This document shows, in pieces, positions 1-64,000 of a DNA stretch of 64,000 nt. The translations under genes and the position numbers were made by a program. Position 1 is the stretch's first letter; each line of letters starts with the position of its first letter. The notes beneath the pieces are model-generated. The model did no database searches, had not been told where the DNA came from, and worked only from the letters and a program-made list of their open reading frames with translations. Source of the stretch: Odontesthes bonariensis (Eukaryota; Chordata; Actinopteri; Atheriniformes; Atherinopsidae); assembly GCF_027942865.1 (NCBI RefSeq), contig NC_134524.1, positions 20,017,536-20,081,535 on the forward strand, read 5' to 3'.

Positions 1-205
1 AATAGTGTCGTATGGTTACTTTTATTATACAAGCCATCAATTTTGATGGCTTGTTAGTGTAACCGTTAAGCATAATGGCATTAATGCTATATATAGCGTA
101 CACTTAGCCAGATATTTTTTATTTTGTTTTGTTTTTTTTAAAGTAGCTAACTAGCTAAAGCCTTAAGTAGCTGAAATTAAGTTGTCTCGTGTCTCTGTCT
201 GCAGC

Positions 206-246
<41 letters not shown>

Positions 247-1202
247 CGATAGCTACCTACATTAACTGCAACATCTTTCCAGGCAGCAGATGGACTAATT
301 GTTTTTCCTGTTGATCAAATTATGTTTTTTTAGGCCAAGAACTCCACTAAAACTTTTTGGAACAGGATTGCTTAATAAAGGTAAGAATGGATGGGTAGAT
401 TTTATTTATGGTTTTGCTCTTTTTATGTGTCTGGTAGTGATGCGCGGGCCGGCCCGAGCCCGACGGGACCCTCGGGCTAGCCCGCGGGCCGGGTGGGGTC
501 GGGCCATTATTTTCTTAGAATCCACGGGTTGCGGTCGGGTCGGGTCAGATCACAGACATCATAATTACACCGTTAAAATCACACCTACGCACATCCGAGA
601 CAGCAGAATGCCAATCGACAGCGTCTGCACTTGTGTACTTGCTCTCTCTCCCCCTGCGCACAGCACCAATGCTGAACACCGCAGAATGCAAGCAAACAGG
701 CAGCCTACTCACGTGAAGCTCTCTCTCTCTAAATTCATATGACATGCACAGAGCTTGGGTGTCTGATGTGGCAACGAAAAGTGGAATTACAACCATAATC
801 GTCAGATGGATGTGCTGCGGTCAAGACTTTAGAGTAGCAACTGTATTGATGCAAGGGAAATTAAGGGTGAATGCGCGCAGCTTTTGGCAGCCTATGACAT
901 TACGCACCCCCTTGCGCGGCCGCAGACAGTTCATTTGTGTTTAATAGGCCTACATAAATAAATAGTTATTCATTTAATTTTTTTTTTTAAGCGGGTCGGG
1001 TGGGGTCGGGTTAAAAATCATTGTGTAATCTTTCGGGTCGGGCGGGCTGGGTTGGCTGCGTGATGGGTCGGGTTGGGGCGGGCCGTAAAAATCATCGGCC
1101 CGCGCAACACTAGTGTCTGGTGTATTGTAGGTCATAACCATTTTCACAACAGCCATCTTTTCTCCCTCCCATTTAGAAAGACCAATACTACACATCACCT
1201 CT
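1..1202. repeat. Left terminal inverted repeat, interrupted
   Basis: This arm matches the reverse complement of 5174-5688 over about 516 bases once the hAT MITE at 435-1112 and its extra target copy are removed. It contains a (CA)19 tract at 207-244 and a GTAAGA splice-donor-like site near 381. The match ends just after position 1202. Confidence 0.9.
435..1112. mobile_element. Non-autonomous hAT MITE nested in left end
   Basis: A 678-bp insertion bounded by 16-bp inverted ends (TAGTGATGCGCGGGCC on the left, TAGTGTTGCGCGGGCC read from the right, one mismatch) and an exact 8-bp target duplication GTGTCTGG at 427-434 and 1113-1120. An 8-bp duplication is the hAT signature. The interior has runs of GGGTCGGG at both ends (about 515-550 and 990-1085), which could form G-quadruplexes, and no transposase. 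The uninterrupted copy of this site in the right arm at about 5260 proves the boundaries. Confidence 0.93.
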
Positions 1203-1227
1203 TGTGCATGTCTTCATGGCAAGGCAA

Positions 1228-1288
1228 AGATTGAGACTTGAACTCACATGTCCCAGCTGAGAGACGTGTGCTACCACTGCACCACTGA
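1228..1288 (-). pseudogene. tRNA-like relic or SINE head
   Basis: On the minus strand this stretch has a D-arm-like GTGCAGTGGTAGCAC, an anticodon-arm-like GUCUC/GGGAC stem around a seven-base loop with AGC in the middle, and a T-arm-like TGAGTTCAAGTCTCA. No convincing acceptor stem pairs, so it is probably a decayed tRNA or the head of a tRNA-derived SINE. It lies just inside the left arm of the IS3EU-like element, downstream of the transposase stop and on the same strand. Confidence 0.45.
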
Positions 1289-2690
1289 ATTGAAGAGCCC
1301 CTTACGTGTCAGGTTGATCTGTATCATCATGTGTACACAGCTGATCAGAGAGGGATTTTGTTTCGACCTACATATTGTTATGATTCTACTTACCGAAAAC
1401 AGATAATTAAAAATCTTTATATAAAACAAATGTTCAGTAAAACCAGCTGTTTGTGCTGTCACCTTACGTTTATTCCCCTGCTGTATAATTACATATTTAT
1501 ATGGGAATTTTATATGAAACAATTTTACATTTTATATGAAACATATTCTGTTACATCATTGCAAGTTTTCCTCAAAATCACCATTTCCTGAAGATTATGT
1601 TTTAATGCTCTAATTATCATTTAATCATAATTTATGAATGTTTTTCTCATATGGACAGCTAGCAGCAGCAGGATCAGCAGCTTTGAGAGCTCCACAACAC
1701 ACATTCCATACATTATCTTTCTGATTTTATAGCAAATAAAATATGGTTTGGGGAAACATCACAATGTGGAAATGAAAGACCAACACTAGTTATCATTTTA
1801 GGGTTTAAAGATCCTTGGACGTATTCATTGTTGATCAAAAATGACCACTTCCAAATACTGTGCTATTATGAACAACAAAAATAAAACTACTAGCAATAAC
1901 ATAAACAATTTTTAAAAACATGTTTTCCAACTGCTTCACATTTCAAAAATTCACGTATAAATCAATTTAACAGACATGCAATAACATTTCATATTTAAAA
2001 TGTATTTTCAAACTTATTATACAGGGTATATGCAGGAATGCAAAAGTTTATTTCAATACCTTTTATAAGACTTTTTATAGACCTCAAAATACTTTTAAGA
2101 CCTCATTCGGTCGGTGGAGGAAGTGGTGTAGGACTTCTTTAACAGGAACAGGAAGCCGGGGAGGCAGAAGAGGACATTGATGAACTTGTGGAGGTGATCT
2201 GTAAGGTGGTGTAGTGATCCATCATGCAGCCCCAGGCGTGTTAGGGCTGCAGTGGGTTATACTGTTGCTCTTTATGCTGTTGAAAGGGGGAGGGGTCTAG
2301 CAGAACAAATAGTTTTATATGTTATAGTAATCAGGTTTTAGATTATTATATATAGGTTAAATTTTGGACATTGACAGAAAATACTTAAATGCCTGTAGTG
2401 TAACGTTTCATGGTGTATGTGAGTAACCATGTGTTAGTTACCTTCATTCAAAGCTGAGTGGTGTCTGTCCATTTACGCATGGGCTGTGGGTTTCAACATA
2501 CAAAGGTTGGGTTGGTTTTTGGAACGCATTTAGAAAAATATGTTTAAAATTTATTTCTAGGAATTTGTAAAAAGTAAAGACATTTTCTTAGTGCCGCTTT
2601 TTAATCATAACATTGAAATGATTAGCTGTGTATTTGTATTGTTTCAAAACATGTTTGCTATAATCATTAAGCACTTAATAGTGTGGAGCG

Positions 2691-5032
2691 TCACTCACTC
2701 ATTACAAATTGAAGAGCACGCAGGTATATATCCTGACCAAAGGATAAGGAGTCAGAGTTAGGATTCACTTCATGTTGCAGCAGAGCAAGATTCTCTGCAG
2801 ACAGGGGGGATGGAATGTAAGGAACAACAATCCCATGGTCAGTGTCTTCAGATACCTCCTCCTGATGGTCTATGTGCTGCAGCTGCATGGCCCAACAAAC
2901 AAATTAATGATAATAGACAAAGTGCTTAAGGGAAAAACTGCCATGCCAATCAAGTATTACATGCCCACCTCTGCATAATTTGGCTCAGGCACAGGTGCTT
3001 GGAGCATTCCAATGTTCCACATCTGTTGAGATGTAAGGTTTGCCTCTGTGCGGATCGGGTGGTTGTCCCAACTGTCTGTGAAATGCTGTAGATCTGACCG
3101 CAGACGAGGTACGAACACATATTGCACACAGAAGAGGTGGATCGCATTAGACAGATCAATGAAGCCCTCTTCTTCCAAGCTGTGTAGTGCGTTGTAGTAC
3201 TTTGATGTTACAGAATTCCAAACATCTCTCCATAAGCGTTCCACCCTGAAAAAAGGCAGACAGACAATGGTTAGAATAAGAAACACTGGTGCTGTCTGTT
3301 CATAAGTAAATGGCATTTATGGCTTTTCAGTGGTGCAGCCACTTTAATGCCGGTGTGTGTGTGTCCGCCAGTTCACACCAGGAAATTTCAATCAGGAATG
3401 GAGAGTATAGGAGAGAGCAAGCTGAAATCTGTGCCAAGGTTTGTGACCACTGTTCAATGTAAAAGATGACTGCCAACTATAACCAGCACACCATGGAGCT
3501 TGTTGAAAGCAGCCATCTTGACAGAAGAGGGTAAACCAACATCCGGTCAGACTGACACATGATTGACACAAATTGATAATGTAATTAATGCTTCCTGTTA
3601 GTCACATTAATACAATACAAGTTTACCTTCAGTTCTCTCAAAGGAGCTGCTATAAAAAATGGTCTATTGTTGCTAAGCAGCAGAGCACTGCTTACTCCTC
3701 CACTCTGAGAAGGATTATCAAAAAAGCAGATGTCAAGTGTAGATGCGACAAGTTCATTTAATTACCTCTGGTTATGGACACTTTTGCCTGCAATAAAGCT
3801 TCCACGGCCTGTTCCTCGGACAGTAAACATGCACCTGGCTATGTCGACATTTTCCACCCCTTGATCAGCTCTCACTCTGAAAGAAAAGCAAATGCTTTTC
3901 CCCCCCATATATGACATAACTTCATAATGTACAGCAGCACGTCGTTCTTTTATTTCTCCTGCAATTTGAATATATACCTTGAGGGCCATCCATTTCTCTG
4001 AACACCCTCCATGAAGAAGCCAAAAGCAGTTGCTGCTTTGTTGTTAGCTGCTGCGTCATAATACAAAATCTATGAAAGAGGTAGACGCATACCATGTATG
4101 TTTTGGAGTTGTTCATAAGGGTAAATATGTTGTGAATGAATAGAAAATAAAATATCTACCTTCCTGGAAAATCCATCTATCCCTCCAAAGATGACGATGT
4201 TATACCTTTAAAAAATGCATTTGAAAAAATATATAATTCATTTATGTATTACATGTATGTAGAACTCCCACATCATACAACACAGTAAATTGGTCAACAA
4301 GCAACGTCATACAAACGTAAAATAAGTTCTGCCAGACAAGACATTAATTTACCTTATCAGTTTATGATTTGTATCAACATGGACGAGAGACAGGGGAGCA
4401 GGGACAGAGTAGCTTCGTCGAGCAATGCAACGAAGCTGGATCATCCTGGCAATGATACCTGCACCATCTACACGCTGCAAAGACAGCCTCACTCTTTTCC
4501 ATTGAAGACGAAGGCCCATTGCTTGGAGACTTCCTTTGACCATTCTGTAGCCTGCATGCGGCATCCTTGCCTTAATAGCCCTGACTTTCTGGTCTAATTC
4601 TTCATCAGAAATTACAGAATAGCATGCCCTCACTGACATGTTGTGGTCCTTCATTCTTCTGTAAAGGGTTGACCGTGAAATGCCATGCATTTCTACTAAA
4701 TGAACTAGAGGTAAAGAGGTATCCAGCAACGTCTGTAGTGTGTCACGACTCATTTGTAGTTCTGGCCGTCCTACATTCCCACTCCAACAAGTGGTGGCTA
4801 CATCATTAAATAGTGGAGGAACAGGATTCTGTGACAGATGTGAACTGAGCACTACAGTCAACTGTTGCAGACCATCAGCCAGCTCTGCGGGAATATCCAT
4901 GTATTGTGTGCCAGCTTGAATAAACTGCAACTCTTGAGTGCACACAAACAGGAGGTACTCAAAATCAATGGGTACTCTATTGATGACAGAAACCAACCTA
5001 TCCCTTAACCTCAGTAAGAGCTGTTGTGCCAT
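2691..5032 (-). CDS. IS3EU-like DDE transposase, six exons
   Basis: Predicted exons, in order: 5032-4353, 4205-4160, 4069-3978, 3876-3766, 3245-2969, 2882-2691. All have GT-AG borders and compatible phases and give 465 residues with no internal stop. An N-terminal helical region precedes a helix-turn-helix-like stretch ([15 protein letters not shown], about residue 120) and an IS3-type segment (GYRMVKGSL). An rve/integrase fold follows, with Asp in HVDTNHKL, Asp in RADQGVEN and Glu in VERLWRDVW; 34 residues separate the last two, close to the classic spacing. A splice acceptor sits just upstream of the ATG, so a noncoding first exon is likely, possibly in the right terminal repeat. It should cut and join the element's own ends. 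All three acidic residues are present, so it may be active. A domesticated role cannot be excluded, but the matched terminal repeats argue for a mobile element. Confidence 0.82.
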
Positions 5033-5173
5033 CGGATGCCTGCAAATTAAAATTTAGCATTATAAGAGGAGCAATTTTGAAATTCATGTATAAGTGTACT
5101 TGTATGAGATAGTCAGTGCATTACCTGCAATAGATAATGGGGAGCACAACCCCAAAATGGAGAATCAGCAGCA

Positions 5174-5442
5174 GAGGTGATGTGTAGTATTGGTCTTTCT
5201 AAATGGGAGGGAGAAAAGATGGCTGTTGTGAAAATGGTTATGACCTACAATACACCAGACACATAAAAAGAGCAAAACCATAAATAAAATCTACCCATCC
5301 ATTCTTACCTTTATTAAGCAATCCTGTTCCAAAAAGTTTTAGTGGAGTTCTTGGCCTAAAAAAACATAATTTGATCAACAGGAAAAACAATTAGTCCATC
5401 TGCTGCCTGGAAAGATGTTGCAGTTAATGTAGGTAGCTATCG

Positions 5443-5483
<41 letters not shown>

Positions 5484-5688
5484 GCTGCAGACAGAGACAC
5501 GAGACAACTTAATTTCAGCTACTTAAGGCTTTAGCTAGTTAGCTACTTTAAAAAAAACAAAACAAAATAAAAAATATCTGGCTAAGTGTACGCTATATAT
5601 AGCATTAATGCCATTATGCTTAACGGTTACACTAACAAGCCATCAAAATTGATGGCTTGTATAATAAAAGTAACCATACGACACTATT
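5174..5688. repeat. Right terminal inverted repeat, uninterrupted
   Basis: This is the inverted copy of the left arm and carries the pre-insertion form of the hAT target (GTGTCTGG once, on the minus strand near 5260). It has a (GT)19 tract at 5445-5482, exactly as long as the (CA)19 on the left. On the minus strand it holds a GTAAGA donor near 5308, so this arm may supply the promoter and a noncoding first exon for the transposase, whose acceptor lies at about 5040. Confidence 0.9.
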
Positions 5689-6846
5689 GAGCAGTTATAA
5701 TTGAGAGTGCAGCAATACCTGTATCGATATCAATACTGCTTATCAATACTTCAAATAATTTGATGCAAAAAATAAAGTATCACATAAAGAAATTAATGTG
5801 TCATGCCTACAGAGCACAGCACCTAGAGACACCAAAACTTAGGCCAAGCCAGGACCAGAGTCCTCCATTATCAATCAGCATTGCAATAAAATAGAAAAAT
5901 ACAACTTCAGACAACTTTCACTCACACACCTTCTAATAAAGCATCTTACATAAACATGTCAATAAATCAACACTGAATAAGGCAAGACTTGTAATGGGTT
6001 GACAGGACAATACTATATGATATTAGAAATCTAAATAAATGAATACTAATTAAACAAACCATCTTGTCTTCTTTTCCAAGGATTTTCATTAAACTAAGAG
6101 CTTTTGTGTCTCAACTGAATGCCAAATTTACCAGAAGGATCATTATTGGCACAATACTTTAAGCTAGTAACTACTTGTACACTATGTCAGACAATAAGCA
6201 TCACTTCATTGAACTGCCAGTTTTCCATGTGGAGTTGTGCGGGACATTAGGCTACTTATAAATAATGCCTGACATAGCTAGTTTGCACACCGAGCAACGG
6301 AATATATATTCATGTTACCGGTGGTATGCAACATTATTTTCCGTACGGGACGGCATATGTAAGCCCCGCTCTCAAAATAACAGCATCTGCCTCTGTGTCT
6401 GCGAGCATTTGACTGTGATGGTGGGGAGACCACTACCCGTGAGCGAGAGAGAGAGCGGGACGGTCAAATAGCTGTAATCCTGTGGGCTGTGTGAGAAGAT
6501 AGACTCAGGCTCTGCATGACCTGTTGCTGCTAAACAGGCAGCGCTGTGGGCAACAGTTGGCCTGTGGACTGTTGTTTGACCACTAATGACGTTACGTATT
6601 ATAACACAATATAGCACTAGCACATAGCAAGCCTCTGTAACGTTACTTAAGTGAAATAAACAATTCAATTAGCCGTTAGCGCACCCTGCTAGCCTGCCTG
6701 ACAATATGAGGCGTCAGATATCTAACACAATCACACAAATTAGTCAACGTGAGCTAAGTTAGCAAGCTGTATGTTTAATCGAAATATCAAACAGAGTAGG
6801 CTAATAACGTGACACCAATCATTTTAATACGGTTTTATCTACTTAC
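5689..6846. other. Intergenic, no feature recognised
   Basis: AT-rich single-copy-looking DNA follows the right end of the IS3EU-like element. I see no convincing exon. The stretch from about 6250 to 6560 is richer in CpG than its surroundings and lies downstream, in the minus-strand sense, of the candidate first exon at 6847-6904. Confidence 0.5.
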
Positions 6847-6904
6847 CAACAACTCCACCACTGCCTGACCACTGCTTCCTGGCTCGCTGGCGAGTGGCGA
6901 CCAT
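6847..6904 (-). CDS. Possible first coding exon of an off-window gene
   Basis: On the minus strand an ATG at 6904 opens a short frame (MVATRQRARKQWSGSGGVV) that runs straight into a consensus donor GTAAGT at 6846. A CCAAT box lies upstream at about 6963. The rest of the gene would have to continue leftwards, past the IS3EU-like insertion and out of the window. I do not recognise the peptide. The evidence is only a start codon, a basic N-terminus and a strong donor; it could be chance. Confidence 0.3.
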
Positions 6905-6999
6905 GACTTGCTTGTCAGAAAGACGTCGTTGGTGTAGACACTTGTCACTCAAACATGTCTGACCAATGGGGAAGCACCCGCCCACTGCGGTACGTTTGT

Positions 7000-7700
7000 G
7001 TCAAAATGATTAAAAAAAAAAACGACTTCAAAACTTTTTTCACTTCATTCAAAGAAAAAAGAAAGTTCAATCAAAAAAAAAAACACTTCAAATGATTTTT
7101 TTTTTTTGCATTTAAACAGTTTTTTCTTTGATTGAAAATATTTTTTTTTGATTGAAAATGTTTTTTTTTTGATTGAAGCAACTTTTTTGGGATTGAATAA
7201 TTAAGACACAAATGTCCTACCCATAACATGGTCCAAACACAAAAAAGATTACTTCAATCAAAGAAAACATTTTCAATCAAAAAAAAAGTGTTCAAGTGCA
7301 ATTTTTCGAGTCTCAAATATTTTTTTGCATTCAAAAACATTTTTTCTATGATTGAAAAGGTTTATTTTTTGATTGAAGTGATTTTTTTATTGAAAATATT
7401 TTTTGTTTGTTTGAAGCAACTTCTTTTTTGATTGAATTATAAAGACACAAATGTCCTACCCATAATATGGCCCAAACACAAAACAACAATACTTCAATCA
7501 AAAAAGTTGCTTCAAACAAAAAACCTTCACTTCTATCAAAAAAAACATTTTCAAGCAAAAAAAAATAGTGTTCAAATGCATTTTTTTGAGTCTCAAATAT
7601 ATTTTTGCATTCAAACACTTTTTTTCTTTGATTGAAACGGGTTTTTTTTATTGAAAATATATTTTTTGATTGAAGCAACCTTTTTTTTGATTGAATAATA
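7000..7700. repeat. AT-rich tandem repeat with internal inverted motifs
   Basis: About three units of roughly 240-260 bp. The landmark ACACAAATGTCCTACCCATA recurs near 7205 and 7444, and a diverged third copy starts near 7705. Within each unit TTTTTTGATTGAA and its complement TTCAATCAAAAAA alternate, so either strand can fold into many small hairpins. The apparent lysine/phenylalanine-rich reading frames here are by-products of the base composition. Confidence 0.7.
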
Positions 7701-7714
7701 AAGAAACAAATCTA

Positions 7715-8092
7715 CCTCCATAGTTTCAGCCCCTCCCCTCAGGCAGGCAACTGAGGAGCATACAGAGCCAGACCACCAGGCTCAGAAACAGTTTCTTCCC
7801 TGAAGCTGTCAGACTGCTGAACTCGAGCCTTACTCAGTAGACTCCCACCCCTCTCTCATGTCATCCTGTCTCTCAATATTTCATTCATTCTCATAGGTGC
7901 AATCTCCTGCTCTCACGCGTGTACTAAACTGTTTATATTTTTGCTCTTGCTGTTTATTTCTTTTTTTTTCCTCTTGTGTTATACACTTGTTTATTAGGCT
8001 TCTTAACCCAGGACCTGAGTCCTAATTTCATACCATAAACATGTACATGTGAGGCGGTATGACAATAAACCTTCCTTGAATCCTTGAATATT
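7715..8092 (+). mobile_element. 3' end of a CR1/Rex1-like LINE
   Basis: The stretch from CATACAGAGCCAGACCACCA (7759) through the region around GCTGTCAGACTGCTGAACTC (7805) resembles the end of the reverse-transcriptase frame and 3' UTR common in fish CR1/Rex1-type LINEs. It finishes in ATGACAATAAA followed by CCTTGAATCCTTGAAT at about 8060-8090, the short tail repeat these elements use. It is 5'-truncated and ends inside a decayed Ig exon. The family name is from memory. Confidence 0.6.
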
Positions 8093-8095
8093 TTT

Positions 8096-8555
8096 AAAGA
8101 GATGGAATCACTGCACTTTGTAACACGTGAGCTCAACCGACGACCACAGCATCGGTATTTACCACTGTGATGTATATTAAGATCGTTTACCGAGTAGCGT
8201 CGATTTGAACGGTAGCTAATAAATTCTCGACCATTCTTGTTGTTCTCCATCCCTCATGTCACATTATGAAGGTAACAGACTCCCTGTTTAAAAAAAAAAA
8301 AAGCCGACCCATTTGGCCCAGTAGTCAGAACAGCATCGAGGGCACAACACAGACAAATGAGATAACACACTTTTATTCTACCACACAGTGTCTGGGATAT
8401 GTAAAGTAGTTTATAAACAGCGAACATATAGCAGAAGACTAAATAAAAGACAGAATAATTTGTTTAAAGGAAGATTCCACCATCTTCCTCATGCAGGAGG
8501 AATACATAGATAAAATCACCTTGAGCATCTCCACAGCAGAAGAGTGTAATCAACA
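8096..8555 (-). pseudogene. Fc-receptor-like gene relic (signal exon 2 and Ig1)
   Basis: This is a dead copy of the 5' part of the Fc-receptor-like gene at 18227-22214. A 36-base second signal exon is still recognisable at 8555-8520, the same length as the functional exon 21746-21711. The Ig1 exon follows at about 8336-8096; YSVNDLNIHHSGKYRCCGRR aligns with the YSVQAHDSGEYQCC region of the live gene. The AG acceptor before the Ig exon has become CG, the frame shifts around the first cysteine strand, and a LINE tail abuts the 3' side, so the later exons are missing. Intron sequence is also shared, so the duplication was at DNA level, not through mRNA. Confidence 0.8.
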
Positions 8556-10224
8556 CTAAATTACGCGGAAAAAAAGTTCATAAATGAAGTCAGAGGAAAT
8601 ATCAGACAATATCAGACTCTTTACTTAGACATATACTTTAACGTGGCAAAATCTCAGCATGTACAAAAGGCTGACTCTGTGTGATTAGTCCATCTCTACT
8701 TCCTTTGTGGTCAGTTGTAGGTTGTTCTACTATATTAACTTTATTAACACATAAGGAAATTACGAAACATCCTTTTTATCCTTGGAATCACTGTGAAGGC
8801 CTTTCCAGGCAACTCAGTCATCAGGCAGTCACAACCACCAACTTCCCTTTTATGGAATATACGGTATGAGAAGGGGACTGAATGTTACTCAGAGCATACA
8901 GTGGCAATCAAAACAACAATAAGCATAGATAAATTACATTATGTTACATCAAGTGTTTTATTCCAATTATATACCAAATAGAGGAAAAGATTAATATCCA
9001 TCACATAATCTTTTAGAGTCCACATTTGTCACTTTGTTACCTTTTTGTTACCAGATCTATTTTGTAAATTTGTTTTTATGTCCAAATTCTCTGCCTGTCC
9101 TTTTGATCCCATATACAAAGCTTAAAAGCAATCATCGGTAAAATAAAAAACTACCAAAACACGAGAGAGAGAAACCTTTCAAACCTTTTGTACTATTTAT
9201 GTTTCTTTTCAAAGCAAATGCAGTGACATTTTTTTTTAATGGCAAATGTGTGATTGGCAGATTGCGGTGAATGGGCCGGAAGCGGCCTTCACCCTCTCAC
9301 CCCCCCAGACTTCTGGTGCCACATTTTGGACGGAATACCCAGATAAGTGTATGTTTATTTGTCTTCTTGCTGAAGCAGCATGTACACGGTAAATTTTGAG
9401 AGAAAGACTCCAGCAAACAATTTGCAACTCCTGTTACAAAATCCAGGTTAGGTTCCAGGTTACAGCCCATCCTCATAGACTCAGTCATTTCTTTTTGCAG
9501 GGATAGTGGAAAGTGTAGAGCAAAGTGAACATGTCAAAATTCAACATTCCTAAACTTTGAGTCAGCTGCATTAACTAAAGCCAGGCTGTAACCTGGAACT
9601 TGTGCCTTTCGTGACTTAATTTACATCCTTGAACCAGTATTGATACTGAACTGTAGGGAGTGACAGAGAAAGGGTGTTTAACCCGGCTGTTTTTCATAGG
9701 AAGATCTCAGGCTTCCTCTTTTTCGGCACGCAATTTGTGCAAAGAGAGGAACAAACAACTCCAAACAACGAGGACTCATTTATGCCAGGACTGAACATGT
9801 TTGCATGAATGATGGCGACCTGAAATCTTGATATTTCCATATTGAAATTCAAACTTTACTGTGATCAGAATATATATGAACAGCACGGGCTTGATGGGGA
9901 GAGACAACAGAGAGCGAGCTGAAAAGCAAACCTGAGGACAGCAAGTAAGTTCAAATGGCATTATTCATAATGAATTCTGTGTTTATAACTCAATGTTAGT
10001 GTTAGTTTTTCTAACTATTCGCTGTCTTGTGTAGTACATCTAATACATAACAAACAACCAGGTCAGGATCGTATGCATATCAATATTTTTCGGGACCCCA
10101 CACAGTCATGAGGGAGTGTGTGATGTTTTGATTACAATGAAATTGTTACTTTTTTTTTTATTTTTCAAATTCTGTCGAGGCCATGAATTTGAACAAATAA
10201 TCGTGGAAGTCAATGTAGAAGGTA
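8556..10224. other. Intergenic, nothing recognised
   Basis: I see no exon with plausible splice sites and no complete mobile element between the Fc-receptor relic and the MITE at 10225. The part nearest 8556 may be decayed promoter or first intron of the relic. Confidence 0.5.
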
Positions 10225-10436
10225 CGGAAGAGTATTAGGGCCAGGCATAAGAAAAAATATTTATATTTTGCCTGTCGAGAATAAAGTCGACATGTCGAAA
10301 ATAAAGTAATTAGATGATGGACCAGAGGAGTTGACTTTATTCTCGAAAATTTGACTTTATTCTCGACATTCCGACTTTATTCTCGACAGGCAAAATATTA
10401 CTATTTTTTCTTATGCCTGGCCCTAATACTCTTCCG
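10225..10436. mobile_element. 212-bp MITE with TA target duplication
   Basis: Long inverted ends start with CGGAAGAGTATTAGGGCCAG and are flanked by TA on both sides (10223-10224, 10437-10438). This fits a Tc1/mariner-type non-autonomous element. The interior holds several copies of TTTATTCTCGA and its complement, so the element is nearly palindromic. No coding capacity. Confidence 0.85.
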
Positions 10437-10961
10437 TAAGAAGGAAAAGGACGCATACAGTGACCGAATTAGTCAATCGATCATTAAATTTTTAACTGAT
10501 TGAAATTGTATTTCAAAGTTTAACTGAAATAAAATAGAATCGAAATACTTGTAATTACATCATTTTACTACTATTTGCTCTAACATTTTTTTAAAGCCTC
10601 TCAACAGAAAATAATTTCAGTAGAAAAAAAAGGCACCTGCCTCAAGAGATGAACAAGTATTCTGTTATACAGTATGTCTTTGTAACTAGGTGCCTAATTT
10701 CCTCCCCTTTCTTTAGTTGTGCCTATGCTAAATGCCAAAGATAACACTGTTTGACAAATACGAAATACTACTTTTGCAAGGTCCCCGTCTTCCTCATTAG
10801 ACTACTGCACAACCTTTGAGCACCAGCACCGGCGTTACAGTTTTTGCAATGTGTTTACTCTGACTTTGAACCGCCTTTTAAAAATGATGAAATGAAAAAT
10901 GCTTTTTGGTCCCAGCACACTAAAATACAGTCCTCACTCTGTATCATTCTGCAGAGCAACA

Positions 10962-13900
10962 ATGCAGTGGAGTCTGTTTCTGCTCGTTCTGACAGGTGAG
11001 TGGCCCTCTGTACCACCTCTACGGTGAATTAATGCTTTTGGAGGACTCACAGACAAAACACACTTAATTAGAACTAGTCTTTTTGTGTCTAACCTTCCGT
11101 AGCCCCTTGTCTTTGTCAAATATTTGCTCAGAAGTGCAACCAAAAAGTTCACAGATTCAGGTCGTCGCCTACAGTAATGCTGTCCAAGGAAGTTCCATTC
11201 TTCATTTGCAGGCGCATATTTGCTTTTTTTTAATATTATTATTATTTCCCCAGTCAGGGAACCTGATGGGCACAAAGAATTTTCCATATTTGCTGCCTTA
11301 TATGCAGTGTTTAAAAATGTATTGTAACCTTGAATGTCACACAAAGCTAACAAAAAGAGGTGTATCAGGTGACAAGTTTAATCGAAGTTATATGATGTGA
11401 AATATTTGATTGCATCCATGTGTTTTCCAGCTTCATCACTGCAGCCTTTTTCTTTACTTTTAGGTCACTTCTCCTTTTTCACATGTCAAAACTATGTATA
11501 CCACTATATAAGCAAGGAAAAGACCTGGAATGAAGCCCAGACGTTCTGCAGAGAGAAGTACTCAGACCTGGCCACAGTATTTAACATGAACGACGTGAGA
11601 AGACTCCGTGACTCTGCAAAGAGTCAAAGCAATGCCTGGATTGGGCTGTTGCAAAAAACAGGCAAAGAAAATATGAAGTGGCAGTGGTCTCTGCCAGGAG
11701 TACAATATCATGAAGATGAAACAAACTGGGGATACAAACAGTCAGAAAAAGAAAATCAGTACTGTGGGTACATAAAGAAGTCCGGCTACTGGCATGATAC
11801 TAAGTGTAGTGAGATTCGCCGATTTATCTGTTACAATGGTGAGAATATGCAGCTATTAGTATATTTTGTACATTCTAATTGTTATTTTGGCTGATAGGTT
11901 ATGTGGGTTAAATTGTTGATAAGCTAACTAGCCCGTATCTTGTCCCTTTAAAGAAGAAGCTGTGCAGTTATTAACTTTATAAAACTTACCTCCAGTAGAA
12001 TGCATGCGCATACAAAGGGATGGAGAAACAATTCAGTTTATCCATTTATTATCATTCAAATAGTGTCAATTCACAAGCAAAGTAATCTCAAGGAACGTTT
12101 AAGACAATAGTCAGATAGAAAATTCAGCCCAAATCAATCCAAATTATTCAAAGTAATGTATTATTTATAATGTAATAACATGCAAAGTCATTAATAGTAG
12201 CCCAGCTTAGGAAACCGAAAGATTGCATAGCTTTGAGTCAATCTTCTGTGTTGAGTATGCACAAGATGAAGGTCAGCTGTGGAGGGAAAAAACTATCAGA
12301 AGGGGGTTGGGGGGCTTTGGGCAGGATAGGGACACTCAAGTCAATATATCTGCTGAGAAAAAAGAAAAAAGGGTAACACAAGTTAAAGTAAAGACAATGG
12401 CACGGCTAAAGGGACAGTTCAGGGTCACCCAAGCCAGCCCGATCTGTTGGTGCTTGGTGACTGAGAGCTTCATAGATGAGGAGAAGAATTTTTTTAATTA
12501 TGTTATGCATTTTATTAGGAGCCAGTGAATATAAGGTAATATTGCTAAATAGAACCCCTGCTGCAGTATTTTGGATCAGCTTTTGGTACAGCTTATTTAT
12601 AAAGGAACTGTTGTCCAGCTCCCAAGGGACAAAAGCATGGACTATTTTTTTCTGCATCACTCTGAGACAGGATCTTCCTAACTTTGTTTATATTAAAGAG
12701 GTTAAAGAAGAGGGTGGTGGTCAAAAGTAACAGGTTCCCGTCTTTCTCAGGCGATCAAGTTAAAAAAAAAACAACAACAGTATATTAGTATTTTCTGAAT
12801 TTCGAAGCAGAAAATGAAGTCATCCCACTCTTTATGTCTTTAAGAAATGCTCATGGTCGAACTAATTGATTGGTTTACTCGTGGTTAACACCATTCCTTT
12901 GTTTGTGAGTTAAATATGCAGCTTGAGCACACAGCCCATTAGTGCACACATCCCTAACTCATGTTCCTTCCTCCCATCTTAGCTCTTCCCAACAGGATGT
13001 GAGAGAGGGAGATGAGAGGAAGATGCATGATGAGAGTGGAGCCAAAACTGACAAACAAGAAATCCTTGATTTTTTTCTTTGGTGTCCATTTAAAACAAAG
13101 TCCTACTGTTTATCACTCGTGGCTGTGCAACTCTTGATGAAAGACTTGCACGCTGGATAGATTTGTGTTTCCTCACAAGGAACAACTTTTTCTTGTCTCC
13201 TGGATGTGCTTTTGGGAATGTTATAAACTGCACAGGCGTATGATTGGTGTCACTTGTCTCAAGACAAATTTGTCTTTTCACTCTACAGAAAGGAATCAGT
13301 CTGCCAAATACTACTTGAGCAAGGAGTCCATGACTTGGCCACAGGCTCAAAACTACTGCAGAGAGCATTACACAGACCTCGTCAGTGGGCCCACTCAGTT
13401 AGAAGAGATAATAAAAGAAATTCGTCAGAATTCTGTTGTTAAAATTTGGATGATCGGCCTGTTCAGAAACAACTGGAGATGGTCAGATGGAAGCAGCTTC
13501 TCCTTCAGATATTGGGATGTTGACCATGTGGACACTGAGCCAAGTGGAAAGAAATGTGCTCTGACTATGCCGGATAAAAAAGGCAGATGGAAGAAGGCCG
13601 ACTGTAGCGACAAAAATAGTTTTTTCTGCTATCACGGTGAGTTTTGCATAACTTAAAGACCAAGCTGTGTTTATCGTTTCATATGTTCATGTATGTTACA
13701 TGATATTACATCGCTTTAAATAGGGGGTTCAAAGTTTTTTTTTTTTTTTTTTTTACACAAATAAATATTCAGAGATTTCTACTTTTTGCATCCGGTTTAA
13801 ACACTTGCTGTGATTAGTAACCTGATTTTGAGTTTTATTCGTGTTATTCTGGTTGTGTTTTTTTTTTTAAATATTCCTCCGCACGGTATATGAACATTTG

Positions 13901-14336
13901 GATCTCATCAAAAGCTTTTGAAATCCACAATCCCAGCCCAAAATTCACAATACTGTGATTTCTTTTTTTTTTTCTTTTTCCTTCCACGACAGATAAAGTG
14001 GTCCTGATCAAAGAAAACAAAACCTGGGAAGAGGCCTTATATTTCTGTAGAAAGTACTACACCGACCTGGTCTCCATCACTAACCCTCACCAGCAGAGAT
14101 GGGTCCAGGAGAGAGCCAGGAACGCCTCAACAGCTCTTGTTTGGCTGGGTCTACGTTACACCTGTACTCTGGATTTGTGGTTCTGGGTCAGTGACCAACT
14201 AGTCTGCTATGACAACTGGGCACCAAATGGAAGGTTTGAGGAATGTGACATGTCTGCAACCATAGACAGAGGAGGAAATCATGAGTGGTACAGTCAGCGA
14301 AAGAATGATAAGTTTAATTTTATCTGTGTTGTATGA
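10962..14336 (+). CDS. Secreted protein with three C-type lectin-like domains
   Basis: Four exons: 10962-10995, 11464-11838, 13289-13636, 13993-14336; 366 residues. Exon 1 encodes a signal peptide (MQWSLFLLVLTG). Each later exon holds one C-type lectin-like domain, and all introns are phase 1, so domains can be duplicated as cassettes. Domain 1 starts at residue 12 (WNEAQTFCREKYSDLATV). Domain 2 has WPQAQNYCREHYTDLVS and RWSDG. Domain 3 has WEEALYFCRKYYTDLVSI and WLGLR. None shows the EPN/QPD plus WND calcium and sugar-binding residues, so classical carbohydrate binding is doubtful. There is no membrane segment after domain 3; the protein ends at VV-stop. The nearest family I know is the fish multi-lectin-domain group often labelled CLEC20A-like or mannose-receptor-like; this label is tentative. 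It probably acts as an extracellular recognition protein. Confidence 0.83.
12380..12680 (+). repeat. Interspersed repeat piece in lectin intron 2
   Basis: The segment around TTAGGAGCCAGTGAATATAA (12515-12534), followed by a stretch ending in TTTTGGATCAGCTTTTGG (about 12570-12587), resembles a non-LTR or SINE consensus seen often in fish introns. Boundaries and family are uncertain. Confidence 0.35.
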
Positions 14337-14532
14337 TGAGATTTGAATTACCCCCCCAACTCACTGTGGACTGATCTCATCTTCTTTGACTGAGTTTGTC
14401 TGATACCGCATATTTAATGCCCTCATATTCAACAAGCTTGCAGCGTGTTTGTTCTTTAAATTCAGTGAATGACAAATTATTAGGATTCAAATCGTAATGT
14501 GGCTTCACCGTTTGTTTTTTTTAAATTAATGG

Positions 14533-15151
14533 CCGTAAAAGGGTGGAATGCTCTCTCCGGGTCGGGAATGAGATCCTTCCCCAAGTGGAGGAGTTCAAGT
14601 ATCTCGGGGTCTTGTTCATGAGTGAGGGACGAATGGAACAGGAGATTGACAGGCGGATCGGTGCGGCGTCTGCAGTGATGCGGGCTCTGCACCGGCCCGT
14701 CGTGGTGAAGAAGTAGCTGACCCAGAAGGCGAAGCTCTCGATTTACCAGTCAATCTATGTTCCTATCCTCATCTATGGTCACGAGCTGTGGGTAGTGACC
14801 GAAAGAACGAGATCGCGAATACAAGCGGCCGAAATGTGTTTCCTCCGCAGAGTTTCCTCCGCTGCTCCTCCGCATCGAGAGGAGTCAGATGAGGTGGCTC
14901 GGGCATCTAGTGAGAATGCCTCCTGGACGCCTCCCCGGTGAGGTGTTCCGGGCCCGTCCCACTGGGAGGAGGCCCCGGGGAAGACCCAGGACACGTTGGA
15001 GAGACTATGTTTCTCGGCTGGCCTGGGAACGCCTCGGGGTCCCCCCAGAAGAGCTGGAGGAAGTGGCCGGGGACAGGGACGTCTGGGTCTCTTTGCTCAA
15101 GCTGCTGCCCCCGCGACCCGATCCCCGGACCAGCGGAAGATGATGGATGGA
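14533..15151 (+). mobile_element. RTE/Rex3-like LINE 3' fragment with 11-bp TSD
   Basis: An exact 11-bp duplication TAAATTAATGG brackets the insert (14522-14532 and 15152-15162). It encodes the C-terminal end of an RTE-type reverse transcriptase (YLGVLF, LIYGHELWV, RIERSQMRWLGHL, RPRGRPRTRWRDYVSRLAWE) and ends in GATGGATGGA. An internal stop (TAG at about 14715) and a deletion around 14850 show it is dead. It is 5'-truncated and lies in the probable 3' UTR of the lectin gene. Confidence 0.9.
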
Positions 15152-15162
15152 TAAATTAATGG

Positions 15163-18100
15163 TAACCCCGCAAACATTTTTTATTTCATGTCGTCTTGGC
15201 GACTTCCACCACTTTTCTGGACGGCTAAAATCAACAAACCGTGACATGCAGTCAGTGTCACTGACTTAGAGTGTTCGTCCTGTTTTTCTGAATAAAGTGA
15301 AGAGATGTGAGGCTTTTTAGTGGTTCTCATATTTTGCATATGATCAGCAGTACAGCAGAGCGTAGGGGGAAAAAAATAATGCATACATCACCTTATACTA
15401 CTTTGCTGGACTCTGAGAAAACTGATGTATCATCTTTAAAACTATTTTTTTTAAGTTATACTTGTGATTTTGGTGACCGGGTGTGAACTCTCATATTTTA
15501 ATCTCCTTTAATTGATTTGGTGTAAAACTAACTCTATAGTGGGCTTGTTAACACTTTTTAGAGTTGACATAAATGGAGATGCCGATGGAGTGAAGATGCC
15601 AATTTCATTATTGTCATGTCTGTTAGTTTTGGTAATGTTTTTAGTTCCTGTTGTGTTTATAGTTTTGCCATGATTTACAGTCTGGTCATGTTTTATGGTT
15701 TCTGTCATGTCTTAGTTTCTCTTGTTTTTTCCTTTTGTTTTTTTATAGTCATAGTCAAGTTTTGTTTTCTTCAAGTTTCTTCATAGTTTTAAGTTTTGTA
15801 TTCCGCCTGTTGTTTGTTCTATAAATAAATCAAGTTTATTATTTGGAAAGTCTGCATTTGGGTCCTCCTTCTCCTCACCATAACCACCGTTTCTGACAAT
15901 TATATTATTTCATTATATCATGTTATGTTAAGTTGATTATACATAAAATGTTTTTTTTTATATATACATTTGGTCTTGGGAAATGGCACCATTTACCAAT
16001 CCCAAACATCAAAACTCCTGTCATGAGAACATGTTATGAAATGGATTCAAATAAAAAAAAAAGGCTTTTTAACTCATTATAGTGCAAGGTATCCTTTCCG
16101 ATCACTTGCATGCTTTCAGTGGAACCCCCACATGCCATGGCAATAGAATAAAGTCACGTGACTTTCTGTAGCCCATCAGCAAGGGTCAGACGACTTCTTA
16201 CGATAAGTGATGTCACAGGCGCTGACCAATCAGGAATGAGCCAGAAGCGGTCAAACGTTCTGCAACTGAAATATCAAAAGTAAAAAAATATATAATCTAA
16301 TAGCTCCCAATAACAGTCGAGGGTTGACACTTTTAATTTTCAAGTATTTCAAAAGTGTATGAGGTATTGATATGGGATGTGTGCTGTTTGCATTGCAGCA
16401 TCCTGCCTCACAAAGTAATGGAGGTAAAACCCTTTATGCTCTCAGTCATATATTCACCTATTAGTTACTGTAACCTTTGCAGGTGTTGAGCATTCAGCTA
16501 CTCAATTACTCAATACTACCTTGTAAAAGGTTATTCAAAGCCATTTCAATTATGTGAAGGTATTCCTGAAGGCCTGGCTGTGAAATATGTGGTTAACACG
16601 CACAAGCACAATAAGAGCCGAAGCATACAGTCAAATATTCAACATTTCTTACTTGAACACACTTTACACACTGTTGCTATATCTCATTGGAGTTTGTATC
16701 TCTTAATAGTTATAAGTTAGACGTATTTTACAGCTGGAGAGCAGAAACTCTGTGCGTGACATTGATCTATGACAAATAAAGATTTGTTCGTTCAGATAGT
16801 TCATGCAAAGATCAAGATTTTTTGGTGTTAGATTCGATTCTTTTAGTTGGAAGCTCAAGAACGGACCGGAGTAATTCAAGTGAAAATGAAGTCTTTAATT
16901 GATGGCAACAAGTGAAGTATTTCAGCGCTGGTCTCGGTATGACAGAACTCTCGCAGGAATCCGTCAGACAGAGCCCCTTATTTCCGGTTACATTTTGTAT
17001 ATATGTCTCATAGTTTCACACGGTGGATCCCTTGTTGATCAAATGTGATTGGATATGAGTAGGCTCTTCGTACTAAGCCAAATAATGTCTCTGAGTAACC
17101 CAAATAATGTGTGTGTGTGCTTTTTGCACCTGGATCTCAGGGTTCCCTGTTCTGTCTGGGTCAGTCTCAGTTAAGGTCATGTCTCGTGTCTTTCCTGGAA
17201 AAGTACTGGGACCGTTTCACTTATAATGTCTATGAAATAAGCCAATTTTAACATTGGGGAGGAGGAGGATTTGCTTCCTCTGCGTTTACACCCTAACCAC
17301 AGCAGGAGCTTTTAAGTGCAGATGCACTCATTTCAGTGTAGTTTGGTCTGTCCTTTTATTTTCCTTCTTGTTCCAAAACTCTAATCACTGCCGTTGACAC
17401 TTTCTGTCCACCTGCAGCTCAGATTAAGTTACTCTGGCTGCTTCTGCAGGTCTTGGGAAGGAATCTGAGCATCAAAGATCAATGCATACAAACACAAATG
17501 ACTGTACATTTCAAATGGATGCAGTCACCATAGTGACCGTGGCATTTAAAATGTGACTTTCTGAATAAATCTGCTGATCAGCTGACATTTAGCTTAACCC
17601 AAATGTTCAATTATCTCTTTTCAGGTTCAGTCAGAAATTTTGCTGACATTTTTTTTTTTCAGTGGATATAAATAAAGTCTGGGCCACCACAGTGGAGTAT
17701 TGGTTAGCATTGCTTAGAGATTGTTATTGCCAATTGTAAACAAAGTGTGTGCATTTTCGCACACTGCGGCAGTGCTGCTCATAAGAAATGTGCATCACAC
17801 GGTGAAGACCAAGGCAGTAAAGGCAGCAGTGACAAAAAGTGTGAAAAATCACCTTTATTCATTCACAATGAAATCAGTCATTGTTGCAGAAGAAATCATG
17901 GTTCAAGAAAACATTCACTGATCATTGTCCAATACAACTATCAACTAAATAAATCAAATATAATATGCAATATTAATACACAATCATTGTAAATATTAAT
18001 CATTTTTTGAGCTACTTGACCAATTTGAATTTCCCCCATTGGGGGATGAACAAGTATTTTTCTATTCTATCACACGCGAAATGAGGTAAAGGTCTGTGAC

Positions 18101-18226
18101 CAAACCACAGAAATGACTGTCATCTCGCGGGGAAACTGTTTTTATTCATTCCGTCAACATTTGAGCGTGACTGTTTTTCATGTCATTATGAGTCTCGCTT
18201 CTTCATCTTGTTGATGCTCCATCTTT
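15163..18226. other. Intergenic, old repeats only
   Basis: No gene recognised. From 15600 to 15850 the sequence is T-rich with repeated TCATG/TAGTTT words and may be an old retroelement tail. At 18025-18068 the words AATTTCCCCCATTGGGGGAT and TTCTATTCTATC look like the 3' tail of a fish LINE or SINE on the plus strand. Confidence 0.45.
15291..15296 (+). promoter_or_regulatory. Candidate poly(A) signal of the lectin gene
   Basis: AATAAA at this site is the first clear signal I see downstream of the lectin stop codon (14336). If used, the LINE fragment at 14533-15151 would be part of the transcript. Confidence 0.35.
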
Positions 18227-21200
18227 CTATGGACCTGAAACAAGGCATGTAAAATTGAAGTGAGCAACAAAGGCATCGACGTCAGGATGCTCTCTGCTTG
18301 TTTTTGAGAAGCAAAATAACGCAAAGAATCAACGTCGACATTGTTCTCTGTCAGGCTTGAAATAATCATCTTTCTCGCGTGTATACGTGTACATATGAAG
18401 TTTGGGATGGTCGGCCTTTTGTTATGGTGCTCATAACAAAAAAAGAGCTCCATTATAAAATCACATGATAAGTAAGCATTTAGAGTGAAAATAAAAATCT
18501 CTGTGACTGAGACATTAAAGGGATAGTTCGCCTCTTTTGACATGAAGCTGTATGACATCCCATGCTGGCAATATCATTTATGAACATTGACTTACCCCCC
18601 GCTGCGTCCTGTGAGCCGAGTTCCAGCCTCGTTTTGGCGTTGACGAAGGTAGTCCGGCTGTTGGCTGGGGTCCCGAAAATAAAGCGTCTTGCTTCTCAAA
18701 ACAATATGCGTGGAACTCGGCTCACAGGACGCAGCAGGGGGTAAGTCAATGTTCATAAACGATATTGCTAATATGGGATGTCATACAGCTTCATGTCAAA
18801 AGAGGCGAACTATCCCTTTAAACAGACCCTGGGCCACCTCTTATGATACTGGCATGGCACTCTACATGTGTTTTGATTGATGGGATTATTTATGATCCAG
18901 TGACAAGCAGTATCATTTATACCTGGGACATCTTTAGGATTCACATTATTGTAGTCGGAGCTCTCCTGGGCATCATCACGCCTCCCTGTGTACAAACAGT
19001 GGAATGCTGTTGGGGAACTTTTTTCAAAAAAGACAAAAATGAACTCAATAATGAATAAAAACCTTCTATCACATGCACACACTGATAACACACACACATC
19101 TTTATCTATTGTTACCTTTCATGACCTTTTGTGACCTTATAAAGCAACACATTTTACTCACTGTTCATATCGTGACCTCTCGGCCAAGGAGGAGATATGA
19201 GATTGTAATATCCATTGGCTGGTTCACCTGAAATCGTAACGTTGCATTTATTTAGATCTACCAGTTGTCATAATGTTGCGTCTGACAACTGCACACTGCA
19301 TAAAATCTATACTGTACCACTTCCAATCATTCCAGAGGTGCGTCTGAGATGTTCATAGACGGAAGCATCACCTACAGGTTGGGCGAAAATCAAGACATTG
19401 ACAAAAATCATGTCAGGTTTTGTTTTTAATAAGACTTCAAAATGGATAATAAAAATAGTTGACAAAATGATTGTTCACAGGGCTGACCATGGGACAGAGA
19501 GCAGTAATCTTCCCTTTCATTCTGGTTGGCTGTTTGGAGAGTGGAAGAGCCTTGACAGATGTTCAAAAACTGAGGGAAGCTAAAGCGTGACGCGATTTAA
19601 TGAAGTACACATAGGCATACGGTTATGCAATTAAAGGTAAGAGATGTGTCATACCAACCTTTTCAAAGATATATCTGTTTCAACAAAAAAAAAATAGACA
19701 GAAAATATTAGTCCTGTCAAAACATTGGAACTTATCGGTGATTTTCAGCGAGTCGTAAAGGGAAAAAGGCCCTTACCCTTTGTCTTACTGTAGTAGCGCA
19801 ACAGCAGCAGCAGGACAACGAGCAGTAAAACTCCACATAAGATCCCGGAGATGAACTGGAATCGAACTGAGGAGCTCTCAGGCCTGACATCTGTAATCAT
19901 AATGTCCCAGAATTATAGGTAAAGTACCCTTGTCACCCCACCATGCTGTTATGGAGGAATCAAAGAAAACAAAAGAAACCAAAAGACCCGAAACATCTGG
20001 GAAAGTTGGGTTTTTTTATGGACTTCTATGTCGATGCAGCACCTTTAGTTGAGATTCAGCTCAGAGTTAGTTTTCTGGTTTCTTTAACTGCCTGCCTCTG
20101 AGGAGTCTGCATTTGGCGTATCGTCTCTTCTGTACTACAAACCAAACTGTGACATGTATGAAAAGTAAAAGGACAAGCCCACTGACCTCCTGACCGCACG
20201 AACACGGGTTCACTGTAATGAGTGTAATACTCTGGGTGTCCTCGTGCGGCTCTGCATGCATATCCTGCCGTCTGTGTTTGTCCATGAATAATGTAGACGT
20301 CCTGTCTAGTTCCATGGGTGCAACCGGGCAGCAGCTCATAGATGTAGTTCTTCTGCGATAGATCAGGAACAGCTTTGTACCAGTAGAACATCCATCCAGC
20401 AGACGGATGTTGAACCTCACAGCCCAGAGTGACTGAGGCTGCAGGCCAGGATGCAGACACAGTGAGGACAGGCCGGGGTTTATCTGCTGGAGAGAGATTT
20501 TCACACAGTTAAAGGATTTTAGTGTGTATTGTTTGTAGACTTCTTGTAACTTTTGTATCCTGTATAACCGGCATTTTTTTCCTTTACCACTGAGTCCCAG
20601 CTCTATTCATGTGATGTTGTCTTTATAATGTGATCGGTTTCTTACGTTGTTTTGAAGGACATTGTTTGCCCACTATTCTTTATATCATTCCAGCTCACTG
20701 AGTTTTGTGAGCTGCGGGCTGTGTAGATCGTGCAGACCGAAGTGCAGACCGAGCAGTCCCCTGCTTCCGAGCAGTAAACACCGTAACAGGTGCGGCTATA
20801 AGCAGGTAGCTGTACGCATTGATATGAAGGGAGAGAGAAATAGCGCCAAGTGATGTGAGGTCTGACTTTTTTCTGTTGAACAATTTTGTGATGCAATTGT
20901 ATTACTCTTTTGAAGGCATATTGTTTTGAGAAGCGAAACGCTTTATTTTCGGGACCCCAGCCAACTAGCCGGACTACCTTCATCAACGCCAAAACTCGGC
21001 TGGAACTCGGCTCACAGGACGCAGCGGGGGGTAAGTCAAATTTAATAAATGATATTGCTAATATGGGATGTCATACAGCTTCATGTCAAAAGAGGCGAAC
21101 TATCCCTTTAAGCTCGGTTCTCTTGGGTTTTCCAAAAGGAATTTTAGAATGATTGGATGAAATGAAAATACAATTAATTTGATATATTGATCATGTGAAA

Positions 21201-22214
21201 CCTCGCAAAATAAGCAGAAGAACATGCTTGAGAAGTGCTGCTGATCATAGTAAACATGGTCATGTTAATAAAGTGCCAAGGACTTACCAGATACTTCTAA
21301 CAAGACGGTAGGACTGCACTTTGTAGGATATATGCTTCTCCGGCGATCACAGCACTGGTATTCACCACTGTCATGCGCTTGCACGGAGTATAAGCAGTGT
21401 GGATTTGAAAAGGAGGAATTTAAATATTTACTATTCTTTACTATTATGTAATTCCATAATGCGCTATCCTTTGAGTAACATTCGAGGGTAACAGACTCTC
21501 CGGGAAAAAATGTTGACCAGTTAGGTTCAATCGTCAGAACAGCATCTAGAAAGCAACGCAGACAAATGAGATGACACATTTTTTATTGTACAACGCAATC
21601 CAGCTTCAAAACAAAAGCAACAACCAAACAGTGAACATATAAGCGAACAAAATCTTTTGTTAAAAAGAGGACTCATACTACGTGCATAAAATAATTGAAT
21701 AAACAGTTACCTTCAGCATGTCCAGAGTGGAGAAGTACATTCAACACTGAAATAAAGGTTGAAACTTCAGATGTGAACATGTTGATGAAGATTCTCACTC
21801 ACCCTTTTTCTATTCTATTTCTATTTCTATTTCTATTTCTATTCTATTCTACCCTGGTCATGGTCATCAGAAGAGCTTGAATAAAGGGCAACTGGACTTC
21901 TTTCTGTGAGGGTCTTCAGAACTGAAGAAGCCTTTCGGATGAGAGGTGAAACGGCTTCAAGATCCAAAAAGACGTCCAGTTGCCCTTATTCATGCTCTTA
22001 TGATGCAGATGTGAAGTCAGACAGAAATCAGGCACAGATGATTAGAAGAAAGGGAAAAAATAAAAGATGTCTAAATATTGTCAATTCCAGTTGAATTAGG
22101 AGCAAATATAAGCCACTTGCAACAAAAATCCAACATGTACAAAGCAAATAAGACTGTGGAGAGTCAAGTGTACTCACAGGGTAAAAGCAGCGCAGGCAGC
22201 AAGTTGGCTCCCAT
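18227..22214 (-). CDS. Fc-receptor-like membrane protein, two Ig domains
   Basis: Nine coding exons: 22214-22178, 21746-21711, 21545-21288, 20483-20187, 19890-19777, 19371-19318, 19227-19162, 18985-18923, 18234-18227; 310 residues. All borders are GT-AG and every intron is phase 1. Two small exons encode the signal peptide (MGANLLPALLLPLL...), as in Fc receptor genes. Ig1 has GESVTLECYS and DSGEYQCC; Ig2 has SVTLGCEV, WMFYWYKA and TAGYACRA. The membrane span is ISGILCGVLLLVVLLLLL, followed by RYYSKTK. The tail has SVYEHL and SDYNNV, which fit the loose ITIM pattern (S/I/V/L-x-Y-x-x-L/V), and a third tyrosine in GYYNLI. It is therefore probably an inhibitory immune-cell surface receptor. The last exon contributes only the final Gly-Pro and stop. 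TTAA-flanked MITEs sit in two of its introns. Ligand and exact orthologue are unknown. Confidence 0.82.
18519..18817. mobile_element. TTAA-flanked MITE, copy A (deleted centre)
   Basis: Long inverted ends beginning AGGGATAGTTCGCCTCTTTT are flanked by TTAA at 18515-18518 and 18818-18821, the target used by piggyBac-type elements. It is 299 bp and lacks most of the centre seen in copies C and D. It lies in the last intron of the Fc-receptor-like gene. Confidence 0.85.
20705..21107. mobile_element. TTAA MITE, copy B (half missing)
   Basis: The right inverted end is intact and followed by TTAA (21108-21111). The left half is missing; similarity to copies C and D starts near 20705 in the central region, which is inverted relative to copy C. 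It lies in the intron between the Ig1 and Ig2 exons of the Fc-receptor-like gene. Confidence 0.78.
21808..21851. repeat. (TTTCTA)n microsatellite
   Basis: Short tandem tract of TTTCTA/TTCTA units in intron 1 of the Fc-receptor-like gene. Confidence 0.85.
21871..21999. repeat. Short inverted-repeat element
   Basis: AAGAGCTTGAATAAAGGGCA at the left end is mirrored by the complement of GCCCTTATTCATGCTCTT at the right, around a core containing GAAGCCTTTCGGATGAGAGG. I have seen this core as a common interspersed repeat in fish, but do not recall its class. It lies in intron 1 of the Fc-receptor-like gene. Confidence 0.5.
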
Positions 22215-22263
22215 CCTCACAAACAGAGCACTGACGCTCTTACACTGCCGTATATGAAGACAT

Positions 22264-22415
22264 ACAGCAAAATGTGTGGGAGAAAACAGGAAGTTTCAGC
22301 ATTACATCAGACTTGTCGTGATTCCTTTGCTGGAACTTGACAGCAAAATGTGTGGGAGAAAACAGGAAGTTTCAGCATTACATCAGACTTCTCGTGATTC
22401 CTTTGCTGGAACTTG
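22264..22415. repeat. 76-bp tandem duplication upstream of Fc-receptor-like gene
   Basis: Two head-to-tail units, 22264-22339 and 22340-22415, differ at one base (TTGTCG versus TTCTCG). They begin 50 bases upstream of the ATG at 22214, so they occupy the promoter or 5' UTR. Each unit has ACAGGAAGT, an ETS/PU.1-type core. Duplicated ETS sites would suit a gene expressed in myeloid or B cells; the function is inferred. Confidence 0.9.
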
Positions 22416-25400
22416 ACAGTTGTTCCCATGTATACATTTTCCAAAATAAGTGGTATGGTTTTATTTTTAAACTTTTTTTGTTGGGGTTGATGATGTGCTG
22501 GTTAGTGCTGTCGCCTCTCAGCAAGAAGATCAATCTGATTTCTTTGGGTTAGTACATATGCAAAAAAAATAAATAAATAAATAACCGGTTATGGATTTTT
22601 TTTAATGCAAAATGAGATACTACATGTATTAATGTTCGTGTTAGTTTTCATGGTTATTTGGTGTCTAGTACCACATATAAAATAAATAACTAAGGGGTTT
22701 TCATAATGCTTTAAATACATCACAACTCATAAAACTTAAGAAAGAGAAAGAGATGGAACTTTTTCTTTTTTTTTATCATTTTAGCTGGTGACTAAGTACA
22801 CTCACTTTCAGTCCAGTCTTTGCTTCTTTTTTTTCGTTCGTCACTTAACACGGAATCATTTAAACAAAAAAAGGTACCGCAATCATGAGATGAATCAGTG
22901 CTGCGTTGGCACATAAGTGCAGCTCTCTGAACAACCAAATCAAATGTAATAATGAGAACTTTTTCATTGTCCGTCTTTTTGATCTGACTCAGAAACAGCT
23001 CAATGACTGCCAGCACATTGCTGGATGACTTACATCAACTTACATTGCCATGCCGTCAGTGAGATCAATTTATATTTTGGCTTCTTAGCACGGTACAGAA
23101 GACAGCATGCAAGACAAAATGATAAATCCACCAACATGTACTTCTTCGCAACACAAAATTATTTGCACTGTTTTTAAAGTAAAACAAAGTGCTAATGATG
23201 TTTCACTGTTAAAATGTGAGATAACTCATTAGGGTATCATAATGGGAGCTTTATGAATGTAAAACTACCCTTGATGCCAAAGTACTGCTTATTCATTTAT
23301 TTTCGTTAGAATACTTTATACATATTAATGTCAAACCTGGTGGGGGCCAAGGAAAGAGGGAGAGCAAAGAAAAAGAAAGGGAAATGAGACGGAGATTAAA
23401 AGAAATGATAGGAGAAGAAAATGAGAAAAACAAGACGAAACCAGACAACTAGCTGCTACATCTGTTGAAAGACTAAACAGAAAACATGCTACGGCCTATG
23501 TGGGGAAACCAGGCGAAGAATCAGCCGAAGCACCTGCAGGAAAACAGAGAAAGAAAAGAAAAACACAAACAGCAACAACACCAGCAGCAAGTACATCGAA
23601 CATAACTGTGGATAAGGATGGTTGAAACCACAGGACGACACAGCAGCTCTATGATAATCATGGGAGTGAGTGAATGAATGTATCTGTGTGTGAACGTGCT
23701 AAATATATTGTGCTGTATTGATACTTCATGTTGTGTCCACCACACCACTAGGGGTGCCCTCGTACCTCCTATATGTATTGTGACTGAAGTAGAATAAACC
23801 AGTGTTTAAATACCAAGCTCAGATGCCGGTCATGTTTGTGTAGCTCATATCTTTGGCAATATATTATATATATGGTACAGGTTTAACACGAATTGTGCTC
23901 AGTCATGAGTATAGAGAGCCACCACCACCTCCGCAGGGATCAAATGATTATTTTTTTTAATTCATTTTGCATATTAACAATTAAATGGCAACTTTAAACA
24001 TTTCACAAACAGCAAAAAATAAACAAATTTCTACAAATTCGGAGACCGGTCAAAATAAAAAATGCCACTATTTCTTCATGCAAATCTATGAGTACAATAC
24101 AAATACAGTTGGATGCATATGTTACACCCTCCACCAAATGGTCACAACATAAATCTAAGTACTGGATGTAAAGATTACAAATTCAAATTAGACTGATGCC
24201 CTGTACGATGTGACTGAATTTTACAAATGAGAATAAAACCAACAATAAAAGCTTAAAGATCATAGAACACATACTAAAGGAACAAAACAGGTAGGCTGCA
24301 ATAAATAATGCAATAAAGTGCAGCTGTGTGTCCTCTTATCGTTGAACAGTTGCAACACACAAGTATGGGATGGTTTATTGCTGTGGGTGAAAGAAGAAGC
24401 TTCTCCTCCTTCTCTCTGTGCCTAAAGGGGGGAACCAAAGTGCCAAAGAATGCATCCTAATGTTCCAGTGGCGTAGTTCTTCCATTCAAACGTTATGTCA
24501 CAAGGCTCCTCTCATTTGTCAAATTTGATCCTCATTACTCCTGCCTGCAACACGACTATCGCTCACAGTCAAGTGTTTGAAAGGAGGTTTCATTCCAGAA
24601 GAGAGACTGAGGAGAGAAGGGGATTGCTGGTGGACCAAAAGGCAAGACTACACCGGTGTTGCCTATCATTTGTGGACTTTACAGCATCCATAATGTTTGC
24701 AGGGGGGACTTTTATCATAAATATACTTAATGCTCATCTGATAGATTGATAATAATGAAATAGGACCCAAGGCTACAACAAAACAACACTTTAATTGATA
24801 TCGGATTAAAATGGCTGTTAAATTAAGGATTAACACCCCAACAGATGATTCGAGGGGGGGAATAAAATGTCTGAAAATTGGGAACTGTGATAAGGGGATG
24901 CAATCTGTTTTGGGTTGTGTTTTATAGTTGTCCCTTTGTTTGCTCCACGTAGTTTTGCTTTTGATCTTATTTGCTTTTCCTCTGGTTTAGGTTAACTGCC
25001 ACTCCCTTGCAGTGACTCTGTTTTAAATGTCCCTGGTATTTAAACTATCCTGATAATCTTCCTATCTGCTGGCTTGCTTTCACTTTTACATTTTGGTTTC
25101 TTATTCTGTCGGCTGCCTGCTCTGATTGACTCTTATAAGACTCCTCAAAGTATCCGTCTGTCTGTATGTGCCTGTCTCCTACGCTTGGTCTCATGAAAAA
25201 GTGTAGCTTTTTAAAGCGTGACACCCTGCCCTTGTAATGTGCCCCAATCCTAACCATATGGGCTATTTTAACAAGGGAAAATTACACACAGAAAGCTTGA
25301 AAAGCCTACAAACAACACCCAGATTCTGCCCAAGGTGGCGTGCCATTCATGCGCATTGTCAGGCCATCATGTAGGTGGGTCGTCTCTTAACCACAATCCA

Positions 25401-25725
25401 ATTTCAAGTTTTTCGCGGTTGACGGCTCATCACCACCGGAAATGTGACAAGTACCCCCAACTAAAAACGATCTGAGATGTTGCACACGAAAAGGTCACAG
25501 CTAAAATCTGCAGGGTACGGTGTTTTGAATATATCTATAAAAAATGTAAAAAACTGAATTAGATAAATTAAATGGAGTGAAAAAGAGTTGAACATCACTA
25601 GAAGCCTGAAATGCAGCAGAAACAAACCAGTTGTTTCCAATCCTGAAAGAGCAGTTGTTAAATCGCAGGTACTTTTACTTTCCACTCCTGAAAGGAAACT
25701 CATTCTTTTTCCCCTGACAAGGTTT
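22416..25725. other. Intergenic, possible old retroelement pieces
   Basis: No gene found. At 23560-23900 a short lysine-rich frame is followed by a block with AATAAA (23794) that could be an LTR or the 3' end of a retroelement. At 24900-25140 there is a T-rich block of similar style to 15600-15850. Neither has boundaries I can defend. Confidence 0.4.
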
Positions 25726-26490
25726 TTTTATTTTTTTATTTTTTTATTTAAACATGTCACATTGACAGAACAATGACATACTCAAAAGTAAACAGTTTGT
25801 GTTTTTTTAACTTCACATATTCACACCTCCACATATAGTAAAAATTGAAAGAAAATAAATGATTGTAGTGTGGGCTATCTCTTATAGAAAAATAAACATG
25901 AAAGATCTTAGATGCACAAGATTAAAAAAAGGGATAATACATAATAAAAAAAACAAGGAGAAAAGAAAAGGTAAGTCCATTCTAAACAGTTACATGGGGT
26001 TAGGACAGTTTAAGATTTGCTATGAGTGTATATAATTTATCTGCATGGGGATTATTTATGTTTTTCAGACATTTTTGTAACAAGGATATATCATTTTTTA
26101 ATGCAAGCCATGAAGGTGGGGATTTTGGCATATCGACACTTGTGAATATAATATTTAGTAATGATGATGAGGTTATTTACCAAGAACTCTGTTGTTGTTT
26201 TTTTTATCTTTGAGGATTACACCTGCTTGGATGTTTTGAAAAGACCAGAAATCCGTGTTTATGGAACTGGACGACAATAAGTCATGTAGAGATTTCCACA
26301 AATTATGGACAGTCTCACATTCATAAAATAGGTGTTCTGTTGTTTCCAGATTTGTTTTGCAATTGTTACAGTTTTCTACAACAAATTTAAATCTTCTTTT
26401 TAAAAATTCATTTGAAGGATAGATGTTGTTTATATTTTTTTAATGAACTTCTTTACATTTTGGGGGAAACTGGGTATTTCAAGTATTTTG
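25726..26490 (-). mobile_element. 3' fragment of an L1-like LINE
   Basis: Read on the minus strand, 26380-26300 encodes a zinc-knuckle-like segment (CxxC then TTEHLFYECETVHNLW) typical of the C-terminal end of L1-type ORF2. The frame is then broken by stops, and the fragment ends at an A-rich tract (T-rich on the plus strand, 25726-25755). It is 5'-truncated and inactive. Confidence 0.65.
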
Positions 26491-26728
26491 TCGGAATAGT
26501 TGATTTTTCAGATATGTTTGTAAGCCTGTGAGTCTACATGCAAAACATCAGGAAGGCAGCGCCTCTTCCTGTAAGTCACGTGGTGTCGCTGCTGACGTCT
26601 CGCATGAGCTGCAGAGGGCGCACCAATTATATAACTGAACAGCCAGCTGGGCTTGACCGTGTTGGAGCCGCAGCCTCCGTGTGAGGGATACATATATAAA
26701 TTTTAATTTTTTTTTTATTTGTGACACT

Positions 26729-29700
26729 ATGGAGAGTCCACACCAGTATCCGGTTTTTTTCGAGTGCGTCCAGTTGAACGGAGAGCAAAAGAAGAGGATT
26801 GAAAGTTACTTCCAGATCCGCCGCAAATCCGGCGGAGGAGAATGCAGCTCAGTGAGGGACGTGGATGGGAAAGTCTACAGCATTGCTTTTAAAGAGCGAG
26901 ACGGTAAGACTGCAAAACGGGACTTGTCTTATCATTTCTACAGGTTGCAATGGCTCAGAATGTATTTTCGTTGGCGTAAGTGAAAGTGCCATGACGGAAG
27001 ACTGGAAGCTTGACAACCGATATTATTTACAGAAAAAAATGTTAAAGACCCCCCCCCCCCCCCCCCCCCCCCATTAGACCCCCACGCAACGTGTGAATGC
27101 CAAACGTTAATTGTTATTTTATGTTTTTAGAATCACGACAGTGCAGCCACACTTTCGCTTTCACTGTGACGCATCTCGCGTTTGCACGCAACTCGCGGAT
27201 GCGCGCGCTCAAGCGGAAACCACCAAACAAAACCTTGTTTGCTGCACCACAGAGCTGTTTTGAGAATATTTGCATTTGATGTGATGTATTGGAAATGTGA
27301 ACTGCTTTGAAAACCCTGAAGCGTGTGATCCTTTGCATCAATTAAGAACGAGACGGAATCAGAACTTACGTTATAAGATTTGGTTTGTGACTGTCACATC
27401 CCCACTACACTCTCTTAAACTCTACGAAATAAAATAGACTTTGTTCTAGATCTTCTTTGTTTTATTCTTATCACGATTTAATTCAGACTGTCCTGAAAGA
27501 GTGCAACAGAATAGGTAGATGCCGTGGTCTGTTTGATTACATCTTTATCTTATAAAGTAGCTTTCAAATGAGGGGAATAAAGCAAACCGCTCAGATAAAA
27601 TGTAACTAGCATAACTGTCACCAAAGGTCAGGAACAAAAGACACCAAGGCATGCCCTTCATTCCAGATAATCATATGGTTGTGCTAATCTTTCAGTGAGG
27701 GTGTGTCAGCAGCATGCCAAGAAACTCAACCAGCACACACATGTGTGATAAGCCCACAATGAAGGAAAGATTCTGTCTCTGTTTCTCATATTACACATCG
27801 TAACAGAGACAGCCTGAGAGACGGCAGAGGGGCAAAAGATTATTATAAAAAGACAGACGTCCTAATAGGGAATGTGCCCTTTTCTTCCTCAGCTCAGAAA
27901 AGAGTCCTGGAAAGACCTACGCACGAGCTGAAGTTTGCAGGTGGTGCTTTGATTCTGGCTGTGCGAGGCAGCCCAGAACCCCGCAGCCCCTCTCACGCTT
28001 CCCTGACTCCAGGTCAGTCAGCCAGGCCAAATGTGGACATAACAACCCCATCACAGGTAAATGTGGAAAATCTTTAACGGTAATGTGTCATCAATCTGGA
28101 TAATAAAAATAAATATGAATATGAGCTTCTTGCAGCTAGTTAACATAAGGCACATAAAGCACATAGTGAGATTCTTTAAAAACATTTACGTATTATAAAG
28201 CATATGTGCCCCACTTGGTTGACAGAGTAAACTTTTAGACAAATATAATGGAATTGAAGGCTCAATTTCACAGGTTAGGCATTAACTACAAAATGTTTTG
28301 AGAAAAAGTTGGTTCTGCATGGATAATGCAAAAAAAAAAATTCAAAATCATGCAGCGATTACTTAGGCTTTCTTTATAAGCAGACAGCACAGATTCAGAA
28401 TTCCAGAAAGGGAGATACGGGAACGTTTTTACCACTCCTGTGCAGTGGCTTGCAAAATGATCCACATATTATAAAGTGTTCATATATTATATAAATCCCA
28501 CAGACGGCTGTTGCTCAGTATCACCATTTATGAATCAAACTAACCTTTCAGCAACCCCGGGCCTTTGCCAGCATATCGTTACATCAGCATTACTGTTATT
28601 ATTTCCTAACCATCATGATTTTTTTTCTTACTATCCCTAAATTGCCGCCATCATTTTGTAAACAGTCCCAACTTTAATAAAGAAGGTAATAAATGTGTTA
28701 TTATAATTATAATAATGCGATATCTAATAAAAAAGTTGCTTTTTCTTTCTTTATCAATAAAATAATTTTCTTCGTCTTTTTTTTTCTCTTCTTCAGTTAG
28801 TTCATGTTTTGCACAGTGTGTCCTAAAACATTATTTGACTTTGAATGTCAACAACTCAATGTGGCCTTCGTGCACTGAAAATCAAAGCTGACAAATGGCA
28901 TGCTCTGTTTTTCCAGCAGAAGGAACAGCGGTCCTCTGTCGCATCAAGCCTGCCACCACATGGTGAAGAATGGGAAGTGCAGCTTGATCCTTTTCTCCTC
29001 CGTTACCTGGAGGAATCTCCACAGGCTGGCAGAAAACTGGAGAAAGAACTCGCCGCTGTGTGCTGCTCCGCTCAGCTTCATCCACGGGAGGGGAGAGTTT
29101 TAGTCAGGCGATTAGCTCAGCTTGATGCTGTAGACAGCACCTGTAAATCTGAGGTGGACAAAATCTTTGATGGGTACATGTGCCACTACGAGGTGGACTC
29201 CCATAAAGTCAAAGCTTTGCTGCAGTCCGGCAGCTCTTCGCAGCCAGCAGATGGGGTGAAGTTGTACAGCGATATTGGGATGGCTGTCGTTGTTGGGGAA
29301 CGTTCTCAGGTGAACGCCACACTGACAGATTTAGAGGGCTCGTATGTTAAACATCGAAGATCCCTTTTAATTCAGAGGCAAACCAGTGTTCGTCGACTCG
29401 GTGAAGCAAAACTCAGACTCCTCTGGAAAGAGATTGAGCTCAGTTTAGGACGACATTTTCCAGAAGTGAAGGTCACACGGGGAGATACAGGTCAGCTGAT
29501 TTTGGCAGGTTCTGCAGAGGAGATTCTCAAGGCTGGTGAGCTGATCACTGAGAAAGAGAGTCTGGTATTCGAGAGGACTGTTTCTGGCAAGACCCCACAT
29601 TTTTTTACCTTCTTAAAGAAGGTTTACGGAGGTCCAAGGCCGCTGGGTGACTTTTTAGGAGTCGGCGACAAGGTGGAAATAGAATTACGAGACACAGAGC

Positions 29701-32700
29701 TACACTTCTTCTCCCTCTATGCTGATGAACTGGATGAGTCTGTCAAAAAGCTTGAAGAAAAGTTCAAAGATGTCAAATATGATGTTCCTAACTCCTCTAT
29801 TGTGCCACCAGAGCTCCGCGAAAAGCTTAATTCCAAGACAAAAGAGATGAACCAAAAGGAGTGCAGGGCTATCGGTGTGTACGGTGCGGACAGCACCGTG
29901 TGTTTACTGGGCCACGCTAAAGAAGTTGAAGAGCTGACTGAAATGTTTACACAGTTTATCTTGGACCAGTCAAGCATAGAAGGAAGCGTTCAACTTCCTT
30001 ACCCAGAGTTGGCTCAACTCTTACCAGAATTGCTGCAGATGCACAAGTTTGACTTTTCAGAAGTTAACTTCAGTCCTGTGGCCTCTTCCTCCAGCCCCAC
30101 GGTGATGCTCGAAGGTCCCTCCAGCAAAGTGACTGAGGTCAGGAATAGGCTCGGCCCATTTCTGGACTCCATCGTGCAGGACAGAGTCACTATTGACTTG
30201 CCTGCTGCTATCAGATATTTTGAAAGTCCCTCTGGTAAAGGGAGCCTCTTACGAGTTGCTCAATCTCAGAAGTGCCTGATCTGTTTTGAAGAACAACCAC
30301 TCATTAGCAGACAGAGTTTGGGAGTTGCTAAATATAGCCTTCTGGATGGCCTTCAGGTGCTAGTGTGTCAGGGTGACATAACCAAACAATATGCAGACGC
30401 CCTGGTGAACGCCGCCAATGAGGATTTAGATCACGGCGGTGGCGTGGCCGCTGCGCTGAGTAAAGCAGCTGGCCCTCAGGTGCAGAAGGAGTGCAAAGCC
30501 ATTCGAAAGCAGACTGGAAAAATCCCTACAGGTGAGGTGGTGGTGACCACAGGCGGGAATCTAAAATGCAAGAAACTGCTGCATGCTGTTGGACCTGTGG
30601 GTGGAAGAGCAGGTGGCAGAGAGAAGGTCTTGCTTGAAAGAACTGTCCAGTGTGCTCTGGATTTAGCAGAAACAATGGAGTTTACCTCCATCGCCATGCC
30701 ATGTATCAGCTCGGGGATTTTTGGCGTTCCTCTGACGGTGTGCTCTGAAGCTATTGTAACTGCTGTCAAAGAGTTTGGTAGTCAGAGCGGACGCAGTCTG
30801 AAAAGAATCATGCTCATAGATAATCGGGAACAGGTGGTGGGGGCTTTGAAAGAGGCATGTGACAAGATTCTGGGGATGAATACCAGAAAGAGAACACCAG
30901 AAGCAGCAAGAGGAGCTGGTACTGGAGCTGCTGCCGGTGGTGTCCGTGTTGAGATTGTTCAGGGAACCATCGAGACCCAGCAGGTAAGGATCAATTCTGC
31001 TGTTTGGCTCAGCGTAACGATCCGGATCATTCAAGTACTTCATTGGCTGATTGTTGTGCTTTCCCAGACGGACGCCCTTGTCTGCCCCATGTTGGGCCAC
31101 AATCCTCTCTCTCTTCGCATTGGAAATACTTTGGCCAATGTGGTTGGACCTCAGTTGACTGCAAAGTTTTATAAGGCAGCAACGGGAGCAACACTGCCTG
31201 GCGACACAGTCACGGTGGACAGCTTGCCCAAACTTAACTGTAAAGCAGTCATCTTCATCAACCAAGTCTGCTGGGATAACAGCCAACATGGAACTGCAGT
31301 CCAGGTGAAATATGTCTTTGTAACTATTGTTTATCCAGGTTTGTCCTTGCGGTGTCTTTTTTAGTATCACAAAAATCACAAAAATGCCTTGAACCCCCCC
31401 TCCCCCCCAGGTGCTGAGGGATGGAATCAGAAAACTTTTGGCTTCCTGCGAGCTCAGAGGTTTTAGTTCAGTTGCTCTTCCGGTGCTAGGGGCCGGTGCT
31501 GTCCTTCGTTTCCCTCACAGCACGGCATGCAGGGTTCTTCTTGAGGAGGTTGGTACATTTGAACAGAGCCGAGCCAGCGGATCGTCTTTCCTGGTCCGTT
31601 TTGTTGTTCATCCCTCGGACAAAGAGTCTAGCAAGGTAAAGGACAAACCTTTAAAGGTGCTTGATTATGAAAGAAGAAGAAAAAAACTGTCCGGGATTAG
31701 AATTTAGTGAGGATGCCAATTATTGTATAAAGAGGAACAATGGTACGGTAAGACCTTTGAACTGGAATGAAGCTCTTTACTTTTCTTTTGCAGGCCTTCC
31801 AGTCTGCTCAGGAGGCTTTGCATCTCAGAGGATTCACAAATGATGTTAATCCAGCTCAAGGTTGGTGTGAACTGTGCATTTTCTTATTTCAAGCGTGAAA
31901 ACTGGGCCAGGATGCGAGTGTTTTGGCCTTAAATGTGCATCCTTAAGGCTAAATGAATCACTGTAAGCCACAAAGTGGCAGAAAAACCCATCAGAAGCCC
32001 AGAAACAGCCACCACCAAAGTTAACTGGTGTTAAAGCAAAAGCTTTGAGACTTTATCATCAAAAGTATACGGATCACTGCAGATTTAAGTAAAACTATTC
32101 AAGCATGGTCATACTTTCTTTTTTTTTTTTTTCTTTTTTTTTCATTGTTTTTAGCTTCCTTTTACCGTAATGTGTCCGTGACCAACAACGAGACCACAGC
32201 CATGTTGGGTGGAGTCCAGCTTCAGATGGCCTGCGGTGACATCATAAACGCTGGCACCGACTTGATCGTAAACACAACAGATTTTTCGACCAACCAGTCT
32301 GGTATGATCTGAATGTTTGATTGGTTTTAGATTATTATTTTTTTTCTTCTTACTCTAAGTTACAGTAGATTTTACTCCCCAATTATGTACTCGGCAGGTG
32401 TCTCCAAAGCCATTCTGACTGCAGCAGGGCCCGCTGTCCTGGCAGAGTTGGCACAAGGTAAGCCTCAGAAATATACTCAGAAATATTGTTAATAACAACC
32501 CTTTAAAGAGGTCTTTCACCAATGTGTCTTTGCTTCTCGTCAGTGGGCTCTCCACCAGACCTAATGTGCACCACAGGACCTGGGTTGCTCGGCTGTAAGG
32601 AAATCGTCCACGCTAGCTTTAAAGCAGACCCTCAGAGGATTCAAAAGTTATGCAAAAAGATACTGTCGCTGTGTGAGGACAGACGATATGGCTCAGTGGC

Positions 32701-35700
32701 CTTTCCAGCCATCAATACTGGTTTGTACCGTGTCTTATGTATGTGCGCCTACCACGAGTGGCTGTGTATATTGGATTCAGTTAAAACCAAATCTGCTTTC
32801 GTTTTAATCACCTCAGTGTAGAGGGAAAGGTTTACTTGAACTTTGTTTGAACAAGTGTATAACGACAACTAAAAGTAAAACAATGTGTTAAGGTTAAAAC
32901 AGATAAAAACGGAGTTATGGGAACAAGGTAAATAGAAGCAAGGCTGATAGTCTAAAATGGATTCACAACCATCTGTTCAACCCCACCAGGTCAGGGTGCC
33001 ATGGACCCCGTTAAAGCTTGTAAAGCCATGCTGGATGGCATGGCCTCCGCTATCAGTGACTTGAAGCCAGTTTCTCTCTCGGTCATCCGCATCATCTTCC
33101 AACAGCAGCCGGTCTTCCAGGCTTTCAGGTTAAACTTAACTACAAAGCATGCATGCTGCATTCCTCTCCCAGTCGGACTGTTTTGGTTCTTAATGACCTG
33201 CACTGCGATGTTTTGTGCAGATCAGAGCTGGAGGGACGATTTGGACAAATGGCTCGTCATCGCCCCGGTCTTAGAGGTTTGTTTACATCTGTGCCGAAAG
33301 TTTTTTTTTTACCTTTCTTTGTGAACAAACTTATCAGGGATAGACAAAAGTCTCTTAGAACTTCAGGGATAATATAACACACCCGATTTCAGCAAGGAAT
33401 TAACAAACTGGGGGGGTAAAGATTAAAAACACAAATCCTGTTTGAATAGAATGTGTCATTTACAGTATATGAGCCTGCCGGAAGCCTCACTCAGAACTAG
33501 TTTTAAAAGCTGGCAGTACGTACAGGGTTATTGCTTGCAAGGTAACACTAATAAAACTTGCAACTCCAAAATCTAAAGTCAAATAATCATTTGGATTTTT
33601 TGGAAAATTAATGTACCACGTGAGAGAAATATTAAAGGGATATTTTGCCTCTTTTGACATGAAGCTGTATGACATCCCATACTAGCAATATTATTTATGA
33701 ACATTGACTTACCTCCTGCTGCGTCCTGTGAGCCGAGTTCCAGCCTCATTTCGGCGTTGATGAAGGTAGTCATCAAGGCTAGTTGGCTGGGGCCACAAAA
33801 ATAAAGTGTTTTGCTTCTCAAAACAATATGCGTTCAAAAGAGTAATACATTTGCATCACAAAATCATTCATCCAGAAAAAGTCAGACCTCACAATCGCTT
33901 GGTGCTATTTTCTCTCCCTTGTATCACTCCGTGATTGCCACCTAGCGATAGCCGCCCCTGTTACGGTGTTTACTGCTCGGAAGCAGGGGACTGCTCGGTC
34001 TGCACTTCGGTCTGCGCAGTTTACACAGCCCGCAGTGATACGAAGGTAGAGAGAAAATAGCGCCAAGCGATTGTGAGGTCTGACTTTTTCTGGATGAATG
34101 ATTTTGTGATGCAAATGTGTTACTCTTTTGAACGCATATTGTTTTAAGAAGCAAGACGCTTTATTTTTGTGGCCCCAGTCAACTAGCCGGACTACCTTCG
34201 TCAACGCCAAAACGAGGCTGGAACTCGGCCCACAGTACGCAACAAGGCAAGAAAATGTTCATAAATAATATTGCTAGTATGGGATGTCATACAGCTTCAT
34301 GTCAAAAGAGGTGAACTATCCCTTTAAGCATGCATCAATTGACTCAAATCAGATGTTCACTTTGACAATGTATCATCCTTCAATCGCATCTAAATACATA
34401 TCGGATTGTTTTAAAAGGGAGAGACACACACACACCCCTAAAGAAAAAGAGTTAATTCAGTGAACCTTTTGTGGTACTTGGTGAATGCAATTTAAAACAA
34501 GACAATAAGTCTTTAGCCTCCCTACTAGGTAATAACAATGCTTTACTATATGCTGAAATCTTGTTGCATGCTCTTATAATGTTGATCGTATTACTTTTAG
34601 TCGTGCAACTGAGGCTGATGGAAATGTCAGTTTGTTTCCCCACGTAGGTTTGCTCGGGAATCTCATCGGGTAAAATCCGTTGATCGCACTAGAAAACATG
34701 AGGCAGATGGGGATCATCGGCTGTATCGCAATGTAGCTTCTAGAAACATCTTTAGCAATTTTAGATCCATCGAAAGGCCAATATCACTAAGAACCATTTT
34801 TAGTGATTATAGGACTGTTTAGGTGAGTTTGTCTGCTGAATCTGCTTGTGTGTTTTGTCCTGCCTCCACCTCTGGCACCCTCTATACTTTCATTACCCCC
34901 TACCCGAACCAGGGTTTGAATCCCATTCCTACTTATCTTTACCTCTTTTATTTCTCCCCCTACCCGAACCAGGGTTTGTATCCCCACCCCGCTGTGACTG
35001 GTGTGCAGTTGGTGAGAGGCTGAGGTAGCTTGTGGCTGTAAAAAAAAAAAAGATGGTTGTTGTGGTGTGAGGAGCAGTGATGGCTGGCATTAGGGGGTTG
35101 ACTCTAGGACGCCAGTGGTCATTGTCTAGCCTCCTGGAGGTGTCGTGGGCCCAACTAGACGAAACACTGATGAAAGGAGGTTCCCACCTGATGACCCCAA
35201 TGATATGTTGGTCAGCACTGCTCACTGATCTATATAGGGAGTATAGGGAATTATTCACTGAGTCTGGTCCTCTTTTTTTTTCCTTTAGCACAAGTTTCTT
35301 GTGTTTAACTTGAATATATCAATGAGATTGAAGAGAAGTAGGGGGTATATCCCATATAATTCATCCTTTTTGTCAAACTGAGGCACAGATGATTAGGCAC
35401 TTTTTTTTGTTGTTTTTTTCACAATAGAAATGGCTAAACAAAAGCTCAAGAAGTTCCAAGAAAAGTGTTCAAGAACCTCTGCACATTCGCACTCACAAGG
35501 TCAAAGCAACCTCTCCTCAAAACCCCAGCCAGCAGTGTTCCGTGTCATTAGCTGTGGTTCGGACAACATCCGGAACATCAAAAGAGATTTGGAAGGGATC
35601 TTGCAGAAAGAACTGATAGAGAGAGTTGTAGGTGTGCATCAGTTCTCTCGGCTTGATGACATGGAGTTGGACGCAGTGCTGGGCAAAGTCAGCGTCTCAG

Positions 35701-37028
35701 GAATAAGCCTGGAGTGCCAGAGTGGCAGCAGAGCTGGAGACGGAGTTAGATCTGAGGCAAGAGATCGTCCGGGGTCGGGACAGGAGGCCTACGTGCTGAA
35801 AGGCCTAAAAGAGGATGTTTTGAGTGTCATTGAGCTGATTAACAGAGCATTCCAAAAAGCGCTTCATGAAGACCTCCAAGATAAAGAGGAGGCTATGCTG
35901 GCTCTTAACATCCAGTGGATGATTAAGGATGAAAATGGAGAATGGCAGGAGCAGAGTCTGCATGACAACTACAGGCTGGAGGAAGCTCACGAGAAGAAAC
36001 AAGTTTCTGTTGATTTGACGAAACCGGATGGTAGGACGTTCAAAGTCAACCTGACAGCTCTAGAAGCCACAGACTGGCAAAAAGGCACCGTGTACAAAGT
36101 GCAAAGAATGGAAACTGAAGCAGGTGGGTAACATTTTTTTTATTTTTTTGTATTAATTTAAAAAAATGCCTCACTCCCACTTTTTGTCATGTAACATATT
36201 AAAACCTTGGTTCATTTTGATGACCTCTAATTTAGGCTTTGATTTGCCAACACACTGGGAGCAGATGCATGATGAAGTCTTTAGGAAGGTAGAGTTGCAG
36301 CCCAACTCACCTGAATACCAGGATGTAGCCACGGGTTTCCTCCAAACAGCTAAACACAACATTCACAAAGTAAGTACAGTACATTTACAAAAAGAAACAA
36401 GTAGACCGATGGAAACGCACTGCATGGAAGAAGAATAACCGTGACCTATTCCTCTGAATTCAGATCGAGCGTGTGCAAAACGTCTACCTGTGGCATGCTT
36501 ATAGCGTGTGCAAGCGGCGTATACTTGCTAAGAACGGTTCAGCAGAACTGGGCGAGAAGCTCCTCTACCACGGCACATCGGCAGAGTCGTGCAGCTGCAT
36601 TGAAAGAGACCGATTCGACAGGAGTTACGCAGGAGCTCATGGTAAGACGTCATCTGCCGGTATGCCCCTCTGACAATAAACTGATACAGAAAATGTAGAC
36701 CTACTGTCTAAAATGGCTTTGTTTCTGTTCATGTAATTCTACTACAGCTGCTATGTTTGGAAAGGGGGTTTACTTCGCGGTCGATGCAAATTACTCGGCT
36801 GGTAGATACTCCCCTGCAGATGCATCGGGCCTGAAGCGGCTGTATGTTGCCCGTGTCCTGACTGGTCGTTACACCGTCGGTAATGCCAGCATGAAAGCCC
36901 CGCCTCCTCGAGGCTCCGATCCCACTGACTGCTTCGATAGTTTGGTAAACAACCAGCAGCAGCCAGCCATGTTTGTGATTTTCCATGACGATCAGGCATA
37001 CCCAGAATACCTCATCACGTTCCGCTGA
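26729..37028 (+). CDS. parp14: PARP14-like mono-ADP-ribosyltransferase
   Basis: Fifteen exons: 26729-26903, 27893-28056, 28917-30983, 31068-31304, 31411-31635, 31794-31860, 32155-32301, 32398-32457, 32544-32720, 32990-33128, 33221-33276, 35428-36123, 36236-36369, 36464-36641, 36748-37028; 1600 residues, open throughout (human PARP14 is about 1800). An RRM-like N-terminus (RKSGGGEC, then AQKRVLERPTHEL) leads to KH/RRM-like repeats. Three macrodomains follow: about 590-770 (GDITKQYADALVNAANEDL, HGGGVAAALSKAAG), about 785-960 (VEIVQGTIETQQTDALVC) and about 1000-1150 (MACGDIINAGTDLIVNTT). A WWE domain (about 1325-1400) and the PARP catalytic domain (about 1405-1600) complete it. The catalytic part has LLYHGTS (His about 1484), GVYFAVDANYSA and EYLITFR, where Leu replaces the Glu of poly-ADP-ribosylating enzymes; this fits mono-ADP-ribosylation. 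Macrodomains 1 and 3 may bind or hydrolyse ADP-ribose. Expected roles are interferon responses and antiviral defence. Exon 3 begins at the acceptor before 28917; an in-frame ATG at 28845 is intronic. Confidence 0.9.
27049..27072. repeat. Uninterrupted C24 tract
   Basis: Twenty-four consecutive C residues in intron 1 of the PARP14-like gene. The minus strand could form G-quadruplexes and the plus strand an i-motif. The length is prone to sequencing and assembly error. Confidence 0.9.
27151..27164 (-). promoter_or_regulatory. Candidate ISRE in PARP14 intron 1
   Basis: On the minus strand the site reads GTGAAAGCGAAAGT, matching the interferon-stimulated response core GAAANNGAAA. It lies about 420 bp downstream of the PARP14-like start codon in intron 1. 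PARP14 is interferon-inducible in mammals, so the placement makes sense; no binding is shown. Confidence 0.45.
33636..34323. mobile_element. TTAA MITE, copy C (full length)
   Basis: 688 bp with both long inverted ends and TTAA at 33632-33635 and 34324-34327. Inside are repeated TGCTCGG words and a near-palindromic centre. It lies in the long intron between exons 11 and 12 of the PARP14-like gene. Confidence 0.87.
34794..35250. mobile_element. Unclassified retroelement piece, copy 1
   Basis: About 345 bp (34794-35139) match 41580-41930 closely, including a doubled motif CCCTACCCGAACCAGGGTTT (34901-34920 and 34959-34978). Copy 1 then continues through GTGGGCCCAACTAGACGAAA for about another 110 bp, which copy 2 lacks. 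It sits in the same PARP14 intron as MITE copy C. This may be a non-LTR element of an R4/Rex6-like type, a weak assignment from memory. Confidence 0.6.
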
Positions 37029-37554
37029 GTGGGAACGAGAGAAGAAATGCAGCGCATGGATCTCTTTTCAGTACTGCAAACGCATTGGTCATCTTTGAAT
37101 GTGCCTTTCTGTCTTTTACTGTCAGTTATTGTGACGGTTTTTTTGGGTTTTTTTTCTGATTTCATCAGTATTTTCTCAGCAGCACGGACTCATTTAATCA
37201 CCTTTACCAACACGCCTTGTTCATCAACACACTGAAATTTGTTTCGAGATTATATGTGCCTTAACTTTGGGTGATCGTATCTTACTGTGATAGATGGCAA
37301 GAACTGGACATTATATTTGATTTTAAAAGAATCTTTAATTAAATGGAGCCGCATATTTTATAAGCAGGGCTGTTTTGAAAGGGTTTTAAACAAAATGTTA
37401 TCTATAGTGTGGTTAATGAGTAAAACCAGCTTTGACATGTTTCATTTATTGATAATCGCACTTTGGCGGGGTATATTTTTCCCTTTTTGTGTGTAATTTA
37501 ACGGTGTTAAGGGCCCACACATACACGTACACGCTTATATACATACGTCACACC

Positions 37555-37663
37555 TTTATTTGATGGGGTATACTTTTTCTCAATTGAAATAAAAACATAA
37601 ACATTCAAAATGAGATATCGTGTCTAATCACACTGTGCTGAATTCCTGAAGATGGAAAATAAA
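37555..37663. promoter_or_regulatory. Convergent poly(A) signals, PARP14 and C1q genes
   Basis: Plus-strand AATAAA occurs near 37588 and at 37658-37663, downstream of the PARP14-like stop (37028). A minus-strand AATAAA occurs at 37555-37560, downstream of the C1q stop (37740). If these are used, the two transcripts overlap at their 3' ends by roughly 50 to 130 bp. Confidence 0.5.
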
Positions 37664-37739
37664 CTATGTACAAAATCCAGCATCAAACTGTTTTTTTTTT
37701 TTTTTACTACTGTTTGAAATGGCACCATTCCTGTAATGT

Positions 37740-40469
37740 TCACACTGGGAAGAGTAAAAATCCATTGAATGTGCAGTAGTTATTGCCATTATCACTTATC
37801 CTCCTCTCTGACCAAAGGCGAACATTGACCATGTCTCCCACTTGAAGCAGCAAGATGGCGCTGTTAGATGCAGATACTGTGTGACTGTTACTGTAACCAT
37901 ACCAGGACACAATCTGTCTGCCATTGTGGTGCAGACTTCCTCCTGTTGTATGAGCTGATCCCCAGTCAAAGGAAGAAAAGGAGAAATAATACACTCCTCG
38001 CACAGGTGCTGTGAAGTAACCTGCATTGAGTAACAACAGTGACATCATTAGTGGACAAATTTGTTTGAGTGATGTTTTTTAAAAGTTACTGCAACTGTAA
38101 AACAGCATTGTGATGTTCAGTTAGATGAACTTCACAAAATGACATGGAGCAGGGGAGAAAGTGAAAATTTACCTGTTACTGGGCTGTAATGTCCTCCGGT
38201 GTTGAACAGAACCTGTGCGTACACCAGGGGGTAAAGAACATTTACGGGGCCAATGGTGGAAGATGTTGGTTTTGTAGCTGAAAATGCAACCCGGTGTTGT
38301 CCTGAAGGATAAAAACAAGCACGTTTTTATCTTTCGTACGACAGATTAAAAGCAGAAAGAGAGAACCCTTTGGGACAACGATGGAACATCTTCTGTACAT
38401 AGCAACAACATTTCATAAAGCTGCTCTCAAAGAGGGACCATAAACACTTAACTATTCACTTGAATTCTGCTAGAATCCCCAACAGCTCGTTCTCACTCCT
38501 GTAGTGACATTTTCTCCAGTCTCTCTGGCTGTGGGTGAGATTTGGGCTACAGTTGAACACAGTTGAATTGCCTCTCTATGCACAACAGCATATGTCACTC
38601 CAGGAAGTGTCCCACTGGCATCAGGGCCCATAGCAACAAGAGCAGCTAGGAACTAAAACGACATTCAGACAATGCGGCTGTAATGGCTATTTAGATAAAT
38701 GGCACTTTACTTTTATAGTTATTTTCTAGTTCTTTTAACACAGCAAGCCCCATTCACTCGTACTCCTGCAGCCTGTCCTTGTCTACTCAGTGTTGGGGGT
38801 TCAGCGTCTTGCTCAAAGAAACTTTAGACATTTAGAGACCCGGGAATTTCAATGTGAAAGGTAAACCATAGCAAAAACTGTGTCTTGCTCCTAATTATCT
38901 AACATGGTCGGCGCATAAAACTTCTTAAAAAGTCCCACATCACGATCTTTAGTCAACTCTGAGCAAGTATTTCTAGCATCTAAATCAGCAAATAAAAACA
39001 TGGAAAGAAAAACCATCTAAAGGAGGCTTAAAATTAGGGGTCCCATGCTTACAGTTCCTGTTGTTTTCCTCCACCCCTCTTCCATCACTTTTATTAGGAC
39101 CTTGACCCTTGTTTATAAGTTAACGCTCCAGCAGGATGTTGTCAGCTTTTTCTGTCTGCGTCTAATATTTGAAAATCTGCTAAATCAGGAGCTGACACCA
39201 AAAGACACCTTTTACGTACCAGTCACTGTCGGTGGGAATGTGTCAGTTCTGGACCATAGCCCTGCTAGTTGCGACAGTCGTGGCACAATCGGTTATTGAT
39301 TAGCTTGGCCATAAAGATGGTTAATGTTACCTGTTGCTTTGTGTGAGACATGTACTGGCCAAGAAACTCAAGATGAGGTCATATTTTAAACATTTGATAT
39401 GTGTTTAATGTTCTATTGTGCATAAAATATTTATGAATTGCAAATCAGTACATTCTGTTTTTCTTTACATGTTTACATTGGTTGCAAGTTGGAAACCAGA
39501 GAGAGAAAACTGGACAGAGCTTTGCTCAACTCTGACTGTTTAAATCCAGGCTGAAAACAGTTCTATTTAGCAATGCATATGACACCTGAAAGTATTTTAT
39601 CTGCACTCTTCACTTTTAAATTAATTAATTAATTATTCTTTTTTATGTTGTTTTTTTAATTTTCAATTTATTTTTTTTTTTTTCTATGATTTTATTGCCA
39701 TCTTGTGATTTTATGTTGCTGTAAAGCACTTTGAATTACCTTGTGTACGAATTGTGCTCTACAAATAAAATTGCCTTGCCTTGCCTTGCTCCAAGATAGT
39801 TGGATACCATTTTTTTTTTTTGTCGTTGTTGTTTGTTTTTTTAGATACACATTTTATGTATGGGTGAGCCTGGGTGAGCCTCACCCAAATTAATATCATA
39901 TGGCAAAAAAAGTATATGTGATAAACATGGTGAAATCATCATTAAAAAAAAAAACTTATTGCTCAAAGGGTCAATGCACTGACATCAATTTTGCATCAAT
40001 GGAGAATAAAAACAAATTCATATGATCACATTAAGTTAACGATGTTGCAGGGAACACTGCTCTATAGAATACATTCTGAGTGTGTTTTGTTACCTTCATA
40101 TAAGCTCCTGATATCAGCCAGCGTGCTGTTGAGAGCTGCCACCTGCTTCTCACTGGCCTCCAGCTTTCTGTTTGTTTCTTCAAGGGCTCTCTCAGTGGCT
40201 TTCTGTCTCTCTTCCAGAGCCCCAAGCTCCTTCAGAACCATGCAGATGTTTGGTTCACATGTTGGTAGACACGGTGCAGTGTTTGACGTCTGAGTGGTTT
40301 CTGTTTGTAATTCTTCGTGAAAGGTCTCGTCAGTAATCTCTACGCTAATGTTTTCAGGGACTTCATCTGAGATCTCTCCGATCTGGGTCTGATTGTACTC
40401 ACCTCCAGCCTGGCACCTGGGCAGCCCAGCAAGCAGACACATAAGCATCATCACTGACAATCTCTCCAT
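37740..40469 (-). CDS. Secreted C1q-domain protein 1
   Basis: Three exons: 40469-40094, 38301-38173, 38020-37740; 261 residues. A signal peptide (MERLSVMMLMCLLAGLPRCQA) is followed by an acidic stretch, a CxxxCxxxxC patch (CLPTCEPNIC) and a coiled coil (LGALEERQKATERALEETNR). The C-terminal C1q/TNF-like jelly roll starts at VAFSATKP and includes FNTGGHYSPVTGYFTAPVRG, VYYFSFSSFD and the closing NGFLLFPV. There is no collagen-like Gly-X-Y region, so it belongs to the C1q-like (cerebellin-type or ghC1q) group, which is expanded in fish. Such proteins form trimers, here through the coiled coil, and bind ligands outside the cell. The long first intron holds an L2-like LINE tail (39510-39788). Intron phases match the second C1q gene, implying a common origin. 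Confidence 0.88.
39510..39788 (+). mobile_element. L2-like LINE 3' tail
   Basis: The words TTTAAATCCAGGCTGAAAAC and GTAAAGCACTTTGAATTACC, then AATAAA followed by TTGCCTTGCCTTGCCTTGCT, mark the 3' end of an L2-type LINE as found across fish genomes. It is 5'-truncated and lies in the C1q gene intron, opposite to the gene's direction. Confidence 0.7.
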
Positions 40470-41012
40470 TCTTGAGTCAAAGGGTTGTTTGTCGTTTTTT
40501 CTCGATTTATGTACCAGGTGTAAACCAACTGTTGAATGACTGTGAAAGAAACCTATTTATAGGGGCTTTGTGGTAATTATTACAGTAGATGCTCTTTAAC
40601 CATTAAACCTTGAGAAAACATCATAAAATATGGAGCTGGTCAGTTTATTGTTTTTCAGGACTTTTACAACTTAAACATCGGACTAGGGCACACCTGCATT
40701 TTTATGGATGATACGCTGCGTGCACAGTTATCAGGCACGGGCACATTCTGACCTTATAAGTATATCAGTGAATATCTTCCATCTTCAAACTATAGAAAAG
40801 TAAATTACTATCGGATTCAATCACTTTTAGGGCCTGTTAAACACTTTATGTAAAGCTGTGCAGAATTTTCAGGCAGTACATTTATCTCAGGTATAATTTC
40901 CCCAAAAAGAGATTTACTTTACAGGAAAAAGTGAAACTTTGTTTAATTTTAGTTTAGGGTCTAAGCTGGACAGAGTGGCAATTCAGTTTGTTCAAGAGGG
41001 GTAGAAAATTAA

Positions 41013-41930
41013 TAAGAAAATTGTGATTGGGAGATGCAGATAGATTTAGGAAATAATCTTGTTGTTCTCCAGGAAATAGCCTCTACAAATCTAAGGCCTG
41101 ATATAGTCTTGTGGTCTAGGAGTAGAATGCGAGTCTATTTCATAGAGCTGACTGTTCCTTGGGAGGAATTAGTAGCAGAAGCATATGAAAGGAAAAAGCT
41201 TAGGTATATGGAGTTGGGGGCAGAAGCAGAGCAGCGAGGATGGAAAGTTAGGATCTGTCCAGTGGAAGTAGGATGTAGAGGATTTGTTGCAAAGTCTGTT
41301 TGTCTCATTGTTGAGGGAGTTGGGTGTAAGTGGACAGAGTGTGAGGAAAATAGTGAAGGAAGTGTCAGATGAAGCAGTAAAGTCCAGTCAGTGGATTTGG
41401 ATTAGAATAAGCAATAGTAGCTGGGGGCCCAGCAGGGGCAGTACTTAGGGTAAACAGACTTTTGGAAGAAGCAAAGAAGAAATTCAGGATATTTAAATGG
41501 AGGGTGTGGCCCATGTGAGCCTTTTGAAACTAGGCGGCCATTTTAGGTGAGTTGGCCTGTATGGCTTTGTTTTTGCTGGCATTTTTAGTGATTGTAGGAC
41601 TGTTTAGGTGAGTTTGTCTGCTGAATGTGCTAGTGTGTCTTGTCATGCCTCCACCTCTGGCACCCTGAGTCTATACTTCCATTACCCCCTACCCGAACCA
41701 GGGTTTGAAACCCATTCCTACTTATCTTTACCTCTTCTATTTCTACCCCCTACCCGGACCAGGGTTTGTATCTCCACCCCACTATGACTGGTGTACAGTT
41801 GGTGAGAGGCTGGGGTAGCTGGTGGTTGTGGAAAAACAAAAAAGATGGTTGTTGTGGTGTGAGGAGCAGTAATGGCTGGCATTAGGGGAGTGACTCTGGG
41901 ACGCCAGTGATCACTGTCTAGCCTCCTGGA
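41013..41930 (+). mobile_element. Unclassified retroelement piece, copy 2, with endonuclease-like frame
   Basis: An open frame at 41034-41372 (112 residues) contains RPDIVLWS, then YFIELTVPWEE, EAYERKKLRYMELGAEAEQR and VEVGCRGFV. The PD-x(n)-E-x-T layout recalls restriction-enzyme-like endonuclease folds, but the usual Lys is Thr here, so the assignment is an inference. The following 350 bp (41580-41930) are shared with 34794-35139 in the PARP14 intron, which shows this is a dispersed element and not a host gene. An upstream stop at 41013 closes the frame. Confidence 0.55.
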
Positions 41931-44900
41931 GATTCATGTTTATCTTGTATTTTTTTATTGGTTTTTTTTTAAGCATTGGTCAAAACACTCATGATTCACT
42001 ATTTGTTTTTTAGTATTTATGTGAGCCTGGGATGCGGTTGTTGCATATTGTGTGGCTGCTGTCTTGGCCAGGAGACTCTAAGGAGCTGGTTAAATAAAGG
42101 TTGAAGTGCAAGAAGTGCACGGGAAAGAAAAGGTACAGGTGAACTGCAAAATACTTGACTGGAAAGTTAAACATAAACCAGAAGACAGGTGTAAGGGTGT
42201 GAAAAAAAAACAACTAAGGCTTCCCTGTAGAATCTGAGGGATGTAGTGGACAACTTTGCACCTTTAGAAGGAAAATAATTCAGTGTAGGTCATAAAAAAG
42301 AGAGAAATTAAAGTGAACTAACACAAATTTTTTTATCTCAAAATTTCAAATAGTACACTATGAATATGAACCTGTTCAGTTTTAATCTACATGGATTGAA
42401 CTTTGAACTTGTTTGTGTAAAGTGTGAACTTGCACAACACTGCTGGGAAACCATACGAAAGCTCCTCTGTTTCTTCTAATGCCGAGACAACAACATGCAA
42501 TTAGGTCAGCAAAGCAAACTTTGTCCTCTGGCAATAGTTAACTTGTGATCTCATAATAAAGAGAAATAAAAATCTGACCATTCTAAGCTTCCATAGAGCC
42601 GCTCAACGGCACAACTACTAAACTACACAACTATTAAAAGTTGTTTGCTCTGTCGGTTGTTTGCATGTGTGCATACATTTTTTTTACAAGATCTTGACTT
42701 TTTTCCAAGTTTGTGGTAAACGCTTGGGCATGTGAGCTCTGTTTAGCGCTCAGCGATATGTTGACTGGTTGTACTAGCCATGCAAAATGCATGAAAAACT
42801 AAAAGAAGTCTCCTCTTTCAGCACCTCTATCTACAGGATTCAAGATTCAATTTATCTATTATCACATAACTCAGGACTGCGTATCAAAATAGGGGATGGG
42901 GTCCCTTAAGTCACTAAGACGAAAAGAAAATTCAAACAGCCACTAGGTCAGAAACGTGAAGAAAATATAGTAACTCAAGGGCTAACACAACACAAGGTTG
43001 GGGGAAGTGTACTGGTTTGGGATGAATACACCGAGTACACCGGAACTCTACACATGTTTACAGTAAACAAAGACAGCTGACGCACTATGCTTTGCTTTGC
43101 TTAAACTCAAAAGGAACAGTGACGGCAGCACTGGAGTTGATGAAAATGATGCTGTTTGGTTGTTAAAGCAAGATCAAGATAAATAAAAGCTCTCCACACC
43201 CCATTTACCAGTGGTTGAGTGTTTATTGCAGCAGACTTGGCTCAAGTATAACCTTTACCCCCTACTGCACAGCATCCCTCATAATGAATCAAACCAGTGT
43301 AACAGTAAAACACTGCTCGCTCAAGTGTTAGTGCATCAATAAAACATATGAATATCAGACGGAAGATCATTTGTAATGCTGAAAACACTCCTAATTAAAG
43401 GTCCAAACCCAATGATACAATAACGTTTTGGTTGCATTTTTAGGTACGTTTGGTGGAAACGTGGTCTGTCATCTAAAAGAGTGATATCGAATAACAGCAT
43501 ACCGATTACATGATGAATTGAGTAGTTTGTTGATGATACTAGTAAGGGCAGGAAGAAAGATTTGCTTTGCAATCACAAAGTCTCACCTGCAGTTCCACCC
43601 AGAGCCTTGACTGGACATTTATTTCAGATTCTGCTGCCAGAATCGCATAATGAAAACTGGTGGCAGCACTTTGCATGCAGTGCTGGTGGACTGTGCTGCC
43701 ATCTGCGGATCAAACCTTATTTCTGTGTCATTCATACTTCTACATTACAGACTTTTACCTTATAGTCTTGTTTATTTCTGTTGTAAGAGCAAGGTGTTTG
43801 AATACCACTTTACTTAAAGGTAAAATAATTGATTGGATCCATCCTTCTTAATTTATACCAAAGTCAACCAAGATACAAAATTCTTGTTTGTTTTTTTAGT
43901 GTAAAATATTGAAAAAAATATTTAAGAAAGAACTCTGAGTGACTTAAATGTAAATACCAGGGGGAATTAGATTAAAAAAAGGAATAGTGCCTGTATTTTC
44001 AGGCTCAGATTGTTATCCTAATTGTCTGACAACATTAGTGAAAGGATCTCCACAGAAAACACCCTTTTGTTTATATTTTCATTATTGTTAACTCAGCTGT
44101 GTCCCTTTCAGTGGCTGCATTTTGTGTGCATTAAAGCAGCTTAAGACATCTTTAGAAGTTGAAGATTGGATTGGATTATGATTTACAATGAAATGGAATC
44201 TAATTTAATTGGTCTGTATCCTTGAAGTGCCTTGAGATGACAACTGTTGTGATTTGGCGTAATATAAATAAAACTCAAGTGAATTGAATCAGAAATGCTC
44301 TGTGTCATTAACACGTCCAGAATTGCAACCATTTGTTGTTAACAAGCGCTGCAACCCCTCCTCCTTTACTGTTACCACTCTGTCTGCTGTTTCTGTCTGA
44401 AGTCTCAGAGCTTATCTGAGAGCTGCATAGACAGGTAATGTGGTCCTGAAACTCCTCCTATAGTCATGTCTTGATAACGCAGTTGTTTCCTCGTCAGTAA
44501 TCCAAGCTCTTCCATTTTATATCCTGTAGATCTCACAGTATCGTGTATCACAGTAAGGGCTATATAAATAAAGTTGAGTTGAGTATCACAGTATGATGAT
44601 CAAGGGGTGAATTTTTTCAAGATGTCCTATCCCTTTCTTTCAGTTTTGATCCAGTCGTGCATCCTACGCATCACAGAAAAACTGATAGCATCCCTGTTTC
44701 GACATGGAAACAACAACTATCCACACTGGCTTCATCCTAATCAGGGTTGCGGTGGGCCTGGAGTCTATCCCAGCTTCCATCAGGCTGGACGTGGGAGTAC
44801 AGACTGGACCAGTCAGCAGTCTATCACAGGGTCAACACAGAGACAATTAACCATGCACACTCACACTTCCTTCTATGGTCACAAATTAGAATAACCAATT

Positions 44901-45681
44901 AAGCAAACATGCATGATTGCCCAGAGAGAACCACGAATGTTAGGGAGACCAAATGCCCTTCAGGACTTAAAATAATACTATGTAACAATTACTGATATCT
45001 AGCAGCCATCTCAAATTCACCATCCACCCACGATGTAGCAGCTAAGTGGAAGTGTATTGTTTGGTTACATTTGTCTGCCAAGGAGCATTCAAGCATCTTA
45101 AGAGTCACTCTGATGACGTTGTAATTATTCTTTCATTTTTATCTAGGAAAAAAGGACATCATCACCTATCCCAGACATGCTTTACCTCTTTACGTAGGTT
45201 AATTTAAGCACTGTTGCCTGCTCTTGCGTTGCTTGGCAGTACACTCCTTCATTTCTCATATGCTTCTCACAAAATAGGATCCACAACCACTGATTGTTCA
45301 ACTTTACTTATTTATTTGCATGCTGAGGCGACAAATAGTTTGCTGAATCGATTTCATAAGCAATCATTTTAAACAAAAAGACTGAGGAATAAACATTATT
45401 TTTGTCTTTTTTGGATTAGCAACACAATGAAACTCATGCCAAGATTTCCTTGAAACTGAATCTCTCTGACCCGATAGCTATGAATAGCTGCTTGTTTATG
45501 CGGCAAGGAAACATGAGACGAAGAGAGATAGGGGGCAAGGAGGAAGGTTTGAGGAGGCAGAAAAATTCATTATAAGAAAGATTTAAGTTCCTCACGACAA
45601 GAGCTTTTGCTAGATGTCATCAGCAACTATAAATGCCAAAGAAAAGCAACTGTACACGTACTGCTGAGAGAAATAACTGAC
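41931..45681. other. Intergenic with several LINE/SINE tails
   Basis: No gene recognised before klhl33. At about 42836 AGGATTCAAGATTCAATTTA looks like a LINE tail on the minus strand. At 44180-44290 CTTGAAGTGCCTTGAGATGA and a TTGAAT-type end mark an L2-like tail on the plus strand. At 44540-44590 a second tail (GCTATATAAATAAAGTTGAG) occurs. At 44735-44945 GGGTTGCGGTGGGCCTGGAG and ACAGAGACAATTAACCATGC match a very common fish interspersed repeat. Confidence 0.55.
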
Positions 45682-48600
45682 ATGGAGTTTACCAGGCGTT
45701 ACCTTCCAATGGAATGGGAAGAGCGGTGGAGGAAAGAGAAAGAGAGAAGGAAAAGGCTTATTGAAGAAGGCGGAGAAGAGGTAGAACAGGACAGTCGCGA
45801 GCTGAGAAGGATTGTTGCTTTCAATGACACAAAGATGGGCCTAACAAGTGGGAAGGCTAAGAGTGAAGGGTCAGTGCTCAAGATGAGTGATGCTGGTAAG
45901 GACGTAACCATGGGGCATATGAGTGATGAGGGATTTGGGAATGAAGAACATAACTTCCACACATGCCGCAGCAAAACCTTTCCAAATGAGCTTTTTGTGG
46001 CTATGAAGGAATTCCGGGATTCAACTCTTCTCACAGATCTGACTCTGACAATTGAGGATGGGAGCAGTTTCCATGTTCACTCCCTTATCCTGGCTGCTGT
46101 CAGCGCCTTCTTTCTGGAGAGAGTGAGGGAAAAAAGCACTGTCCAATCAAACGATCCCCAGGGGGTAGGAGTCCACAGGTGGTCATTGCACATGGGTGCT
46201 GAGGTTGACCATGCTGGGCTTCAAGCAGTTATTGAGTTTGCTTACAGCGGAGTTGTTTCATCTTTAAAAAATGACACCATGGCCCAGATTAAGGCTACAG
46301 CTCAAGCATTGGAAGTCCCACGACTAGTGGCTCTGTGCAACAAAGAACAAAGCGCAAAAGGGGGTAAATGTTCCAAGCAGGAGCAGTGGACAATGTCCTC
46401 ACAAGAACAGATGAGCTTTACTCTTCGTTCAATTGAACAGCTGTGGGCAGACAGAGTTGGATGTGATGTTATTTTGGATGTGGAAGGCACTTTTTTACAT
46501 GGTTAGTATCGCTTTTATGATGATAATCTTTGGGTGTTCAGATGAACATTTTGTGACTTCTCTTTTATCCAGTCCACAGAGTTATCCTGGCAGCAAGCAG
46601 TGACTTCTTCCGAGGAATGTTTACCTGTGGAATGAGGGAGTCCCATCAGAACTGTATAGCCCTTCCCTTCAATTCAGCCCCTGAATTAGAAGCACTCATT
46701 GGTTGCTCCTACAGCGGGACACTTCAACTCAGCTGGCACTGTGTTTTCGAGATGACTTGTACTGCCCTCCAACTTCAGTTCCGGCCTGCTCTCATGCTTT
46801 GCCTCAGTTTTATGCAAGGACAAATGCAGACCAGCTCTTGCCTGGATGTAGCATCTTTTGCTGAAGCTTATGGAATGTCAGAGATCCTAGAGGAAGCCAA
46901 TGACTTTGTACTGAGGAACTTCAGGGAAGTGTCTGCCACGGCAAAGTTTCTGGACCTATCACTAGAGAAGCTTCTTGAATTCGTTTGCTGTGATGGTCTT
47001 TGCGTGCCTTCGGAGCTGGCTGTATTTCGAGCTGTGATGTCGTGGATTGAGGCTGATCCGAAGGAGAGACTGGCGCACGCTGGCTTGTTGATGTCTGGAG
47101 TTCGCTTCCCTCTCATGACATTCCGAGAGTTCAGGGAGGTCAGAGCCATTGACCTGCGCATGGAGAGCTTTGCAGACAACGAAGTGGAACTATATGGTTC
47201 AGCGCTTAAGGAATTTGGTTTCAGCGTTCCAAAATCCCAGGACTATTGTCGGGTCAGGCGACCCAAAGATGTTCTCGTTCTGATTGGAGGAGACCAACTA
47301 AACCCAGACATGGGTCAGCGTATGCCAAGCAGGGAAGTGTGGTTTGCAAACTCCCTTCGCAGTGGCACAGGATTGATAAAGGAGATAGAGTGGAGGAGAT
47401 TAAGAGAAATTCCAGACAAGCCCAAGTTCAGGCATGGAGCTGCAGTCATGAAGGGGAAGCTGTATGTAGTTGGAGGGTGTTACTTCTACGCCAAGGATGA
47501 CATCATGAAATCAGCATACAGGTAAAGAAAGAACTCAACCTACAGATTATTATCACGTCATATCACATAACCACCATCTCACTGTCGCCATCCTTACTCT
47601 CATTGAACACATGCTAGTTATGACCCTTTGACAGACAGCTGGAAGAGGCTGGCTGACATGCTGGAGCCCAGAAGTAACTTTTCTGTGGTGGTACACGAAG
47701 AGCGTCTTTATGCCATTGGCGGAGACAAGGAAATCAACACCAACACAGAGAGCGTTGAGATGTACAACCAAGACGCTGACTCCTGGAGGTAATATTAGAG
47801 TCACTTGCAGTGGACAATTTGACAAGGTGTCACTCTATCTGAGCAGTGGTAGCGAACAGACTAATGTCTCATTTGTATTCTACGTTGAAGACGCAGGCGC
47901 ATATAGACAGAGCCTTCCGTCCGTTCCCTTCATTTAGTGCATAAATTGGTATGTTTTCAGAGACCTGCAGAGGCAGTGTCACCAGAAATCGTGGGGGCCG
48001 TGTTGCGCATTATAGCTCATGTGCGACCAGCGAAAGGAACAGACATGAAGAATACAAAAACAGAAATGGTGGAACTCCCTTAACATGCCGCGATGTATAG
48101 CCTCTTTAAATGTCTCTTTTCGTGTAGTTCCATCATCATGATCTCCTCGACCGTCGCTATGTTTGTTAATGTCTAAAACTGACGTTAGAACTTGGAAGTG
48201 AACTCTTAACTCTACACTGCCCTCTAACGGATGTAGTGCCAACGTAAAGCCCACATTGGAGTATGTGGAAAGCGGCACTTCACAACGTTTTGAAACGAAC
48301 ATACCTATTTACATACATAACAGGAGTACAAATGAGCCTTAAATCAAAGCCTAACTTCAGCATGCACAGCACGGCTTTTCACAGACCAGATACACAGATA
48401 CTCCACTTGCCATTCATACAACACTGACCTGTTGGGCATGGGCATATAATCACTGGAGGTATCCTGCTGCGTCAGAAAAATGGACTAGGCAGTAGATCTT
48501 TCTGGTCTTGAAGGATGGTGACTTGTAGATTGTGCTTGATCTGGTGCACCCGTTGAATGCTTTATTGATTTAGCTTTGGGGAGTTTGCAGGAAGTGTCTA

Positions 48601-49628
48601 CACCTTTGACTCTTTGTTACTTTCCTTAAGTCTCTCCGGAGTTATTCTTTTTTTTTATTTGTTTGTTTCTGTCTTCTTTATTCAGTATGGTGGGGCACCG
48701 TTTAAACCGTAACTCAATATCAAATGAAATATCACGATGAAAAGAATGAAAGCTTAAACTCTACTCCATGCGATCCTACTCCATGCAAAAGCGTTACCCG
48801 TGATTGGACAGCAGGTGGCACTATTTCGCTCAAAACAGCTTCTTCACAGGCCTTTGGAAAGCTTTGTTTACTCCAACAAAATCTCCAATCTGTGATCGAA
48901 AATGCGCTTTTAAAAAAAAAGATCTATTTGGAAATTTAAAGCCTTTTGTTATTCAGAGAGTTTGAACCTGAAAAAGAGATGCTATCTTTTCAAACTTTGT
49001 ATAATTTTATCTTATAATTGAATTACTTAAATAAAATGACAGGTGCCTAGACTGATTTTAGACCTTCACTTCATCACTGTCTGATGCCAGTTGTTTACTT
49101 TTCTACAGCTTTGTCCATCCCCTGGACCAGGCTCTCAGTGGTTATGCTGTTACTGCCATAGACGAAGGGGTTTTCATCTCTGGAGGTTTCAACTGTAAGT
49201 ATTCGTGTCTGGTTTCCATGTTCCTGTACCACCCAGAGAGGGGAACCGTTTATCTAGCAGACATGACCCACGACAGAGCCCAGCACTGCATGGAGGCCCT
49301 GCGAGGACATCTTTATGTCGCTGGTGGGGTGTGTAACCTGAGGAAATTCTACACTGACCTAATAGCCTGTGAGGTTTATGACCCCGTGGCCGACGCCTGG
49401 GCTGAGTTTGCATCGCTGCCCGTGCCTCATGTTGGTGCCGCCTCAGGCGTCCTGGAAGGGAAGATCTATGTCCTGGGAGGATACTGCCAGGACGACTACA
49501 GTGAGTGTGGGGTGGTCCACCGCTTTGATCCCAGCACACAGAGATGGGAGAGCACAGGCAAAGTACCAGGGGCTGTTACTGACATTAAGGCTTGTCTACT
49601 TTGCTTGCCCCGGCACCAAAGACACTAA
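45682..49628 (+). CDS. klhl33: Kelch-like protein 33
   Basis: Four exons: 45682-46501, 46573-47521, 47618-47788, 49109-49628; 819 residues. The ATG at 45682 has a good Kozak context (GACATGG) and precedes a charged EWEERWRKEKERRKRL helix. A degenerate BTB-like unit (LTDLTLTIEDGSSFHVHSL) is followed by a complete BTB (VHRVILAASSDFFRGMF, YSGTLQLSW), a BACK domain (LEFVCCDGLCVPSELAVFRA) and about five kelch blades (GKLYVVGG, ERLYAIGG, GHLYVAGG, GKIYVLGG). The segment LVLIGGDQLNPDMGQRMPSR before the first blade closely resembles mammalian KLHL33 as I recall it. BTB-kelch proteins usually recruit substrates to CUL3 ubiquitin ligases; the substrate is unknown. The protein is longer than human KLHL33 (about 530 residues) because of the N-terminal BTB-like part. 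A further upstream noncoding exon is possible. Confidence 0.88.
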
Positions 49629-49766
49629 CTAGTTGGTTGCACTTATAGATGCTAAGACACATGGAACTGCTGTCATCCGAAGTGACAAAAGTGTGAATGT
49701 ATACGGTGTATTTTTGCTGTATTTTACATACTGTCTGCACTGACTTTAGTATTCATACAGCAACTA

Positions 49767-51047
49767 CAGTGCACAGTGAAAATGAGTACACCCCTGTTGA
49801 AAAGTAACATTTTGAACAATATTTTAATACACACACAAGTTATTCCCAAAACATGCATAGAGTAAGTTTAATACAACATCTGTTCAGCTTACAACAGAAA
49901 AGAAAGGTCAATAATATAACTTAAATGACATATTTGTCCATTTTTGTGAAATTATGCTGGTGCAAAAGTGAGTACACCCCTATGTTAAACTCCCTGAGAA
50001 TGGGCCGTGTTGGCCCGAAATGTCATGAAATGAAAAGGCATTAAAAGGGAGGTCATCGTTGTGCGTTTCATCCTTGCCTTACATTGAAATTTTACATTTT
50101 GAGTCTGCACCAGGCTAAAAGAGACGTGTGTGAGATTTGACTGAAATCCTATGGAGAGTATCATGATCTGCTTCAGTAGTCACAGTACATGTTGACAAGC
50201 ATGTTTCTTTTGGTGAAATTCAGCTTCCTACTGTTGATGGCATCCATACAGCCCCAAACCATGTCACTCCCACTACTATGCTTGACTTTAAGCATGGGGC
50301 ACTTTTCTTTGTACAAATCACTTTTTACCACCACACAGGCTTGACACCATCTAAAGCAAATTTGTTTATCATTGTCTCATCAGAGACAAACAAACTAAGG
50401 ATATGGATTGCTGGAACCATGTCCTGTGATCTGATGACACCAAGATGAACAAATTTGCTTTCGATGGTGTCAAGCCTGTGTGGTGGTAAAAAGTGATTTG
50501 TACAAAGAAAAGTGCCCCATGCTTAAAGTCAAGCATAGTAGTGGGAGTGACATGGTTTGGGGCTGTATGGATGCCATCAACAGTAGGAAGCTGAATTTCA
50601 CCAAAAGAAACATGCTTGTCAATATGTACTGTGACTACTGAAGCAGATCATGATACTCTCCATAGGATTTCAGTCAAATCTCACACACGTCTCTTTTAGC
50701 CTGGTGCAGACTCAAAATGTAAAATTTCAATGTCAGGCAAGGATGAAACGCACAACGATGACCTCCCTTTTATTGCCTTTTCATTTCATGACATTTCGGG
50801 CCAACACGGCCCATTCTCAGGGAGTTTAACATAGGGGTGTACTCACTTTTGCACCAGCATAATTTCACAAAAATGGACAAATATGTCATTTAAGTTATAT
50901 TATTGACCTTTCTTTTCTGTTGTAAGCTGAACAGATGTTGTATTAAACTTACTCTATGCACGTTTTGGGAATAACTTGTGTGTGTATTAAAATATTGTTC
51001 AAAATGTTACTTTTCAACAGGGGTGTACTCATTTTCACTGTGCACTG
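49767..51047. mobile_element. Fold-back Tc1-like element, 1281 bp palindrome
   Basis: TA at 49765-49766 and 51048-51049 flank an element beginning CAGTGCACAGTGAAAATGAG and ending in its complement. The two arms (about 49767-50394 and 50424-51047) are near-perfect inverted copies over more than 600 bp, with a spacer of only about 30 bp. Both arms carry the same fragment of a Tc1-like transposase, most readable in the right arm around 50450-50600 (DDTKMNKFAFDGVKPVW, a stop, then a frame ending in DMVWGCMDAI). Single-stranded DNA or a transcript across it would fold into a very long hairpin. It lies just downstream of klhl33 and is not a functional gene. Confidence 0.93.
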
Positions 51048-51779
51048 TACATGAGCACAGTCAAGATGTTTTAGATAAAATTGTTGGATTTCTTTTTTTT
51101 TTAATAAGTAAAAATACAAAAACAATAACGTTATCAACAAAATAGGACAACTTGACATTGCGGGATGTTTTATTATAGAACCAAAATGATCATATTGCAT
51201 GTAAAGGGAAATATCTAGATTATAAAGGAGATATAACAGTTTGATATAGCTTTGTCATTGGCTGAGGTTAGCTTTGAAGATATAAGCTACTTATACACAC
51301 AGTGTTTACATTGATATTTAGTTTAAATTTTACTTTTTGTGTCATTAAAAAGCACCGAGATCATAAAAAGAAAACCCTGAACTGCACACCTTTGGTGCAG
51401 GAAGTAGACACAAATTCCTGTTTCCGATCTTGGCCACTCCTGTATTTCCGAGAAAGGTTGGGTGAGACTTACAGTCTTAAAACAAAGAAAGCAACACGCT
51501 CTTTAATCCTCATTTTGTTTAACCTGCCGGGAAACTTCATCTTTCACCAAGATCAACACCCCTGTTTCTCTTTCTTTTTTTCAAATCATGAAAAAAGGAT
51601 TTTTAACTGGTGCTCATACTCCACCTGAATGCAATGATTCATTCAATTTATCTTCTATTATTTTTTTTTACATAATCCTTCACCCATAATAGCACAACAC
51701 AAATCACTGAGAAAATGATAAGAGACAACCCCTCCCCTCTGAAAAACACACGCTGTCAACAGTACTAGCTCCAAAATAT

Positions 51780-54099
51780 CTACATCAGTGGGAAGATAAG
51801 GAAGCCACTGAAGACGCTTGTATATATTTTTCCACCTTGCCAGAGGACGATATTGACATCATCGTTGACATTCAGTTCAAGAATCACTGTGTTGCTGGTT
51901 GTGTCGCTGGGATCCGGTCCACTGGATTCCCACGTGCTCACTTGGGTACACCCATTTTTCAACAATCTGGCTCCTGAACTGTAGCTGGAAGTGTGGCCAA
52001 AAGTCATGAAGGTGAACTGGTACACGCCCTTCACCGGAGCGGTGAAGATGCCTGTAAAAGACGAGAATCCAGTTGAAAAAACATGCATGGCAACATTTTT
52101 AGAATTTTCTTTTATCTAATAATTATCGTAATGTCTTTTCTCCGTTTGGCCTGGAACCAAAGCATTAAGGCTGCCCAACCTTGTTCTTTTCTCAGAGCAT
52201 CAAATACTTTTGTTGATTCAAAGCTGCTGACGTGTTGTTGTTTTTTTTTGTGCGTTTGTGTGTGTAATTAAGGGTCATGTTTTCTGACATCCTAGGGTTT
52301 GTAGTGATGGACACATTGCCATGGAAATGTAGAAGATGACAGGGGATTTTTTGTTTTTTTTGCTGTGTATTCTAACATCTAATAATGATTTTAACGCATT
52401 CAATGCCTGACTAAGGAGACAGCTACTGAGTTGTGTTTCTATCAAGTCATGTTTCACATTTAATAAAGATAAATGGAAAATGAACGTATGTCTGTTTTAA
52501 TGAGCAGTAAGGGACCATTCTAATGATCCTCCAAATGGCGCCCCACTTACCCAGGTTTCACCCTGGCATGACACCAATTTCACATTGTCTGTAAGACAGT
52601 TGTTGGAAAGCTTGTCTCTTTCCAACCGTGCCCCAAGCGTGGCTCACACTGCTTCTCTAGAGCTCGGGAAATTATCTACCAGTCGTTTGATCGGGATTTG
52701 GGAGCATGCAGTTAAACTGCGTATGTGGAGATCAAAATAAGCAGCTCACCCGGCAGTGTGTGTTGTTATCACACATTACCTTTGGACAAAGCCATTACAT
52801 TTTGTGTTCCGCCACTGATGACACAAGTCATACCTGTTATTTTGTTGTAAGCCTTGCCAATGTTTGTGAAGACTTTGTCAAAGATGAGAACACTGGGCGT
52901 GCCGGCAGTTCGGGGTCCAGTGAACGTTCGGGAAGAAGCGACGATACTTGCTGAAAATGCCACCTTTATTGTTACTGAATGAAGGAAAGCAAACGTCGTT
53001 ATGATCAGTTTACAGCTCTTGATTCACGTGTTAAGTCTCGATGTGTTTTCCTGCCTTTACCTTCTGCTTGGCCACGTTCCTCACTCATGTTCCCCAGCCT
53101 TTTTGCTAATCCTATCAACAGAAACCAATTTTTCACGACTCTTAACTCATTCCACAGCCAGCGAAAGCAACAACGGCAACATGTGATGTCTAAATAAAGG
53201 CTGAGGAGATGTTTTTGTCTCTTTACACCCACCTTTGGTTTCACTCACGAGATGATTCACTGTGAGATTTTGTGCTTTCAGCTGTCCCTGCACATCCTCC
53301 AGTCTGCGGTCAGTGTCGTCCTTCAGCTTACCAGCATCCGCTTTTTGTTTCTCCAGCGAGGCGCTGAAGGCTTGAAAGAAAAGAACAGCGAAAGAATAGT
53401 TTCATGATTCAGTTTTACTTTCATAAGCAGAAGCGATTGGAAGATGGATCATGAAGATGCAATGTTTTTGGTGTTGTTCAAAATACCTTGGCTGTTCTTC
53501 TGTATTTTATTCAGCTCATCTTCAAAGCCCCTCCTCGTGACATTCAGCTGGGCTTCTACTTTGAAACCAACGTCCTGGGCTGTCATCTTTAGCAGGGAAA
53601 GCTCTGCGTTGTACAAGCTCAACAGTCTCTTTGTATCATTAAAAGCAGCCTTGGTTTCAGTCTGCAGATTTTCAAGCTTGGCTTTCTTTACCTTCAGCTG
53701 GTTCTCAGTTAAGTCAAGTCTCTTCTCAATCTCACTGAAGTTTCCAGTTACTATTTCTTTGTGTTGCATCAGTTTGCTCTTCAGCTCGGAAATGTCACGT
53801 TGGTGATTTTTCGTGGTCGTGGTCAACTCTGCCAGTGCATCCGTGAGATTATTTCTTAATCTGCTGATGACGATGGCACTGAACTCTGAATCATTTTTCA
53901 GAAGATAAATCATTTTGCTGAGCAACCCCATGGTCTCATTCAGTTCCTTTGTCTTCTCCAAAAGGAATTCGATGTTTTTATAATTGGAGCAGAGAGTTGG
54001 TGTATCCTGTCCTTGTACAGGGTCACACTTCCGAATGTATGGAAGTTGAGAGGATGCAAATCCAACTAAACCAAGAAAGAAAACAACCGTGACATCCAT
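51780..54099 (-). CDS. Secreted C1q-domain protein 2
   Basis: Four exons: 54099-53487, 53370-53233, 52974-52834, 52051-51780; 387 residues. The start at 54099 gives a signal peptide (MDVTVVFFLGLVGFASS); an in-frame ATG 84 bases upstream (54183) would bury it. A long N-glycosylation-rich coiled coil follows (ISELKSKLMQHKEIV, LDLTENQLKVKKAKLENL). Exon 2 encodes AFSASLEKQKADAGKLKDD, whose AFSAS resembles the start of a C1q domain but runs into more coiled coil. The true C1q domain begins in exon 3 (VAFSASIVASS) and ends with FSGFLIFPL. No collagen region. Like the gene at 37740-40469 it is probably a trimeric extracellular recognition protein; the coiled coil is much longer here. Intron phases are all 1. 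Confidence 0.86.
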
Positions 54100-54774
54100 T
54101 TTCAGCAGGCGCGCTGGTTCTTTTCTGTTCGCGTCGAGGTTCCTGCACAAGACCTGTGAGCAGCCCGCGTGAAGCAGCTCCACTTATCTTTGAAAGGACG
54201 GCCCATTCGTGACACCAAAGGCAGTCTCGACTGAGACGGAAAAAGACAAAAAAAACAAAAACAAGCAACCAGGAAATAAAAACACAACCTGATATAAAAT
54301 CAGAAAATCTCATTTCAAGTCTTAGAAATACCCTTTATACATTAAAGATACTTTTCCCCTAAATGACTCATTTTGAAGAAAGAATTTTTTGTGTGAACTC
54401 ATTCATAATAGAAGTTAAATGCACTGCTAGCACCAGAAGATGTCAATCTAAAGCTCTTTTTTAGATATTTTAGAATAGACAAGTAGAGGAAACAGCCTCA
54501 AATTGTGTGGGAGAATCACAGAAAGATGGTCATTTTCTTTAATGGAGGCCACTGCAACATGTGAGCGATGACCAAACAAAATCTTAGCATTTTACAAAGT
54601 GTTGGACCTTTTTTTCCTATGATATAACACTGCCCTGTGATTAGTAGGCATGCCATGCAACCACTAGAGCGTTAACTTCCTCTTCATTTGGAATGAGGAA
54701 CATATGAGTAGGGGAAAAAAAAAACTGGTTAAGATTCATGTTGGAATGAGGATATGCACAGGAAAAATGTTTAA

Positions 54775-55379
54775 AGGGATAGTTCGCCTCTTTTGACATG
54801 AAGCTGTATGACATCCCATATTAGCAATATAATTTATGAACATTGACTTACCCCCTGCTGCGTCCTGTGAGCCGAGTTCCAGCCTCGTTTTGGCGTTGGC
54901 TGGGGTCCTGAAAATAAAGTGTTTTGCTTCTCAAAACAATATGCGTTCAAAAGAGTTATATATTTGCATCACAAAACCGTTAGCCAGAAAAAGTCAGACC
55001 TCACAATCGCTTGGCGCTATTTTTGCCTCCCTTCATATCAATGAGTACAGCCACCTAGCGATAGCCGCCCCTGTTACGGTGTTTACTGCTCGGTCTGCAC
55101 TTCGGTCTGTACAGTTTACACAGCCCGTAGTGATACGAAGGGAGAGAGAAATAGCACCAAGCGATTGTGAGGTCTGAGGTTTGAACGCATATTGTTTTGA
55201 GAAGCAAAACGCTTTATTTTCGAGACCCCAGCCAACTAGCCGGACTACCTTCGTCAACGCCAAAAACGAGGCTGGAACTTGGCTCACAGGACGCAGCGGG
55301 GGATAAGCCAATGTTCATAAATGATATTGCTAGTATGGGATGTCATACAGCTTCATGTCAAAAGAGGCGAAATATCCCT
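54775..55379. mobile_element. TTAA MITE, copy D (full length)
   Basis: 605 bp with both long inverted ends, flanked by TTAA at 54771-54774 and 55380-55383. The interior is like copy C with small deletions. It lies upstream of the second C1q gene. Confidence 0.87.
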
Positions 55380-55383
55380 TTAA

Positions 55384-56361
55384 GCCTGACAAACCCAGCA
55401 CATTCTGCAGAACGTCTTCCAGGTGGAACCAGGAAGATGCTGAAAGATCAAAAATATTGTTTTCCCAAAATGATGGAAAATAAAGCAGTTTTATTATGTT
55501 TGATGTCATGTCTTGTTTCAGCCAGACAGATGCAAACCAAGCATTCATGCATCTAGTTTGTAAAAGCTCAGATGATCATCAACGTTATCACGACCCACAT
55601 CAACGAACAATGGAACATTGAACAAATGAAGGTTAACCAGTCAGAGGAGGCTGGCTCCTTGGATTTATTTCGTGTTGCACGCTTTGAAGTGGACTTCAAA
55701 AGAGTTTGAAAGAAAACGGCGTTCCACTTAATCCCACTTAGTCTGTACAGATAGTTTTATAGCATGTATGAAAGCACCTTCGCAAAGCTAGAACTGCTTA
55801 TTTTTCATAGTCGATCGAAGAGATTAGGTTTCTCTTCAGCACTGTAGCCTGGCTGATCTAGAGTTCTGGTCCTGTTAATCACATGTATTCCCTTTAATTC
55901 TCTGTAGTGATGATTTAATGAGCTTCCTCACCAATAAAACTGTTACTGGTGATCAGGGGAAAATTCATGGAATCCTGCTCACTATCGTCACTGATGTATT
56001 ATCTAGTACAAGTATCTTTAAAAGCATTTGTAGAACCTGATTTGTTTTTAGTCTGTTTCTTTTCCTGTTCCCAGAGGGGGTTTCCAAAGATCTTGAACTC
56101 TGGAAAGAAGATTTCCATGCGCTGTCCTTATGCCCTTAGGGGTGCTCTCTGAGCGGTGGGCTGCTCTTGGTTGTGTTAGTGTTGCGGTTGTTCCCTTAGC
56201 TTTGCTAAAAAGACAGAAGTCATAGTGGGCAAAGATTAGCTTTTGATGGAGTGAAACTAAATGTTAAATGATGAAGACTGTTCAGTAGAGCAGTGGCTTT
56301 TGTTCTTCCCCGTGTCCCTTTGCATTTTGTGGGGGTTTTTGTCTGGAGTTCCATCCTCTTT
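55384..56361. other. Intergenic, nothing recognised
   Basis: Between the TTAA MITE and the transposon nest I see no exon or complete repeat. Confidence 0.5.
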
Positions 56362-56623
56362 AGCCGCTTTCGGACAGAGCCGTTCTAAGAACGCAGTTAT
56401 CAGAACTGTCCTACTCGAATTTCGTTCCGATAACTGTCCTTCCCCAGCGGAACTGTTTCAGTCTGCATTCGCACATGAGTCGATACCAGGTCGGGACTGA
56501 TGCGCCGCGCGCAGCCGTCTGCGTCAGTGAGGTGTTACGTCAGCCGTTTAGCAACACATTCAACAACAAAACAAAACCCGGTAAAAGTAAGGAGAGAAGA
56601 AAAAACAGCACAAAGAAGCTAAT

Positions 56624-56758
56624 ATGGAGAGCAGGGAGGCCACCGTGTTCATGGTCTGCATGATGGTGATATTAATCATGGACGATCACATCAGGCGTCT
56701 AACATCGAGGCTGGAAGAGCTCACAGAGAGAGTCAGGAGATACTTTTTCATTTCATGA
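56624..56758 (+). pseudogene. Harbinger-like N-terminal peptide remnant
   Basis: 44 codons (MESREATVFMVCMMVILIMD, then a basic helix) ending at TGA. An overlapping frame starts at ATG 56755 (MKEERRAERCRQRRQR) and runs into a GTAAGT donor near 56804, so the original exon seems to have suffered a frameshift. The nested insert at 56857 interrupts the intron behind it. Similarity to Harbinger proteins is from memory. Confidence 0.4.
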
Positions 56759-58157
56759 AGGAAGAAAGGAGAGCAGAGCGCTGCAGACAAAGGAGACAAC
56801 GTGTAAGTTTAACTTATTAAACACGTGCAGGTTGTGTACGTGACATGGGGCGTAGCCAGGGCTCTCAAGTCTCACGCAATGAGCGTGAGACACACGCATT
56901 TCAACAAGTTCACACGCTCACACGCCACACATGCCATTTCTCACGCTGAGAAATGATCAACTTCGTGGCACAGAAATTATAATTGGCGATACTAACGAGT
57001 CAATGGCAGGTTACTGTGCGCTCGTAAAGCTCAGAACTATAGCTCTGGTGCAGCTGTGTTGATTTAGCAACCCATCGGAAAATCACAAAATAGAGTTTCT
57101 CAGCCAATCAGAAAACAGAATTTCTTGTTGCCGGGTGTGAAATAGCTTTCAGCTGCAAGCACGCGTCCCATGAATTCACAGCGGACATAGCCTATTATAA
57201 TCTGAATGCGTGCAGAAGTTGAAGACGAGCTGGAGGTGGAAGAGAACCGTCAGGATCATCAGCAGGTCATATCTTCATTTATTTGAATCTTTTGTTAGTT
57301 ACTATAGTTTTCCTACTCTTTGTAAAAGACCAATACCTGCCGATTAAAGTGTTCGTTGGAGTAGTAGGCCTAAATATTCAGCACACACCCTTTGACATGA
57401 GCAACTTAATGAAAAATATGTAGGAGTGTAATTAGGCTTCCGTGGTTAATTCTTTTCAAAAGTGACTGGTATGAGCAGGTTCCCAAGGCTATCTACAATT
57501 GCACAACTGGTTCTGCCACACTGAAATGCTGATGCAGAAAGCAGTGGCGGCTGGTGATTCAATTTGTTGGGGGGGCCCAGTTGCGCGTGACGGGTCAAAT
57601 AGCACCTCACAATCAGAACACAACACACAAATTCTAAAAACCACCTAAACTAGACCATTGTTCAAGTATTAATACAATTAGAGAGATACTTTGGATATTG
57701 TTGACATTAAATAAAGAGTTTTGGGACAGAATAGATAAAGAAATATAGGCTACTGTAATTAGAATAGATCACATGTTATACCATAACCACAACATAATGG
57801 TAGGGAGGGATGATGGTTCTGAATTTCCTATTCTATTGCAAAACGTACAAATATTCAGGAAAAACAAAGACCACATTAAAAGGTAGGTGTGTCTAATGTT
57901 TTGAGGACTAATATAGAAGACTGGATCAATTCTGATGTTTTTAAATGTGCTATATAAATAAAGCTGACTTGACTGCACTGAAAAATGGACAACAACTAAT
58001 TTCTACAACGGAGACTCACGTCTGCAGCAATCCTACTGTCTGTGGTCTTCTTCCCCGAGAGCCCGGCGCTTCCTCGGATGCTTGCTTGATGGACGTGATT
58101 GATTCGATGAATTGTCCAATCACGTTAAGATTAAAAATATGGAAAACTCTGCCATTG

Positions 58158-58253
58158 GTCTGGGCGCACAAAGCTGCGAACTAGAATCAAATTTTCATGC
58201 GCCAATGAAAAGCTGCCTCTGCTTGTTCGCGGTAAAAAAAGTTTGCTAGCTCT
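58158..58253. repeat. 96-bp flank duplication, left copy
   Basis: This block, from GTCTGGGCGCACAAAGCTGC to GTTTGCTAGCTCT, directly abuts the left LTR and recurs in the same orientation at 60068-60163, directly after the right LTR. Confidence 0.93.
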
Positions 58254-58486
58254 TGTAACCGAGGGTCTTCTTCTTGTTATATTGAGGTATATAAAAGAAC
58301 CACATGTAGCGTTCTCACATTCGCTGGCTCAAAACGGCAGCAGCACTTTATTCACACCTTCAGTTACAGGTTAACCCCGGAACCATTTCCTGTCTTGTGT
58401 ACAAAATAAAAGCTCTTCACATTAATACCGGATGTTACAAACATGCTCAAACATCCCTCTATCCAGGGCTCATAAAAATAGCTTAC
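58254..58486. repeat. LTR, left copy (3' LTR for the minus-strand element)
   Basis: 233 bp starting TGTAACCGAGGG and ending AATAGCTTAC (A follows). It is apparently identical to 59835-60067. On the inner side a purine-rich tract (GAGGGGCCGTAGG on the minus strand) fits a polypurine primer. Confidence 0.9.
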
Positions 58487-58826
58487 ATACCTACGGCCCC
58501 TCAAAAAGAAACGTCCCCGTTTCAACAAAAAACTGTAAAGACCACATTAGCTTTATCCATACACTTAAAGTAATGCAATGAAAACAAACACAACGCAATC
58601 CCGACACAATACAACCTGACTAGTGCAGTCACAGTAAAGCACGCCCCACCACATTATCATGCACACCAGCAAAAGCTGATACACTATAGCGTTTGGACAT
58701 GCAAAACCACACACAAAGACAAAGTATCATTACAGCACATTTAACCTGGCAAAACAGAGCATTTGCTGACTTTCTTAACATTCCCTCTCTTAACTGCAAC
58801 AGCATTACTAACTGAACAAATATAAT

Positions 58827-59834
58827 CTAACTGTATGAGACATAATCCCTAAAATGAGCAGGTTGTCTCAGGAGCCTTCCTGACCGGGAAACTTTATGTT
58901 GTGCGTCCCCTGAGTCAGGGTGTTGACCCACATCCAAAGCCACTGTAGCAAGTGACTCTTGTGGCTCTCCATTGAACTCAGGCAACGTAGTGGAAAGAGC
59001 AGAAGGCCTCGGCAGCGTGTAAGGTTTCAGTCTGTTATAGTGTACTACTTTCCCACTTCCCGCACAGCTGGAAGGATCCCCAATGTGATAGGTGAGTCCT
59101 CGCTCCCCCTGTGTGTCTAACACTGCCATGACCCTGTAAGGGCCCTTCCAATGAGGAGCCAGTTTCAATCGATCCTCTGTAGGATCATGCAGCCAAACAA
59201 AATCCCCCACAGTGTATGGCCGATGACGAGCCACGCCATCATGGTAAAGTTTTTGTCTCTCATGAGCATCTGCAGAACCCAGCCTGGCTCCACCAAAAGC
59301 AGCATCCAATCTGCCCATGAGTGATGTCACAAAGTCATCATAGCCACAAGAAGAGTAGGAGTTGGCCCTCTGAGACAACAATAAAACATCCACAGGAATA
59401 CGGGCCTCACGTCCATGTGTCAGAAAATATGGGGAGTAATTGGTGCAGGCATGAACAGATGTATTGTAGGCAAAAGCCACATGCTTAACATATCCATCCC
59501 ACTCCCCTCCATAAGTCTGCAATAACTTGGCCAGCTGGTCTATCAGTGTTCTGTTAAAGCGTTCCACCATCCCATCTGACTTCGGATTATAGGGAGTGGT
59601 GCGTGTTTTTTTTATTCCCAAAAGCTCACAGAGTCTTTGAACAATCTCAGCTTCAAACTGCCGACCCTGATCACTGTGAACAGTCTCTGGAACTCCATGC
59701 ACAAGAACATAGTCCTCAAATAGGCAACCTGCAACCGATTGGGCTGTTTGGTTGGGAAGAGCATATAAATTCACAAATTTGGTGAAGTAGTCTTCCACCA
59801 CCAACACATATCGGTATCCCTCCGCTGCCACCAA
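58827..59834 (-). CDS. Ty3/gypsy-type integrase, 5'-truncated
   Basis: An open frame of 335 codons with no ATG at its 5' end; it opens at the LTR junction. The rve core is intact: Asp in VLVVEDYFTKF, Asp in VHSDQGRQFE and Glu in DGMVERFNRTL. A C-terminal GPY/F-type module follows (HWKGPYRVM, VVHYNRLKPY). The N-terminal HHCC zinc-binding domain and all upstream pol parts are missing. The lack of stops over 1 kb indicates that the lineage was recently under coding constraint. This copy cannot make a complete polyprotein. Confidence 0.88.
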   Translation of the reverse strand: MVAAEGYRYVLVVEDYFTKFVNLYALPNQTAQSVAGCLFEDYVLVHGVPETVHSDQGRQFEAEIVQRLCELLGIKKTRTTPYNPKSDGMVERFNRTLIDQLAKLLQTYGGEWDGYVKHVAFAYNTSVHACTNYSPYFLTHGREARIPVDVLLLSQRANSYSSCGYDDFVTSLMGRLDAAFGGARLGSADAHERQKLYHDGVARHRPYTVGDFVWLHDPTEDRLKLAPHWKGPYRVMAVLDTQGERGLTYHIGDPSSCAGSGKVVHYNRLKPYTLPRPSALSTTLPEFNGEPQESLATVALDVGQHPDSGDAQHKVSRSGRLLRQPAHFRDYVSYS

Positions 59835-60067
59835 TGTAACCGAGGGTCTTCTTCTTGTTATATTGAGGTATATAAAAGAACCACATGTAGCGTTCTCACA
59901 TTCGCTGGCTCAAAACGGCAGCAGCACTTTATTCACACCTTCAGTTACAGGTTAACCCCGGAACCATTTCCTGTCTTGTGTACAAAATAAAAGCTCTTCA
60001 CATTAATACCGGATGTTACAAACATGCTCAAACATCCCTCTATCCAGGGCTCATAAAAATAGCTTAC
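59835..60067. repeat. LTR, right copy (5' LTR for the minus-strand element)
   Basis: 233 bp matching 58254-58486. It lacks the final A of the TG...CA form and runs directly into the 96-bp duplicate at 60068. Confidence 0.9.
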
Positions 60068-60163
60068 GTCTGGGCGCACAAAGCTGCGAACTAGAATCAA
60101 ATTTTCATGCGCCAATGAAAAGCTGCCTCTGCTTGTTCGCGGTAAAAAAAGTTTGCTAGCTCT
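60068..60163. repeat. 96-bp flank duplication, right copy
   Basis: Direct repeat of 58158-58253. Sequence beyond 60163 (CATAGACTCC) does not match what follows the left copy, which is the LTR. Confidence 0.93.
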
Positions 60164-60915
60164 CATAGACTCCAGTGTTACCGGCGACCACCTGGAGGAG
60201 GGCTTTATATCCAATAGCAAATAGCAAGCCTAGATTAAAGTCGAAAGCATTTAATGGTTGCTGGCAGTGGCATGTAGCCTACAGCAGAGTCTATCACACC
60301 ACTGCACGAGTAAAAACGAAATGTACACATGTATAATTAATTTCATTTTTGTTATGGTTGATTCACGGAGGGGCGGCGCTCTAGCGCCCTCTATTGACTA
60401 ACCGCCACTGGCAGAAAGGGTTTTTTCCATGGTGGGGCTTAATAAAACCAAGACCAGGAACACGTTGGCTCTGAATGGAACTCTGTCATCCATCATGACT
60501 GTGAAAATGGCTGACATTGAGCCACAGTGCTTTAAATGGGAGCCCCCAATATCAGTCATCAAGCATCAAAATCTGCCACAAACACTTACAACAACACTCA
60601 CAAAAAAAATTTGTTTGTTAAGACTTTGCATAGCTAAAACAATTTATTTTAAAATATAGCAGAATTTAGTGTAAAAGTGAAGATTTGTGATTTTGGTATA
60701 AATAAAACAATTGTTTTTTAGCTAGTTTATGGCGATGGAATACTGCAAGGGACCAGCCCCTCCCCCAAAAAAATAAAGAAAGAAACTCTCCCCCGCGCAC
60801 ACGGCCCGGCCCCTGCCCCGCCCGAATCTCACTCCAAGCAAACTTGAAAACTTGAGAGCCCTGGGCATAGCTACCGACCGCCAAACACCTCCGTCAGATG
60901 CGTTCCTATAGAACC

Positions 60916-61888
60916 TAGCCTGGCTGACGCGTCCACAATCTCGATGAGATGGTGGGCTGGGAACTAGGTGTGCGTTTTCTCGTATTTGAGGCGTGGTTTA
61001 CGAATGCCTAGAGCCGTTTATTGGGCGCTACGAATGTCTATCAAATGACGTCAGGTTCTTCCCATGCTGCTTTGCGCGCGATTCATAGCCAATTGTATCA
61101 CTTATACCAGATGACGACAGAAATTCGACGAGGAAGAAGAAAAAAAATGGAAAATAAAAGTAAACTTGCGCTCTAAGCTACTTAAATTTAACAAAGTAGG
61201 CCTATATGCTATATTCTACATGAATTTTTATGTTGTAGAGTTGTGAATTTATTTTAATAATGGAGAAATTGAGCAGCCTTGCTTTGTTGTCTACAGTAGT
61301 AGATCAACCCTCATCTTACTTTGAAGCTCCGGGCTCCCAGAAGTGACGTCAACGCAGCTTTAGCAGCAGAAAAGCTATCAGGCTTGTGTTGATGATAATA
61401 ATAAACTCCTGGACTATGTACAAACTTCCAAATGCATCGTTTTGTGAGTACAGACCATATTTGTACAACTGTTGAAGTTTGGTGTCATGACATATGATTC
61501 TAGTGTGGTAATTTTGGAGATACTGCCAGGGTCAGTTAGCGCTTGTACTAAGCTTTTCGGGATAACTCAGTAACTCAGCTGATGTTCAGCCAATATCGGA
61601 AAAACTTCGGGTGGGCTACTTGGCTGGATGTCACGGTTCAAATGACCCCAGGGTGAATATACTACGAAACACTTTCTAAGGCTGCATTGAACGGTAACGT
61701 TGTGTCCGCTGTCATGTTGGATTAACGCTCTACAAGCTTCGGTGTAGCGCATAGACGTCATCGTCTTGCTGCCCCCCCGTTCTGTGATTGGTTCCCAAAC
61801 TCTAGCAAAAATAAGGGCGGTGGTTTCCAGGCTGACTTTGCAGTGAGAATGAAATCGAGCGCAAAGCAGCATGGGAATTCCCAGGCTA
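60916..61888. mobile_element. 973-bp insert with 9-bp target duplication
   Basis: Ends TAGCCTGG and CCAGGCTA are flanked by the exact 9-bp duplication TATAGAACC (60907-60915 and 61889-61897). Nine-base duplications are typical of MULE-type elements, but an 8-bp hAT reading (ATAGAACC) is possible if the terminus is shifted. No transposase is seen. It sits in the Harbinger-like element, to the right of hAT element 1. Confidence 0.78.
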
Positions 61889-62059
61889 TATAGAACCCAG
61901 AAAAGACCCGACCTCGGAGAAGGAGCTAAAATGGTTATAGGAACTGAGGGAGATAGCCCCGAGTTCCTGTATGTCCGAACACGGGAGAAAACGGCCCTGT
62001 GGATTAAAAGGTTATAAGAACTGCCAAAGGTTCCTTCCTACAGTCCGAAAGCGGCTTTT

Positions 62060-63310
62060 GTTGTAAAATCGGTGGTCAGCCCCTCCTGATCTGACACATT
62101 ATTCAGAGGTTTCGAGGCAGCGGCTGAACTCCACCCAACTTTTTTTCACAGGTGGACATTTCTTTAATGCCAACGTGTTTTCATTTAGCTGCAAAGTCGT
62201 CTTTATGGTAAAAATGTTTCCAAAACCCTGAGTCATTATGAATGAACAAACCCAACAAAGAAGTAAGTGAAAGTGTGGGCACATGACAAGTGAAAACAGA
62301 GTCTTTCTTTGTTTGAACTTGACGTTGAACACCTCACTATTCAATGATGGGGATGTTTTGAATCCACTTACATCTGTCACAGCCGCTAGGGCTGTAAGGT
62401 TGTAAGGTTGTGGTCACGGATGTTCGACATTTCACTACATATAGTAAAAAAAAAACGACCTCCTATAGTCTTTTCCTAAGCTCTGCTCCTGGACCTCACT
62501 AGAGAACATTATTAGGAAAAGGAAAGACGGCAGGAGAAATTTGGATGGTTTCTAAGGACAACTGCGCTGGACCGAGAATCCATTCCCACTGCAACTAATA
62601 CCCCGCAGAGAGATGTTTTGTCTTTCTTTAAAAGACAGCTGCTTTTTACCTGAAAAAAGTGTGTCTATGTTTTTGCCTTCAAATAGCCCCAAAGGTGTCC
62701 TATTGGATCCAAGTCAGGCCATATACTTGGAGTAAGGCCAAGGGAAGGTCACACTTTCTATGGTATTATTAAAAACTCTACTGTTCTTATCAAAAGACTT
62801 CAGATCAGAAATAACTGTTAATGCTGCCCCAGAAAAATAATAGATGGATGGGTGTGGCCGCTTTTATATATACTATAACTGCACAACATACTATACGTAT
62901 GTACGCTTGAGTTTCAAAACTTAATCATATTTTAACTACTGATTTTATCTATTGTTCTTATTTCTTTCTTTTTTGTTTAAAATTTAAATCATGCTTTTTA
63001 TTTCTACTGTTTTAATGTATCGGTAAAGCACTTTGAACCGCCCTGTAGTTGATTGAGCTATAGAAATTAACTTGCCTTGCCTACGTAACGACTTGGCTTT
63101 GAAATATATGTATAGTATGTTCTATTTATCTCATTATTTAATGTTTCACATGCAAACTTGCTCAAAAACCCTCCCAACAGGCCAGTTGGGACACGACTTG
63201 AGCTGTGGTCCCTGCAGGCTGTAACACTGAATACTCACTGATATCCGTGGACCATCCTTTGTACATAGAAGAGGGAAAAGTACACATATATTTAATCTAA
63301 AACTGAAGTC
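62060..63310. other. Intergenic with an L2-like tail
   Basis: At 62930-63083 the words GTAAAGCACTTTGAACCGCC and AACTTGCCTTGCC show the 3' end of the same L2-like family seen at 39510-39788. Otherwise nothing is recognised. The part just before 63311 should hold the promoter of the next gene. Confidence 0.5.
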
Positions 63311-64000
63311 ATGGAGTCCAGGGCTTTTCTTCTGCTGTCCCTTTTGGGATCCTTGTTTGTGGAGCCGGGGTTTGGACAGAGGGGAGACGAGGACCTCAAT
63401 GAGTGGATGAAAGAAAAAGAGAAGTTGATGAAGAATTTGGAGGACAAGCTGAAAATTGTTGAATGCCAGAGTAAGACTGAAGCTCTGGGCACCAGGCTCA
63501 ATACGACCGTCGACGAGCTGACGAGACAGAAAGCTGAAATGGAAAAGCTGAAGAAGGAGAATGAAGGTCACAATCGGTTTACCAAATATCTGAAATTCTT
63601 TTCATTTCGAATCATCCATTTTGAAATTTGCCCTTCTGTTTCATACAACAACTTGTACAGGTCTGAAAACCAAACTGGATGCCTCGGAGAAGGAGATTGA
63701 CAAGCTGAAAGAGAACAGTTATAAAAGTAAGATAATTAACTGACACGATTGAAGTTCATTCCAAGGGTGAATTTTACACCAAGTATTTTCTGTCTATACA
63801 CCGAAAGAAGCCATTCAGTTCGTACAGGACAAAGTAAATCATTTCCTGAATTATTAGGATTATTTTCCTGTAAAATGCTGTCTGTGAGTGTTCCTTTGAG
63901 TCTTTTTTATTTATTTTTATTTAATGGTTTCGTGTAGTTCCACGGCAACATCTCACTTTTTTCTCTGAAACGACCATTTTTATTTCATTTCTTGTACCTT
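63311..64000 (+). CDS. Secreted coiled-coil protein, probably C1q-like (partial)
   Basis: Two exons are visible, 63311-63566 and 63661-63726, and the gene continues beyond the window. The first encodes a signal peptide (MESRAFLLLSLLGSLFVEPG) and a charged coiled coil (WMKEKEKLMKNLEDKLKIVE). The second continues it (KTKLDASEKEIDKLKEN) and ends at a GTAAGA donor. Both introns are phase 1. The architecture matches the N-terminal halves of the two C1q-domain genes at 37740-40469 and 51780-54099, but the C1q domain itself would lie outside the window, so the assignment is by analogy. Confidence 0.68.

Follow-up and report, generated by a model that had tools for sequence, protein, structure and literature searches.

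The stretch analyzed here (the window, 64,000 nucleotides in all) opens inside a transposon, and the copy it carries is very probably a 9,756-bp internally deleted member of a young IS3EU-type family in a teleost-like genome; the full 17.0-kb element combines terminal repeats of ∼2.55 kb with two convergent genes, one for a DDE transposase and one for a HECT-like ligase.

True extent of the window copy

The preliminary description took positions 1 to 5688 for the element and assigned it 516-bp inverted ends. The flanking genome sequence shows instead that position 1 is merely the window edge and that the element spans C24:20015502-20025257, starting 2,034 bp before the window and ending at window position 7722. 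Its outermost ends are TATGGAGG..CCTCCATA, of the TATGG..CCATA form, and it is flanked by GTTTCA, a 6-bp target site duplication (TSD). The 516-bp ends, which are perfectly identical within the window (434 + 82 bp), are the inner part of the ∼2.55-kb terminal repeats, which the window edge cuts. The boundary features are as follows.

C24:20015502-20017535 (outside the window, read in flanking sequence): left terminal inverted repeat, outer 2,034 bp
1..434, plus strand: left terminal inverted repeat, inner part; 100% complementary to 5255-5688
1121..1202, plus strand: left inverted repeat, innermost part; perfect match to the right arm when reverse-complemented
5173..7722, minus strand: right terminal inverted repeat, 2,550 bp
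7693..7722, minus strand: right terminus, 30-bp sequence
7723..7728, plus strand: target site duplication GTTTCA, 6 bp; partner directly before C24:20015502, outside the window

A complete, autonomous and recently inserted 5.7-kb IS3EU element with 516-bp ends would fit the open transposase, the perfect inner repeats and an internal TATGG..CCATA at 11/5678, but this reading is already refuted by the flanking sequence and we give it almost no credence. The arms continue outward for ∼2,044 bp past the TATGG at 11/5678, as they do in all five transposase-bearing copies (the C7 left arm being interrupted), and the termini that carry a TSD are those at 7722 and C24:20015502. Positions 11/5678 were rejected as termini since the sequences outside them are inverted rather than direct repeats and form no TSD. 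Two mid-size copies, each read from end to end, also contain positions 6473-7722 of the right repeat. On C2, the GTTTCA insertion junction is crossed without change of length by two LINE-like paralogues, which represent related unoccupied sites; a third such site, on C1, has 8 extra bases at the junction.

Internal deletion and a nested insert

The full element is found at four other places in the genome, and these long copies hold ∼7.9 kb more than the window copy. Judged by this comparison, the window copy is an internally deleted form of the 17-kb element from which the predicted HECT-like gene has been removed, and not the whole autonomous element it was thought to be.

1225..1226: internal deletion of ∼7.9 kb, junction with 2-bp microhomology (GC); compared with the C8 copy

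Truncation of the C7 left arm was also considered and proved wrong, as its outer end lies ∼15 kb further out with a matching TSD.

The left arm of the window copy is split by a second transposon, a feature absent from the preliminary description.

435..1112: nested non-autonomous hAT-like insert, 678 bp, with TAGTG..CACTA ends
427..434, plus strand: 8-bp target duplication GTGTCTGG of the insert; second copy at 1113-1120

Among the five transposase-bearing copies (the other four compared over their fetched stretches), only the window copy carries this insert, which belongs to a separate young family of its own (genome search, best 40 of 56 candidates).

Homogenization of the arms

A dinucleotide tract of 19 units on each side, as reported earlier, was counted in both arms of the window copy.

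207..244, plus strand: AC tract, 19 units, left arm; mirror GT tract near 5445-5482

Left and right tract lengths are equal in only two of the five transposase-bearing copies. Four private substitutions are common to both arms of the window copy and absent elsewhere among the compared copies; in this cross-copy comparison the C24 left arm comprised 2,460 bases, and its inner part was compared separately with the right arm. Together, the shared private substitutions and the rarity of equal tracts indicate that the window-copy arms were homogenized. Cut-and-paste transposition leaves the arms unregenerated, so identity between them does not date the insertion; we rejected any insertion age derived from equal arms or CA tracts. 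These sequence comparisons show that the equal ends and equal tracts reflect homogenization between arms, not insertion age. The arms of C13 differ by 4 substitutions, as do those of C16, which equals the level between copies, so homogenization is not seen in these two.

The transposase gene

The predicted transposase has 465 amino acids and lies on the minus strand, where its six coding exons read open and are joined, at the chosen sites, across introns that follow the GT-AG rule.

4353..5032, minus strand: coding exon 1, with a weakly HTH-like stretch and catalytic D220; the acceptor lies directly upstream of 5039
4160..4205, minus strand: coding exon 2
3978..4069, minus strand: coding exon 3
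3766..3876, minus strand: coding exon 4; catalytic D277
2969..3245, minus strand: coding exon 5; catalytic E312
2691..2882, minus strand: coding exon 6; includes the stop codon
5309..5429, minus strand: putative non-coding 5′ exon within the right repeat; donor GTAAG at 5308; a prediction with an arbitrary start

The six open exons with three acidic catalytic residues noted previously were recovered: the triad is D220, D277 and E312 (34 residues separating the last two), and the spliced protein scored 235.7 bits against Pfam PF24764 (cut-off 26). NCBIfam models for IS3 (4.7e-8) and IS481 (2.4e-7) matched below their curated cut-offs. The frame is open in all five copies that have the gene, and in C7, C13 and C16 it is full-length without frame lesion; the C8 gene has lost 9 nt of exon 5 in frame. 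At positions 246 and 382 the window transposase departs from every one of the four long copies, which there agree with a diverged relative. "Apparently intact" therefore describes the transposase frame, and not a copy that has an internal deletion, a nested insert and these two deviations. Comparison with one diverged relative (pN 0.25 / pS 0.78) indicates purifying selection, which is shown for the lineage and not for these copies since synonymous sites are saturated.

A single-sequence PDB look-up with the transposase gave no match, nor did a search of phages. Viral contigs held no match to the spliced transposase, to a degenerate core motif or to an exact 30-bp inner-arm pattern, and plasmids yielded one weak match (Massilia, 25%, E 7e-3). 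A GTDB scan returned four loci, three of which encode IS3EU-like transposases (sponge-symbiont bin, contigs of 3.4-4.2 kb) and have no match to the partner protein described below; the fourth matched neither protein.

A HECT-like partner gene

The second gene on the long copies has 14 exons, is convergent to the transposase and has a predicted HECT-like E3 ubiquitin ligase product; its frame is open in three of the four. In a PDB profile search with this protein, 35 of 38 matches at E ≤ 10 were HECT E3s (best E 0.0018), and the Pfam HECT model matched at E 2e-4 to 0.05, below cut-off. A profile of the C-lobe only found no HECT chain in PDB, and a single-sequence PDB look-up gave one weak zinc-finger match. 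A Cys near the C terminus, in keeping with the catalytic residue of HECT ligases, is invariant in six aligned C-terminal sequences (and by eye in four more) and stands opposite the Rsp5 cysteine in a second alignment, which scores only −2.3 bits. Against one diverged relative, pN was 0.32 and pS 0.71, indicating purifying selection, here too for the lineage and not for these copies, with synonymous sites saturated.

A genome search for the partner gene, in which the best 65 of 239 candidates were scored so that counts are lower bounds, gave 23 clusters. A transposase lies within 15 kb in 12 of these, all 12 convergent (about 0.055 expected): four belong to the window element's family and eight are other diverged loci of the same genome. 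For the remaining 11, the best-scored candidates include no transposase within 15 kb. A comparison of two pieces of the C15 relative (12 kb total) revealed no inverted repeat between them.

These loci bear on whether a short, transposase-only form was ancestral and the 17-kb form acquired the HECT-like gene later. The window copy does diverge more than the other four (0.23-0.25% vs 0.05-0.08%), but the convergent pair recurs at the eight diverged loci and the junction microhomology is just 2 bp, as in deletions; we regard such an order of events as quite improbable.

A young, multicopy family

The genome-wide copy search with comparison of divergence that had been proposed at the outset identified 40 complete copies marked by their termini, 35 of them derivatives of 1.4-8.2 kb. 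The terminal 30-mers are identical in 81 of the 82 ends found genome-wide, and a reversed-pattern control gave 0 sites genome-wide. The transposase half differs by 0.05-0.25% among the copies that have it; the partner-gene half was compared over 5,527 bases in four copies. The 27 copies in the 5.3-8.2 kb range were represented by two complete sequences and one partial sequence, and we infer from the transposase search (best 91 of 485 candidates scored, counts being lower bounds) that the others lack a transposase. Another genome search scored the best 40 of 76 candidates, and its counts are likewise lower bounds.

Exact 6-bp duplications flank 28 of the 31 copies checked, the window copy included, and their sequences differ between copies; one of the 28 lies within a GTA microsatellite, where the match extends over 9 bases. 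Three copies, at C13:27507267, C16:38058511 and C13:29398594, have no matching flanks; two of them are full-length. Those three, together with the very high identity between copies, are what recent segmental or assembly duplication would account for; the diverse TSDs strongly oppose it, as do the related unoccupied sites and the end of similarity among the five transposase-bearing copies at one and the same terminal base, and we consider it highly unlikely that the copies arose other than by transposition.

Given the small differences in the transposase half and the near-uniform termini, the family is young and probably still mobile. "Very young" in the preliminary description is borne out by these between-copy measures, and not by arm identity. 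The family could be young and yet recently dead, with every transposase copy impaired or silenced, as the two deviating positions of the window copy and the exon 5 deletion of C8 might suggest; with frames open in five of five, three full-length genes free of lesions and such uniform termini, we think this less likely than not.

Relation to known elements

The assignment as IS3EU-like held. According to the available text of PMC10045372, IS3EU/GingerRoot elements are recognized by an IS3/IS481-like DDE core, TA..TA termini, 6-bp TSDs, a first catalytic D at residues 100-300 and the lack of an HHCC motif. The window family shares all of these: the IS3-type DDE core, 6-bp TSDs, TA..TA ends (TATGGAGG..CCTCCATA), a first D at residue 220 from the N terminus and, with the protein read by eye, no HHCC motif and no C-x2-C before D220. 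It departs from them in its composite 17-kb structure, which has inverted repeats of ∼2.55 kb and a partner gene that is HECT-like. The same text dates the Repbase listing of IS3EU to 2013, counts 17 autonomous families as of May 2022 and reports no functional test of IS3EU. PMC12730594 describes fungal IS3EU elements with TAYGG..CCRTA termini and 6-bp TSDs, which resemble the window family in these features and in carrying accessory genes; there the genes are a TET/JBP dioxygenase and an alpha-kinase, whereas here, in a vertebrate, the gene is for a HECT-like E3 ligase.

Within the openly licensed PMC literature (Repbase sequences lying outside the search), we found no description of such a 17-kb HECT-carrying composite, no paper treating IS3EU together with HECT, none on a HECT passenger gene of a transposable element in fish and, among the titles and abstract starts listed in broader searches, none on this pairing. 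Tol2, a hAT element, and ZB are fish cut-and-paste elements like the window family. The excerpts of PMC4818426 and PMC7913693 describe both as active vertebrate DNA transposons and ZB as Tc1/mariner; they belong to other superfamilies than the window family, whose activity is only predicted.

Proposed mechanism and significance

In the mechanism we propose, the transposase would bind the TATGG ends common to all copies, cut and paste the element with 6-bp staggered target cuts and act in trans on shorter copies bearing the same ends. The repeats may supply each of the two genes with its own copy of the promoter and 5′ exon, and conversion or palindrome-primed repair could homogenize the arms. 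The ligase might alter a host or transposition factor to the element's benefit. It is possible, and we put it forward tentatively, that this is a currently active vertebrate IS3EU system in which the HECT-like ligase is a long-conserved partner of the transposase, for example by eliminating a host factor for silencing or repair, and the 35 shorter copies are live trans substrates.

Because several open transposases occur in one genome together with natural short copies (1.4-8.2 kb) and clean 6-bp duplications, cis and trans requirements are directly testable, and the window family offers a test case for whether animal transposons of an almost unstudied class still work. The pairing with a HECT-like gene raises the further question of whether a transposon may use a ubiquitin ligase of its own against its host.

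Borders and structure of the window copy

As the preliminary description had it, the IS3EU-type transposon copy at the start of the window carries an open transposase gene of six exons with three acidic catalytic residues (465 amino acids; D220, D277, E312). Two features of this copy are as follows.

5032-4353, 4205-4160, 4069-3978, 3876-3766, 3245-2969, 2882-2691, minus strand: transposase, six coding exons, GT-AG introns
435-1112: hAT-like insert of 678 bp in the left arm, flanked by 8-bp repeats

A match to Pfam PF24764 crosses the splice joints and covers 2-187 of 194, which supports the six-exon model; the nearest NCBIfam families are IS3 and IS481, both under their cut-offs. Among the matches listed in a search of the genome (945 Mb, 187 contigs), close transposase matches occurred at five places only, a lower bound, and the frame is open in all five, with a 9-nt in-frame deletion in the copy on contig C8. 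The window copy (on C24) encodes Y246 and S382, where the four other copies and a relative at C15:39.82-39.83 Mb have L and P.

The inverted ends were also correctly described as identical (434 + 82 bases without difference in the window), each arm holding an AC tract of 19 units. The proposed borders of 1 and 5688 did not hold, as position 1 is a mere window edge and the arms continue outward in all five places. When the inner 435 bp of the arm was used as a genome query, it returned 10 matches, two at each of the five places, and outside the proposed borders the same inverted sequence is present at every one. The terminal repeats extend ∼2,044 bp further, reaching TATGGAGGTAG..CTACCTCCATA, where similarity among copies ends; the left arm of the C7 copy is interrupted after 805 bp. 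Because the arms reach these termini and the flanks there are GTTTCA/GTTTCA, we place the window copy at C24:20015502-20025257 (9,756 bp; right end at window 7722). The definition of IS3EU elements rests on TA..TA termini and, as a rule, target site duplications of 6 bp (PMC10045372), and fungal members are described as having TAYGG..CCRTA ends and TET/JBP and alpha-kinase genes aboard (PMC12730594). Within the repeats there is another TATGG..CCATA (window 11 and 5678), set 2,044 bp inward of the true termini; it looks like a fossil terminus, and the terminal repeat may be composite.

By eye, the insertion target resembles the 3' end of a LINE. When the joined flanks were used as a query, related sequences on C2 (15729999, 41835703) spanned the junction with length unchanged, and a relative on C1 (5162275) spanned it with 8 extra bases. 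Elsewhere in the window (C24:20017536-20081535), other open frames were noted by eye, some teleost-like (C-type lectin, macrodomain, kelch type) and one at 58827-59909 resembling a gypsy-type retroelement integrase.

The same element occurs with ∼7.9 kb of extra sequence at four other places (C8, C7, C13 and C16), and the window copy is a deleted form of this longer element. At its junction (∼1225/1226), two sites of the long form are joined whose only shared bases, as read in C8, are GC. The hAT-like insert is present in the window copy only, among the five transposase-bearing copies. Among the best 40 of 56 candidates for this insert, most were 93-100% identical and near full length, and six of the matches listed (including the window's) were 100% identical after rounding over 1-678; this non-autonomous insert is therefore itself young and represents another recently mobile family.

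A HECT-like partner gene in the long copies

The extra sequence of the long copies contains a second gene, convergent to the transposase. In C8 it has 14 exons and a single 685-residue frame (start codon provisional) with no internal stops; the frame is also open in C7 and C16 and has one premature stop in C13. Pfam HECT matches were weak and under cut-off. When seven relatives, mostly partial, were combined into a profile, HECT E3 ligases made up 35 of the 38 PDB sequences retrieved at E ≤ 10 (best E 0.0018); a profile restricted to the C-terminal lobe retrieved no HECT E3 ligase from PDB. A C-terminal cysteine is invariant in all six aligned sequences, and we call the predicted product HECT-like.

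Relatives of the partner gene formed 23 clusters among the matches listed. At 12 of them a relative of the transposase lies no more than 15 kb away, against ∼0.055 expected by chance, and the two genes are convergent in all 12 (four of the window element's own family, eight of others); at the remaining 11, no transposase was found within 15 kb among the matches listed. Compared with the C15 relative, each gene differs far less at nonsynonymous than at synonymous sites (0.25 and 0.78 over 342 codons of the transposase; 0.32 and 0.71 over 470 codons of the partner), with synonymous sites saturated or nearly so. We found no description of IS3EU paired with HECT in the literature searched, Repbase itself being outside the search.

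More distant transposases were also seen. At least 27 intronless IS3EU-like matches (33-34% identity) spread across 2.7 Mb at C3:33183308-35890943, many as +/- pairs ∼50 kb apart and most listed with in-frame stops, as if they were arrayed giant inverted-repeat units. When one C3 locus was compared on a single strand with others lacking introns, six out of 16 (C3, C67, C20) proved >99% identical to it over 2.7-4.1 kb. Three short contigs of a Cycloclasticus sponge-symbiont bin (L001, L002, L003) encode IS3EU-like transposases at 37-45% identity, most likely sponge contamination.

Age of the copies and homogenization of arms in two of them

Over the transposase half (∼3.9 kb), 9-10 substitutions (0.23-0.25%) separate the window copy from the other four, which differ among themselves by 2-3 (0.05-0.08%); in the partner-gene half, the long copies are 0.04-0.16% apart. 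If 2e-9 to 1e-8 substitutions are assumed per site and year, 0.05-0.25% corresponds roughly to 0.03-0.6 million years. Low basal IS3EU activity is reported for killifish genomes (PMC12763893).

Equal tracts had been read as a sign of recent insertion or of gene conversion between the ends. Private substitutions are common to both arms in the window copy (four) and in C7 (two), and AC tract units per arm pair are 19/19 in C24, 21/21 in C7, 18/24 in C8, 30/21 in C13 and 32/15 in C16. Arm identity is therefore not usable as a clock, and the dating of the insertion by it falls; gene conversion is the better alternative, and, judging from these shared changes and tract lengths, the arms of C24 and C7 were homogenized, through conversion or some comparable process. 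In C13, and again in C16, four substitutions separate one arm from the other, as many as between arms of different copies, which argues against homogenization as a general rule.

Family census and target duplications

Copies sharing near-identical ends are numerous, with the real termini outside 1..5688. The terminal 30-mer, allowing ≤3 mismatches, was found at 82 sites genome-wide (81 exact, one with one mismatch); a reversed control pattern gave none. Paired by position, these ends make 40 elements and two lone ends: eight of 1.39-1.90 kb, 27 of 5.26-8.18 kb, the window copy, three of ∼17.0 kb, and the C7 element of 31.8 kb, enlarged by ∼14.8 kb of other sequence within its left arm. The family is thus mostly short copies. 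The extra C7 sequence (approximately C7:24351351-24366146) starts close to the point (window 6473-6483) at which mid-size copies, too, part from the long element.

Among the 27 mid-size copies, the two read whole are long fold-back structures that have the outer ∼1,250 bp (window 6473-7722) in common and no other similarity to window 1-7722 in this comparison; in a third, of which one end was read, the common stretch is window 6269-7722. With window 5700-6900 as query, 29 further arms matched from ∼6473 outward only, at 100% after rounding (best 40 of 76). In the eight short copies, 0.43-0.93 kb of each end is retained; assuming that they were mobilized in their current form, 430 bp at one end seems to suffice.

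Both flanks were read for 31 of the 40 elements, and an exact 6-bp repeat was present in 28 of these, in one case within a GTA microsatellite. The complete elements at C13:29398594, C13:27507267 and C16:38058511 lack such a duplication; candidate causes are rearrangement, loss of target sequence or an assembly error.

Proposed mechanism

The observed part of the mechanism consists of structure, termini, target duplications, open frames and low divergence. By analogy with established DDE transposition, the transposase would bind the ends, excise the element and integrate it with a 6-bp stagger. Because close transposase matches were listed at five places only, as lower bounds, we infer that it acts in trans on the short copies. 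From the anatomy of the element, a donor site in each repeat (5308 in the window) could supply the same 5' exon to both genes. More speculatively, the ligase may serve as a counter-defence or transposition factor.
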